Of a stretch of 42,483 bases of DNA, positions 1 through 42,483 are shown in pieces. The stretch is from a virus. Below the pieces are notes generated by a model. It searched no databases. It was not told the DNA's origin and was given only the letters and a program-made list of their open reading frames with translations. The stretch is from IMG/VR virus record IMGVR_UViG_3300022074_000109, positions 1 to 42,483 of that record; one strand, given 5' to 3'. A program made the translations under genes and the position numbers. Position 1 is the stretch's first letter; each line of letters starts with the position of its first letter.

Positions 1-453
1 CACATCATTGAGTGGGAGACACCTAGCGGGTTTATCGTCCGTCAAGATCTCAGGTTCTCACAAACAACAAGAGTTGACACACGACTAATGGGATCAGTCA
101 TTGCATGTCAACTCGCTGTCGGTTTTGGCAAGCCCGATATGCAACATCACATCGGAGCTATATCACCAAATATAGTACATAGCTGGGACTCATCACTTAT
201 ACATTTGGTTTTTAGTGAACCAATGTTTACAAATGGTAACATCCCTTTCGCATGTGTACATGACTGTATATTAGCAAGATCATCTGATATGACTATGATT
301 TCTAGATTAGTCCGTGAAAAGTTTGTCGATATGTACAGCACTAACATACTTCAACAGTGGTGTGAGCAAGTGGATGTACCTTTTGATGACTCAGTAATGG
401 TAAATGATTTAGATATTAAAGAAGTTTTGAACAGTGATTATTTTTTTTGCTAA
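1..453 (+). CDS. T7-type single-subunit RNA polymerase, C-terminal part (5' end outside window)
   Basis: The reading frame is open from base 1, so the gene starts before the window; an ATG at 88 is internal. The last 150 residues match the end of T7 gp1. SPNIVHSWDS corresponds to T7 APNFVHSQDG (His784 region). ACVHDCIL corresponds to ALIHDSFG and contains the catalytic Asp of motif C (T7 Asp812). The C-terminus LNSDYFFC mirrors T7 LESDFAFA, the foot that reaches into the active site. The enzyme transcribes middle and late phage genes. About 700 N-terminal residues (promoter recognition, motifs A and B) are missing here because of the window cut. The stop overlaps the next start (TAATG). Confidence 0.93.
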   Translation, partial: HIIEWETPSGFIVRQDLRFSQTTRVDTRLMGSVIACQLAVGFGKPDMQHHIGAISPNIVHSWDSSLIHLVFSEPMFTNGNIPFACVHDCILARSSDMTMISRLVREKFVDMYSTNILQQWCEQVDVPFDDSVMVNDLDIKEVLNSDYFFC

Positions 454-605
454 TGGAAAAGGAACGAAACCCAAAAGAAAACGCTACGCTAGTAGAACGA
501 ATACAATTCTATGTTGACACTAACCAAATTGTGAAGGCTAAAACCCTCGCACTTCTTGGTGACACATTAGAAGAAGCATTTAGCTGGGATACAGAGTTTA
601 TTTAG
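453..605 (+). CDS. Small hypothetical protein (50 aa) after RNA polymerase
   Basis: The ATG at 453 overlaps the stop of the RNA polymerase gene (TAATG), a coupling seen throughout this genome, and the frame runs to a TAG at 603-605. The product is hydrophilic with a predicted helical middle (KAKTLALLGDTLEEAF). No family is recognised. The tight coupling to the polymerase gene is the main support that it is translated. Confidence 0.6.
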   Translation: MEKERNPKENATLVERIQFYVDTNQIVKAKTLALLGDTLEEAFSWDTEFI

Positions 606-689
606 TATAGGTTAATAGGATACTAGATTTAGTGTCAAATTATACCTACCCTATGTAAAGTACTTAATGATTTCTTAAAAAATAAGGAG

Positions 690-733
690 TATTCTCTAGC
701 CAATCGTCTGATTATCGTGTACACTTAGGAAAG
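690..733 (+). promoter_or_regulatory. Leader element A of the MarR-like gene (shared with capsid leader)
   Basis: This short leader contains TAGCC, a small hairpin AATC-GTCT-GATT (702-713), the palindrome GTGTACAC (717-724) and GGAAAG (728-733). GGAAAG can serve as the ribosome-binding site for the ATG at 736. The same order of parts, with a different hairpin stem, occurs before the capsid gene (about 15091-15136). A phage-polymerase promoter, an RNA processing site or a protein-binding leader are all possible; the sequence alone does not decide. The rest of 606-735 shows no gene. Confidence 0.4.
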
Positions 734-735
734 CG

Positions 736-1092
736 ATGCCTACCCCAATCACTAATCAATCAGCACAAAAAGCATATATGGTGATCGAATTACTTCGGTC
801 ATCGGGTGAGCGTGAGTTCCCTATGCAACTAGCTTCCTGTTTCTTTTATGTAGCAGCGCATGACGGTTGTGAACAGTCCGAGCTTATCGACGCTGTTAAC
901 ATAAGTCATAGTTCCGTAAGTAGAAATGTTTCATGGTTAGGTGGTAAACACCGACTTGATAATAGGAAAGGTTTAGAATTAGTACGTCGAGAGCGTAATC
1001 CAAAAAATTACAAATCTTGGCTGTTGTTCCTTACACCAAAGGGACGGCAATGGGCGACGCAGATAGAAAATCTTCTTACTGTTCCCACATGA
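736..1092 (+). CDS. MarR-like winged-helix transcription regulator
   Basis: The 118-residue protein looks like a compact winged helix-turn-helix. A helical stretch (FPMQLASCFFYVAAHDG) is followed by a helix-turn-helix-like segment (SELIDAVNISHSSVSRNVSWL) and a wing with basic residues (LVRRERNPKNYKSWLLFLTPKGRQW). The pattern 'xSxSTVSRxVxxL ... GLv.r...p.d.R...l.LT.kG' is typical of MarR-family DNA readers. Cyanopodoviruses carry a MarR-type factor in this neighbourhood that acts during infection. It sits between RNA polymerase and integrase, and its stop overlaps the integrase start (ATGA), so the two are probably co-translated. A role in controlling early transcription or the integration decision is inferred from position. 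Confidence 0.75.
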   Translation: MPTPITNQSAQKAYMVIELLRSSGEREFPMQLASCFFYVAAHDGCEQSELIDAVNISHSSVSRNVSWLGGKHRLDNRKGLELVRRERNPKNYKSWLLFLTPKGRQWATQIENLLTVPT

Positions 1093-2081
1093 CCAGACAA
1101 ATCACCGTGAAGGACTGTGTAGAACACACAGCTCGATCTCACTGGAAAAACATGCGAAGCTACAAAACTTCCATGATGTACGCAAAACTATTTATGGATT
1201 GCCGAAGTCCATCAACACCTATAAAAAAGATGTTGAAGGGCGATTACTGGATCAAAACCCAAAACATGCTTTTGGAAGACCATCCACGCTGGACTCATGC
1301 AACAGTAAATAGAACAATTACAGCAGCTCGCACGGCTATCAACAAGGCGCGAAAGGCTGGACTACATGACCTTGGTTTACCTGAGATTGACAAGTTAAAG
1401 GAAAACAAATGTCGTATGGTTTGGTTGACTAGACATCAAGTAGATAACTTAGCGAACATAGCTGAAGAGATCTTTGACCAAAAAGATTTAAAGGATGCAA
1501 TTTTAGTTAGTGCCTATACAGGTATTAGACAAGATGAATTACTTAAATTAAGAGTCAAAGATTTAGACCAACATCATAAGTCACTTCATGTTGGTGGTAT
1601 GCAGTATTTAGTTACTAAAGCTAATGAGATACGGCATTTACCAATAGGCGAAGTTGACAGAATATGGGATATTCTAGTTAGTCGATGCATACACCTCGAT
1701 TCACGAGACAGAATATTCGGCGATTGTTGGCGTAATGGTCAAGCATTGCGTAGACAATTTTATAAAGTCCGTGACTATTGTGGACTAGGCGATGAAGTAG
1801 TTTGGCATACTCTTCGTCATAGTTACGGAACATGGCTGGCTGAGACTGAATCGGTAAGTACGATTCAAGCTTTGATGGGACACGCTTCAAGCGCAACCAC
1901 TGAGCGATATGTAAAGGTCAACCCAGCTAGATTAAGAACAGCACTATCTTCATTGAATGAAAAACAGTCAAATGAGTTTACTTCAATACCAGAAGATATG
2001 ATTGCCCAGTTGAAAGCTCAGATCAAAAAAGAATTGATGTTGGAGTTTCTCAACAAGGACGAAACCAGCTTAACCGCATAG
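1089..2081 (+). CDS. int: Tyrosine-family integrase
   Basis: This is a site-specific recombinase of 330 residues. All catalytic residues are visible: Arg147 (AYTGIRQDELLKLR), Lys177 (TKANE), His240-x-x-Arg243 (HTLRHSYGTWL), His265 (LMGHASSATT) and nucleophile Tyr274 (ERYVKV). The N-terminal 110 residues form the SAM-like core-binding part. A frame extension to a GTG at 1017 exists, but the ATG at 1089 overlaps the previous stop as ATGA and gives a normal N-terminus. In cyanopodoviruses the integrase is linked to a tRNA-Leu match; a full tRNA-Leu lies at 40162-40243 of this window. The enzyme looks intact. Confidence 0.93.
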   Translation: MTRQITVKDCVEHTARSHWKNMRSYKTSMMYAKLFMDCRSPSTPIKKMLKGDYWIKTQNMLLEDHPRWTHATVNRTITAARTAINKARKAGLHDLGLPEIDKLKENKCRMVWLTRHQVDNLANIAEEIFDQKDLKDAILVSAYTGIRQDELLKLRVKDLDQHHKSLHVGGMQYLVTKANEIRHLPIGEVDRIWDILVSRCIHLDSRDRIFGDCWRNGQALRRQFYKVRDYCGLGDEVVWHTLRHSYGTWLAETESVSTIQALMGHASSATTERYVKVNPARLRTALSSLNEKQSNEFTSIPEDMIAQLKAQIKKELMLEFLNKDETSLTA

Positions 2082-2089
2082 GTTAAAAT

Positions 2090-2164
2090 AAACAGTAGAT
2101 CTCGGCTAATTGCTTTAGTTGTGTTTAGTGGGTTAGCCGAGATCCCTCTCTGTCGCTACTGTTT
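2090..2164 (+). ncRNA. Long nested stem-loop after integrase; loop antisense to early-gene leaders
   Basis: A perfect 12-bp inverted repeat (GATCTCGGCTAA at 2098-2109, TTAGCCGAGATC at 2133-2144) encloses a 23-nt loop. It lies inside a second 9-bp repeat (AAACAGTAG at 2090-2098, CTACTGTTT at 2156-2164). The loop contains TTGTGTTTAGTGG (2119-2131), the exact reverse complement of the leader motif before the genes at 40876 and 41383. Eleven of these bases also match the leader of the minus-strand gene at 38071. An intrinsic terminator follows at 2227-2264. The structure could be a 3' end of integrase mRNA, a small regulatory RNA, or a DNA site for a protein. Confidence 0.55.
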
Positions 2165-2226
2165 GAACAGCACACGCTGGTTTTAGGTTCTGACATAATA
2201 AAGTCCACATAACCAACTGAAAACCA

Positions 2227-2264
2227 CCTCTGATGATTAGTCTCTAGTCACTCAGGGGTTTTTT
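2227..2264 (+). terminator. Rho-independent terminator after integrase
   Basis: The stem CCTCTGA (2227-2233) pairs with TCAGGGG (2252-2258), seven pairs with one G-U. A run of six T (2259-2264) follows. It would end transcripts of the RNA polymerase-MarR-integrase unit before the replication genes. Confidence 0.75.
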
Positions 2265-2297
2265 AGTGTCTATTCTCAATTACAGGTAAGACCTAAA

Positions 2298-2465
2298 ATG
2301 AGCTGTAAAAAACCAGTAACGTATGAACAGCGGGAAATAGACCGCATGAGTGCCAAAGAGTACTCATTTTTTTTGGCTCACGGCGATGATGCCTTGGACA
2401 AAACGAAACTAAACGAGGATGAGTACGAAAGGTACTTGGCTCGTAACCTCATATACGATTTATAA
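2298..2465 (+). CDS. Small hypothetical protein (55 aa) before SSB
   Basis: The frame runs from an ATG at 2298 to a TAA at 2463-2465, five bases before the SSB start. The product is charged, with an acidic C-terminal half (LNEDEYERYLARNLIYDL), and may be helical. Its position directly upstream of gp2.5 suggests it is the first gene of the replication unit. No family is recognised; T7 carries small host-takeover proteins at the comparable place. Confidence 0.6.
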   Translation: MSCKKPVTYEQREIDRMSAKEYSFFLAHGDDALDKTKLNEDEYERYLARNLIYDL

Positions 2466-2470
2466 ACCAG

Positions 2471-3037
2471 ATGGCAAACGAGTATATCTTCCCCACAAAA
2501 CTAGAGGGATACATTCGTGTTGATGAAAATGGCGGCAAGTATGATAACCGTTGTTTTTCATTTACACTTGACACCGAAACCCGCACCAAAATGGAAGCGG
2601 ATAGAGAACAATTATTAAAATGGTTAGACACAAAACCTAATGCAAAAGGAGCTGTAACCCGACCACCAAAATGGGAAGGTAAAGATGTTATTTCCTATAA
2701 CTATGATGGGAAGAAATCTAAAGCCCCTGTCTTTGTTGATACTGATGGGACACCTTTAACTAAAGATGTTTTAAAAGTGCTTGGCAAAGGTAGCGAAGTG
2801 CAGATGATTGTTCAACAAAAACCATATTGTGTAAGTGGTGTAAAAGGTACAAGCTTTCATGTCATAGGTGTCAGAGTACACAAGCTTGTCACTTTCTCAG
2901 GAGCATCTGATAAAGGTGAGCTTTCCATTGATGACATCAACTCAATGTTCCTCAAGACAGAGGGATATAAACAAGATGCACCACTTGTAACCGCTGAACC
3001 CAGCAGTTATGAACCATCTTATGAAGTTGATTTCTAA
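2471..3037 (+). CDS. Single-stranded DNA-binding protein, T7 gp2.5-like
   Basis: The 188-residue protein has the layout of T7 gp2.5: an OB-fold-like body followed by a disordered acidic tail ending in Phe (YEPSYEVDF). In T7 the terminal Phe and acidic tail dock on the DNA polymerase and the primase-helicase and are essential. Position agrees: it lies directly before the gp3 endonuclease and gp4 primase genes, with a TAATG overlap to gp3. It is shorter than T7 gp2.5 (232 aa). It would coat single strands at the fork and help annealing during recombination. Overall identity is not strong by eye, so the call rests mainly on tail, size and order. Confidence 0.85.
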   Translation: MANEYIFPTKLEGYIRVDENGGKYDNRCFSFTLDTETRTKMEADREQLLKWLDTKPNAKGAVTRPPKWEGKDVISYNYDGKKSKAPVFVDTDGTPLTKDVLKVLGKGSEVQMIVQQKPYCVSGVKGTSFHVIGVRVHKLVTFSGASDKGELSIDDINSMFLKTEGYKQDAPLVTAEPSSYEPSYEVDF

Positions 3038-3432
3038 TGGCATATCGCTCAGGATTGGAAGAGCGTGTAGCAAAACTGTTTGATATAAATAAAATTCCTT
3101 ACACATACGAGAGTAAGAAATATAAATACATTATCGAAAGTAACTATACCCCTGACTTCTTTGTTGGGGACACGGTTTATGAAGCAAAAGGTTTCTTTAA
3201 ACCAGAGCAAAGGCGCAAGATGTTAGCCATGAAAAAGCAACATCCAGACCTTGATATACGCATGATATTCCAACGTAACAATACCTTATCCAAATCCTCG
3301 AAGACAACTTATGGCGATTGGTGCGACAAGCACGGATTTCCTTGGTGTGTTTTTCCTCTTATACCAAAGGAGTGGTTCAATGAGTTACCTAGATCTCATA
3401 AAAAAAAAGATACGAAATCCAGTAGGAAGTGA
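3037..3432 (+). CDS. Endonuclease I / Holliday-junction resolvase, T7 gp3-like
   Basis: The 131-residue protein matches T7 endonuclease I. SGLEERV corresponds to T7 SGLEDKV (catalytic Glu, here Glu8). TPDFF holds Asp40, and YEAKG gives Glu49 and Lys51, the PD-(D/E)xK metal site. Further down, HPDLDIRMIF and YGDWCDKHG match T7 HPELDIRIVF and YGEFCEKHG. It cuts branched DNA, and in T7 it also helps break down host DNA. The gene starts on the last base of the SSB stop (TAATG), and its 3' end overlaps the next small gene. Confidence 0.95.
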   Translation: MAYRSGLEERVAKLFDINKIPYTYESKKYKYIIESNYTPDFFVGDTVYEAKGFFKPEQRRKMLAMKKQHPDLDIRMIFQRNNTLSKSSKTTYGDWCDKHGFPWCVFPLIPKEWFNELPRSHKKKDTKSSRK

Positions 3433-3556
3433 TTTTTTATTTCTGTCACTTGATGCTTGGGTTACACAGTTTGAGGGTGAGATACCCTTTCAAGAAATCG
3501 TCGAAGTGATGCGTGACTACGTTGAAATATCGGACGACTATGGACTCACAAAATGA
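3380..3556 (+). CDS. Small hypothetical protein (58 aa) overlapping gp3 and gp4 genes
   Basis: The frame is open from upstream, but the ATG at 3380 has a good ribosome-binding site (AAAGGAG just upstream) and gives a 58-residue protein. Its first 53 bases overlap the gp3-like gene, and its end overlaps the start of the primase-helicase. It has a basic N-terminus and an acidic C-terminus (FQEIVEVMRDYVEISDDYG). No family is recognised. The overlaps on both sides fit the compact translational coupling of this region. Confidence 0.6.
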   Translation: MSYLDLIKKKIRNPVGSDFLFLSLDAWVTQFEGEIPFQEIVEVMRDYVEISDDYGLTK

Positions 3557-5165
3557 ATTTATCAGACACGAAGCTTGTCCGTTTTGTACTAGCAGCGATG
3601 CCTTTGCTGTCTATTCAGATGGATCAGGCTATTGCTTCTCATGCGGCAACCATCGTCGCGGTGAAGGAACAAAGGATTTGTTTTTACAACAAAGCAACAG
3701 GAGAACGCTACCGCAAATGTCAGTATCTGAAACCAGTAAAGTTAAAAGAATTGACTATGGAGGGGAGTTCGCACGAATTACCTCCCGCAATATAACCGAG
3801 GACACTTGCAGAAAATTTAATGTCAGGGTCGATACTGTACGGAATGTTATCAAGTTCCCGTACTATTCAGATACGGGGGCAATCGTCGCGTACAAGGAGA
3901 GAACGAAGGCGAAAGGTTTTTCTTGGAAAGGTAAGAATCAAGATCATAAATTATTTGGTCAACATCTATTTGGCAGTGGTAAAACTATTGTCGTAGTTGA
4001 AGGCGAACTTGATGCTCTTGCTACCTTTCAGAGTAGACCTAACTGGGCAGTAGTATCCATAGATTGTGGGGCAAAGGCAGCAAAGAAATCTTTAATGTCT
4101 CAGCTTGACTATCTACTTGGTTTCGATGAAATCGTTCTCATGTTTGATAATGATGAAGCTGGAACTAATGCCACATCTGAATGTGTCTCTCTATTCCCAC
4201 CCGATAGAGTTTTTATTGCAGCTCTCGGAACATACAAAGATGCTTGTGAAGCATTGCAAGCAAAAGATAGTGAGGCAATACGTCAAGCTATCTGGAACAA
4301 GAAATCATATTCACCAAAATCTATTGTCGATGGACGTGATCTATTTGATCTAGTAAGTAAACCATTACACGGCAAAGATGCTGACTACCCATACAAAGCT
4401 GTAAACGATATGACATCAGGACTTCGCTTCGGAGAACTCGTATGTTTAACAAGTGGCAGTGGCGTGGGGAAGAGTACAATTTGCGGCGAAATATCACAGG
4501 CGTTAGTAGATCAGAATTTTCGTATCGGGTATATTGCACTGGAAGAAAGTGTACAAAGAACAGCCCTACGACTGATGAGTGTGGTTGCTAATAAACCATT
4601 ACACCTTAACAACGACATACCAAAAGAAGAACTAAGGCAAGCCTTTGATAAATCTATTGGTACAGGACAAGTGTTATTGCGTGATGGATTTGGCAGCGTT
4701 GATCCAAAGTCAATACTAAATGACATGCGTTACTTGGTGAACCAAGGAGTGCAATGGATAATACTAGATCACTTGAGCATATTACTGTCAGCAAATGAGT
4801 CTAACGATGAACGACAACTTATAGACAGAACTATGACTCAGCTCCGATGTTTTGTTGAAGAGACAAACATAGGGATGATTCTTGTATCACACTTGCGTAG
4901 AAGTCAATCAGATAAAGGACATGAGGATGGTAATGCCATATCTCTTAGCCAACTTCGCGGAAGCGGAAGCATAGGTCAATTATCTGATATTTGTTTAGGA
5001 GTGATTCGCTCAGTCAGCAGTGGTGACAATACATCTAAGGTTGTTTGTCTTAAGAATAGATTCAATGGACAGACAGGTGAATGTGGCAATCTCATATACC
5101 AGAAAGAAACTGGAAGATTAATAGAACATCCAACCGCACTAAATACAGATTATGAATCGTTTTAA
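3540..5165 (+). CDS. DNA primase-helicase, T7 gp4-like
   Basis: This is a bifunctional replication-fork protein of 541 residues (T7: 566). From the ATG at 3540, a zinc-binding domain comes first (Cys13, Cys16, Cys32, Cys35 in CPFC and CFSC). A TOPRIM primase core follows, with the conserved Glu in EGELDAL (154-160) and DND (203-205). A RecA-like helicase of the DnaB/T7 type ends the protein: Walker A GSGVGKST (306-313), Walker B IILD (407-410) and the VSHLRRS motif (449-455). The C-terminus ends in Phe after acidic residues (TDYESF), as in T7 gp4, where the tail contacts the polymerase. An in-frame extension to a codon at 3513 is less likely. Confidence 0.96.
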   Translation: MDSQNEFIRHEACPFCTSSDAFAVYSDGSGYCFSCGNHRRGEGTKDLFLQQSNRRTLPQMSVSETSKVKRIDYGGEFARITSRNITEDTCRKFNVRVDTVRNVIKFPYYSDTGAIVAYKERTKAKGFSWKGKNQDHKLFGQHLFGSGKTIVVVEGELDALATFQSRPNWAVVSIDCGAKAAKKSLMSQLDYLLGFDEIVLMFDNDEAGTNATSECVSLFPPDRVFIAALGTYKDACEALQAKDSEAIRQAIWNKKSYSPKSIVDGRDLFDLVSKPLHGKDADYPYKAVNDMTSGLRFGELVCLTSGSGVGKSTICGEISQALVDQNFRIGYIALEESVQRTALRLMSVVANKPLHLNNDIPKEELRQAFDKSIGTGQVLLRDGFGSVDPKSILNDMRYLVNQGVQWIILDHLSILLSANESNDERQLIDRTMTQLRCFVEETNIGMILVSHLRRSQSDKGHEDGNAISLSQLRGSGSIGQLSDICLGVIRSVSSGDNTSKVVCLKNRFNGQTGECGNLIYQKETGRLIEHPTALNTDYESF

Positions 5166-5472
5166 CAAAGCGAACATTGCTGTGTTATTTAAAAAGGAAG
5201 ATTGTAAACCTTGCAAACTAGCACAGAAAAACCTACAAGAAGTTCTACTAAAGAACAAACATCTAGAAGATTATATAAGAGTATTAGATATTAAAAACCA
5301 TACAGCCTTACGAGGTGTTTACTGTCTCGAAAAGTTTCCTACATTATTGCTTTTATCCAAGCATGGACAAGAAATAAAACGAACAGTTGGTGGACGTAAC
5401 TTAACAAAAGAACTCTTTTTTACAGTACTAGATGAGGTCAGAAAAGGGAGGTCATATGATCTTTCTAGTTGA
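5152..5472 (+). CDS. Thioredoxin-like protein next to DNA polymerase
   Basis: The 106-residue protein has a thioredoxin/glutaredoxin fold signature: active site CKPC at 18-21 after a beta strand (IAVLFKKED), and the cis-proline loop KFPTL at Pro63. It overlaps the end of the primase-helicase gene by 14 bases and the start of the polymerase gene by 17. It could reduce the phage ribonucleotide reductase. It could also be a phage-supplied clamp for the polymerase, as host thioredoxin is for T7 gp5. The polymerase's thioredoxin-binding region seems shortened, so the second role is uncertain. Confidence 0.85.
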   Translation: MNRFNKANIAVLFKKEDCKPCKLAQKNLQEVLLKNKHLEDYIRVLDIKNHTALRGVYCLEKFPTLLLLSKHGQEIKRTVGGRNLTKELFFTVLDEVRKGRSYDLSS

Positions 5473-7225
5473 CATAGAAACAAATGGTTTACTTGATGAA
5501 GGTGATACTATCCATTGTCTTGTTGTAAAAGATTTAGACACTGGACAGATACATCGTTACGACGAGTCAGGTAAATACGAAAGCATAGCTGAGGGCGTAA
5601 AGACCATCATGTATGCAGATCAAATATGGGGTCATAACCTTATTGCATTTGATATACCTTTTATCATTAAATGTTTTCCATATTTTAAAAATTACACAGC
5701 CAAGGTATATGACACCTTGATAATGTCGAGATTGTTTTTTACTGATCTACTAGATCGAGACTTCCGAAACAAACCACCAAACATGCCAGCCCAAATGTAT
5801 GGGAGACATGGCTTAGAAGCTTGGGGTTACAGGCTCGGAATTATGAAATCAGAATACGGTAAAAGCCTAGATGGTGATTGGTCAAATTACACCCCAGAAA
5901 TGCTGGAGTATTGTGTAGCTGACGTAGAAGCAAACACACCATTATACGAATTGTTTAAGCCTAAGATAGATGTTCACGAGACATCAATCACGCTCGAAAC
6001 AGAATGTGCAAGGGTCATGCAATGGCAATGGGAAGAGGGTTTTCCATTTGATATAGCAAAAGCACAAAAGTTAGAAACAAAATTAAGGATAGAATTGGAG
6101 ACGCTTTCAGACGAAATGCGATCTACATTCCCGCATGTAGACGGAGGTAACTTTACACCCGCTAGACCTAACCAAAACAAAGGTTATGTCACGGGTGCTG
6201 AGTTTTGCAGACTTCGAGAGTTCAATCCAACCAGTAGACAACATATAGCTTTTGCTTTTCAAAACTTTCGAGGTTGGGAAGCTATAGAAAAGACAGATAC
6301 AGGTAGACCAAAAATTGATGAAAAAGTGTTGATGGATCTCGGCACAAATGAGTCAAAAAAATTTGCCCGTATTTTGGAATTACAAAAAGCCCTTGGTCAA
6401 CTATCAGAGGGACAAAATGCTTGGCTTAAACTTGTTGATAAGACAGGTAAGATCCACCATTCTTGTTCACTAGCTACCAACACATTTAGACAAGCACATT
6501 ATCGTCCGAATCTTAGTCAAGTAAACAGTGCAGAAGAGTACAGAGAACTTTTTGGCTGTGGAGCTGGACGAGTACAGGTAGGGGCAGACGCAAGCCAGCT
6601 CGAACTTCGCGGACTTGGACACTATATGTCCTTGTTCGATGGAGGAGAGTTTAGTAAAGAAGTTGTCGAGGGAGATATTCATACTCGACTTGCAAAAATT
6701 TATGGTACAAGCCGTCAAGTTAGCAAGGGTGTAACTTATTGCATGATTTATGGAGGGGGAAACTTCAAGATAGGTCTGACTGCTGGTTTTGATAAAAAAG
6801 AAGCAGCAAAAGAAGGTAAAAGGATAAGAGCTGATGTATTGAATAAGTTAAAAGGCTATAAAGAACTACAACTAGCAATCCAACAAAAAGCAAAGTCAGG
6901 TGTACTTAAAGCATTAGATGGTAGACCCTTGAGGGTAGGTGACAAATCACACGTCGCTATGAATTACCTTATCCAAAGTGCTGGGGCAATAATTTGCAAA
7001 ACTTGGCTAGTTGAATCAATCAAAAGATTAAAAGCACAATGTGTAGATTTTGTTCCTTTGGCTTTTATACACGATGAAATACAGCTATCGGTTCATCCTA
7101 AAGACACATACGAAACAAAGAAAATACTAGAGGAAACAATTATTGACGTTCAAGCAATGCTCGCTTTTCGATGCGAACTTGCCGCTGAAGCTAAATCAGG
7201 ACTCACTTGGTGGGACTGCCACTAA
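5456..7225 (+). CDS. DNA polymerase, family A, T7 gp5-like
   Basis: The 589-residue enzyme has intact 3'-5' exonuclease motifs (DIETNG with Asp6 and Glu8; HNLIAFD with Asp66; YCVAD with Asp156). The polymerase motifs are also intact: motif A GADASQLELRGL with Asp378, motif B RQVSKGVTYCMIYGGG with Arg420, Lys424 and Tyr428, motif C FIHDEIQL with Asp540, and a C-terminal His. Tyr428 is the E. coli Pol I 762 position (Tyr526 in T7). Cys429 replaces the usual glycine. It is about 115 residues shorter than T7 gp5, mainly where T7 has its thioredoxin-binding loop. The ATG at 5456 follows a strong GGGAGG. Confidence 0.97.
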   Translation: MIFLVDIETNGLLDEGDTIHCLVVKDLDTGQIHRYDESGKYESIAEGVKTIMYADQIWGHNLIAFDIPFIIKCFPYFKNYTAKVYDTLIMSRLFFTDLLDRDFRNKPPNMPAQMYGRHGLEAWGYRLGIMKSEYGKSLDGDWSNYTPEMLEYCVADVEANTPLYELFKPKIDVHETSITLETECARVMQWQWEEGFPFDIAKAQKLETKLRIELETLSDEMRSTFPHVDGGNFTPARPNQNKGYVTGAEFCRLREFNPTSRQHIAFAFQNFRGWEAIEKTDTGRPKIDEKVLMDLGTNESKKFARILELQKALGQLSEGQNAWLKLVDKTGKIHHSCSLATNTFRQAHYRPNLSQVNSAEEYRELFGCGAGRVQVGADASQLELRGLGHYMSLFDGGEFSKEVVEGDIHTRLAKIYGTSRQVSKGVTYCMIYGGGNFKIGLTAGFDKKEAAKEGKRIRADVLNKLKGYKELQLAIQQKAKSGVLKALDGRPLRVGDKSHVAMNYLIQSAGAIICKTWLVESIKRLKAQCVDFVPLAFIHDEIQLSVHPKDTYETKKILEETIIDVQAMLAFRCELAAEAKSGLTWWDCH

Positions 7226-7574
7226 AGTTTGTAAAACATGTAACAAGCGTAAACCAGATAATCAATTTACTAAAGCTGATGGAAGACACAGAGCTACGAG
7301 AAATCGTTGCAAAGAGTGTACAAACATTCAAAACAAGATCCGCAATACCCTTAAAAAACGACATCCAGAACCCACCGCTGGTAACTGCCAAATATGTGGA
7401 CAGTACACGAGCGAGTGGGTATTGGATCATTGCCATAAGAAATTATCTTTTCGAGGGTACATTTGTAGATCTTGCAACAGCGGTATTGGTTTGTTACATG
7501 ATGATCCCGACACGTTGAAGCGAGCTGTTATTTATCTCACAAATGAAACTAAAACCACCAACGATATTACTTGA
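7143..7574 (+). CDS. Endonuclease VII-type / HNH homing-like nuclease
   Basis: The protein has two zinc-binding parts. The N-terminal part is CKTC ... CKEC. The C-terminal endonuclease VII-like core has CQIC, the catalytic DHCH, and CRSCN followed by GIGLLHDDPDTLKRAVIYL, a pattern typical of recombination endonuclease VII family members in phages. Such stand-alone genes often behave as homing endonucleases. The start is unclear: there is no ATG, only TTG codons at 7143 and 7179 inside the DNA polymerase gene in another frame. Its 3' end overlaps the exonuclease gene by 32 bases. Confidence 0.82.
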   Translation: MTFKQCSLFDANLPLKLNQDSLGGTATKVCKTCNKRKPDNQFTKADGRHRATRNRCKECTNIQNKIRNTLKKRHPEPTAGNCQICGQYTSEWVLDHCHKKLSFRGYICRSCNSGIGLLHDDPDTLKRAVIYLTNETKTTNDIT

Positions 7575-8277
7575 TGCTGATTATTTTTTTTACAGAGCTG
7601 CTACTGCATCAGAGTATGAAATGACATACGATGCAGACACTACCGTAATAGCTGGAAGTTTAACCAACGGACAGAAAATAATTAGATCAGATGTAAAAAA
7701 TTTAAAAGAAAGGTTTGATACAGACCAACTAATAATGACGTTTACTGACGTTAAAAATTTTAGAAAAACTATAGACAGTTCTTACAAGTCTAATAGAACA
7801 AAGCGAAAGCCTTGTGGATTTAAAAGATTATTAAACTGGGCAAAGACTGAGTATGAATGTATTCGTATGCCACAACTAGAGGCAGACGATGTTCTCGGAA
7901 TACTATCCACGAGTGGTTGCTACAGTAACTTCGTAATAGTTAGCCCAGACAAAGACATGGAACAAATACCATGTCGTATATATAACCTCAAAGATGAGTT
8001 TACCCAAACCCCAGAACAAGCAGAATACAAATTATTTGAACAATGTTTAAGTGGTGATCCTGTTGACGGATACTCAGGTATTAAAGGTGTGGGTAAAAAA
8101 AAAGCACAACTAATTTTAAAAAATAAAGATGGATGTTATTGGGACACTGTGCTTGGTGCTTATATTGACAATGGCTATACGAAAGCTGATGCACTAAGAC
8201 AATTAAGACTTGCCAAGATACTTCATGCAGATGATTGGGACTTCAAAAAAGAAGAACCAATATTATTTACGCCATGA
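7543..8277 (+). CDS. 5'-3' exonuclease, T7 gp6-like (FEN family)
   Basis: The 244-residue protein begins with ILLDADYFFYRAA, the first metal-binding Asp of FEN/5'-nuclease folds. It continues with LEADDVLGI and VSPDKDMEQ, the two other acidic motifs, and ends with a helix-3-turn-helix DNA-binding element GDPVDGYSGIKGVGKKKA. The order after DNA polymerase matches T7 gene 6. Its likely jobs are removing RNA primers and degrading host DNA. It overlaps the nuclease gene before it, and its stop overlaps the next ATG (ATGA). Confidence 0.93.
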   Translation: MKLKPPTILLDADYFFYRAATASEYEMTYDADTTVIAGSLTNGQKIIRSDVKNLKERFDTDQLIMTFTDVKNFRKTIDSSYKSNRTKRKPCGFKRLLNWAKTEYECIRMPQLEADDVLGILSTSGCYSNFVIVSPDKDMEQIPCRIYNLKDEFTQTPEQAEYKLFEQCLSGDPVDGYSGIKGVGKKKAQLILKNKDGCYWDTVLGAYIDNGYTKADALRQLRLAKILHADDWDFKKEEPILFTP

Positions 8278-8426
8278 TTTTTACAAGGCAAGAACTTATT
8301 TATATACGAAATAATTTATTAAGTAGTCGTATGTATAAAGGTGTAAAGCTACCTCACAATGCTGTGATTTGGGAAGAGTGGATGCACGATTTTCTAAAAA
8401 AAATTAATAACCAATTAGACAAATAA
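8274..8426 (+). CDS. Small hypothetical protein (50 aa)
   Basis: The ATG at 8274 overlaps the exonuclease stop (ATGA). The product is mixed-charge, with the segment AVIWEEWMHDFLKKI likely helical. No family is recognised. It lies between the replication genes and the nucleotide-metabolism genes and is three bases from the MazG-like gene. Confidence 0.6.
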   Translation: MIFTRQELIYIRNNLLSSRMYKGVKLPHNAVIWEEWMHDFLKKINNQLDK

Positions 8427-8429
8427 AAA

Positions 8430-8786
8430 ATGCACTATGACTTTCAAGGTCAGGCAATCCAATTTAGATTGCAAATGGATCAGCCTATAGGAGCAAAAGC
8501 TGATCTTAAATTACAAAGAGAACTTATCCGTGAAGAGTACTGGGAGTTTAACCAAGCGATAGCTGACTCAGAACCAGATGAAAATAAACTTAAAGAACTA
8601 GCAGATATAGTTTTTGTTTGCTTCCAATATGCCACCGCCGCTGGCTGGGAACTTGATGAAGCTTTAGACAGAGTATTTAAAAGCAACATGTCTAAGTTAG
8701 AGAATGGCAAGCCAGTAAAAAATGCCGCTGGCAAAGTAATCAAAGGTCGAAACTACAAACCCCCTTATTTAGAAGACATAGTATGA
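8430..8786 (+). CDS. mazG: MazG-like / phosphoribosyl-ATP pyrophosphohydrolase-like NTP pyrophosphatase
   Basis: The all-alpha protein of 118 residues has the metal-binding pattern of MazG-type NTP pyrophosphatases: EExxE in REEYWEFNQAI and ExxD in KELADIVFVCF. The family tail follows (VFKSNMSKLENGKPV ... GRNYKPPYLEDIV). These enzymes hydrolyse nucleoside triphosphates to monophosphates. In cyanophages they are thought to adjust nucleotide pools or alarmones. Its stop overlaps the RNR alpha start (ATGA), placing it in a nucleotide-supply operon. Confidence 0.88.
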   Translation: MHYDFQGQAIQFRLQMDQPIGAKADLKLQRELIREEYWEFNQAIADSEPDENKLKELADIVFVCFQYATAAGWELDEALDRVFKSNMSKLENGKPVKNAAGKVIKGRNYKPPYLEDIV

Positions 8787-10150
8787 ATGAAAAAATAGCA
8801 AGAACAGGTAGAGTATCTTCTTGGCTCGAAGATCCATCACATAGACTACCTGTTTCATGCACAATCGTATGCCCAGAAGATGACATGGAGTCCATACAGG
8901 ACTCTTGGGTATTCGCAAGTTACGCACTAAGACATGGAGCTGGAGTAGCAGTACATCTTAGTAATCTTAGACCAAAAGGAACTGACAATGGTAGAGGATT
9001 AGTTGCAAGTGGAGCTGTAAGTTTTGGTAAAATTTATTCTACTCTTAATGAAGTATTAAGAAGAGGGGGACATTACAGATCAGGTGCTATTACACTACAT
9101 CTTGACGCTGACCACAAAGATTTAACTGACTTTATAACAGCTAAAAGAGGTGACTTACCTTGGGTAAAAAGGTGTGTAAATATAGATCAGAAGTCATGGG
9201 ATAATCTTGATAGTCTTACAAGGGGTTTGTTATTGCATGGCATACAGGCTGGAGATATATGGTTAGCTAAGAAAAGATATGACAAGCAAGGGAGACGAGT
9301 TAGATTTAATGTTTGCTTAGAGGTTGCCTTACTAAATAAAGGTAGTTGTCTTTTGCAACACATAAATTTAGCGGCGTGTGATAAACAAGAACTTATAAGA
9401 GTTTTTGAACAGGGGATGAAAGAGCTATGTGAACTACACCCAAGAACAGGTGTAGAAAAAGATGGCATGTATCGTCACCCTAATGAAGATAGACAAGTTG
9501 GGCTAGGCATGATTGGTCTAGCTAACTTTCTTGCTTACTACAACGTATCTTATAAAGAGTTTGGTGAAGCACTAACATTATTAAACAATGATCGCGCACC
9601 CGAAGAATATACAGAAGCATATGATCTAGCTATATGGTTTATGCGAGCTATCAATGCCGCTGCTGATGTAGCTGAAAGTTACAACATGGACAGAGCTTTC
9701 GCTATTGCTCCTACTGCTACATGTTCATATAGATATTCTGATAGAAAGGGAAATACATCTACACCTGAGATCGCTCCACCGATTGCTACCAGTGTAGATA
9801 GAGATAGCGCAGCTTATGGTGTAAAGTCTGTTGACTACGGATATGTTGAGACTGCTTGGGAGGTTGGTTGGGATGCATACTATTCTGTTGCCAAAGGAAT
9901 GTGTCAGTTGTTAGAGAACACTGGATTATTTCATGGCTATTCATTTAATACATGGACAGATGTATGCAAATATGATGATGAGTTTATACAAGATTGGTTG
10001 GACTCACCATTAACAAGCATGTATTACTCATTAAGAGTGATGCCAGATACACAAAGAAAAGATGATGCCGCTGCACTTATTGATGATGAAGATTATAAAG
10101 ACTTATTTAATTTTGATAACAATGAAGTTTGTTCAACTTGTGCAGAATAA
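8783..10150 (+). CDS. nrdA: Ribonucleotide reductase, class I alpha subunit (compact cyanophage type)
   Basis: This is the catalytic subunit, 455 residues, much shorter than E. coli NrdA because there is no ATP-cone and the N-terminus is reduced. It keeps the active-site redox pair Cys26 (PVSCTIV) and Cys189 (GSCLL), the thiyl motif with Asn176, Cys178 and Glu180 (FNVCLEV), and PTATCS (310-315). Tyr414-Tyr415 of the radical relay (SMYYSLR) and the C-terminal CSTC (450-453) that re-reduces the site are also present. The Tyr-Tyr relay and the adjacent beta gene make it class I, although such cyanophage enzymes were once called class II. It makes dNTPs for phage replication. Confidence 0.92.
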   Translation: MNEKIARTGRVSSWLEDPSHRLPVSCTIVCPEDDMESIQDSWVFASYALRHGAGVAVHLSNLRPKGTDNGRGLVASGAVSFGKIYSTLNEVLRRGGHYRSGAITLHLDADHKDLTDFITAKRGDLPWVKRCVNIDQKSWDNLDSLTRGLLLHGIQAGDIWLAKKRYDKQGRRVRFNVCLEVALLNKGSCLLQHINLAACDKQELIRVFEQGMKELCELHPRTGVEKDGMYRHPNEDRQVGLGMIGLANFLAYYNVSYKEFGEALTLLNNDRAPEEYTEAYDLAIWFMRAINAAADVAESYNMDRAFAIAPTATCSYRYSDRKGNTSTPEIAPPIATSVDRDSAAYGVKSVDYGYVETAWEVGWDAYYSVAKGMCQLLENTGLFHGYSFNTWTDVCKYDDEFIQDWLDSPLTSMYYSLRVMPDTQRKDDAAALIDDEDYKDLFNFDNNEVCSTCAE

Positions 10151-10869
10151 TGACTAGCCCTTATACGAAACTAACAAATAGAAAAAGAAAATGGACACCT
10201 GTAGAAGTAACTAAAGGTGATTTAAAAATAGGATCAGAAGAAACATTTTATAGAGCCTTAGCACTGAGAACGCTTGAGCTACCTGTTAAAGAAATGCTTG
10301 AGCAAGGATTAGCAAAAGAACTACCTAAGATAGATGGATGTGAGGAAGCACTTAGAAGTAACCAAAAGGATGAGGACAAGCATGATCTTGCTTTTAACTA
10401 TTTGGTTAATGCTCATGGGATTAACAGGGGAGCTGAGAGGGAGGCGCAAGTTATTCGCAAAGCGTGGCTTGATGCACCCCAGCACCCAATACTCAAGACG
10501 GCTGTACTAGAGAGATCAGTATTTTTTGTACTGCTACCTTTCTATAGATACTGTGGTGATATGGGATCTAAAACAATATCGCAAGATGTGTCGGGTGACG
10601 AAGGTATCCATGTTCTTATACATCAAATGGTATGTAAAGATTTAGGTATAGCTAACTCAAAAAGCTTAGATAACCTACGCAGACAGACTGTTGCATGGGT
10701 AATGGATAGCCTTGGCACTTCCGAAAATAAATATTTAAACAAAGATTTCTGGATTAAAACCAGCGATTCTTTATATCGTACTGGTAAAGCAGAACTTAAA
10801 GAAACACAACGCTCCCGCATGCCAGCGTTTTTTGAGAGCGACAACCGAGACTTACCTTCTTATGGATAG
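10150..10869 (+). CDS. nrdB: Ribonucleotide reductase, class I beta-like subunit (ferritin-like)
   Basis: The 239-residue helical protein starts on the last base of the alpha stop (TAATG). It shows the dimetal ligand pattern of class I beta proteins: Glu43, Glu75-x-x-His78 (DEDKH), Glu121 (LERSVFF) and Glu151-x-x-His154 (DEGIH). The spacing between Glu43 and Glu75 equals that in E. coli NrdB. The position four residues after His78, where the radical tyrosine normally sits, is Phe82. This recalls class Ic enzymes, where a mixed Mn/Fe centre replaces the tyrosyl radical. The protein is shorter than standard NrdB. Family assignment is from motif spacing and context, not strong overall similarity. 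Confidence 0.82.
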   Translation: MTSPYTKLTNRKRKWTPVEVTKGDLKIGSEETFYRALALRTLELPVKEMLEQGLAKELPKIDGCEEALRSNQKDEDKHDLAFNYLVNAHGINRGAEREAQVIRKAWLDAPQHPILKTAVLERSVFFVLLPFYRYCGDMGSKTISQDVSGDEGIHVLIHQMVCKDLGIANSKSLDNLRRQTVAWVMDSLGTSENKYLNKDFWIKTSDSLYRTGKAELKETQRSRMPAFFESDNRDLPSYG

Positions 10870-11047
10870 CACATTAAAAATCCTAGATGGGGGAGTTGGA
10901 TTTCTAGATGAAATGATTATTGAACTAGATGAAACCTTCCCTGCATATACACCAAACCCTGATGACACCCTAGCTTTGATTATGTTCAGAGCTGGGCAGC
11001 GTAGTGTCGTAGAACATTTACAAAATAAGAAAGATGTGTCAGCCTGA
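10862..11047 (+). CDS. Small acidic hypothetical protein (61 aa)
   Basis: The ATG at 10862 lies inside the end of the RNR beta gene, and the frame ends inside the next gene. The product is acidic (DEMIIELDETFPAYTPNPDDT). It ends in a helical segment with MFRAGQRSVVEHLQNK. No family is recognised. Its position between nucleotide metabolism and the head genes suggests a conserved small cyanopodovirus protein. Confidence 0.55.
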   Translation: MDSTLKILDGGVGFLDEMIIELDETFPAYTPNPDDTLALIMFRAGQRSVVEHLQNKKDVSA

Positions 11048-11297
11048 TATACCAGACATGCCAGAGTATGAAGAGCCTAAAGTAGCTCCAGCAGCTCCAA
11101 AGCCAATACAACCTGACTCGATGGGTACACTTCCACCACCAATGTCAACAAGTGCGGGTGCGGGTGATGAAGCAAAACTCAAAAAGAAACTCACAAAAAA
11201 ACAAGAGTTACAAAAAACACAAGGTCTTAGCAAATTTAAAATACCTTTAAATACAGCAAAGACTTCAACTAAGACTTCATTAAATATTCCTAAATGA
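11034..11297 (+). CDS. Pro/Lys-rich small protein before portal (gp7.3-like position)
   Basis: The 87-residue, low-complexity protein has a proline-rich acidic start (PEYEEPKVAPAAPKPIQP), a Gly/Ala/Ser middle and a lysine-rich end. In T7 the gene directly before the portal, 7.3, encodes a similarly disordered, lysine-rich virion protein needed for tail assembly. The likeness is in composition and place, not in sequence identity, so a virion role is an inference. The stop overlaps the portal start (ATGA). Confidence 0.55.
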   Translation: MCQPDIPDMPEYEEPKVAPAAPKPIQPDSMGTLPPPMSTSAGAGDEAKLKKKLTKKQELQKTQGLSKFKIPLNTAKTSTKTSLNIPK

Positions 11298-12937
11298 GAC
11301 AAACAGCGTTATCACGCTACGAAAGTTTGAGATCAGGAAGACAACAGTTTTTAGATGCGGCACGAGAAGGAGCAAGGTTAACTATTCCTTACCTTATGAC
11401 TGAAGAGGGTTTCGGTGAAGGCGAAAAGCTACCGATACCTTGGCAGTCACTGGGAGCTAAAGGATGTAACGTACTCAGCTCCAAACTTATGCTTAGTCTT
11501 TTCCCGTTAAATACAAGTTTCTTTAAGTTATCTATTAACGACCAAGAACTTGCAACCTTACCAGAGATAACACCTGACATAAGATCAGAAATAGATTTGA
11601 CACTAAGCAAGATGGAACGAACCATCATGCAGCAAATCTCAGAATCTAGTGATCGAGTTATCTTATACTCAGCGATGAGACATTTGGTTGTCACAGGCAA
11701 CGTATTATTGTTTGCTGGGAAAAAACATTTAAAACTGTATCCTTTAAATCGCTTCGTAGTGGATCGTGACGGCAATGGTGAAATACTTCACATCGTTACG
11801 AAAGAGCATGTCCATAGATCATTACTTCCAAAAGAGTTTCAAAAACTACCTGATGGAGAACCAAATATAAATAGTGCTGGAGAAGATGGAGTAAAGCACG
11901 GAGTAGCTGGTAGTAGCTATGAAGATGCAACTGTCTTTACCCACTGTGAATTAAAAGACGGATCACATAAATGGTATCAAGAATGTGACGGAAAAATTTT
12001 ACCAAGCTCACACGGTTCAAGTCCTAAAAATATTAGTCCTTGGATTTGTTGTAGATTTAATATTACGGATCAAGAGAGTTACGGTAGATCAAGAGTATCT
12101 GAGTATCAAGCAGACTTACAGAGTCTTGACGGTCTTATGCAAAGTATGGTGGAAGGAAGTGCAACGATGGCAAAGGTCGTCTTTGCAGTATCTCCCAGTT
12201 CTGTTACTAAACCTCAAGCTCTAGCAAGGGCATCTACTGGAAGCATTATTTCTGGTAGGGCAGACGACGTTAGTGTTATTGCTACAAACAAGCAAGCTGA
12301 CTTCCGTACTGTAAGAGAAATGATAGAGATATTAACACAAAGAATATCAGATGCTTTTTTAATTCTTAGTCCAAGAAATGCAGAACGTACAACAGCGACT
12401 GAGATTTCAGCGGTACAACAGGAGCTTAACGAGCAACTGTCTGGAGTATATGGTAATTTAACTGTTACTTTATTGACTCCATATTTACTAAGAAAGCTAC
12501 ATATACTTCAGCGAAACAAATCTATACCACAACTACCAAAAGGATTAATAAGTCCTACTGTTGTTGCTGGATTAAATAGTTTGGGTCGTCAACAAGACAA
12601 AGTAGCATTAATGGAATTTATGAATACAGTAGCGCAGTCCCTTGGTGCGGAAGCGTTAGCACAATATATAGTTCCTACAGAAGTATTGAAAAGACTTGCC
12701 GCTGCGTCAGGTATTGAGACATTGAACTTGATTAAAGATCAATCAACAATGGATCAAGAAATGGCACAGATGCAACAACAACAAACTACAGACACGTTAA
12801 TGAAACAAGCGGGTCAGTTAGCAAAGACACCAATAGCGGAGCAATTATTAAATGGCAACCAACAGCAAGAACCCCCAGCCCTCCAAGAAGGAGGAGGAAA
12901 CATCCCAAGCCCCACAGGTCAAGAAGGTACAGAGTAA
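11294..12937 (+). CDS. Portal (head-to-tail connector) protein, T7 gp8-like
   Basis: The 547-residue protein is close in size to T7 gp8 (536). Its N-terminal region (SRYESLRSGRQQFLDAAREG, then TIPYLM, PWQSLGAKGCN, LSSKLMLSLFP) aligns well with T7 gp8 (YERLKNDRAPYETRAQ, TIPSLF, PWQAVGARGLN, LASKLMLALFP). Portal dodecamers form the vertex through which DNA is packed and ejected. The C-terminus is glutamine- and glycine-rich and disordered. A small overlapping gene starts within its 3' end in another frame. Confidence 0.96.
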   Translation: MRQTALSRYESLRSGRQQFLDAAREGARLTIPYLMTEEGFGEGEKLPIPWQSLGAKGCNVLSSKLMLSLFPLNTSFFKLSINDQELATLPEITPDIRSEIDLTLSKMERTIMQQISESSDRVILYSAMRHLVVTGNVLLFAGKKHLKLYPLNRFVVDRDGNGEILHIVTKEHVHRSLLPKEFQKLPDGEPNINSAGEDGVKHGVAGSSYEDATVFTHCELKDGSHKWYQECDGKILPSSHGSSPKNISPWICCRFNITDQESYGRSRVSEYQADLQSLDGLMQSMVEGSATMAKVVFAVSPSSVTKPQALARASTGSIISGRADDVSVIATNKQADFRTVREMIEILTQRISDAFLILSPRNAERTTATEISAVQQELNEQLSGVYGNLTVTLLTPYLLRKLHILQRNKSIPQLPKGLISPTVVAGLNSLGRQQDKVALMEFMNTVAQSLGAEALAQYIVPTEVLKRLAAASGIETLNLIKDQSTMDQEMAQMQQQQTTDTLMKQAGQLAKTPIAEQLLNGNQQQEPPALQEGGGNIPSPTGQEGTE

Positions 12938-13022
12938 AAAAAGAGTTACCACTGCGGGAGACTACGAGATAAAAGAAAAAATATCCAGATCATTTGGAAC
13001 AGCAAAAACTACATTTCACTAA
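12852..13022 (+). CDS. Small basic protein (56 aa) overlapping portal 3' end
   Basis: The ATG at 12852 lies in another frame inside the portal gene, with GGAG about ten bases upstream. The frame stays open through the portal stop and ends at 13020-13022, three bases before the scaffold start. The product is lysine-rich and probably unstructured at first, then has a short helical part (DYEIKEKISRSFGTAK). The downstream 85 bases, free of any other gene, make it a plausible real gene. No family is recognised. Confidence 0.5.
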   Translation: MATNSKNPQPSKKEEETSQAPQVKKVQSKKRVTTAGDYEIKEKISRSFGTAKTTFH

Positions 13023-13025
13023 ACC

Positions 13026-13826
13026 ATGCCCAGTAAAATGATTGATCCTACTGAACAAAATCAGTCGGAACAAGTAACAGAAGCAAAAGCATATGAACAA
13101 GGTAAAGCAAATGAAGAGGCACTAGCGGCTGATCGTGAAGCTAACTTTGATGCTAACGAAAGAGAAAATCAAAACACTAACCTTATAGATGGTAAGTTTA
13201 AAAGTCAAGATGATTTATTAGCAGCTTATAAAGAGTTAGAAAAAAAACTTGGTAAGCCAGAGGAAGAAACAGAAGAGCAACCTACTGAAGAACCAGAACC
13301 AGAGATACCTATACCTCAACAGAGTATGCAAAAAGCTGCTGATGTTTTTAAAGAAAAAGGCGAGCTGACTCCTGATGTTATCGAAGACTTATCGAAGATG
13401 GACTCAAAAGAGTTAGTCAAAGCCTATATGGATTATTACAACAAAAATCAAACAAAGTCTTTAGAGCAAAATGCAGTGTCTGAGATACATGGTATTGCTG
13501 GAGGTGAGCAAGGTTACAACGACCTTATGCAGTGGGCATCTACTAATGTTCCAGAAAAAGATATTTTGGAATTTAATCAGATTGCAGAATCAAATAATCC
13601 AACGGCTATTAAGTTTGCAGTTGAAGCTCTTAACAATAGATATAAAAACTCTGAAGGTTATGAGGGTCAATTATTGACAGGCAAATCACCCACCAACGAC
13701 GGGCTAAAACCATATCGAAGTCATGCTGAACTTGTACGAGATATTGGTAATCCTTTATATCAATCTGACCCAGCGTTTAGAGAAGATGTAGAAGCAAGAC
13801 TAGCTCGTTCACCAGAACTTTTATAA
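13026..13826 (+). CDS. Capsid assembly scaffold, T7 gp9-like
   Basis: The 266-residue protein is very acidic and helical, with a Glu/Pro-rich linker (EEETEEQPTEEPEPEIP). It sits between portal and capsid, as gene 9 does in T7. The segment FKSQDDLLAAYKELEKKLGKP is a common pattern in T7-like scaffolds. The C-terminal region (NPLYQSDPAFREDVEARL) is typical of the part that touches the capsid shell. Scaffold guides procapsid formation and leaves before DNA packaging. Confidence 0.9.
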   Translation: MPSKMIDPTEQNQSEQVTEAKAYEQGKANEEALAADREANFDANERENQNTNLIDGKFKSQDDLLAAYKELEKKLGKPEEETEEQPTEEPEPEIPIPQQSMQKAADVFKEKGELTPDVIEDLSKMDSKELVKAYMDYYNKNQTKSLEQNAVSEIHGIAGGEQGYNDLMQWASTNVPEKDILEFNQIAESNNPTAIKFAVEALNNRYKNSEGYEGQLLTGKSPTNDGLKPYRSHAELVRDIGNPLYQSDPAFREDVEARLARSPELL

Positions 13827-13835
13827 CAAATAATC

Positions 13836-14165
13836 GTGACAGCTACACAACATAGTTTTCAAGACGGTAAATATTCAGTCCGTCAGGTAGAGGTAGCAAG
13901 ACAACCTGTTACCGCTAGACAGTTAGCTGCTGGATCTGCAAGTGCAAATACAGTGTTAACTGCAACCGTACGCCTGATAAGCATACGGGCTGTAGGTGCT
14001 GACATAAGATATTCCATAGGAACTTCAGCTCAGACAGCTACAACATCTAGCCACTTCATAGCAAGTGGTGAAAGACTTACTTTGGTTGTTCCAAGTGGAG
14101 CAAACATAGGCGTAATCCGTGGCGCATCAACAAACGGAACTCTTGAATTATCAGAACTAGACTAA
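13836..14165 (+). CDS. Putative head decoration / structural protein (109 aa, GTG start)
   Basis: The GTG at 13836 starts nine bases after the scaffold stop; there is no ATG near. The protein is rich in Ser, Thr, Ala and Gly with alternating beta-strand patterns (TATVRLISIRAVGADIRYSIG, ERLTLVVPSGANIGVI), as in small beta-barrel virion proteins. Position between scaffold and capsid favours a head protein. The function is inferred from context only. Its stop overlaps the hli start (TAATG). Confidence 0.6.
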   Translation: MTATQHSFQDGKYSVRQVEVARQPVTARQLAAGSASANTVLTATVRLISIRAVGADIRYSIGTSAQTATTSSHFIASGERLTLVVPSGANIGVIRGASTNGTLELSELD

Positions 14166-14275
14166 TGGATTTAAACAAAGCAGAAAAGTGGAACGGAAGA
14201 TTAGCGATGCTAGGTGTCGTTGCAGCTATAGGAGCATATTGGGTTACAGGTCAAATCATTCCTAATATTTGGTAA
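14165..14275 (+). CDS. hli: High-light-inducible protein (Hli), 36 aa
   Basis: The tiny protein carries the chlorophyll-binding motif of the Hli/CAB family: AEKWNGRLAMLG with Glu7, Asn10 and Arg12 in their family positions, followed by one membrane helix (VVAAIGAYWVTGQII). Hli proteins sit in thylakoid membranes and protect photosystems under stress. Cyanophages carry host-derived copies, usually beside psbA. Here hli is between scaffold and capsid, as in P-SSP7, but no psbA is present in the window. It is coupled on both sides by TAATG overlaps, so it is expressed with the head genes. Confidence 0.92.
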   Translation: MDLNKAEKWNGRLAMLGVVAAIGAYWVTGQIIPNIW

Positions 14276-14415
14276 TGGCAAAAAGAGGATTATACGCGAA
14301 CATCAACGCTCGAAAGAAAGCTGGTAAAAGCAGATCTAAAAAAAACAGTACCATTACAGCTAAAGCATATGCAAATATGAAAGCTGGCTTTCCTAAGAAA
14401 AAGAAGAAAAAGTAA
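14275..14415 (+). CDS. Small lysine-rich protein (46 aa)
   Basis: The ATG overlaps the hli stop (TAATG). The product begins RGLYANINARKKAGKS, a pattern known from many short conserved phage proteins of unknown function (RGLYxNIxxKR...), and ends in a run of lysines. It may bind DNA or be a minor virion part; neither can be shown here. Confidence 0.65.
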   Translation: MAKRGLYANINARKKAGKSRSKKNSTITAKAYANMKAGFPKKKKKK

Positions 14416-14477
14416 GGGTACAATCATACCTAAACAATTTTTCGTCCACCTTCTAGCCTAATCTGAAGGGACTAAAA

Positions 14478-14621
14478 ATGCACAAATTAAAAATTTTCTG
14501 GCAAAAGGTCAGAACAGTTATGAAATCAGAGAACTTTAGTAGGTATCCTGTTTTGCATGACAACGAAGAAATAAGGAAGCAAAGAAACATTGCATCCTTA
14601 AAAAGAACTTATAAAAAGTGA
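14478..14621 (+). CDS. Small basic hypothetical protein (47 aa)
   Basis: The ATG at 14478 follows a GAAGGGAC sequence that can act as a ribosome-binding site. The stop overlaps the next start (TGATG). The protein is basic (HKLKIFWQKVRTVMKSENF) and may have one amphipathic helix. The 62 bases before it contain a small hairpin CCTTC/GAAGG whose loop includes TAGCCTAATC, resembling part of leader elements A and B. No family is recognised. Confidence 0.5.
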   Translation: MHKLKIFWQKVRTVMKSENFSRYPVLHDNEEIRKQRNIASLKRTYKK

Positions 14622-15043
14622 TGTACAAAATATGTAGTCAAATAAGTTGGGCTGATGTTATTGATAAATTAAATCACGAAGTCCATAACAATAGTGCAAA
14701 AATTATGGGTACTACATATGTATTACATGATGATTATAGACCTAAGACATTACAAAGAGCTTATAAAGAAGTAGCTGTTGGTAAAGCTGACATGCACGTT
14801 TATGTATCCTTTGCATCTGATAGTCCAACTTTCGGAAAACACAAAGATACAAGTGACGTATTAATAGTACAAGCTATTGGTGAAATGAAATATTTCATAA
14901 ATAACCAATCTATTAAAGTATGTCCTTCGGATTATATTTATATACCAAAAGGAATTTATCATACTCCAGTTGTTTTAACACCAAGAGTTACCCTAAGTTT
15001 TTCGTCTATTGAGTATGACATCTACTCAACTATAAAAGAGTAA
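14621..15043 (+). CDS. Cupin-like protein
   Basis: The 140-residue protein looks like a single beta-sandwich cupin. HKDTSDVLIVQAIGEMKYFI (His74, Asp76) is followed by VCPSDYIYIPKGIYHTPVVL (His114), the usual spacing of metal ligands in JmjC/cupin-type folds. The actual reaction is unknown: the family includes oxygenases, isomerases and non-enzymes. It lies immediately before the capsid gene, where other cyanopodoviruses carry host-derived metabolic genes. A GTG three bases upstream is an alternative start. Confidence 0.6.
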   Translation: MYKICSQISWADVIDKLNHEVHNNSAKIMGTTYVLHDDYRPKTLQRAYKEVAVGKADMHVYVSFASDSPTFGKHKDTSDVLIVQAIGEMKYFINNQSIKVCPSDYIYIPKGIYHTPVVLTPRVTLSFSSIEYDIYSTIKE

Positions 15044-15203
15044 TCGGTTAAGCGGTCTGGGGGTGCAAGTCCCCCTATCTCAATTTCCCAATAGCCTGAT
15101 ACGTCAGATAACTACTGGGGTGTACACCTCGGAAAGAGGGTCAAATCTTTCAAAAACTTAGACATGTCGAAATCGTAAATAATTTTAATAGGAGATATAG
15201 ACC
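15044..15203 (+). promoter_or_regulatory. Structured leader of the capsid gene (element B)
   Basis: This 160-base gap is rich in hairpins. GGGGG-TGCAAGT-CCCCC (about 15059-15075) resembles a tRNA T-arm. A longer stem, CCCA..TAG (15087-15094) with CTA.TGGG (about 15112-15119), encloses CTGA-TACG-TCAG. The palindrome GGTGTACACC (15119-15128) is followed by CGGAAAG. The last parts share order and sequence with the leader of the MarR-like gene (690-733). AGGAGATATAG before 15204 is the ribosome-binding site. A phage promoter plus 5' stability or processing structure for the most abundant late mRNA is a fair guess. Confidence 0.5.
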
Positions 15204-16190
15204 ATGACAAACATGGCTAATATTACTAGACCACATTCGGTCAATGGTAATCAAAGTAATACGTTTGCAAATAAATATGCAACATCGTTAACCGTCTTTT
15301 CTGGAGAAGTATTTAACGCATTTAACAGTGCTTCAATCTTTAAAGGATTAGTAAGAGGTTACACATTAAGAGGTAACAAGAGTAAGCAATTCTTACTACA
15401 GGGTACACTCGGAGCTGGCTTCCACACAGCAGGGCAGCCTATACTAGCTGACGCTGCATTGAAGGCAAACGCCGTCACAATCAATGCTGACGATCTATTA
15501 ATCAGCTCTCAGTTTGTTTATAACCTTGATGAAATTTTGTCTTCTTTCTCTCAAAGATCTGAAATATCTAAGCAGATTGGTGAGGCTTTAGCAAAATTCT
15601 ATGACCAAAGAATAGCAAGAGTTTTAGATATGGCATCTAGAGCAAGCTCTGTTGTTACAGGTGAATTAGGTGGATTTGAAGTATCTATCGGTTCTGGAAA
15701 ACAGTTTGATGCACAAGCTATCGTTGACGGTATCTTCGAGGCAAGAGCTGTACTAGAAGAACGCAACGCTCCTACTGACGGAATTAGTTGTGTACTTTCT
15801 CCAAGACAGTACCTATCACTTATCTCCTCTGTTGATACAAACATTCTTAACAGAGAGCTAGGTGGAACACAAGGTTCTGTAAATAGTGGTGAAGGACTTT
15901 ACTCTATTGCTGGAGTTAAGCTTTACAAATCAAACAATCTTCCTTTCATGGCAGCTTACAACTCTGCTGTTACAGGTGAGAACAATGATTACACTGACAC
16001 AAACGATAAGTGTGCAGGGCTTATATTCCACAGAGACTGTGTAGGTACAGTTGAGACTGTAGCTCCAACAGTGGAAACAACATCTGAATCATTTAGAGTT
16101 CAGTACCAAGGTGACTTGATTGTTGGAAAACTCAGCATGGGTGTAGGTATGCTACGCACATCAGTAGCTGGTTCACTTCAAGCTAAATAA
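15204..16190 (+). CDS. Major capsid protein, T7 gp10-like
   Basis: The 328-residue protein occupies the gene 10 place, after scaffold and before tail tube A. It contains the HK97-fold features of T7-like capsids: an N-terminal arm with ANKYATSLTVFSGEVFNAF, a long spine-helix region (ISKQIGEALAKFYDQRIARVL) and a P-domain segment (SCVLSPRQYLSLISSVDTNI). The start has the best ribosome-binding site of the late region (AGGAG, spacing suited to ATG 15204). A terminator-like hairpin follows, as Tphi does after T7 gene 10. Confidence 0.95.
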   Translation: MTNMANITRPHSVNGNQSNTFANKYATSLTVFSGEVFNAFNSASIFKGLVRGYTLRGNKSKQFLLQGTLGAGFHTAGQPILADAALKANAVTINADDLLISSQFVYNLDEILSSFSQRSEISKQIGEALAKFYDQRIARVLDMASRASSVVTGELGGFEVSIGSGKQFDAQAIVDGIFEARAVLEERNAPTDGISCVLSPRQYLSLISSVDTNILNRELGGTQGSVNSGEGLYSIAGVKLYKSNNLPFMAAYNSAVTGENNDYTDTNDKCAGLIFHRDCVGTVETVAPTVETTSESFRVQYQGDLIVGKLSMGVGMLRTSVAGSLQAK

Positions 16191-16202
16191 TATATAGTTC
16201 CC

Positions 16203-16224
16203 AAGGGGTTTATCCCCTTCGGGG
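16203..16224 (+). terminator. Terminator-like hairpin after capsid gene
   Basis: AAGGGG (16203-16208) pairs with CCCCTT (16214-16219). The same CCCC can pair with GGGG at 16221-16224. No strong T-run follows, so for host polymerase it would be weak. The place is that of T7 Tphi, the phage-polymerase terminator. Confidence 0.5.
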
Positions 16225-16245
16225 CTTCACATTCCCTAGAAATAA

Positions 16246-16839
16246 ATGGCTACTAAAATTACAAAATTAGATGGTGTCAATATTATTTTATCTAATATTG
16301 GACAAGCACCTGTTACATCACTAGCAACACTTAACCCCGCTGCAAAATTAGCAGAACAAATTTTAGACGAAATATCTTTATCTACTCAAGCAGAGGGATG
16401 GGTATTTAATACTGAACAAGATTATCCATTTACACCAAATAATGATAAACAAATACTTATACCATCAAATGTTTTAGCTTTAGACTTCGTAAGTTTTGGT
16501 GATAAAAATACAGTGCAAAGAGGTGGCAAGCTTTATGACAAACGAAATCATACATACCTTTTTGATGATGTTGTCTATGGCAAAGTTACATGGTTATTTG
16601 ACTTTGTTGATTTACCAGAAGTATTCAAAAACTATATTGCTATGAGAGCTGCTAATGTTTTTGCAAACAGATCAGTTGGTAGTAATGAGATAGTTAAATA
16701 TTCAAAAGAAGAAGAGCAAATTGCTAGAGCTGCAATCATGGAATATGAAACACAGCAGGGGGATTACAACATGCTTAACGATAAAGCGGGAGGAACAGAG
16801 TTCCATACATTCCTACCATATAACGCTATTAAGAGGTAA
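16246..16839 (+). CDS. Tail tubular protein A, T7 gp11-like
   Basis: The 197-residue protein has the size of T7 gp11 (196). It starts with the characteristic KLDGVNIILSNIGQAPVTSL and LAEQILDEISLSTQAEGWVFNTE, followed by IPSNVLALD and a C-terminal helix pair (MRAANVFANRSVGSNEIVKYSKEEE, in part). It forms the ring between portal and nozzle and is the platform for fibres. Two bases separate it from gp12. Confidence 0.95.
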   Translation: MATKITKLDGVNIILSNIGQAPVTSLATLNPAAKLAEQILDEISLSTQAEGWVFNTEQDYPFTPNNDKQILIPSNVLALDFVSFGDKNTVQRGGKLYDKRNHTYLFDDVVYGKVTWLFDFVDLPEVFKNYIAMRAANVFANRSVGSNEIVKYSKEEEQIARAAIMEYETQQGDYNMLNDKAGGTEFHTFLPYNAIKR

Positions 16840-16841
16840 CA

Positions 16842-19601
16842 ATGGCAGCAATATCACAACAAATACCTAATCTCTTAGGAGGTGTAAGTCAACAAGCAGA
16901 TCCATTAAAATTAGCTGGACAAGTAAAAGAATCAATTAATGCTTATTTAGATCCCACATTTGGATGTAGGAAAAGACCACCCTTACAATATATAAAAAAC
17001 TTAGCATCAGATATACCAACAAATGCTAAGTGGTTTTTTATTTTACGAGACAGCAGCGAGAAGTATGCCGTCACGATTTATAAGAATACTGCTTCACCTT
17101 TTGATATGAAGGTTAGAGTTTTTGATTTAGATACTGGTAATGAAAGAACTGTTAATATCGGATCTAATGTTAATGATTATTTAGATACAGATAATTTAGA
17201 TACCTTAAGCACACTTACTTTAGCTGACCTTACTTTGATAGCTAACTCAAAGAGAGAAGTAAGTATGAACTCAGTCCAATTAACTAATGATCCAGAGGAA
17301 GCTTTAGTTACTATAAATACTGTTGCATATAACACAACTTATAGCATTGACTTAGCAAGAGACGGTGTTACACAACAGACAAAAGTTTATAGAGCAACAG
17401 GACTAGAAGTTACTCCAGCATCATATGAAGTTGCAGATGGTGGTTTAGCTTCCAACCATTCTGCACAAGATCATTCTTACAGTGACCCTAACGACGCTTC
17501 AAAAACAGGATTACAATTTAGACTTGTAAACCAAGGGGCTGCATTTTTTGATGAAGAAACAGATGCTTTTAAATCTAGATACAACGCAAGTATTATTTTA
17601 AAAAATGGTGGAAGTGGTTGGAGAGTAGGAGATAATTTTAATATTACACAATCTGGTAAAACTTTTAATGTAAGAGTTTCATCTGAAGCTTTCGACTTTA
17701 CTTTTGCAAGTGATGGTACAGCAACTTTTACAACTCCGAGTAATGCGACGAGTGGTACTTTAAGAGTTGGTGATATTATTAATGATTTAGTATCTGATAT
17801 AAATTCTATATCTGGATATGTGGCTGAGTCTATTGGTCATGTCGTAAGAATAAAACGAAATGATACAAGATCTTTTAACGTATCGGTTCGAGGTGGGGTT
17901 ACTAATAAAGCAATGGATGTAATTAAAAGTACAGCCAACGATATAAGTAAACTACCAAGTCAGTGCTTTCCTGATTTTTTTGTAAAAGTACAAAATACAC
18001 AAGAGTCAAATGCTGACGATTATTATGTAAAATTTGTTCCTGACGCTGCTGGAGTAGCTGGAACTGGGTCTTGGGTTGAGACAGTTAAGAAAGGCATAAA
18101 TACAAGCTTTAACCCATCTACTATGCCACATGGATTAATAAGAGAAGCAAATGGAACGTTTTCATTAAATCCCTTAAACTCTAGTGGTACACTGGGAGGT
18201 TATGCAGATCGTGATGTTGGGGATAATACAACAAATCCAGAACCAAGTTTTGTTGGACGCACTATTTCTGGTATGACTTTTTTTGCAAACCGCTTGGGAT
18301 TTTTAGCGGAAGATGCAATCATAATGAGTCAAGCTGGATCACAGTTTAATTTTTTTGCACACTCAGCTTTAACAATCAGTGACGCAGATCCTATAGATTT
18401 AACAGCAGCTAGTACCAAACCAGCATTTTTAAAAAAAGCGTTAGGTACACCAAAAGGATTAGTCATATTTGCGGAACATGCACAATTTTTACTTGCAACA
18501 CAAGATGTTGCGTTTGCTCCAGCCACTGTAAAACTTACTGAGATTTCAAACTATACATATACATCAACTGTCCCTCCACAAAGTTTAGGTGTAAGTATTA
18601 TGTTTCCCTCTGAAACAGAAACTTTTAGTAAAGTATTTGAAATGGCTACTGACTCTGTTGATAATAGACCTTCAGTTGCTGAAATATCGAGGATAATTCC
18701 TGAGTATATTCCTAAAGGATTACAATGGTCAGCTAGTTCACCTAACAATAGTTTTGTTTTGTTTGGTGATAATACTGATTTAATTTATTATTTTAAATTT
18801 TATAACGCTGGAAATGAAAGACAAATAGCTGGTTGGGGTAAATGGCAATTACCAGCTCAATGTAGAGGTTATGTTTTTGATAATGATACTTCTTATGCAG
18901 TTACCTACGACGGGACTAATTACGGATTATCGAAAATGGAACTTATAGATGATCCAGTTAATAATTCTATAGATACAGGTTTTACAAAATTTACACCAAG
19001 AGTTGACTTCCTACAAAGCAAAGCCAATATCACAACTGCGTCCAGTACAAATGTTGGTAAGACAAAAGTAAGATTTGCTAACCATAGTTTTATAACAGGT
19101 AAACAGCCAATAATTATGTTTACTGGAAATGGTAATACGGCGGGTGAGTTTGAAAGACCTACGATACTGACTGATGCTACAGGAAAATATATAGAAACTG
19201 ATACAACAAACCTTGCTGGTAATTATGTTATTGGTCTGGAATATCAGATGTCAGTACAACTTCCTAGCTTTTTTATAAAACAAGAAACTAGAGCTGACAG
19301 GGTTGATATTCCTATGGTTGAAACTTTATTTTTAGATCTCTACCATTCTGGAAGATACGACGTTATCATTAAAAGATTTGGTTATACAGACTTCACATTT
19401 ACAGTAGAGGCGGCACTAGCGAGTATTTATCAAGCTGACTCTCCTATTATCGAAGAGGTCATAACAAAACAAGTTCCTATATATAATCTTGGATCAGAAA
19501 CTACAGCAACTATTAATGCTTTAGATCCTATACCAAGTGCGATTACTGGTTATAGCTATAGAGGACATTACAATAAGAGAGGAATACAAACATTACAATA
19601 A
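16842..19601 (+). CDS. Tail tubular protein B (nozzle), T7 gp12-like
   Basis: The 919-residue protein (T7: 794) begins with ISQQIPNLLGGVSQQAD, the N-terminal signature of gp12-like nozzle proteins, followed by a Cys- and Arg-containing stretch (FGCRKRPPLQYIKNL). The middle holds FFANRLGFLAEDAIIMSQAG, matching the conserved 'F..nRLgfl....v.lS' motif. The C-terminus is the usual beta-rich IETLFLDLYHSGRYD-type region ending near Q. The nozzle closes the tail tip and conducts DNA. Confidence 0.94.
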   Translation: MAAISQQIPNLLGGVSQQADPLKLAGQVKESINAYLDPTFGCRKRPPLQYIKNLASDIPTNAKWFFILRDSSEKYAVTIYKNTASPFDMKVRVFDLDTGNERTVNIGSNVNDYLDTDNLDTLSTLTLADLTLIANSKREVSMNSVQLTNDPEEALVTINTVAYNTTYSIDLARDGVTQQTKVYRATGLEVTPASYEVADGGLASNHSAQDHSYSDPNDASKTGLQFRLVNQGAAFFDEETDAFKSRYNASIILKNGGSGWRVGDNFNITQSGKTFNVRVSSEAFDFTFASDGTATFTTPSNATSGTLRVGDIINDLVSDINSISGYVAESIGHVVRIKRNDTRSFNVSVRGGVTNKAMDVIKSTANDISKLPSQCFPDFFVKVQNTQESNADDYYVKFVPDAAGVAGTGSWVETVKKGINTSFNPSTMPHGLIREANGTFSLNPLNSSGTLGGYADRDVGDNTTNPEPSFVGRTISGMTFFANRLGFLAEDAIIMSQAGSQFNFFAHSALTISDADPIDLTAASTKPAFLKKALGTPKGLVIFAEHAQFLLATQDVAFAPATVKLTEISNYTYTSTVPPQSLGVSIMFPSETETFSKVFEMATDSVDNRPSVAEISRIIPEYIPKGLQWSASSPNNSFVLFGDNTDLIYYFKFYNAGNERQIAGWGKWQLPAQCRGYVFDNDTSYAVTYDGTNYGLSKMELIDDPVNNSIDTGFTKFTPRVDFLQSKANITTASSTNVGKTKVRFANHSFITGKQPIIMFTGNGNTAGEFERPTILTDATGKYIETDTTNLAGNYVIGLEYQMSVQLPSFFIKQETRADRVDIPMVETLFLDLYHSGRYDVIIKRFGYTDFTFTVEAALASIYQADSPIIEEVITKQVPIYNLGSETTATINALDPIPSAITGYSYRGHYNKRGIQTLQ

Positions 19602-20047
19602 CTCCGTACTATCGAGAGGCTACTTTCGATGATGTATTGCAAGTTGCCAATAATCTTTTACCAGAAGATTTACAAGAAATGGAAGGCTTAGGACATAGTG
19701 TTCTAGGTCTTTTCTTTTCTTTTTATGCTAGTGATCCATGTCTAGCTTTTTTTAACAAGTATGGTGACATTGCTGGGTTAGGTGGTATTTCATATGTTTC
19801 CCCAATACAAGGAAGTATATGGATGATATGTACACCACACATAAAAAAAAACCCAGTAACTTTTGTTAAACAATGCAAGAAATGGTTAAGCGAGCAAAAG
19901 CAATACAAAATTTTGACAAATAAAGTAGACGCTAGAAATAAATTTCATCACAAACTTTTAAAGCTTTTAGGTTTTAAATCAATAAGAAAAGTAATAACCG
20001 AACCACACCAACTGCCCTATATAGAGATAGTAAAATTATGTGCCTAG
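19592..20047 (+). CDS. Internal virion protein A-like (T7 gp13 place), GNAT-like; probable ATT start
   Basis: The protein has an acetyltransferase-like pattern: ITPYYREATFDDVLQVANNL at the front, GGISYVSPIQGSIWMICTP in the middle and NKFHHKLLKLLGF at the back, where GNAT folds have N..a..ly..lGF. T7 gp13 stands at this place in the order. The conserved front has no ATG, GTG or TTG: the first standard codon is TTG at 19637, after it. An ATT at 19592 has GAGAGG nine bases upstream and yields 151 residues, overlapping the gp12 end by ten bases. An ATA at 19598 is another option. The exact start is therefore uncertain. Confidence 0.75.
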   Translation: MTITPYYREATFDDVLQVANNLLPEDLQEMEGLGHSVLGLFFSFYASDPCLAFFNKYGDIAGLGGISYVSPIQGSIWMICTPHIKKNPVTFVKQCKKWLSEQKQYKILTNKVDARNKFHHKLLKLLGFKSIRKVITEPHQLPYIEIVKLCA

Positions 20048-20706
20048 TAGAAGGGATGCTCGGTGCAACAGCAGCTTCGGCAGCTTCAGCTCAAGCGGTA
20101 GCTGGTTTAGCTTTATCAGCTTTTAGTACTGTAACAAGTATTAGTCAAGCTAATTATCAAGCTGCTGTTCAAAAAAGACGAGCCGACATACAACATCAGA
20201 ATCAACAGATTCAACAAAATTACGAAAATCAACAAACCGTTGCTAACCATATTGGAGCAATAAGAGCGCAGCAAGCGGCTGACTTGGCTGGACAAAAAGA
20301 TGTACTTAATGCAAATACAGCAGCAAACAAAGCTTATGTAGCTGAACAAATTAAAAAAAATGATGCTCGAACAGCGGCTGCATTTAAGATGCAAGATATA
20401 TATGCGAAACAAATAGGAGCTAAGGGTCAAATATTTGCTACTGGTCGTAGTGGTCAATCTATTGGATTGCTTGCTATGGATGCTGAAAGAAAAGGTGGTT
20501 TAGCAGCGACTAAAGAGTTTGCTTCTAAAGATAGTCTGTATCAGCAGTCAGATATAAATATGTCGAATATTGAAACTCAGCGACAATCGAAAGTAAATAT
20601 AGCACTCGCATCTATTCCAGCTCCTGTACAAGCACCGTCTTTAGCTCCTGATATTTTGGGAGATTACCCGTTGGATTTAAAACGTCCGACATACGATTTT
20701 GGATAA
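20038..20706 (+). CDS. Internal virion protein B, T7 gp14-like
   Basis: The 222-residue protein starts MC, as T7 gp14 does (MCWAAAI), and then has an Ala-rich hydrophobic helix (ATAASAASAQAVAGLALSAF). A long glutamine-rich helical region follows (QHQNQQIQQNYENQQT, AIRAQQAADLAGQK) with a motif QIGAKGQIFATGRSGQSIG also seen in gp14 relatives. In T7, gp14 forms the outer-membrane part of the ejectosome. It overlaps the gp13-like gene by ten bases and directly abuts gp15. Confidence 0.9.
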   Translation: MCLVEGMLGATAASAASAQAVAGLALSAFSTVTSISQANYQAAVQKRRADIQHQNQQIQQNYENQQTVANHIGAIRAQQAADLAGQKDVLNANTAANKAYVAEQIKKNDARTAAAFKMQDIYAKQIGAKGQIFATGRSGQSIGLLAMDAERKGGLAATKEFASKDSLYQQSDINMSNIETQRQSKVNIALASIPAPVQAPSLAPDILGDYPLDLKRPTYDFG

Positions 20707-23160
20707 ATGGCAAGAATTTATAGAGAGCCAAACTTTAATAATCAGTTTAAATCTTCAGCAGCCTCTGGGGTATTCGTACCCGAAAAAGCCTTTGATCCTT
20801 CAAAGCAAATAAGAGAGGAAGCAAAAAGAAAAGCTCAAGATATAAAAAGTTTGCAAAAAAACCAACAGCGGCAAGCTGCTGTTAATGAAGGGTATTTCAA
20901 TGCAAGTGTAGCTAAAGGAAATGCCAGCTTTGCTAAGACAAAAGCTATATTATCTTTTGCACAAAGTGGTGTATCTACGATTGCAAAGTTAGATGAGATA
21001 GCACAAAAAGAAAAAGGTAAACAAGAGGGTCTAGATTTTTTAAAACCTGAGCTTGGTGGATCTATTGTTGATGAAACACCAAATCAAAATTTAGAAGATG
21101 TAGCTAGGTACGAAGGTGATTTAACATCTGACAATGTTGATATAGTAAAATCAGCAAAAAATGTTGAGCCTAACGATGTAAAACTTCAAGAAGAAATAAT
21201 TTCTGAAAACTCAAATGCTGAGGCTAGTAGATCAAGTTCACAAATTACTACCTATACAGCAGCGGCAAGTTTAGAAACTGACCTACAAGCTTTTTTAGAA
21301 AGTGATACAAAAATACAACTTGCAGATGGAACAATTATTGTTGCGAAAGATGCAACAGTAGATCAGCTTCCAGCAGTTATAGACGTTGGTTTAGATGCCG
21401 TAACTAAATCTTATTTTCCTAATGAACTGAGTGGTGAAGCTTTATACAATACATACATTCCAAAAGCTAAAACTGTATATGCAACTTTACTAAATAAAGT
21501 TACAAAAGAAAAAATAGCTCTAGCACAAGAGTTGAGAGTTTTAGAACATACAGATTTAGCTACAGTTCAACTAGACGAAGGACAGCCAGCATCATTTGTA
21601 CTACCAAAATTAAGTAAAAAACTTTTTACAACAGGTGCATATGATTCAGAAAATGATGCGTTTGAAGCTGGATTTAATCATTTACAAAATTACTATCGTT
21701 CAAATCAAGATCTTGAAGGAGCTGCGGCTTTACTAAATGTTTATAAAGTAGTCAATGATGATGGATCAGTTAACACAGGAACGAAACTTGCTAATGATCC
21801 TGTCTATAGCTTAAAGGTTATGGACTTAATGCAAAATATTAATAACGATATTAAAAATATTAAGACAGCTACTATTGCTGGATTTGAAAAAGATATGTTT
21901 GCAAAACTTAGTGGTGTCAATGATCCTACAGAAAGAATAGGAATAGTTGCTGAATCAATACAAATACTAAAAGATGCTGGTTATAACGAAGCGGCAAACA
22001 ATTTATCTAAACAAATAGAGTCTTTATCAGTTTCTGATGTGCAAAAAATAGAAGATGCAAGTATATATGAGCAAGTAGTAATGGGAGAAATTTCTTCTAA
22101 AGACGTATTAGATAAGCAACTTAAGCTTGGTGTTATAAGTAAACAAGGTTATGACAAAGCAATTCAAGAGTTAGATAATAAAAACCCACAAATACCTGAT
22201 GGAACTACTAAAAATTTTGTAGATGGGGTTATTAATGGTAAATTAGATGATTTTAAAATCAGAATAGGTGCTGAAACCAATCCTTTTGGTGAAGTTTTAT
22301 TTGCTACCGATGCTGGATATTTAGATAATGCTAGTGATAGAGGAAGAATTATAGCTGCTGTTGAACTGGATCTAAAAAAAATATCACTTACAACTTATAA
22401 ATTACATAAAGATAAAGGTGAGGGTACAGTTATTGCTGAAATGGATAAGGCATTAACTAAATATTATAAAGATCAATTTTTAACAGAGGGTGGTAAATAT
22501 TACGTTAAACCTTTTGCTAATGATAATAGTATTCTTGTTTCTGCTGGTACAAAAAAACTTAAAAAATTATTAGGCAGTTCTGAAAATCTTACTAGAGCTT
22601 TTGGAAGTAGAGATACAAGTTTTAAAGCAGTTAGGTTTGATTTTAATGCTGGAGATAAAATAACACTTGAGTCTGTAGCAACCTTTAATCCATTAAGAGG
22701 AGATACTCTTTTTAAAAAAGATACACACAAAGTTTTTGTAGAAAATTATAAAAATTCTGGTACTTTTGAACCTGTAGTTATGGATGCGGCAGCGGCTGTA
22801 GGTATGACTCCTTTAGAGTTTTTAAACAAACAAAATACTAACCACGGTTTACCACAATTTTATAGACCTCAAAAGTTATCAACAGAAAAACCAAATTACT
22901 TAGCAGCTACAGATTATTTTTTAAATAGTGGATTATCTGCTAAAGCTGCAAAAATGTTTAGTGGTAATTTTAATGAAAGCACATGGAATAATTACGATAA
23001 CTCTAATGTATTTTTATCAAGGGATACAAGTTTTACTGAGGACAATCTAAAAAATATTATTGGTCTTATTGAATCAAATCCAGATATATTCAATATTGCA
23101 AAAAATCCTTATGCAACGGATAGACAATTACTAAACGCTGCGAGTTTTATATTTAATTAA
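20707..23160 (+). CDS. Internal virion protein C, T7 gp15-like
   Basis: The 817-residue, mostly helical protein (T7 gp15: 747) lies between gp14 and gp16. Its N-terminus (IYREPNFNNQFKSSAASGVFVPEKAFDPS) is typical of gp15 relatives. Long helical segments and many polar repeats follow. In T7, gp15 and gp16 form the periplasmic tunnel through which DNA enters. Assignment is by place, size and helical character. Confidence 0.88.
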   Translation: MARIYREPNFNNQFKSSAASGVFVPEKAFDPSKQIREEAKRKAQDIKSLQKNQQRQAAVNEGYFNASVAKGNASFAKTKAILSFAQSGVSTIAKLDEIAQKEKGKQEGLDFLKPELGGSIVDETPNQNLEDVARYEGDLTSDNVDIVKSAKNVEPNDVKLQEEIISENSNAEASRSSSQITTYTAAASLETDLQAFLESDTKIQLADGTIIVAKDATVDQLPAVIDVGLDAVTKSYFPNELSGEALYNTYIPKAKTVYATLLNKVTKEKIALAQELRVLEHTDLATVQLDEGQPASFVLPKLSKKLFTTGAYDSENDAFEAGFNHLQNYYRSNQDLEGAAALLNVYKVVNDDGSVNTGTKLANDPVYSLKVMDLMQNINNDIKNIKTATIAGFEKDMFAKLSGVNDPTERIGIVAESIQILKDAGYNEAANNLSKQIESLSVSDVQKIEDASIYEQVVMGEISSKDVLDKQLKLGVISKQGYDKAIQELDNKNPQIPDGTTKNFVDGVINGKLDDFKIRIGAETNPFGEVLFATDAGYLDNASDRGRIIAAVELDLKKISLTTYKLHKDKGEGTVIAEMDKALTKYYKDQFLTEGGKYYVKPFANDNSILVSAGTKKLKKLLGSSENLTRAFGSRDTSFKAVRFDFNAGDKITLESVATFNPLRGDTLFKKDTHKVFVENYKNSGTFEPVVMDAAAAVGMTPLEFLNKQNTNHGLPQFYRPQKLSTEKPNYLAATDYFLNSGLSAKAAKMFSGNFNESTWNNYDNSNVFLSRDTSFTEDNLKNIIGLIESNPDIFNIAKNPYATDRQLLNAASFIFN

Positions 23161-23162
23161 TT

Positions 23163-26100
23163 ATGGCTATTTTAGAAAATAGGGATTTTGAAGAATACAT
23201 AGATCCTGAGAAAAAAAAAGAAAGCGTTAACGTAGATGATTCAAATAGTGAAATTACAAACGAAAACGTAGAGCAACAAACAACAGTAGAGTCGGCAACA
23301 AAACAACAAAGACCAGAAGGACTTGTAACTAACATAGGTAAGGGTCTTGATTATGTGGTAAATGCTGATGGTTTAACAGCAGATGCTATGAACGTAGTTG
23401 CTAGAGGTGTAAAAGAAAGAACAAAAGGAATACCAGTTTTAGAAAATGTAGGTGAGTTTGTTGATAATTTTGTACAAGGTTCTGATGAAATTAAAGAAGC
23501 AGAAGCAAAAAGAAGTGAAGAAAAAGCACAACAACGTAGAGAGGGTAAAGATAATTTACTTGATAAAACAAATGTTGTACTTGAAGGTATTTCCTCTGGT
23601 ATGGAAGGTGGTATAGCTTTACCATTTACCTTAGCTGGTAGACTCACAAACCAAGCAACCCCTTGGGCTGATCCTCCAGCAACACTAAAAGATAGTCCAC
23701 TTGGTGAAACTGTTTTTGAAATAGCGCAAGTTGTTACTCCTACATTACTGTTAGGTGGTGTTGGTGGAACAAGTGCTTTAACTACTGGTACTACAGGTTT
23801 GTTAGCTGAAAGTGCTATTGAAACTGTAACTCAAGATGCCGCTGACGACTTAATAGCTGGTAGATATTTAGCAACTAGATTCGGAAAAATAGCTGATTCT
23901 CTTGGTTTTGACGGAGATAAATTAGCTATAGATATGATCGAAGGTAAAAACTTTAGGGGTCAGGCATTTGTAGCAACAGTTGGATTTATACAAAACTTAG
24001 GTATTAATGCTTCAGTAAATAAATTTGTTGATATATTTAAAGCTTCAAAAAAAGTACAGCAACAATCTTTACTAAATGGTGCTGAACAAAATAAAAATTT
24101 ATTAGAAGCTGGAACAGATGTAAAAGGAAAAGTAGATATACAAAATCAACTACCTACCTCTGCTATTACTAAACAAGGTGATGTTATAGATGTTGATGTT
24201 TTACCTGACCCATCTGAACTACCATCTAATGTAAAAAATACATCAAAAATATTAGGAACAGATAGTATTGAAGTTTATAAAAAACTAGAAGATGTAAACG
24301 AAATTCCCTATACAAACAAAGTAGAACCACATGACGTAATGGATGTGGACAATACAGTGCCTGTATCTAAACCAAGTGAGGGTAATGTTCATACATCTAA
24401 AGAAGCATTTCATACAGAAATGGGTAGAGGTTTCGATGTAGATACACCCGCTTCTAGAGGAGCTAATGAGATTGGTACTGATGGTTTAACAAGAGCTGAT
24501 CGTAATTATTTTACAAACTGGAAATCTATAACTGATGATGTTGGCATACAAAGAGCGTTACAAGAAATAACTAAAAACCTTAATAATTTAAAAGGTTTCC
24601 CAGCAGACTTAGACATAGCATTAAAAAGAGCTAATCAATTTTGGTCAAAAAATGCACAGCTACTTGGTGAAGATATAACTAGCTTTGCACAGCAATTTTA
24701 TAAAGAAGCTGTTGTTCCATTAGATCCTAGAAAAAGTCTAAATGATTTTGATGGTATAGATTGGCAAAGAATGTTGAGAGAAAATGTAAAAATAAATCCA
24801 GAATTTTTTGCAGCCGCTGGTTTAATGGCTGAAGAGTTAGGAGTTAGATTTGCAAAGCAAGCAAGAGTTGTTAAAAACTTAGATAATGCAAAAATTGACT
24901 TTACTCAAGCTATGGAAACTATGGTTGAGTTAGTTGAGAAAGGAGATTTATTACTTATACCTTTGAGAAGAGCAAAAAGACAATGGGCTGTAGAAGGTAT
25001 AACTCAACAGAAAGATGTTTTCGGAAAATTAAGAGAAGGATATAAACAACCACTTAGTAAATCTGATTTACCAAAAGAAGCTGTAACTCCACGCGACCTA
25101 ACACTAATTAAAAAAACAGACACAGATGCTGGTAAAACTCTTAGAGAATTATGGGAAGGTGCTAAAGCAGGGAACTCAACAGACTTAGAAACACTAAAAG
25201 AATATATAGATTACGTTGCTGGCGCACCTCCAGATGAAGTTTTTGGGATGACAAAGAACTTAGCTGATGCTTTGAAAAATACATTAAATGTTAATGGCGA
25301 TACGGTAAGAACCCTTTACTACGCAAAATTACTAGCAACAGTTAATCCACAAACGGCTGCTGGAGCTACAAACGTAGCCCGACTAATATCAGAACCAATA
25401 GGAAATATTGTTTCACCTCTACTAAGAAGGGGTAAAAATAAGGGAACAATTAAAGATGTAATGTATGGATTAGGTCAATTAGTAGGTACACAAGGTGCTA
25501 TTAATGATGCCTTGTTTGCATTTAAAAGAGCTGCAAAAAATAACCAATCAGTCAATGCTAGTTCAAGAGTTTATGAATTATCAAAAACTTGGAAAAGAAA
25601 ATCTTTAGAACTAGAAGCAGCAAAAACTATGTTGCTAGATAAAGTGACAAGGGAAGGTGGTAGTCAAACTGAACTAGCAAAAATACATATAAATTATTGG
25701 CTTCAAATGGCTGTATATAATCCTTTTACAAATTTTGCAAAAAGATTTTTGATAGCACAAGATGACGCAGCAACTGTTATGGTTGGTCATCAAGAAGCTA
25801 CAGGTAGAGCATTTGTAAAGGCTTATGAAGACGGTGTATTTAATCTAAAAATTAACCCAAAAAATCTATTTAAAAAAGGTGAACAAGCTATACAACAAGG
25901 CAAAACACTTGAACAATACGTTAAACAATCAATGGGTAATGTATTTGAAGATGGTGTTACTCACGGAAGAATAATAGATGAAGGTGTAATGGCAAGATCT
26001 AAAAACTTGACCATGCAAGAAAATATACCAGTAGGAAAATATGCAACTCCAGTTGATAATTTTTTTAAAGGTCTTGAACAAAACAGTCAAAATGCTTTCT

Positions 26101-27365
26101 TGCAGACATACTTTATGCCTTTCGCTAGATTATCTTGGAACTTTTTAGATACACTTGGTAGAAGTTTATATGCAGTAGATCCAACTGGATTGATAGAAAA
26201 AAGCGTCCCTAGATATAAAGCAATAATAAGTGGACAAATGGGTGAAGTTGCAGAAATGCAGCTTAAATCACAAGTAGCATTTACTCGTTTATTTGTAATG
26301 AGTCAGGCTGGTCTAGCTTTAACAGGTAATTTAACAGGTAACTATCCCCCTGATGGTATGCCAAAAAATTCATGGATTATTCCAACACCTTGGACATCTA
26401 CTGGATATACAGCCATACCACATGATCGTATTCAACCCTTTAGTTCTATAGCTACTATCACTGCTGATTTAGTTACTCTTACTAGAGATACTGCTATCGG
26501 TGATAAAAAATATAGTCAAGCAATTTCATTATTTATGGCAACTATGGGTGTTGCCGCTTTAGACCAAACATTTTTACGGGGTTTACAAAACCAAGTTGAA
26601 TACCTTGATCTAAATGGATATGTAAATAAAGAAGGTACAGGATTAAAACTTTCGAGAGTGGGGTCTGATTTAGTGACTAACGTACCTCATCCATATAATC
26701 CTTTATTCTGGGCTGGATTTACAAGACAATTATTTGATCTTGTACAGCCATATCAAACCATGAACTCTGATCCAAACAATGCTGGAAGAGATTTTGCGGC
26801 AAGAATAAAAGGAAGAATAACTATGGGTATCGGGAATCCACTTAAATATGATAGATATACAGGTCAACCACTTAAAAAGTCAGGTAGTCAAGGTAAAAAT
26901 TACTGGAACGGTGTAGTTAATAACCTGTTTACTACTATGGGATATGCTGGAAAAATTACAGAGGCTGATCCAAATAACTTTGTTAAAAAACAAATGTATG
27001 ATGTTAACTTTGATTTTAATAAATCAGAACTAGCAGCTTATAAATCACTTGAATTAACTAATGAAGAGCAATCATCATTCAATAAATATATGCACAGTGA
27101 GGGTAAATTAGAAGGTAAACTAAATTTCTTATTTACACAAAATAAAAAATACAAAAAATTAGTTGCACAATATAAGAGATTATTAAAAGATACTAATAAC
27201 GCTGCGCCTAAAACGCAAGTAGCTGCTATTGAACAACAAATACATGCAATGATTATTGCAGTTCATACAGAAGCAAAGGACTTGGCTTTACCTTTCGTAA
27301 AACGAGAGCATCCAGAGATAGATATAAAATATCAGAACTGGAAAAACCTACAAATTAGACGTTAA
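23163..27365 (+). CDS. Internal virion protein D, T7 gp16-like
   Basis: The 1400-residue protein is close to T7 gp16 in size (1318) and is the largest gene here. It has a charged N-terminus (about 90 residues, coiled), hydrophobic glycine-rich parts (near 140-260) that may insert in membranes, and a conserved-looking core around TPWTSTGYTAIPHDRIQPFSS. The N-terminal lytic transglycosylase domain of T7 gp16 is not visible: there is no Glu-Ser...SPKGA-type motif. It probably forms the inner ejection channel but may need another enzyme to open the cell wall. Confidence 0.88.
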   Translation: MAILENRDFEEYIDPEKKKESVNVDDSNSEITNENVEQQTTVESATKQQRPEGLVTNIGKGLDYVVNADGLTADAMNVVARGVKERTKGIPVLENVGEFVDNFVQGSDEIKEAEAKRSEEKAQQRREGKDNLLDKTNVVLEGISSGMEGGIALPFTLAGRLTNQATPWADPPATLKDSPLGETVFEIAQVVTPTLLLGGVGGTSALTTGTTGLLAESAIETVTQDAADDLIAGRYLATRFGKIADSLGFDGDKLAIDMIEGKNFRGQAFVATVGFIQNLGINASVNKFVDIFKASKKVQQQSLLNGAEQNKNLLEAGTDVKGKVDIQNQLPTSAITKQGDVIDVDVLPDPSELPSNVKNTSKILGTDSIEVYKKLEDVNEIPYTNKVEPHDVMDVDNTVPVSKPSEGNVHTSKEAFHTEMGRGFDVDTPASRGANEIGTDGLTRADRNYFTNWKSITDDVGIQRALQEITKNLNNLKGFPADLDIALKRANQFWSKNAQLLGEDITSFAQQFYKEAVVPLDPRKSLNDFDGIDWQRMLRENVKINPEFFAAAGLMAEELGVRFAKQARVVKNLDNAKIDFTQAMETMVELVEKGDLLLIPLRRAKRQWAVEGITQQKDVFGKLREGYKQPLSKSDLPKEAVTPRDLTLIKKTDTDAGKTLRELWEGAKAGNSTDLETLKEYIDYVAGAPPDEVFGMTKNLADALKNTLNVNGDTVRTLYYAKLLATVNPQTAAGATNVARLISEPIGNIVSPLLRRGKNKGTIKDVMYGLGQLVGTQGAINDALFAFKRAAKNNQSVNASSRVYELSKTWKRKSLELEAAKTMLLDKVTREGGSQTELAKIHINYWLQMAVYNPFTNFAKRFLIAQDDAATVMVGHQEATGRAFVKAYEDGVFNLKINPKNLFKKGEQAIQQGKTLEQYVKQSMGNVFEDGVTHGRIIDEGVMARSKNLTMQENIPVGKYATPVDNFFKGLEQNSQNAFLQTYFMPFARLSWNFLDTLGRSLYAVDPTGLIEKSVPRYKAIISGQMGEVAEMQLKSQVAFTRLFVMSQAGLALTGNLTGNYPPDGMPKNSWIIPTPWTSTGYTAIPHDRIQPFSSIATITADLVTLTRDTAIGDKKYSQAISLFMATMGVAALDQTFLRGLQNQVEYLDLNGYVNKEGTGLKLSRVGSDLVTNVPHPYNPLFWAGFTRQLFDLVQPYQTMNSDPNNAGRDFAARIKGRITMGIGNPLKYDRYTGQPLKKSGSQGKNYWNGVVNNLFTTMGYAGKITEADPNNFVKKQMYDVNFDFNKSELAAYKSLELTNEEQSSFNKYMHSEGKLEGKLNFLFTQNKKYKKLVAQYKRLLKDTNNAAPKTQVAAIEQQIHAMIIAVHTEAKDLALPFVKREHPEIDIKYQNWKNLQIRR

Positions 27366-27383
27366 ATCAAACAAAAAAATTAA

Positions 27384-30300
27384 ATGGCACAGACTGTTGA
27401 AACCTATACAGGGGATGGCAGCACCAAATTATATACAATTCCTTTTCCATATATAGAAACTACAGACGTTAAGGCAAAAATAGACGGAACTCTAACTACA
27501 GCCTTTACGTTTGCAAATGCAACTCAACTAGAGTTCACCACCGCACCTTTAGATGGCAACAAGATATTAATATTTAGACAAACAGATGATTCAGCAGCAA
27601 AGAAAGAATTTAGTGCTGGATCAGCTCTTAAAGCAGAAGATCTTAATGCAAATACAAAGCAAGCTTTATTTATAAACCAAGAATCAACTAACCAAGCAGC
27701 TAGTACGCTAGGTGCAACATTTGTCGGTGACGTTGAGTTTGGTTTTGGAAATGTTATTAAGTTTGAAGGTGCTTCAGATGATGCACATGAGACAACTTTA
27801 ACAGTTACAGATCCAACAGCAGATAGATCACTAAGTCTTCCAAACGTCAGTGGTACACTGGTTTCTACTGGAGATACAGGTACTATTACATCAACTATGA
27901 TTCTTAATGAAACCATCGAAAGTGGTGACATTAAAAACGGAACAATAGTAAATGATGATATTTCTGGCACAGCAAACATAGCTAATACTAAAATTGCTGA
28001 TGGATTGCTTAAAAGTACGCTAACAGTTAACTCATCTAACATAGTTGATGGGTCTATTGTTAATGCTGACATCAATGCGAGTGCAGATATACAGGGATCA
28101 AAGCTATTAAACGATAGTGTTACCCTTGACAAGCTAGGATCTGGAGCTTTACCAACTGATATAACTGTAGCTTCGGCTAATATTGTCAATGGAACTATCG
28201 TAGATGCTGATATAAACAGCTCCGCAGATATTGATGGTGACAAATTAAAAAACGACTCTGTATCTCTGGCAAAGCTAGAAGGTGGTGCGCTACCTACAGA
28301 TATAACTGTTAACAGCACTAATATCGTAAACAGAACTATAGTTGATACCGATATAGAATTAGGGACACTAGATAATAGATATTTTACAGAGGCTGAACTA
28401 AACGGTGGTCAGTTAAATAACCTGTACTTTACAGAAACTGAGCTAAATGGTGGTCAGTTAAATAATTTATACTACACAGAAACTGAATTAAACAACGGAC
28501 AGCTTAATAACCTTTACTTTACTGAAACTGAGTTATTAAATGGCGCATTAGACGGTAGATATTATACAGAAACTGAGGCTGAAGCTAAGTTTTTAAGGCA
28601 AGATTCTAGTGAAACTATAGCTAGTGGTGCTACATGGTCTAACTCAGACGCATTTGTGGCTACAACAGCAGCTATAAACGCAAGAATTATTGATCTTGTG
28701 GATGATGTTGGTGGTTTTACTGTCATTACTGACGAAAAAAACTTTCCAAATAGCAACCCACAGGGATCTACAGGACAGGCAGCAATATTAAGCATCGGTT
28801 CATTAACTGCTTCTTATACTCCTAGCGGTACAACCGTAACTATTTCTAACGGAACAGTAGGAAATAGTACTGTAACTATTACTGGAGTACCTTCAGCATT
28901 GCCTCAAGGCTTTGGAATATTAGTTGAATCTACATCAACACTTAATACATATACTTTTCACAGATTAGTTCCTAAAGCTACTGAAATTACTACCGTAGCT
29001 GCAAATGCAACGGCTGTAGCAACAGCGGCTACAAACGTAGCTGACATAAATAACTTCTCAGATAAATATATAATTTCTTCTAGTCAACCGACACAAAGAA
29101 ATGATGGTACATCTTTACAAGAAGGTGACTTATGGTATGACAGTTCTAACGATAATTTACTTGTATATACAGGTAGTGCGTTTTCTATCATTACACCATC
29201 GCAATCAGTTCTCGATGACGTTGCAATAGTATCAGGTGCTATAACATATAGCGAAGATTTAGGTCTTATTACTAATCCTGTATCTACAGGAAGCTCAAAT
29301 GGTTCGTTGGATATAGTTGCAGATGCTTTAGAAGACGAAGCTACATTTACGATTACTGTTTCTGGCGGTGCATATTTTGTAGATGGTATATCTAAACCAG
29401 CTTTAACATTATATAAAGGTTGGACATATACATTTGATGTAAGTGATAGTTCTAATGCCAATCATCCATTACGTTTTTATGCAAACAGTTCACAGTACTC
29501 AACTAACGTAACTGTTATTGGAACTCAGGGTAATGCTGGAGCAAAGGTATCTATTAAGATTCCAGAAACACAGCCAACCAATTTCCAATACTATTGCACA
29601 AACCATAGCGGTATGGGTAACACCATAACTGTTAAAGATGATCCAATAAAGACAGTATCGGATAACGTAGTAAAAATTATTGCTACTGCTGACAACTCAA
29701 GCAATATTAATGCCGTACAAGCAAATGAATCAAACATTAACGCCGTACAAGCTAACGCTTCTAATATTAATGCTGCTGTTAGCAACGCATCAAATATTAA
29801 TGCTGCTGTATCCAACGCTTCCGACATTTCGGCAGTGGCTGGAAACAACACAAACATTACTGCTGTAGCTAATAACTCAAGCAATATTAATAGTGCAGTT
29901 TCTAACGCATCAAATATTAATTCTGCGGTATCTAACGCATCAAATATTAATGCTGTTGCTGGAAATGCAACGAACATCAATACTGTTGCTGGAAATGTTT
30001 CTGACGTAAACAACTTTGCAGACCAATATCAAATAGCTTCTTCTGCTCCATCGACTGATGGTGGTGGTAATGCATTGTCTGTTGGAGATTTATATTTCAA
30101 CACTTCAGCTAATGAACTAAGAATTTGGAATGGTACTCAATGGCAAGGTGGTGTTACAGCTACTGGAGCTTTATCACAAGTATCTGGAAGTGTCTTTACT
30201 GGAGATAACAGATACAACGACAATATCAAAGTTAAGTTTGGCGCAGACTCAGATTTACAAATATTTCACAACACTACGGATTCAATTATTAATGCATCTG

Positions 30301-30446
30301 GTACAGGAAATATCAAATTACAAGATTCTGGAAACACAAAACTAGAAGTTACATCTACAGGAGCAACAATAACAGGATTAATGTCAGCAACAACTATAGA
30401 TGGTTCGGCTGGAAATAATTTAACTCTCGATTTCGGTACACTATAA
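27384..30446 (+). CDS. Tail fibre, T7 gp17-like N-terminus, with blue-copper-like domain and repeats
   Basis: The 1020-residue protein opens with the T7-fibre attachment domain (VETYTGDGSTKLYTIPFPYI, then KILIFRQT, LKAEDLNANTKQALF). Shaft repeats follow: roughly 50-residue units (DITV..NIV.G.IVDADI), a 15-residue repeat (28380-28574), and an eleven-fold 10-residue repeat (29700-30029). Near residues 650-755 lies a cupredoxin-like domain with His694 (ANHPLRF), Cys738, His741 and Met744 (YYCTNHSGM), the ligand set of type 1 copper sites. Two copies of a NNF.D.Y.I.SS.P module flank it. The C-terminus resembles an array-type fibre tip (ATTIDGSAGNNLTLDFG). It probably binds the host surface. Confidence 0.9.
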   Translation: MAQTVETYTGDGSTKLYTIPFPYIETTDVKAKIDGTLTTAFTFANATQLEFTTAPLDGNKILIFRQTDDSAAKKEFSAGSALKAEDLNANTKQALFINQESTNQAASTLGATFVGDVEFGFGNVIKFEGASDDAHETTLTVTDPTADRSLSLPNVSGTLVSTGDTGTITSTMILNETIESGDIKNGTIVNDDISGTANIANTKIADGLLKSTLTVNSSNIVDGSIVNADINASADIQGSKLLNDSVTLDKLGSGALPTDITVASANIVNGTIVDADINSSADIDGDKLKNDSVSLAKLEGGALPTDITVNSTNIVNRTIVDTDIELGTLDNRYFTEAELNGGQLNNLYFTETELNGGQLNNLYYTETELNNGQLNNLYFTETELLNGALDGRYYTETEAEAKFLRQDSSETIASGATWSNSDAFVATTAAINARIIDLVDDVGGFTVITDEKNFPNSNPQGSTGQAAILSIGSLTASYTPSGTTVTISNGTVGNSTVTITGVPSALPQGFGILVESTSTLNTYTFHRLVPKATEITTVAANATAVATAATNVADINNFSDKYIISSSQPTQRNDGTSLQEGDLWYDSSNDNLLVYTGSAFSIITPSQSVLDDVAIVSGAITYSEDLGLITNPVSTGSSNGSLDIVADALEDEATFTITVSGGAYFVDGISKPALTLYKGWTYTFDVSDSSNANHPLRFYANSSQYSTNVTVIGTQGNAGAKVSIKIPETQPTNFQYYCTNHSGMGNTITVKDDPIKTVSDNVVKIIATADNSSNINAVQANESNINAVQANASNINAAVSNASNINAAVSNASDISAVAGNNTNITAVANNSSNINSAVSNASNINSAVSNASNINAVAGNATNINTVAGNVSDVNNFADQYQIASSAPSTDGGGNALSVGDLYFNTSANELRIWNGTQWQGGVTATGALSQVSGSVFTGDNRYNDNIKVKFGADSDLQIFHNTTDSIINASGTGNIKLQDSGNTKLEVTSTGATITGLMSATTIDGSAGNNLTLDFGTL
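28380..28574 (+). repeat. 45-base tandem repeat in the tail fibre gene
   Basis: Four copies of a 45-base unit encode YFTETELNGGQLNNL and close variants, followed by a partial fifth (YYTET). This is a regular shaft repeat, and the copies differ mainly at synonymous sites. Length variation would change fibre length. Confidence 0.85.
29700..30029 (+). repeat. 30-base tandem repeat (eleven units) in the tail fibre gene
   Basis: Eleven consecutive 10-residue units of the form SNINAVxxNA are encoded. Two neighbouring units are nearly identical at DNA level. Such repeats form extended helices or coiled shafts in phage fibres and favour slippage. Confidence 0.85.
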
Positions 30447-32012
30447 ATGGCAAAATTATTAAAATTAAGGCGTGGTACTACGGCGCAACACGCATCATTC
30501 ACAGGTGCTGAAGGCGAAGTAACTATAGATACCACAAAAGATACTGCTGTTATACATGACGGTAGTACAGCAGGGGGAACACCTCTTGCAAAACAAAATA
30601 TGAGTAATGTGCCAGCAGGGACAATTGTTGGTACACAACTCGAAAACTCTGGAGTAACAGGCGGACAGTATGGATCTAGTTCTGCTATTCCTATTATTAC
30701 AGTTGATAATCAAGGCTTAGTAACGTCTGCCTCGACAACTGCGATTGACAGCACAACTATTGCAAACGGTACATCAAACGTAGCAGTAGCAAACAACGGA
30801 GATATTACAACAACAAGATCTGGTACAGCTAGACTTGTAGTTGATAGTGAAGGGGTAGACGTAACAGGACACCTCAGAGCGACTTCAGGAAATTTAATTA
30901 CTGATTATGCTGTCTATTTAAATAATTCTAATGGAACCGTGTTTTTTGGTGCTGACACAGGCGGTTTTGGTACTATCGCTGGTATAGGTATTGCTGGTAA
31001 TAATAATTATCATGTTACTGGTTCCGTACAAGATGATCTTGTAATTTCTGCAAAAGGTAGTAAAGGCATAGTTTTTGGAACTAAATCAACAAGCGGTGCT
31101 GGTGCAACATCCGAAAGAGCAAGAATAAAAGCTGATGGCACATTTGATATAACTGGAAATTTAGACGTTGGTGCTGGTGTTGACGTAACAGGAAATATCA
31201 CATGTACAGGAACAGTTGACGGCGTAGACGTCGCAGCTAGGAACACATTATTTGGTGGTTTAACATCTAGCTCTGGAGTACTTACTAACGGTGTAACCGC
31301 AACTACTCAGGCTCAATCTGATAACTCAACTAAAGTTTCTACAACTGCATATGTAAGAACTGCTATATCTGAAGCTCAAGCTTTTCCATCAGGAACAAAG
31401 ATGCTCTTTCAACAAACATCTGCTCCTACAGGTTGGACAAAGGTAACAAGTGGTGTAGACAACAAAGCTCTTAGAGTTGTCTCTGGAACTGCTGGTTCTG
31501 GCGGTAGTAATGCGTTTAGTAATACTTTGGCATCCAGAAATATTTCAGCTAGCGCTGGTAACACAACTCAAGGCGGTAACGTTTCAGTTGCTAATACGAC
31601 TGCTGGCGGTAACGTAAATATTTCTTCTGTGTCAACAGGTGGAACAGTTAACAGCCATACACTAACTGTTAACGAAATACCTTCTCACAACCACGGCACT
31701 GGTTTGCAAACATTTAGAGGATATAACACAAACTATACAAACAACGCTGCTGGTCTAACTGGAAGTTTTATTAATGCTGGAACAAGAGGCTGGACACATG
31801 GTGGTAATGCTAACTGGAATAATACTGGTGGTGGTGGTGGTCACTCACACGGATTTACTGGAGGTTCACACAACCACAATGGTTCGTTAAGTGGTACTGC
31901 ACACAACCACAACGCTTCATTTACTGGTAGTGCGCACAACCACAGTATTTCTGTAACTAACTTAGATATGGCTGTTCAATATTTAGACGTAATTATTGCA
32001 GCAAAAGACTAA
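30447..32012 (+). CDS. Receptor-binding fibre / collar-type protein with His-x-His metal sites
   Basis: The 521-residue protein starts with LKLRRGTTAQHASFTGAEGE and VTIDTTKDTAVIHDG, an N-terminal fibre domain common in marine phages. The C-terminal half has MLFQQTSAPTGWTKV, the tail-collar motif, and a Gly/Asn-rich tip with several His-x-His pairs (HSHG, HNHNG, HNHN, HNHS). In T4 gp12 and related tips such pairs hold iron ions along the needle. It ends DMAVQYLDVIIAAKD, typical of collar domains. It probably forms the distal receptor-binding tip. Confidence 0.88.
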   Translation: MAKLLKLRRGTTAQHASFTGAEGEVTIDTTKDTAVIHDGSTAGGTPLAKQNMSNVPAGTIVGTQLENSGVTGGQYGSSSAIPIITVDNQGLVTSASTTAIDSTTIANGTSNVAVANNGDITTTRSGTARLVVDSEGVDVTGHLRATSGNLITDYAVYLNNSNGTVFFGADTGGFGTIAGIGIAGNNNYHVTGSVQDDLVISAKGSKGIVFGTKSTSGAGATSERARIKADGTFDITGNLDVGAGVDVTGNITCTGTVDGVDVAARNTLFGGLTSSSGVLTNGVTATTQAQSDNSTKVSTTAYVRTAISEAQAFPSGTKMLFQQTSAPTGWTKVTSGVDNKALRVVSGTAGSGGSNAFSNTLASRNISASAGNTTQGGNVSVANTTAGGNVNISSVSTGGTVNSHTLTVNEIPSHNHGTGLQTFRGYNTNYTNNAAGLTGSFINAGTRGWTHGGNANWNNTGGGGGHSHGFTGGSHNHNGSLSGTAHNHNASFTGSAHNHSISVTNLDMAVQYLDVIIAAKD

Positions 32013-32531
32013 ATGAAAATCCCTTGGTATATACATGGGAATTGGACGTTAGATTCCACCCAACTACAAACTCTTGAAGAAAAAACTATAGAAATAGGTG
32101 TAAAACATAAAGAACAGTATGTAACGACCTATCACAACAAAGATAAAGATTTACAGCACTTGAATTTTTTACATAATTTTTATAAAGAAAGAGTTGACGA
32201 AATTGCAAAAGATCAATTCTTTTTCAATACATCACTTATACATTTTGATTTTTGGATACAGGTTTATAACAAATTAAGTCATCATCCTATCCACGATCAT
32301 TTTATTTGTGGTGATGATGTTGTTATTTCTTTTGTACATTTTTTAAAACCAGTAAGTATTTGTTTTGAATTTACTGATGAGCGGCAATCTTTAGTTCCAC
32401 AACAACAAGAAGGAGATTTAATAGTATTTCCTTCTTATGTCACTCACCGTGTAAAACAGCACGACTCTAATGAAAATCGAATAGTTGTAGCTGGAAATAT
32501 AAAAATTGCAAAACACATTAAATTAAGTTAA
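32013..32531 (+). CDS. Putative 2OG-Fe(II) oxygenase-like protein 1
   Basis: The 172-residue protein shows the double-stranded beta-helix pattern of small phage 2OG-Fe(II) oxygenases: IHDHF (His-x-Asp-like pair), EGDLIVFPSYVTHRVKQH with the distal His, and the closing NRIVVAGNI with the 2OG-binding Arg. These proteins hydroxylate unknown targets. In cyanophages they occur close to fibre genes. It abuts the fibre gene and overlaps the second oxygenase by one base. Confidence 0.8.
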   Translation: MKIPWYIHGNWTLDSTQLQTLEEKTIEIGVKHKEQYVTTYHNKDKDLQHLNFLHNFYKERVDEIAKDQFFFNTSLIHFDFWIQVYNKLSHHPIHDHFICGDDVVISFVHFLKPVSICFEFTDERQSLVPQQQEGDLIVFPSYVTHRVKQHDSNENRIVVAGNIKIAKHIKLS

Positions 32532-33184
32532 TGATTGACACCACAACAGTTACTGATCCATATATTTTTATACAAGATAATATGTTATCTGAATATAAGT
32601 GTAATGAGATTATTAAAAAATTTGATGCTGACGAATCAAATCATTATCAAGGTACGACAGGTGCTGGTATAAATTTACTTATAAAAAACAGTAAAGATTT
32701 ACAAGTTACTCAGCATGAACATTGGAAAGAAGAAGATCAAATATTTCACGATATTATTTCAAAAGGACATATAAATTATTATAATCATCTAAATAGTCCC
32801 TTAGTAAATAATTTTTATAATTTTACTGACCCATCACAACGTCATGTTTACAAACCTTTTCATGATGATGAACTAGAATTACTAGATACTGGTTTTCAAA
32901 TACAAAGGACAGAAATAGGTAAAGGTTATGTTTGGCATGATGATTCTCGACTAGACGGAGAAATGCTTAGATATTTAACTTTTATTCTATATCTAAATAC
33001 TGTAGAGGAAGGATGGACACAGTTTTACAATGGAAACCAAGTATCACCTGTAGCTGGAAGATTAGTATTTTTCCCAGCAACTTGGACATATGTTCATCAA
33101 GGCTACCCGCCAAAACAAAGAAAATATCTTATGACAGGATGGATGCACACAACACCCAAAGGAAAACAAAATGGCAAAAATTGA
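32531..33184 (+). CDS. Putative 2OG-Fe(II) oxygenase-like protein 2 (prolyl-4-hydroxylase type)
   Basis: The 217-residue protein contains the motif set of prolyl-4-hydroxylase-like oxygenases: WHDDSR (His-x-Asp), LTFILYLNTVEEGWTQF, AGRLVFFPATWTYVHQG with the distal His, and RKYLMTGWM with the 2OG-binding residue. Substrate is unknown; virion proteins or host components are possible. It starts with the last base of the preceding gene's stop and overlaps the next gene by 14 bases. Confidence 0.85.
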   Translation: MIDTTTVTDPYIFIQDNMLSEYKCNEIIKKFDADESNHYQGTTGAGINLLIKNSKDLQVTQHEHWKEEDQIFHDIISKGHINYYNHLNSPLVNNFYNFTDPSQRHVYKPFHDDELELLDTGFQIQRTEIGKGYVWHDDSRLDGEMLRYLTFILYLNTVEEGWTQFYNGNQVSPVAGRLVFFPATWTYVHQGYPPKQRKYLMTGWMHTTPKGKQNGKN

Positions 33185-33476
33185 ACAAGGTAAACTTTGT
33201 CCTTTAATCGGTGAAGATTGCCGAGGTTTAGAATGTGCATGGTATACCAAACTTGCTGGTACTCATCCACAAACAGGCGATTCTGTTGAAGAATGGGGTT
33301 GTGCAGTCGCATGGATTCCATTTTTACAAGTAGATAATTCAAAAGCAATTAACCAACAAGGTTCAGCTGTTGAGTCCTTCAGAAATGAAGTTTTAAATAT
33401 AATGGCTCCTGTTGTAAATCTACCTCCAAAAGAAATAAAACTAATAGAAACAGATGACAACAATTCAAGCAACTGA
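33171..33476 (+). CDS. Small Cys-containing hypothetical protein (101 aa)
   Basis: The product has four cysteines in the first half (LCPLIGEDCRGLECAWY, EWGCAVAW) that could bind a metal. A helical region follows (AVESFRNEVLNIMAPVV). Similar short proteins occur beside fibre and oxygenase genes in cyanophages, with no known role. It overlaps both neighbours. Confidence 0.65.
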   Translation: MAKIEQGKLCPLIGEDCRGLECAWYTKLAGTHPQTGDSVEEWGCAVAWIPFLQVDNSKAINQQGSAVESFRNEVLNIMAPVVNLPPKEIKLIETDDNNSSN

Positions 33477-33660
33477 CGAAGATCTTTTCAGATTTGAAAG
33501 AAATTTTCGTTTAAAAATGTCTGATTGGGCAGTCTTACCAGATAGTCCTTTATCAGAATCAAAAATAGCTGAATACAAAACTTATAGACAAGCTCTAAGA
33601 GATTTACCAGCTAATACTTCAGACTATACGAATCCCACCTACCCCATTGAACCTAATTAA
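33454..33660 (+). CDS. Tail fibre assembly chaperone-like protein (68 aa)
   Basis: The protein shows the pattern R.xxRN..L..SDW..LPDSPL......Y.TYRQALRDLP...., typical of small phage tail or fibre assembly proteins. It lies among fibre-associated genes. A chaperone role is inferred from the family. It overlaps the previous gene by 23 bases. Confidence 0.7.
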   Translation: MTTIQATDEDLFRFERNFRLKMSDWAVLPDSPLSESKIAEYKTYRQALRDLPANTSDYTNPTYPIEPN

Positions 33661-33663
33661 TGT

Positions 33664-34236
33664 ATGGATAAACTAAAAGTTAAACCAGAAACTGAGTTTT
33701 GGATGCAAACTAAAGTAGATCAAGACATGATGGATTATGTCTGGTCACAAATAAGTCTAGCAAAATATGATGCTAAACATAAATTAGTTGGTCATATAAG
33801 TAGTAGTTTAGCCTTACCAGATCAGGAAAATAAACTATCTAATCTTGTATTAGACGTTGCATCAGATTTAAGTTACATATACCAACCAACTTTTAAGGTA
33901 CTAGACTTGTGGGTTAACTTTCAAAAGAAACATGAATTTAATCCTTTTCATAGTCACTCCGGTCTTTTAAGTTTTGTTTTATGGATGAAGATACCATATA
34001 CATATGCAGATGAATGTAACACACCTAATACACAAGTCTTAGGTAATCAACCTTGTAGTGGATCTTTTAGTTTTTATTATACGTCTGTACTAGGGAGTAT
34101 AAGTCATTATGATTATTTGTTAGACCCTTCATGGGAAGGTACATTGTTAGTTTTTCCGGCTGTACTTTCACATCAAGTTTACCCATTTTATACAAGTGAC
34201 GAAGAAAGAATATCTATATCAGGAAATTTAGCTTAA
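33664..34236 (+). CDS. Putative 2OG-Fe(II) oxygenase-like protein 3
   Basis: The 190-residue protein matches a cyanophage oxygenase family: LWVNFQKKHEFNPFHSHSG (His-x-His region), LSFVLWMKIPY, EGTLLVFPAVLSHQVYPF with the distal His, and ERISISGN with the 2OG-binding Arg. Together with the first two it makes a set of three different oxygenase-like genes within 2.3 kb after the fibres. Substrates are unknown. Confidence 0.84.
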   Translation: MDKLKVKPETEFWMQTKVDQDMMDYVWSQISLAKYDAKHKLVGHISSSLALPDQENKLSNLVLDVASDLSYIYQPTFKVLDLWVNFQKKHEFNPFHSHSGLLSFVLWMKIPYTYADECNTPNTQVLGNQPCSGSFSFYYTSVLGSISHYDYLLDPSWEGTLLVFPAVLSHQVYPFYTSDEERISISGNLA

Positions 34237-34239
34237 CAA

Positions 34240-34623
34240 ATGGACTTACCGAGTATAGTCATACCAAATCCAGATAAAATAGAAACAATATCTATACCTT
34301 TACCAACCGCAGAAGTACCTTCTTACATTCCTATGGTTGTACCTCCAAGTGATTTACAACCTCCAGATGGAGTACAAGCAGAAAATCACGATACAGCAGA
34401 TACTGGCATAAGAACTGTAGATATACCAATATTTAATTTTAAATTACCCGTACCAGAAAACGCCATACTAATTACAGCGGGAAGCACGGCTGTAGTATCG
34501 GTAGCCGCAACACTTACAGCAACAGCCATTTTTAAATGGTGTGTTACTGCAATGAAACCATTGATAAAGAAAATTTTGACATGGATCACGAAGACAAAAG
34601 AGAGTGGCTTAAAGACGGAATAA
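34240..34623 (+). CDS. Membrane-anchored cyanophage protein (127 aa)
   Basis: The first two thirds are proline-rich (MDLPSIVIPNPDKIETISI, PLPTAEVPSYIPMVVPPSDL). A single hydrophobic helix (AILITAGSTAVVSVAATLTA) and a basic end follow. Proteins with this start occur in many cyanophages with the same following genes. A role in lysis or the virion is possible but not shown. It overlaps the next gene by 43 bases. Confidence 0.7.
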   Translation: MDLPSIVIPNPDKIETISIPLPTAEVPSYIPMVVPPSDLQPPDGVQAENHDTADTGIRTVDIPIFNFKLPVPENAILITAGSTAVVSVAATLTATAIFKWCVTAMKPLIKKILTWITKTKESGLKTE

Positions 34624-34814
34624 CAATATTTATTCTTCTTTGGTCAATGGTTCTCTTGTCGTGTAACTACATTAAAATACACGATAAAAAAATATTAGAT
34701 TTTGACAGTACATTCATAGCTTCAATTTTTAGTTCATCTGCCTACGCTTTAGGCGTTAAAGGTATAGGTGGCACAAGTAGAAACGGTAACGGTAACGGAC
34801 AGAAAAAACAATGA
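34581..34814 (+). CDS. Small membrane protein (77 aa), holin-like candidate
   Basis: The ATG at 34581 (DHEDKREWLKDG) is the likely start, although the frame is open further upstream. A charged start is followed by a hydrophobic helix (ITIFILLWSMVLLSCNYI) and a second moderately hydrophobic segment (STFIASIFSSSAYALGV). Size and topology would suit a holin, and no other clear lysis gene is visible. This is an inference from topology only. Confidence 0.55.
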   Translation: MDHEDKREWLKDGITIFILLWSMVLLSCNYIKIHDKKILDFDSTFIASIFSSSAYALGVKGIGGTSRNGNGNGQKKQ

Positions 34815-35167
34815 AAAAATGGATAATACTCTTAGCCCTGTTGTCACCCACAGTAGCAAGAGCGAATACAGTGACCCCACAATTTACTCATGGGTCGCTC
34901 AATTCAACGACCACTACAACTCAGACAATAGTAGAAACAGAACAGGTTCAAGTGTTCGGATCGGAAATAAAAAGCTGGTCAGGAACAAATGTAACTCCTT
35001 CAGCCGATATTGCTGGAACTGGTACAACCTTTTCAGTGACAAATGCCTCCAGCCCATTCTCTCTCGAAGTAACAAGCAGAGCTGCGGGTCTAGTGGAGCA
35101 AAGGGATTACACAAGAAACTTTACAATCAACTCAACTACAAACTCCTTGTCTGTCTTCTCTCAATAA
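34811..35167 (+). CDS. Secreted small protein with signal peptide (118 aa)
   Basis: The N-terminus is a clear signal peptide (KKWIILLALLSPTVARA, cleavage after ARA). The mature part is Ser/Thr-rich and beta-like (TTTTTQTIVETEQVQVFG, then WSGTNVTPS). The same pair of secreted proteins, with the membrane proteins before them, is common in cyanophages. The role is unknown; a periplasmic or surface action is likely. Confidence 0.8.
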   Translation: MKKWIILLALLSPTVARANTVTPQFTHGSLNSTTTTTQTIVETEQVQVFGSEIKSWSGTNVTPSADIAGTGTTFSVTNASSPFSLEVTSRAAGLVEQRDYTRNFTINSTTNSLSVFSQ

Positions 35168-35670
35168 GTACACCTGTACTAGCAGAGGGAGACACTGTTA
35201 ATAAGTCAAATCCTGTTGCAGCCGCAACGGGTAATGTTACTAATCAAGCAGTACAGTTCCAAAACAATGGAGCAATGTCAAGACAGCAGTATTCGCAGGG
35301 AGTTTCATGTAATGGTAGTACTATGACATTTAGCCCATTTTATATGGGTAATGATACAAAACCTCAGACAGAAGATGGGTATAACATCAATCAAAACTGG
35401 GGTTTCCAAATAAATTTTAGTATTCCATTATCGAAGCGTGGATATGAGCAATGTTTGTCAATAGCAAAACGCCAAGAAGAGAAGCTACGACTAGACTATG
35501 AGCTGGTTCGTGCGCTCAAATGCACAGAAATTATGCAGAAAGGATTTACCTTTCGACCAAAATCAAGGGTAGCTCATATGTGCAGTGATGTCGTACCCAT
35601 AAAATCATTATTACCAAAAGAAAATGTTAGCCCTCCTAAAACCAATCGTTTTAACTTTTTTAAAAAGTGA
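35107..35670 (+). CDS. Second secreted protein; no standard start codon found
   Basis: The frame encodes a signal peptide (KKLYNQLNYKLLVCLLSIS, then TPVLA) and a mature part (GNVTNQAVQFQNNGAMSR, then SFSIPLS-like strand INFSIPLSKRGYEQCLSIAKRQ). This matches the partner of the preceding secreted protein in other cyanophages. No ATG, GTG or TTG lies just before the signal peptide: the first in-frame ATG after it is at about 35275. A TGGAG sits before a TTA codon at 35107. The frame is open further upstream (to 34768) inside the neighbouring genes, probably by chance. Either an unusual start or a frameshift is likely. Confidence 0.6.
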   Translation, partial: LHKKLYNQLNYKLLVCLLSISTPVLAEGDTVNKSNPVAAATGNVTNQAVQFQNNGAMSRQQYSQGVSCNGSTMTFSPFYMGNDTKPQTEDGYNINQNWGFQINFSIPLSKRGYEQCLSIAKRQEEKLRLDYELVRALKCTEIMQKGFTFRPKSRVAHMCSDVVPIKSLLPKENVSPPKTNRFNFFKK

Positions 35671-35782
35671 CAAGTTTAAATATTTTATATGTGACATCTT
35701 AGAAAAGCTAGTAGCTGAGAGTTCAAATAAATTAGATGACCAAGCTTTAGCAATGGTTAAAAAAGGTTTAGATATCGAATAA
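35624..35782 (+). CDS. Small conserved cyanophage protein (52 aa)
   Basis: The ATG at 35624 lies in the end of the previous gene. The product (LALLKPIVLTFLKSDKFKYF, ILEKLVAESSNKLDDQALAM) resembles a short protein found at the same place in T4-like cyanophages. It has a mildly hydrophobic start and a helical end. The function is unknown. Confidence 0.65.
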   Translation: MLALLKPIVLTFLKSDKFKYFICDILEKLVAESSNKLDDQALAMVKKGLDIE

Positions 35783-35800
35783 TTAAAGGTACAAACATCA

Positions 35801-35944
35801 ATGAACAATTTTACAAGCCCCTCACAGGCGATTCTGAGAGGAGTAATTTTAGTAATTTCTATAAATTTTGTTGTTTTGATGCCATTACTGCCTCTTTACC
35901 ACAATCTCCAAGTATTAGAAGCAATTAAAGCAAATGACAAATAG
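35801..35944 (+). CDS. Small single-helix membrane protein (47 aa)
   Basis: The frame begins at an ATG at 35801 after AAAGGTACAAAC and ends at 35942-35944, overlapping the small terminase start by eleven bases. The middle is one hydrophobic helix (ILRGVILVISINFVVLMPLL). It lies directly before the small terminase, close to where T7 places its holin 17.5, so it is another lysis candidate. No family is recognised. Confidence 0.55.
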   Translation: MNNFTSPSQAILRGVILVISINFVVLMPLLPLYHNLQVLEAIKANDK

Positions 35945-36167
35945 AGCAAAAGAAGGAGATTTTGAAAACTTACATAATCTACTTACCCAAGAATTAATAG
36001 GTCGTATTAAGTCTGGAGAAGCAACAACAGCAGATTTAAAAGCTGCATGTGATTGGCTAAAAGCTAATGACGTTACAGGTGTAGCTTCAGAGTCTAGCCC
36101 CTTAGCTGGGTTAGCTGGTTTGATACCAGAGTTAGATTTTGATGACGTAAAGAAGCATATGAAATGA
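35934..36167 (+). CDS. Terminase small subunit, T7 gp18-like
   Basis: The 77-residue protein (T7 gp18: 89) has the usual helical pattern of podoviral small terminases (LHNLLTQELIGRIKSGEATT and ADLKAACDWLKAND). A C-terminal LAGLIPELDFDDV follows, typical of cyanophage versions. It recognises concatemer DNA and hands it to the large subunit. The large subunit gene lies 2 kb downstream, with small genes and an HNH nuclease between. Confidence 0.88.
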   Translation: MTNRAKEGDFENLHNLLTQELIGRIKSGEATTADLKAACDWLKANDVTGVASESSPLAGLAGLIPELDFDDVKKHMK

Positions 36168-36454
36168 CTTCCTCATCATCTAAGTTTTATAAATCAAACA
36201 AATCCTCTCTTAAAAAAAAGAGGGAGTATGACAAAACCTACCGCAAGAAAGAAAAAGGTTCTTTAGCTAGTGGCGCAAAAAAAGACAGGCTAAAGAAAGC
36301 AGATTCTAAAAGATGGTCAGAGCGTCGCCGTCGTGGGATAGCTGGTAAAGGTGGAGGTGATTTAAGTCATACAAAAAAAGGCACAATGGTTCGAGAAAGT
36401 AAAACTAAGAACCGTGCAAGAAATGGAAAGAACGGAAAATCAACCTTGAAGTAA
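36164..36454 (+). CDS. Very basic conserved phage protein (96 aa)
   Basis: The product is rich in Lys, Arg, Ser and Gly, with the pattern [20 protein letters not shown], found in short conserved proteins of many marine phages. It is probably unstructured when free. DNA or RNA binding is likely from charge, but no role is known. It overlaps the small terminase stop (ATGA). Confidence 0.7.
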
Positions 36455-36483
36455 ATGTACTTATGTTTAAATCTGGAGATCTT

Positions 36484-36744
36484 ATGTCAAACCTTATTGC
36501 TTTTCGCAGCTCTGATGCAAAAAGAATATGGAGGAAAGGCATTAAGCTCCGCGATGGATTCAAATGCGTATATTGCGGTTCAAAAGAAGAACTGACAATA
36601 GATCATGTTCGTCCCCAATGTAAGGGTGGCGAAACTAACTCGCAGAATTGTGTAACCGCATGTAAGTCATGTAACCAAGCAAAAGGGTCGTTACCCGTTG
36701 AACAATTTTTATTATTAACAAAATGGCAAGAGCAGCAACAATAA
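36484..36744 (+). CDS. HNH endonuclease
   Basis: The 86-residue protein has an intact HNH motif: FKCVYCGS with the first zinc pair, [13 protein letters not shown] with the catalytic His, and [14 protein letters not shown] with the Asn/His part and second zinc pair. The ATG at 36484 has GGAG just upstream; an ATG at 36463 is an alternative. HNH enzymes beside terminases often take part in DNA packaging, while others are homing enzymes. Placement between the two terminase genes suggests the first, but T7-type packaging does not need it. Confidence 0.9.
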
Positions 36745-36908
36745 TGAGTCGTGGCTATGGAACAATAGCTATTGACAGTACAGCAGATACAGCTTTAGCA
36801 GCTATCACAACATCAAGCACAGTTAAAGATGTATTAGCAATAATCGACGCATGTGTAGCTCGTAACAGAGTGACAACATCAAACTCTACAGGTGGAGCTA
36901 GTAGCTAA
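36744..36908 (+). CDS. Small Ser/Thr/Ala-rich protein (54 aa)
   Basis: The ATG at 36744 overlaps the HNH stop (TAATG), which is preferred to an ATG at 36723. The product (GYGTIAIDSTADTALAAITT) looks like a small structural or tail-related segment. The stop overlaps the next start. No function can be given. Confidence 0.55.
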   Translation: MSRGYGTIAIDSTADTALAAITTSSTVKDVLAIIDACVARNRVTTSNSTGGASS

Positions 36909-37150
36909 TGGCTAAATCCGTAAACCTTTCAATAGGTCGCGGAGAGAAGTCAAAAAAAGGCGGACTAACCGCAAAAGGTAGAGCCAAGTACAACAAAGCT
37001 ACTGGCTCTAAATTAAAAGCACCTCAGCCCCAAGGTGGAAGTAGAAAAAAATCTTTCTGCGCGAGAATGAAAGGTGTAAAGGGGGCAATGAAAAAACCAA
37101 ACGGCAAGCCTACTCGCAAGGCTCTTGCCCTTAAAAGATGGAAGTGTTAA
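36908..37150 (+). CDS. Basic DUF-type phage protein (80 aa)
   Basis: The protein has the pattern GGLTAKGRAKYNKATGSKLK, FCARMKGVKGAMKKPNGKPT and ends RKALALKRWKC. This short conserved family occurs in many marine phages; its function is unknown. The composition suggests nucleic-acid binding. It overlaps the previous stop (TAATG). Confidence 0.75.
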   Translation: MAKSVNLSIGRGEKSKKGGLTAKGRAKYNKATGSKLKAPQPQGGSRKKSFCARMKGVKGAMKKPNGKPTRKALALKRWKC

Positions 37151-37152
37151 CT

Positions 37153-37272
37153 ATGCCAATGGGAAAAGGATACGGTAAGCCCGTAAAAAAAACTAAGAAG
37201 ATGAACAAAGGTATGTCAATGTTACCTAAAAAGGTTCAAAAAAAAATAATGGGTAGGAGCAAGAAAAAGTAA
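37153..37272 (+). CDS. Tiny lysine-rich protein (39 aa)
   Basis: The ATG at 37153 lies three bases after the previous stop, and the frame ends at 37270-37272. The product has a Gly/Lys-rich start (MGKGYGKPVKKTKKM) and a basic end. A possible role is DNA binding, but this is only from composition. Overlap with the next gene (TAATG) supports translation. Confidence 0.5.
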   Translation: MPMGKGYGKPVKKTKKMNKGMSMLPKKVQKKIMGRSKKK

Positions 37273-37328
37273 TGGCTCATAAAAAAGGATGCAAGTGCAA
37301 GAGCTGTGCAAAAAAAAGAAAGAAATAA
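37272..37328 (+). CDS. Micro-protein (18 aa) with Cys-x-Cys-x2-Cys
   Basis: The ATG overlaps the previous stop (TAATG) and yields HKKGCKCKSCAKKRKK. Three cysteines within six residues could bind a metal ion. The next gene starts inside it. It is very short, so confidence rests on the coupling. Confidence 0.35.
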   Translation: MAHKKGCKCKSCAKKRKK

Positions 37329-37605
37329 ATATAAGGTAGTTTTTAAGACATCAACATTTAAAAAGCTGGGCAAGATCATTAGTTCGATCTTCCCAGCACC
37401 TATCGCTTGGGTCTTAAAAGCTTATCTATTCGACTTCGAGATCAAGTACCTCGAAACTAAAACTAAACTTGCTGTAGATAAAGCTATAGCTGACTACAAA
37501 AAAGATTTAGAAGAGATAGCAAAACCAGTAGTCACAAAAAAACCGTCCGAGGTGGACGGCTTGTTTGATATGGAAATTAGTCGCGATCAAGATTTTGAAA
37601 CGTGA
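37306..37605 (+). CDS. Hypothetical protein (99 aa) with hydrophobic segment, GTG start
   Basis: The GTG at 37306 starts inside the preceding micro-gene. The product has a basic start, one hydrophobic stretch (IISSIFPAPIAWVLKAYLF), then a long charged helix (KTKLAVDKAIADYKKDLEEI) and an acidic end. The topology could suit a membrane-associated lysis or virion protein. It converges with the minus-strand peptidase gene, overlapping it by 29 bases. Confidence 0.55.
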   Translation: MQKKERNKYKVVFKTSTFKKLGKIISSIFPAPIAWVLKAYLFDFEIKYLETKTKLAVDKAIADYKKDLEEIAKPVVTKKPSEVDGLFDMEISRDQDFET

Positions 37606-38071
37606 CATAACCTCTTAGCTTTCTAGGTCTAGTACCACGGCTATCGTAGGTGTCCCAAACTGCGCCGTCTCTAACGGCAACCCAGTGCATTGGTAGTAAT
37701 GCTATGCAATGGCTTGGTATATTCTCTTTGTTAAACTTGAAATCAAATGTTTTCATGTTCGTAAAAGTAGAATCAATGCCAAGGTATGAAAGAGTGTCCA
37801 TAAGATCTTTTTTACCTAAGCCCCATGTAGCTGTAGCTTTAGATCTGCTGTATGTAACATACCCGCCGCCATAATTAGTACGAACAGTGGGTGCGTTCAT
37901 TTGTTTCATCTTAGTAGCAGCGTTCCAGACTGTTTGATAGTCCAGACCTAATGCTAAACAGATAGCCCTTGTTCCACAATCACCATGTCTTTCCTTTTTA
38001 GGATGTGGATTGCGAAGCATCAATCTTAAACCTGATTGATGAGAGGATTTAGGAAAAGCTAAAGTAGCCAT
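37577..38071 (-). CDS. Cysteine-peptidase-like protein (papain/C39-like), minus strand
   Basis: This is the only clear protein gene on the minus strand. The 164-residue product has a likely catalytic Cys32 in HGDCGTRAICLALG, His129 in PMHWVAVRDG and Asp140 in VWDTYDS, the Cys-His-Asp order of papain-like folds. Target is unknown: peptidoglycan (an endolysin role), a host protein or virion processing are all possible. Upstream on the minus strand is a TATAAT box (38124-38129) and a leader with CACTAAACACA, matching the early genes at 40-41 kb. It is therefore probably made early by host RNA polymerase. Confidence 0.75.
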   Translation of the reverse strand: MATLAFPKSSHQSGLRLMLRNPHPKKERHGDCGTRAICLALGLDYQTVWNAATKMKQMNAPTVRTNYGGGYVTYSRSKATATWGLGKKDLMDTLSYLGIDSTFTNMKTFDFKFNKENIPSHCIALLPMHWVAVRDGAVWDTYDSRGTRPRKLRGYVTFQNLDRD

Positions 38072-38132
38072 AATTAACTCGATGTGTTTAGTGAACTTGA
38101 CGAACGTTTAGTGCGTCACTGTCATTATAGCA
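38072..38132 (-). promoter_or_regulatory. Host-type promoter and motif leader for the minus-strand peptidase
   Basis: Read on the minus strand, CATGCTATAAT contains a -10 box (38124-38129) with an extended TGC. CACTAAAC occurs twice, 20 bases apart (38113-38106 and 38093-38086). The second copy extends to CACTAAACACA. The distance from -10 to this motif (29 nt) nearly equals that in the early promoters at 40.8 and 41.3 kb. On the plus strand the same bases form the upstream region of the large terminase gene. Confidence 0.65.
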
Positions 38133-39889
38133 TGTCATTTCCACATGTCAACATGAACAATAAAGAATATTTAGTAGATCAGACTATAAGATCTGATTTC
38201 AAGGTGTTTTTAACACTGATTTGGCGGGAGTTAAACCTACCTACACCAACAAGAGCGCAGATGGCTATAGCTGGATACCTCCAACATGGAGGAAAACGTA
38301 TTCAGATACAGGCGTTTCGTGGAGTTGGTAAGAGCTGGATTACCGCTGCTTATGTACTCTGGACTCTATATAAAGACCCAGATAAAAAGATCGTAGTTAT
38401 ATCAGCTAGTAAAGAGAGAGCCGATAACTTTAGTATTTTTTGTCAAAAACTTATCTTAGATATTGAATGGCTAAAACACATGCGTCCGAGATCAGACGAC
38501 TCGCGATGGTCGAGGATCAGCTTCGACGTTGGTACTGCAAAACCCCATCAACAGCCAAGTGTATCCTCGAAGGGCATCGGAAGTCAGCTTACTGGTTCGA
38601 GGGCTGATCTTTTGTGCTACGACGATGTGGAGGTCGTTAATAATTCTGCAACTGACGTACAAAGAGAGAAACTTTTACAGCTTATTACTGAAGCTGAAGC
38701 AATTATTACTCCACACGACGATTCTCGTATTTTGTTCTTAGGAACGCCCCAAAGTACGTTTACTGTCTATAGGAAGCTCTCTGAGAGGGGCTACAAGCCC
38801 TTTGTTTGGACGGCTAGGTATCCTAGTAACCCCCAAAACTACGAAGGATTGCTTGCTCCGCAACTTGTCGAAGACTTAGACAAAGGGGCAAAGAAGGGTG
38901 ATCCTACGGATACAAGGTTCACGGATATTGACTTAGCTGAACGTGAAGTGTCTATGGGAAGATCTAACTTCATGCTTCAGTTTCAGCTAGATACAAGTCT
39001 TTCAGATGCTGAACAATATCCACTTAAATTCCAAGATCTAATAGTTACACCTTTAGGAGAAGAAATTGCTGAACGGTATGTTTGGAGTGCCGATCCTCGC
39101 TACATGCTTGCGGAACTACCTGCTGTGGGGCTACCTAATGACCGCTACTACGCACCCATGCACATGGACACGGGCGCAGTACCATACACTGAGACGATTT
39201 TATCGTTGGACACTAGCGGACGAGGGGCGGATGAAACTTGTGCCGTCATCCTTTCTCAAGCTAATGGATACATTTTCATTAGGGACATCAAAGCTTGGAA
39301 GCAAGGCTACACAGACGAAACGCTATCTAGTATTATTCGTCTTGCCAAGCGATACAAAGCCACAAGATTAGTCATCGAGGAGAACTTTGGTGATGGTATG
39401 GTCACTGAATTATTAAAAAGACACGCCAATCAACAGCAGTTAAACGCAAACCTAGAAGGGGTTCGAGCAACACAAAGAAAAGAAAACAGAATAATAGATA
39501 CCCTTGAACCAGTAATGAATCAACATAAGCTTATCTTTGATCCAAAAGTCTGGGAATGGGATTATCACAGCAACCCTAATGAACCTCCAGAGAAAAGAAT
39601 GGAGTATATGTTGGGTTATCAAATGAGCCGTATTAGAAAGATGGCTGGTTGCCTTAGACACGATGATAGGGTCGATGCCTTAGCTCAGGGTGTTAAATGG
39701 TTCACAGATGCCGTTGCAATCAGCGCAGCCAAGGCTAAAGCAGAAAGACGTTATGAAGAGTGGCAAGCGATGGAACAAGCCTTTGTAGACCATCCTCGTG
39801 CGGCTTGTGACATCTTAGTTAAAGGAGATACCTTCGCAGATAAGAAATTTCCCTCAAACACTGTCTATGATTGGACTAACGGTAGATAA
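38132..39889 (+). CDS. Terminase large subunit, T7 gp19-like
   Basis: The 585-residue protein has T7 gp19 length (586) and aligns throughout. Walker A is QAFRGVGKSW (T7 QAFRGIGKSF), followed by VISASKERAD, GSQLTGSRADLLCYDDVE with Walker B, and FLGTPQ. The nuclease part has LSLDTSGRGADET, EENFGDGM and HDDRVDALAQG, giving the metal-binding acids. It powers DNA packaging and cuts concatemers. The frame is open to a GTG at 38084, but that lies in the divergent promoter; ATGs at 38132 or 38153 give a T7-like start. Confidence 0.96.
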   Translation: MSFPHVNMNNKEYLVDQTIRSDFKVFLTLIWRELNLPTPTRAQMAIAGYLQHGGKRIQIQAFRGVGKSWITAAYVLWTLYKDPDKKIVVISASKERADNFSIFCQKLILDIEWLKHMRPRSDDSRWSRISFDVGTAKPHQQPSVSSKGIGSQLTGSRADLLCYDDVEVVNNSATDVQREKLLQLITEAEAIITPHDDSRILFLGTPQSTFTVYRKLSERGYKPFVWTARYPSNPQNYEGLLAPQLVEDLDKGAKKGDPTDTRFTDIDLAEREVSMGRSNFMLQFQLDTSLSDAEQYPLKFQDLIVTPLGEEIAERYVWSADPRYMLAELPAVGLPNDRYYAPMHMDTGAVPYTETILSLDTSGRGADETCAVILSQANGYIFIRDIKAWKQGYTDETLSSIIRLAKRYKATRLVIEENFGDGMVTELLKRHANQQQLNANLEGVRATQRKENRIIDTLEPVMNQHKLIFDPKVWEWDYHSNPNEPPEKRMEYMLGYQMSRIRKMAGCLRHDDRVDALAQGVKWFTDAVAISAAKAKAERRYEEWQAMEQAFVDHPRAACDILVKGDTFADKKFPSNTVYDWTNGR

Positions 39890-40161
39890 AGCTCATTACC
39901 AATATGTAAGCAGGGAAAGTGGTGCGTCCCTGTGTGGATATGCGGTGAGATTGACCCCTTGAAATTCTAGGGGTCTTTCCTATGTATTCGCTAAACCCCC
40001 ATTACATCGAGTTTTTTGAGCGTCCTCTCGAATGTAACTAAACCTCTATAAAAGAGTCTCAATCAAGCTGAAAACCCAGTGTTTCTAAGCGAGCGTAGCG
40101 AGCGTCCTTTTACCCTAAACATATAAAGGTCTAATCAAGGCACTCCTTATACCGTCTTATA
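39890..40161 (+). other. Non-coding stretch after large terminase; probable genome-end region
   Basis: No gene is seen in these 272 bases. They hold hairpins CAGGGA/TCCCTG (39911-39932) and GACCCCT/AGGGGTC (39953-39975), and the direct repeat GCGAGCGTA-GCGAGCGTC (about 40089-40106). In T7-like phages the terminal repeat and concatemer junction lie directly after the large terminase gene. The terminal repeat is therefore likely here, although its limits cannot be read from one permuted copy. Confidence 0.5.
39953..39980 (+). terminator. Terminator-like hairpin after large terminase
   Basis: GACCCCT (39953-39959) pairs with AGGGGTC (39969-39975) over a nine-base loop, followed by TTTCCT. The T-run is short, so strength is moderate. 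Confidence 0.6.
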
Positions 40162-40243
40162 TGCGGTTGAAAGGACTTGAACCTTCACGAATTACTTCAC
40201 TTGTGCCTAAAACAAGCGCGTCTACCAATTCCGCCACAACCGC
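40162..40243 (-). tRNA. tRNA-Leu (anticodon UAG), complete
   Basis: On the minus strand the acceptor stem GCGGTTG pairs with CAACCGC. The D-arm has AATTGGTAGA, the anticodon arm is CTTGT-TTTAGGC-ACAAG with anticodon TAG, a long variable arm follows as expected for Leu, and the T-arm has GGTTCAAGTCC. The discriminator is A and CCA is not encoded. All parts are intact, so it could be functional (reads CUA). Known cyanopodoviruses with an integrase carry only a short tRNA-Leu match thought to be attP. The 3' end faces the terminase side, as at an integration junction. Confidence 0.95.
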
Positions 40244-40264
40244 ATTTAATTATTCTATCTGATT

Positions 40265-40492
40265 ATGAGAAAGAAAAACAATAACTATAAAAAAGTTATA
40301 AGACAAAGCCTTGTAGAAGTATATAAGAGGCTAGATGAGTTAGTTCTGGATGTTCCTATAGGTGCTGATCTAGATAGTAATGAGAAAGCAGCTACAGCCG
40401 TGTTAAGTATTAGAGCTATAGAGAGTGAGTGGATATTAGATAAAGAGTTGTTAGAAGAGATTAGTATTATTGCTATCAATCCAAAGTTTTAA
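40265..40492 (+). CDS. Small hypothetical protein (75 aa), early-type region
   Basis: The frame starts 22 bases from the tRNA 5' end and diverges from it. The product is a charged helical protein (KKVIRQSLVEVYKRLDELVL and an acidic C-terminus). No family is recognised. It starts the block between tRNA and ArdC, which reads like the early region of a T7-like phage. No good ribosome-binding site is seen. Confidence 0.55.
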   Translation: MRKKNNNYKKVIRQSLVEVYKRLDELVLDVPIGADLDSNEKAATAVLSIRAIESEWILDKELLEEISIIAINPKF

Positions 40493-40875
40493 GGTGTCGA
40501 AATTTTTATCATAAATTTTCAAAGGCATAACGATATGACCGCCGCCGCGATTTCCCCGTATAGGGGTCGCAAAAACCTATAATATGACTTTTTTTTGTAT
40601 AGTGTTGCTACATAGACCCTAAATAAATATTTTTTTATGGCTGGGATCTATTGGTATGACTGACTTTGATGCTGGTTTTATAGTCTTACTTCAACTCTTT
40701 TTATCAAGTCGCAACCGTCGCAAAGATGAGACGCTCTTTGTCTCTCTCTATCTGTCCGTTTTTAATTTATTACATTTTGTTAACATCATTACCACTAAAC
40801 CAGTTGAGCATGCTTATAATTCTTTTAGATATTACTTTTATGTAATGTCCACTAAACACAACACAAGGTATTTAA
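40493..40875 (+). promoter_or_regulatory. Early regulatory region with two host-type promoters
   Basis: The first promoter has a -10 TATAAT at 40578-40583. Just upstream is an inverted repeat GCGA-CCCC-GTATA-GGGG-TCGC (40547-40570) that looks like an operator. The transcript would pass an eight-codon reading frame at 40637. The second promoter has CCACTAAAC (40792-40800) in the -35 region and TATAAT at 40815-40820. Its leader carries CCACTAAACACAAC at 40849-40862 and AAGG before the ATG at 40876. A 76-codon frame (40656-40886) crosses this promoter and is doubtful. Confidence 0.6.
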
Positions 40876-41028
40876 ATGTCTTTTGAAATCCGATCTTATT
40901 CACCTAATACTGAAAAGGTGACTTATACAACATTCAATGATTATGCCGCCGCGCTTCATTGGATGGGCGTTTTAAATAACGTAGGCTTACAGTCTTCAAT
41001 GACTATTAAACCAGCGGGGAAAAACTAA
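40876..41028 (+). CDS. Small early protein (50 aa)
   Basis: The ATG follows the repeated leader CCACTAAACACAAC-ACAAGGTATTTAA, in which AAGG is the likely ribosome-binding site. The product (SFEIRSYSPNTEKVTYTTFN ... WMGVLNNVGLQSS) has beta and helix parts and no known family. Its stop overlaps the next start (TAATG). It is probably among the first proteins made after infection. Confidence 0.65.
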   Translation: MSFEIRSYSPNTEKVTYTTFNDYAAALHWMGVLNNVGLQSSMTIKPAGKN

Positions 41029-41213
41029 TGCTATATCCTAAGTATTGTGAAATATGCGCTAGGCATAAAGTAAAACCGACTCAGGTTATAGCTGACGGCA
41101 ACATTGCAGACATTTTAAATAGAGATAAAGGTAAACATCTTGAATTCCATGAAAATTTACTTGATCAATATTTAAAAGTTTATTATCACAAGGGAAAACC
41201 AGCTAAGATGTAA
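41028..41213 (+). CDS. Small early protein (61 aa) with Cys pair
   Basis: It is coupled to the previous gene by TAATG. The product has YCEICARHKVKP, a Cys-x2-Cys that could bind zinc, and a helical remainder (ADILNRDKGKHLEFHENLLD). An intrinsic terminator follows at once (41233-41258), so these two genes form a short operon. No family is recognised. Confidence 0.65.
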   Translation: MLYPKYCEICARHKVKPTQVIADGNIADILNRDKGKHLEFHENLLDQYLKVYYHKGKPAKM

Positions 41214-41232
41214 ACATTCACGCGACCTCAAA

Positions 41233-41258
41233 CCGTCCTTAATATGGGGCGGTTTTTT
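41233..41258 (+). terminator. Intrinsic terminator of the short early operon
   Basis: CCGTCC (41233-41238) pairs with GGGCGG (41247-41252), followed by six T. This is a classical host-type terminator that separates the small early genes from ardC. Confidence 0.85.
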
Positions 41259-41271
41259 ATTGTGGTTAATT

Positions 41272-41377
41272 AATTGTTACAGATTGTAAACAATAGGTCA
41301 CAAGTGGAAGTGAACTTATATATAATTTAGTCAGATACACAATTCTGTAGTATCCACTAAACACAACAAAAGGTATT
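41272..41377 (+). promoter_or_regulatory. Host-type promoter and repeated leader of ardC
   Basis: A -10 box TATAAT lies at 41321-41326. An imperfect palindrome TTGTTACA-GAT-TGTAAACAA is upstream (about 41275-41293). The leader has CCACTAAACACAAC at 41354-41367, followed by AAAAGGTATT with the ribosome-binding AAGG. The motif lies 27 nt after the -10, against 28 nt at the 40.8 kb promoter. The two leaders differ by one base over 24 positions, so they may share one control. Confidence 0.7.
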
Positions 41378-41382
41378 CACAA

Positions 41383-42354
41383 ATGGCATTAGCTACCACC
41401 ACAAAACCAAAAACAAAAAAGCAAACACCTGAAGAAAAAATTTGCAGTGAGGTCATCAAGTTATTAGAACAAGGCGTGCAACCATGGCAAAAAGAATGGA
41501 CAACCAGTACAAGCGCATCTTATAGAAACTTCATTACGGGTCACAAATACAGCGGCGCAAATATCGCACTGTTATCCCTTTACGAATCAGTTCGAGGTTA
41601 TAGATCTACTTTATATTGTGGATTTGCACAAGCTCGCTCTAAAAACTGGACAGTCAAAAAAGGCTCTGAAGCTTCTTACATTATGTATCCAAAACCAGTT
41701 AAATATGATAAGACAGACAAAGACGGCAACCCAGTTAAAGACAAAGACGGCAACGTAATTAAAGTTCAATACATGAGTTTTAGTTGTGTTGCTGTTTTCA
41801 ATGCTGATTGTTTAATGGGTCTAGACCCTAAAAGTCAGGATGCACTAGAGCAAGCATTAAAGGCTGAAGAACGTAACATCAAAGAAAACATTAACGATAT
41901 AGAAACAAGAAAATCAAAAGCCTTTAATGTTTTAGATTCATACATGAAGCGCGAGCAAATAGAGTATAGAGAAAAACAGGAACGTGCTTTTTATTCACCA
42001 TCACTTGATCAAGTGGGCATGCCCTCACCTGTTCAGTTCACCAACCCTGATGCATTTTTAGCTACTCTTTCACATGAATGTATTCACTCAACAAAAAAGG
42101 CTAGCCGCTTAGATCGCTCATTTGGTGCTTCAATATTTGGCAATGATGCATACGCTCGCGAGGAATTAGTTGCAGAATTAGGGGCGCTAATCCTCACTAG
42201 ATCGCTCAACGTAGGCTCAAGGATAGAAAACCACGCGAGCTATCTTAAGAGCTGGTTAAGCGGCATTAAAGAGGATAACAGCTATCTTTTTAAATCACTT
42301 GCTCACGCCAACCGCGCCGCAAATTACATACTTGAGCCACAAGAAAAGGCTTAA
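41383..42354 (+). CDS. ardC: ArdC-like antirestriction protein
   Basis: The 323-residue protein has both parts of ArdC. The N-terminal single-strand DNA-binding domain (about 15-145) contains GVQPWQKEW, GHKYSGANIALLSL and NWTVKKGSEASYIMYPKP. The C-terminal zincin-like domain has the zinc motif HECIH at 231-235 (LSHECIHSTKKASRLDR) and a likely third ligand in REELVAELGAL (Glu265). ArdC proteins protect incoming DNA from restriction. Position in the early region, under a host-type promoter, is the place where T7 carries Ocr. Two eight-residue DKDGN repeats come from a 24-base duplication (41716-41754). No homologue is expected in standard T7-like phages. Confidence 0.92.
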   Translation: MALATTTKPKTKKQTPEEKICSEVIKLLEQGVQPWQKEWTTSTSASYRNFITGHKYSGANIALLSLYESVRGYRSTLYCGFAQARSKNWTVKKGSEASYIMYPKPVKYDKTDKDGNPVKDKDGNVIKVQYMSFSCVAVFNADCLMGLDPKSQDALEQALKAEERNIKENINDIETRKSKAFNVLDSYMKREQIEYREKQERAFYSPSLDQVGMPSPVQFTNPDAFLATLSHECIHSTKKASRLDRSFGASIFGNDAYAREELVAELGALILTRSLNVGSRIENHASYLKSWLSGIKEDNSYLFKSLAHANRAANYILEPQEKA

Positions 42355-42370
42355 GTAATCAAAACTCAAT

Positions 42371-42406
42371 AGCCGTCTCACTGATCAAGTGGGGCGGCTC
42401 TTTGTT
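42371..42406 (+). terminator. Intrinsic terminator after ardC
   Basis: AGCCGTCTCACT (42371-42382) pairs over all twelve positions (two G-U) with AGTGGGGCGGCT (42388-42399) around a five-base loop. CTTTGTT follows. It is one of the strongest hairpins in the window. Confidence 0.85.
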
Positions 42407-42425
42407 GTAGTGATTAATACCTATG

Positions 42426-42454
42426 TTGAAAACAAGACAAAAGCACTATATATG
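42426..42454 (+). promoter_or_regulatory. Host-type promoter before the next early gene
   Basis: TTGAAA (42426-42431) and TATATG (42449-42454) are spaced by 17 bases, a good sigma70-like arrangement. TTTACACTTAG follows, which resembles TGTACACTTAG before the MarR-like gene at 736. Confidence 0.5.
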
Positions 42455-42470
42455 GTTTACACTTAGACAA

Positions 42471-42483
42471 ATGAATATAGGAT
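42471..42483 (+). CDS. Start of a further early gene, cut by the window end
   Basis: An ATG at 42471 follows the promoter at 42426-42454, and the frame is open to the last base. Only four codons are visible, so nothing can be said about the product. Confidence 0.25.

Follow-up and report, generated by a model that had tools for sequence, protein, structure and literature searches.

A hairpin between the integrase gene and the attP-like core of a T7-like phage carries a loop complementary to early-gene leaders

Introduction

In phage lambda, the sib hairpin lies in the 3′ region of int, close to attP and beyond it, and retroregulates int in cis through RNase III. The hairpin described here differs from sib in lying between int and attP and in having a loop antisense to genes other than int. 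In enteric bacteria, the chromosomally encoded sRNA GcvB has an unstructured R1 region, a GU-rich accessible segment that pairs with CA-rich, translation-enhancing ACA-motif segments just upstream of the Shine–Dalgarno (SD) sequence of several mRNAs (PMC3879156). The present loop (GUUGUGUUU) and its predicted leader targets (ACACAAC) are of the same kind, except that here the segment is the loop of a strong hairpin beside a phage integrase gene; the resemblance would be one of way of working, and no homology is claimed. OppZ and CarZ are 3′-UTR-derived autoregulatory sRNAs that inhibit translation start by pairing, and an RNA from the present locus would likewise come from an operon 3′ end and be directed against mRNA translation starts. 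However, OppZ and CarZ are processed by RNase E and regulate the operon from which they derive (PMC7398697), whereas the targets predicted here are other early units.

In the T7-like phage LUZ100, a marR–int operon is closed by a terminator after int and a phage promoter drives the RNA polymerase (RNAP) gene; the order MarR-like regulator, int, terminator is the same at our locus, but a hairpin with an antisense loop was not found described in the accessible part of that article (PMC10134795). Phage RNAs that act by base pairing include, in the available part of a further source, CfrI of S-PM2, c4 RNA and AgvB, of which CfrI differs from the present case in being tied to the psbA region of S-PM2 (PMC12197685). 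For T7-like phages, no loop directed against early leaders as a family was found described in the accessible portions of the open-access literature (PMC12197685 and others). By analogy, the hairpin would work like known multi-target antisense RNAs and 3′-UTR-derived sRNAs (PMC7398697), and what appears new is that, in such a phage, a single loop would target the early leaders as a set. In well-studied relatives integration happens and stable lysogens have not been found (PMC8776855).

Results

The sequence analysed (hereafter the window, 42,483 nucleotides) is a 42.5-kb fragment from a T7-like phage that belongs to a small group of marine viruses. The terminase is 71% identical to that of cyanophage SS120-1 (Prochlorococcus), with Synechococcus phages next, and the RNAP, compared through the relative L005, shows 48% identity to that of SS120-1, again followed by Synechococcus phages. 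The nearest named relatives have Prochlorococcus and Synechococcus as hosts. No DNA relatives of the window were found in the phage collection, and no close relatives among bacterial genomes searched through the integrase. L005 is a 45.3-kb contig that is probably complete, since its ends have at least 50 nt in common; its early genes are, in order, ardC, a small ORF, the T7-like RNAP, a small ORF, a MarR-like regulator and the integrase, followed by the hairpin, the attP-like core, the terminator, and then ssb, endonuclease and primase. The features of the window are listed in Table 1.

Table 1. Features of the int–attP region and of the early leaders in the window
Feature	Position	Strand	Details
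T7-like RNAP, 3′ end	1–453		
Candidate phage-RNAP promoter GTGTACACTTAGGAAAG	717–733	+	Upstream of marR–int–hairpin; 3 copies in the window, kept in relatives
MarR-like regulator, 5′ of int	736–1092	+	PHROG 9665 4e-35; Pfam MarR_2 below cut-off
Tyrosine integrase (int)	1089–2081	+	PF00589 8e-20
Outer stem AAACAGTAG/CTACTGTTT enclosing the hairpin	2090–2098/2155–2163 (2090–2163)	+	Core kept in 6/6 clade genomes
Hairpin, candidate antisense RNA	2098–2144	+	Perfect 12-bp stem, 23-nt G/U-rich loop; MFE −20.8, z −5.7
Stem arms GATCTCGGCTAA/TTAGCCGAGATC	2098–2109/2133–2144		
Loop TTGCTTTAGTTGTGTTTAGTGGG	2110–2132		23 nt
Loop segment, exact reverse complement of leader motif CCACTAAACACAAC	2118–2131	−	
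attP-like core CACACGCTGGTTTTAGGTTCTG	2171–2192	+	tRNA-Leu anticodon-arm sequence; position homologous to cyanopodophage attP
Intrinsic-terminator-like hairpin and T run	2226–2264	+	MFE −17.9, z −3.9; stem changes in step between relatives
Gene under leader 3, weaker predicted target	37577–38071	−	PHROG 3754 2e-9; duplex −19.5 kcal/mol
Leader 3 (divergent type)	38072–38129	−	TATAAT, 5′ hairpin, CACTAAACACA 38083–38093
Leader 1	40815–40875	+	TATAAT 40815–40820, predicted TSS 40827, 5′ hairpin 40828–40849, motif 40849–40862, AAGG 40865–40868
Two small ORFs under leader 1, the first a predicted target	40876–41213	+	Without family match
Leader 2 (ardC)	41321–41382	+	TATAAT 41321–41326, predicted TSS 41333, 5′ hairpin, motif 41354–41367, AAAAGG 41368–41373
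ArdC-like antirestriction gene, predicted target	41383–42354	+	ArdcN 5e-24, MPTase-PolyVal 2e-35

The hairpin is located between int and the attP-like tRNA-Leu core, that is, in the attP arm. This core has a shorter tRNA identity than known cyanophage attP sites, so the host tRNA or the host may differ. The window also encodes a tRNA-Leu (40161–40244, minus strand) whose isotype matches that of the core; some integrating phages show the same agreement. The terminator-like hairpin beyond the core is probably the 3′ end of the int transcript or of a candidate sRNA; the terminator scan detected the int terminator in L005 but, under the rule of the scan, not in the window. Between this terminator and the next gene, GTGTCTATTCTCAATTACAGGTA (about 2264–2287) is invariant in 6/6 clade genomes and is a possible promoter or regulatory site. 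The sequence GTGTACACTNNGNAAA, a candidate promoter of the phage's own RNAP, occurs at 717–733, 15120–15136 and 42455–42471, before marR, the capsid gene and the RNAP region respectively, and is kept in relatives (L005, positions 5357, 8196 and 22194). In distant cyanopodophages, an element of a candidate phage promoter family, TCCACTNNG, lies right after the int terminator and before the next gene (for example TTCCACTAAGCCAACC in S-TIP28 and SS120-1). A search for a promoter of a separate sRNA from the hairpin found no good one; TATAAT is present only in L004 and L005, where it lacks a −35 element, and a sigma-70 promoter proper to the hairpin RNA is not claimed.

The original prediction described a perfect 12-bp stem with a 23-nt loop between int and the terminator, which proved exact base for base. 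This is the sole perfect inverted repeat in the window whose stem reaches 12 bp or more and whose loop spans 8–32 nt. The loop is predicted to be unpaired with a probability of 0.61–0.65, and a search of the hairpin with Rfam covariance models gave no family match. The hairpin is present in six genomes (the window, L002, L003, L004, L005 and L323), and a 56-nt block that includes both stem arms is identical in all six, in an alignment whose surrounding 374 columns are 83–96% identical pairwise. No related hairpin with the same stem and another loop was found in IMG/VR; the hairpin is confined to the clade and always identical. About a hundred bases further on, the terminator stem shows compensated changes among the clade genomes. 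A stem frozen in six genomes, when the stems of the terminator and of the leaders (see below) vary with compensation, suggests a constraint at the level of the sequence, for example recognition at the protein/DNA level.

In distant cyanopodophages, whose integrases are 34–43% identical, the homologous position, some 31 nt ahead of the tRNA-Leu anticodon-arm core, is occupied by a short hairpin. Their loops are typically of 4–8 nt and are not antisense to leaders beyond the control, while their stems partly covary (full 6-bp pairing in 14 of 46 regions, versus a mean of 5.6 and a maximum of 11 in 500 swaps). Short, partly covarying hairpins before a tRNA-Leu attP core are found in many integrase-bearing cyanopodophages (L010–L018, L213–L287). 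Across 75 distant int loci there was no excess of loop/leader complementarity, the distribution of the longest complements being that of the reversed-sequence control. Because distant relatives have a short hairpin there without antisense, the enlarged antisense loop appears to be a clade-specific addition; the clade may have enlarged an ancestral int/attP hairpin and given its loop the antisense sequence. In cyanophage SS120-1 (L016, about 8440–8495, before marR), TTTAGTGGGA and TTCCACTAAG can pair in cis around a smaller hairpin; the window has these complementary words too, but in SS120-1 their pairing is local.

Leaders were searched in the clade contigs with the promoter signature GTGGAA-N(5-14)-TATAAT, and all ten promoters of this type precede a 5′-proximal hairpin and CACTAAACACA or CACTAAGCACA; leader 1 of the window, which has no GTGGAA element, is an eleventh. 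A common plan was observed in 11/11 leaders: a host −10 box, a 5′-terminal hairpin, an unpaired CACTAAACACA and a start codon. In leaders of the ribosome-binding-site type (those of the window with the motif at 40849 and 41354, and those of L001, L004 and L005), the predicted transcript starts with AGAUA, the hairpin begins at +2, the motif follows immediately, and the AUG lies 13–15 nt after the motif with the SD sequence between them; in leaders of the divergent type the motif abuts the start region. The motif is predicted to be unpaired with probabilities of 0.80–0.93 in the former type (0.92–0.93 in the two window leaders) and of 0.68–0.92 in the latter. The 5′ hairpin stems differ between leaders yet keep their pairing, as their own arms sum to −64.0 kcal/mol versus a mean of −29.7 for swapped arms, and none of 5000 swaps was as good. 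This covariation indicates that the leader acts as RNA, irrespective of the role of the motif. One leader design stands before ardC and before two small ORFs in the window, and before still other genes in L001, so that the leader belongs to the promoter and not to the gene. The leader units are short, with terminator-like hairpins at 41230–41255 and 42371–42399 in the window and at 5266–5288 in L005. Those of the window lie before the int region, and the predicted targets are thus not in the operon of the hairpin as they are for 3′-UTR-derived autoregulatory sRNAs, read-through being possible. Relaxed patterns yielded no new leader, the remaining matches being due to chance. Leaders with CACTAAACACAA, TATAAT and a hairpin in the T4-like contigs L140 (1673–1740) and L161 (minus strand) were judged probably fortuitous, among 70 pattern matches.

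The motif CCACTAAACACAAC had been reported before the ribosome-binding sites of the genes at 40876 and 41383, and it does lie directly upstream of their SD sequences; the 11-base version before the minus-strand gene at 38071 (CACTAAACACA) and the AAAG with which the ardC-leader match resumes after one mismatch were found as described. The window holds three exact copies of the 14-mer, one on the minus strand in the hairpin loop and two on the plus strand in leaders 1 and 2. Of 2000 shuffled loops, one was complementary to the real 40-nt leaders over at least 14 nt, and none of 400 shuffled leader sets gave such a match with the real loop. A bare 14-nt complement somewhere in 42 kb is unremarkable, and a scan of viral contigs with the 14-mer only gave, among the matches listed, mostly chance ones; it is the framing by a hairpin loop and by leaders that is remarkable. 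In the duplex prediction proposed originally, the two window leaders rank 1 and 2 of 50 gene starts (−27.4 and −26.4 kcal/mol), with net energies similar to that of leader 1 at other starts among the 50. Outside the 14-mer, T(−1) and G/A(−2) of the leaders pair with the loop only as RNA (U–G, G–U or A–U), and T(−1) against the C of the loop copy breaks the identity as DNA. The A-to-G change at position 8 of leader B in L005 is wobble-compatible with the loop, and the leader variants A1, U13 and A14 are not; five pairing-compatible variant positions versus three incompatible ones lend weak support to RNA pairing. The comparison of loop and leader changes among relatives offers no pair to score, as both sides are invariant in the clade and both are absent outside it. 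As in trans-acting antisense sRNAs, the predicted structure exposes a segment whose complement lies in the ribosome-binding region of several mRNAs.

Discussion

The loop–leader match and its conservation are real, and from them we infer a hairpin RNA, its pairing in vivo, its timing and its effect. That this RNA shuts off the early mRNAs driven by host promoters, through loop–leader pairing, is a proposal to which we give about an even chance. Of the readings considered, an antisense RNA acting as a switch on early leaders agrees best with the anatomy, namely a motif predicted to be unpaired 5′ of the SD sequence, top-ranking duplex energies and a loop copy that does not score as a promoter. 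The hairpin would form the active head of an RNA encoded by the phage, which could be the 3′ UTR of the marR–int transcript or a short species of about 165 nt that stops at the terminator (2264). Through the G/U-rich loop of 23 nt, this RNA would pair with the single-stranded C/A-rich motif between the 5′-terminal hairpin and the SD sequence of immediate-early mRNAs made by the host RNAP (ArdC and others), and this 14-bp pairing, which extends partly to the SD, would keep the 30S subunit from binding, target the mRNA for decay, or do both. Since marR, int and the hairpin follow the candidate phage-RNAP promoter at 717, the RNA would rise with the takeover by the phage polymerase and turn off the genes expressed first.

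It had been proposed, from the position of the hairpin between int and the terminator, that the amount of this RNA follows integrase transcription. As both int and the hairpin lie downstream of marR and of the candidate promoter at 717, the RNA may follow phage RNAP activity. Similarly, of the lysis/lysogeny or early shut-off switch proposed in the original prediction, it is immediate-early shut-off that fits better, because the leader-driven units are short and end at terminators. A broader version, in which one RNA hairpin is a master off-switch for the whole host-promoter-driven early regulon, tied to integration and reporting the state of the phage, seems to us quite unlikely. In that version, with the hairpin between int and the attP core and the terminator on the far side of the core, the RNA would become joined to the host tRNA-Leu region upon integration, which would alter its amount or its form.

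A rather unlikely explanation is that the shared 14-mer is a double-stranded DNA site, either an arm-type site for the integrase or the operator of a regulator, for example a MarR-like one, present in the attP arm and in the early leaders; integration or repression would then be coupled to early transcription, the inverted repeat being part of a protein–DNA complex. The invariance of the 56-nt block with both stem arms is expected of a DNA site, the hairpin does lie between int and the attP core, and past the core the clade has GTCCAC(A/T)TAACC, the L005 version of which (GTCCACTTAACCAAAC) is three mismatches from the leader motif. However, the site downstream of the core has six mismatches in the window, the motif is not palindromic, position −1 is T in the leaders and C in the loop copy, and distant phages have no consistent CCACTAA word in both arms. 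The resemblance in the P′ arm (GTCCACTTAACC), judged by eye, is partial, is seen in the clade only and is inconsistent in distant phages. A DNA site also leaves unexplained the framing by a hairpin loop and the covarying RNA hairpin that precedes the motif in every leader. The leader motif might otherwise be a phage-RNAP promoter of the CACTNNG family, the loop copy being a leftward promoter that makes antisense RNA to int, which we regard as improbable. Candidate phage promoters (GTGTACACTNNGNAAA) do recur before RNAP, marR and capsid genes, distant cyanopodophages have TCCACTNNG right after the int terminator, and in the phage-promoter profile the two leader motifs score 2.8–4.9 bits (ranks 19 and 39 of 85,000; candidate promoters score 20–29 bits) and leader B of L005 scores 14 bits (rank 4 of 91,000). 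The motif may therefore, from these leader ranks, have a DNA-level origin or role. In contrast, the score of the loop copy is −13 bits, at about rank 4100 of 85,000, which makes a leftward promoter in the loop unlikely; moreover the consensus G is missing from most leader copies and, leaders aside, no replication or structural gene of the complete relative L005 has the exact motif in front of it. Three findings, the weak likeness of the leader motif to a candidate phage promoter, the location of the hairpin in the attP arm and its frozen stem, lend the DNA-site explanation some probability.

The hairpin could also act on the int message itself, through stability or retroregulation like lambda sib, the leader match being a by-product. 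Many distant relatives indeed have a short hairpin between int and attP with partly covarying stems, but their small loops are not antisense and the 23-nt invariant loop exists in the clade only, so that we hold this to be just as improbable as the promoter. Finally, the loop and the motif could be two independently constrained, low-complexity sequences that resemble each other by chance. Their composition is biased, one shuffled loop in 2000 matched equally well, and the match was picked out of a whole-window scan; a perfect 14-mer, three leaders in one genome, and a loop and motif unchanged in all genomes having them render chance very improbable.

The antisense reading bears on how the first wave of gene expression is brought to an end in T7-like marine phages, and on what role the integrase region plays although stable lysogens have not been found in tested relatives (PMC8776855). 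The leader design, with its 5′-terminal covarying hairpin, unpaired CA-rich element and SD sequence, would be a useful rule for spotting early promoters in such phages. If the antisense reading is true, a single hairpin directed at every host-promoter-driven leader would give the phage a compact means of shutting off early genes at the RNA level.
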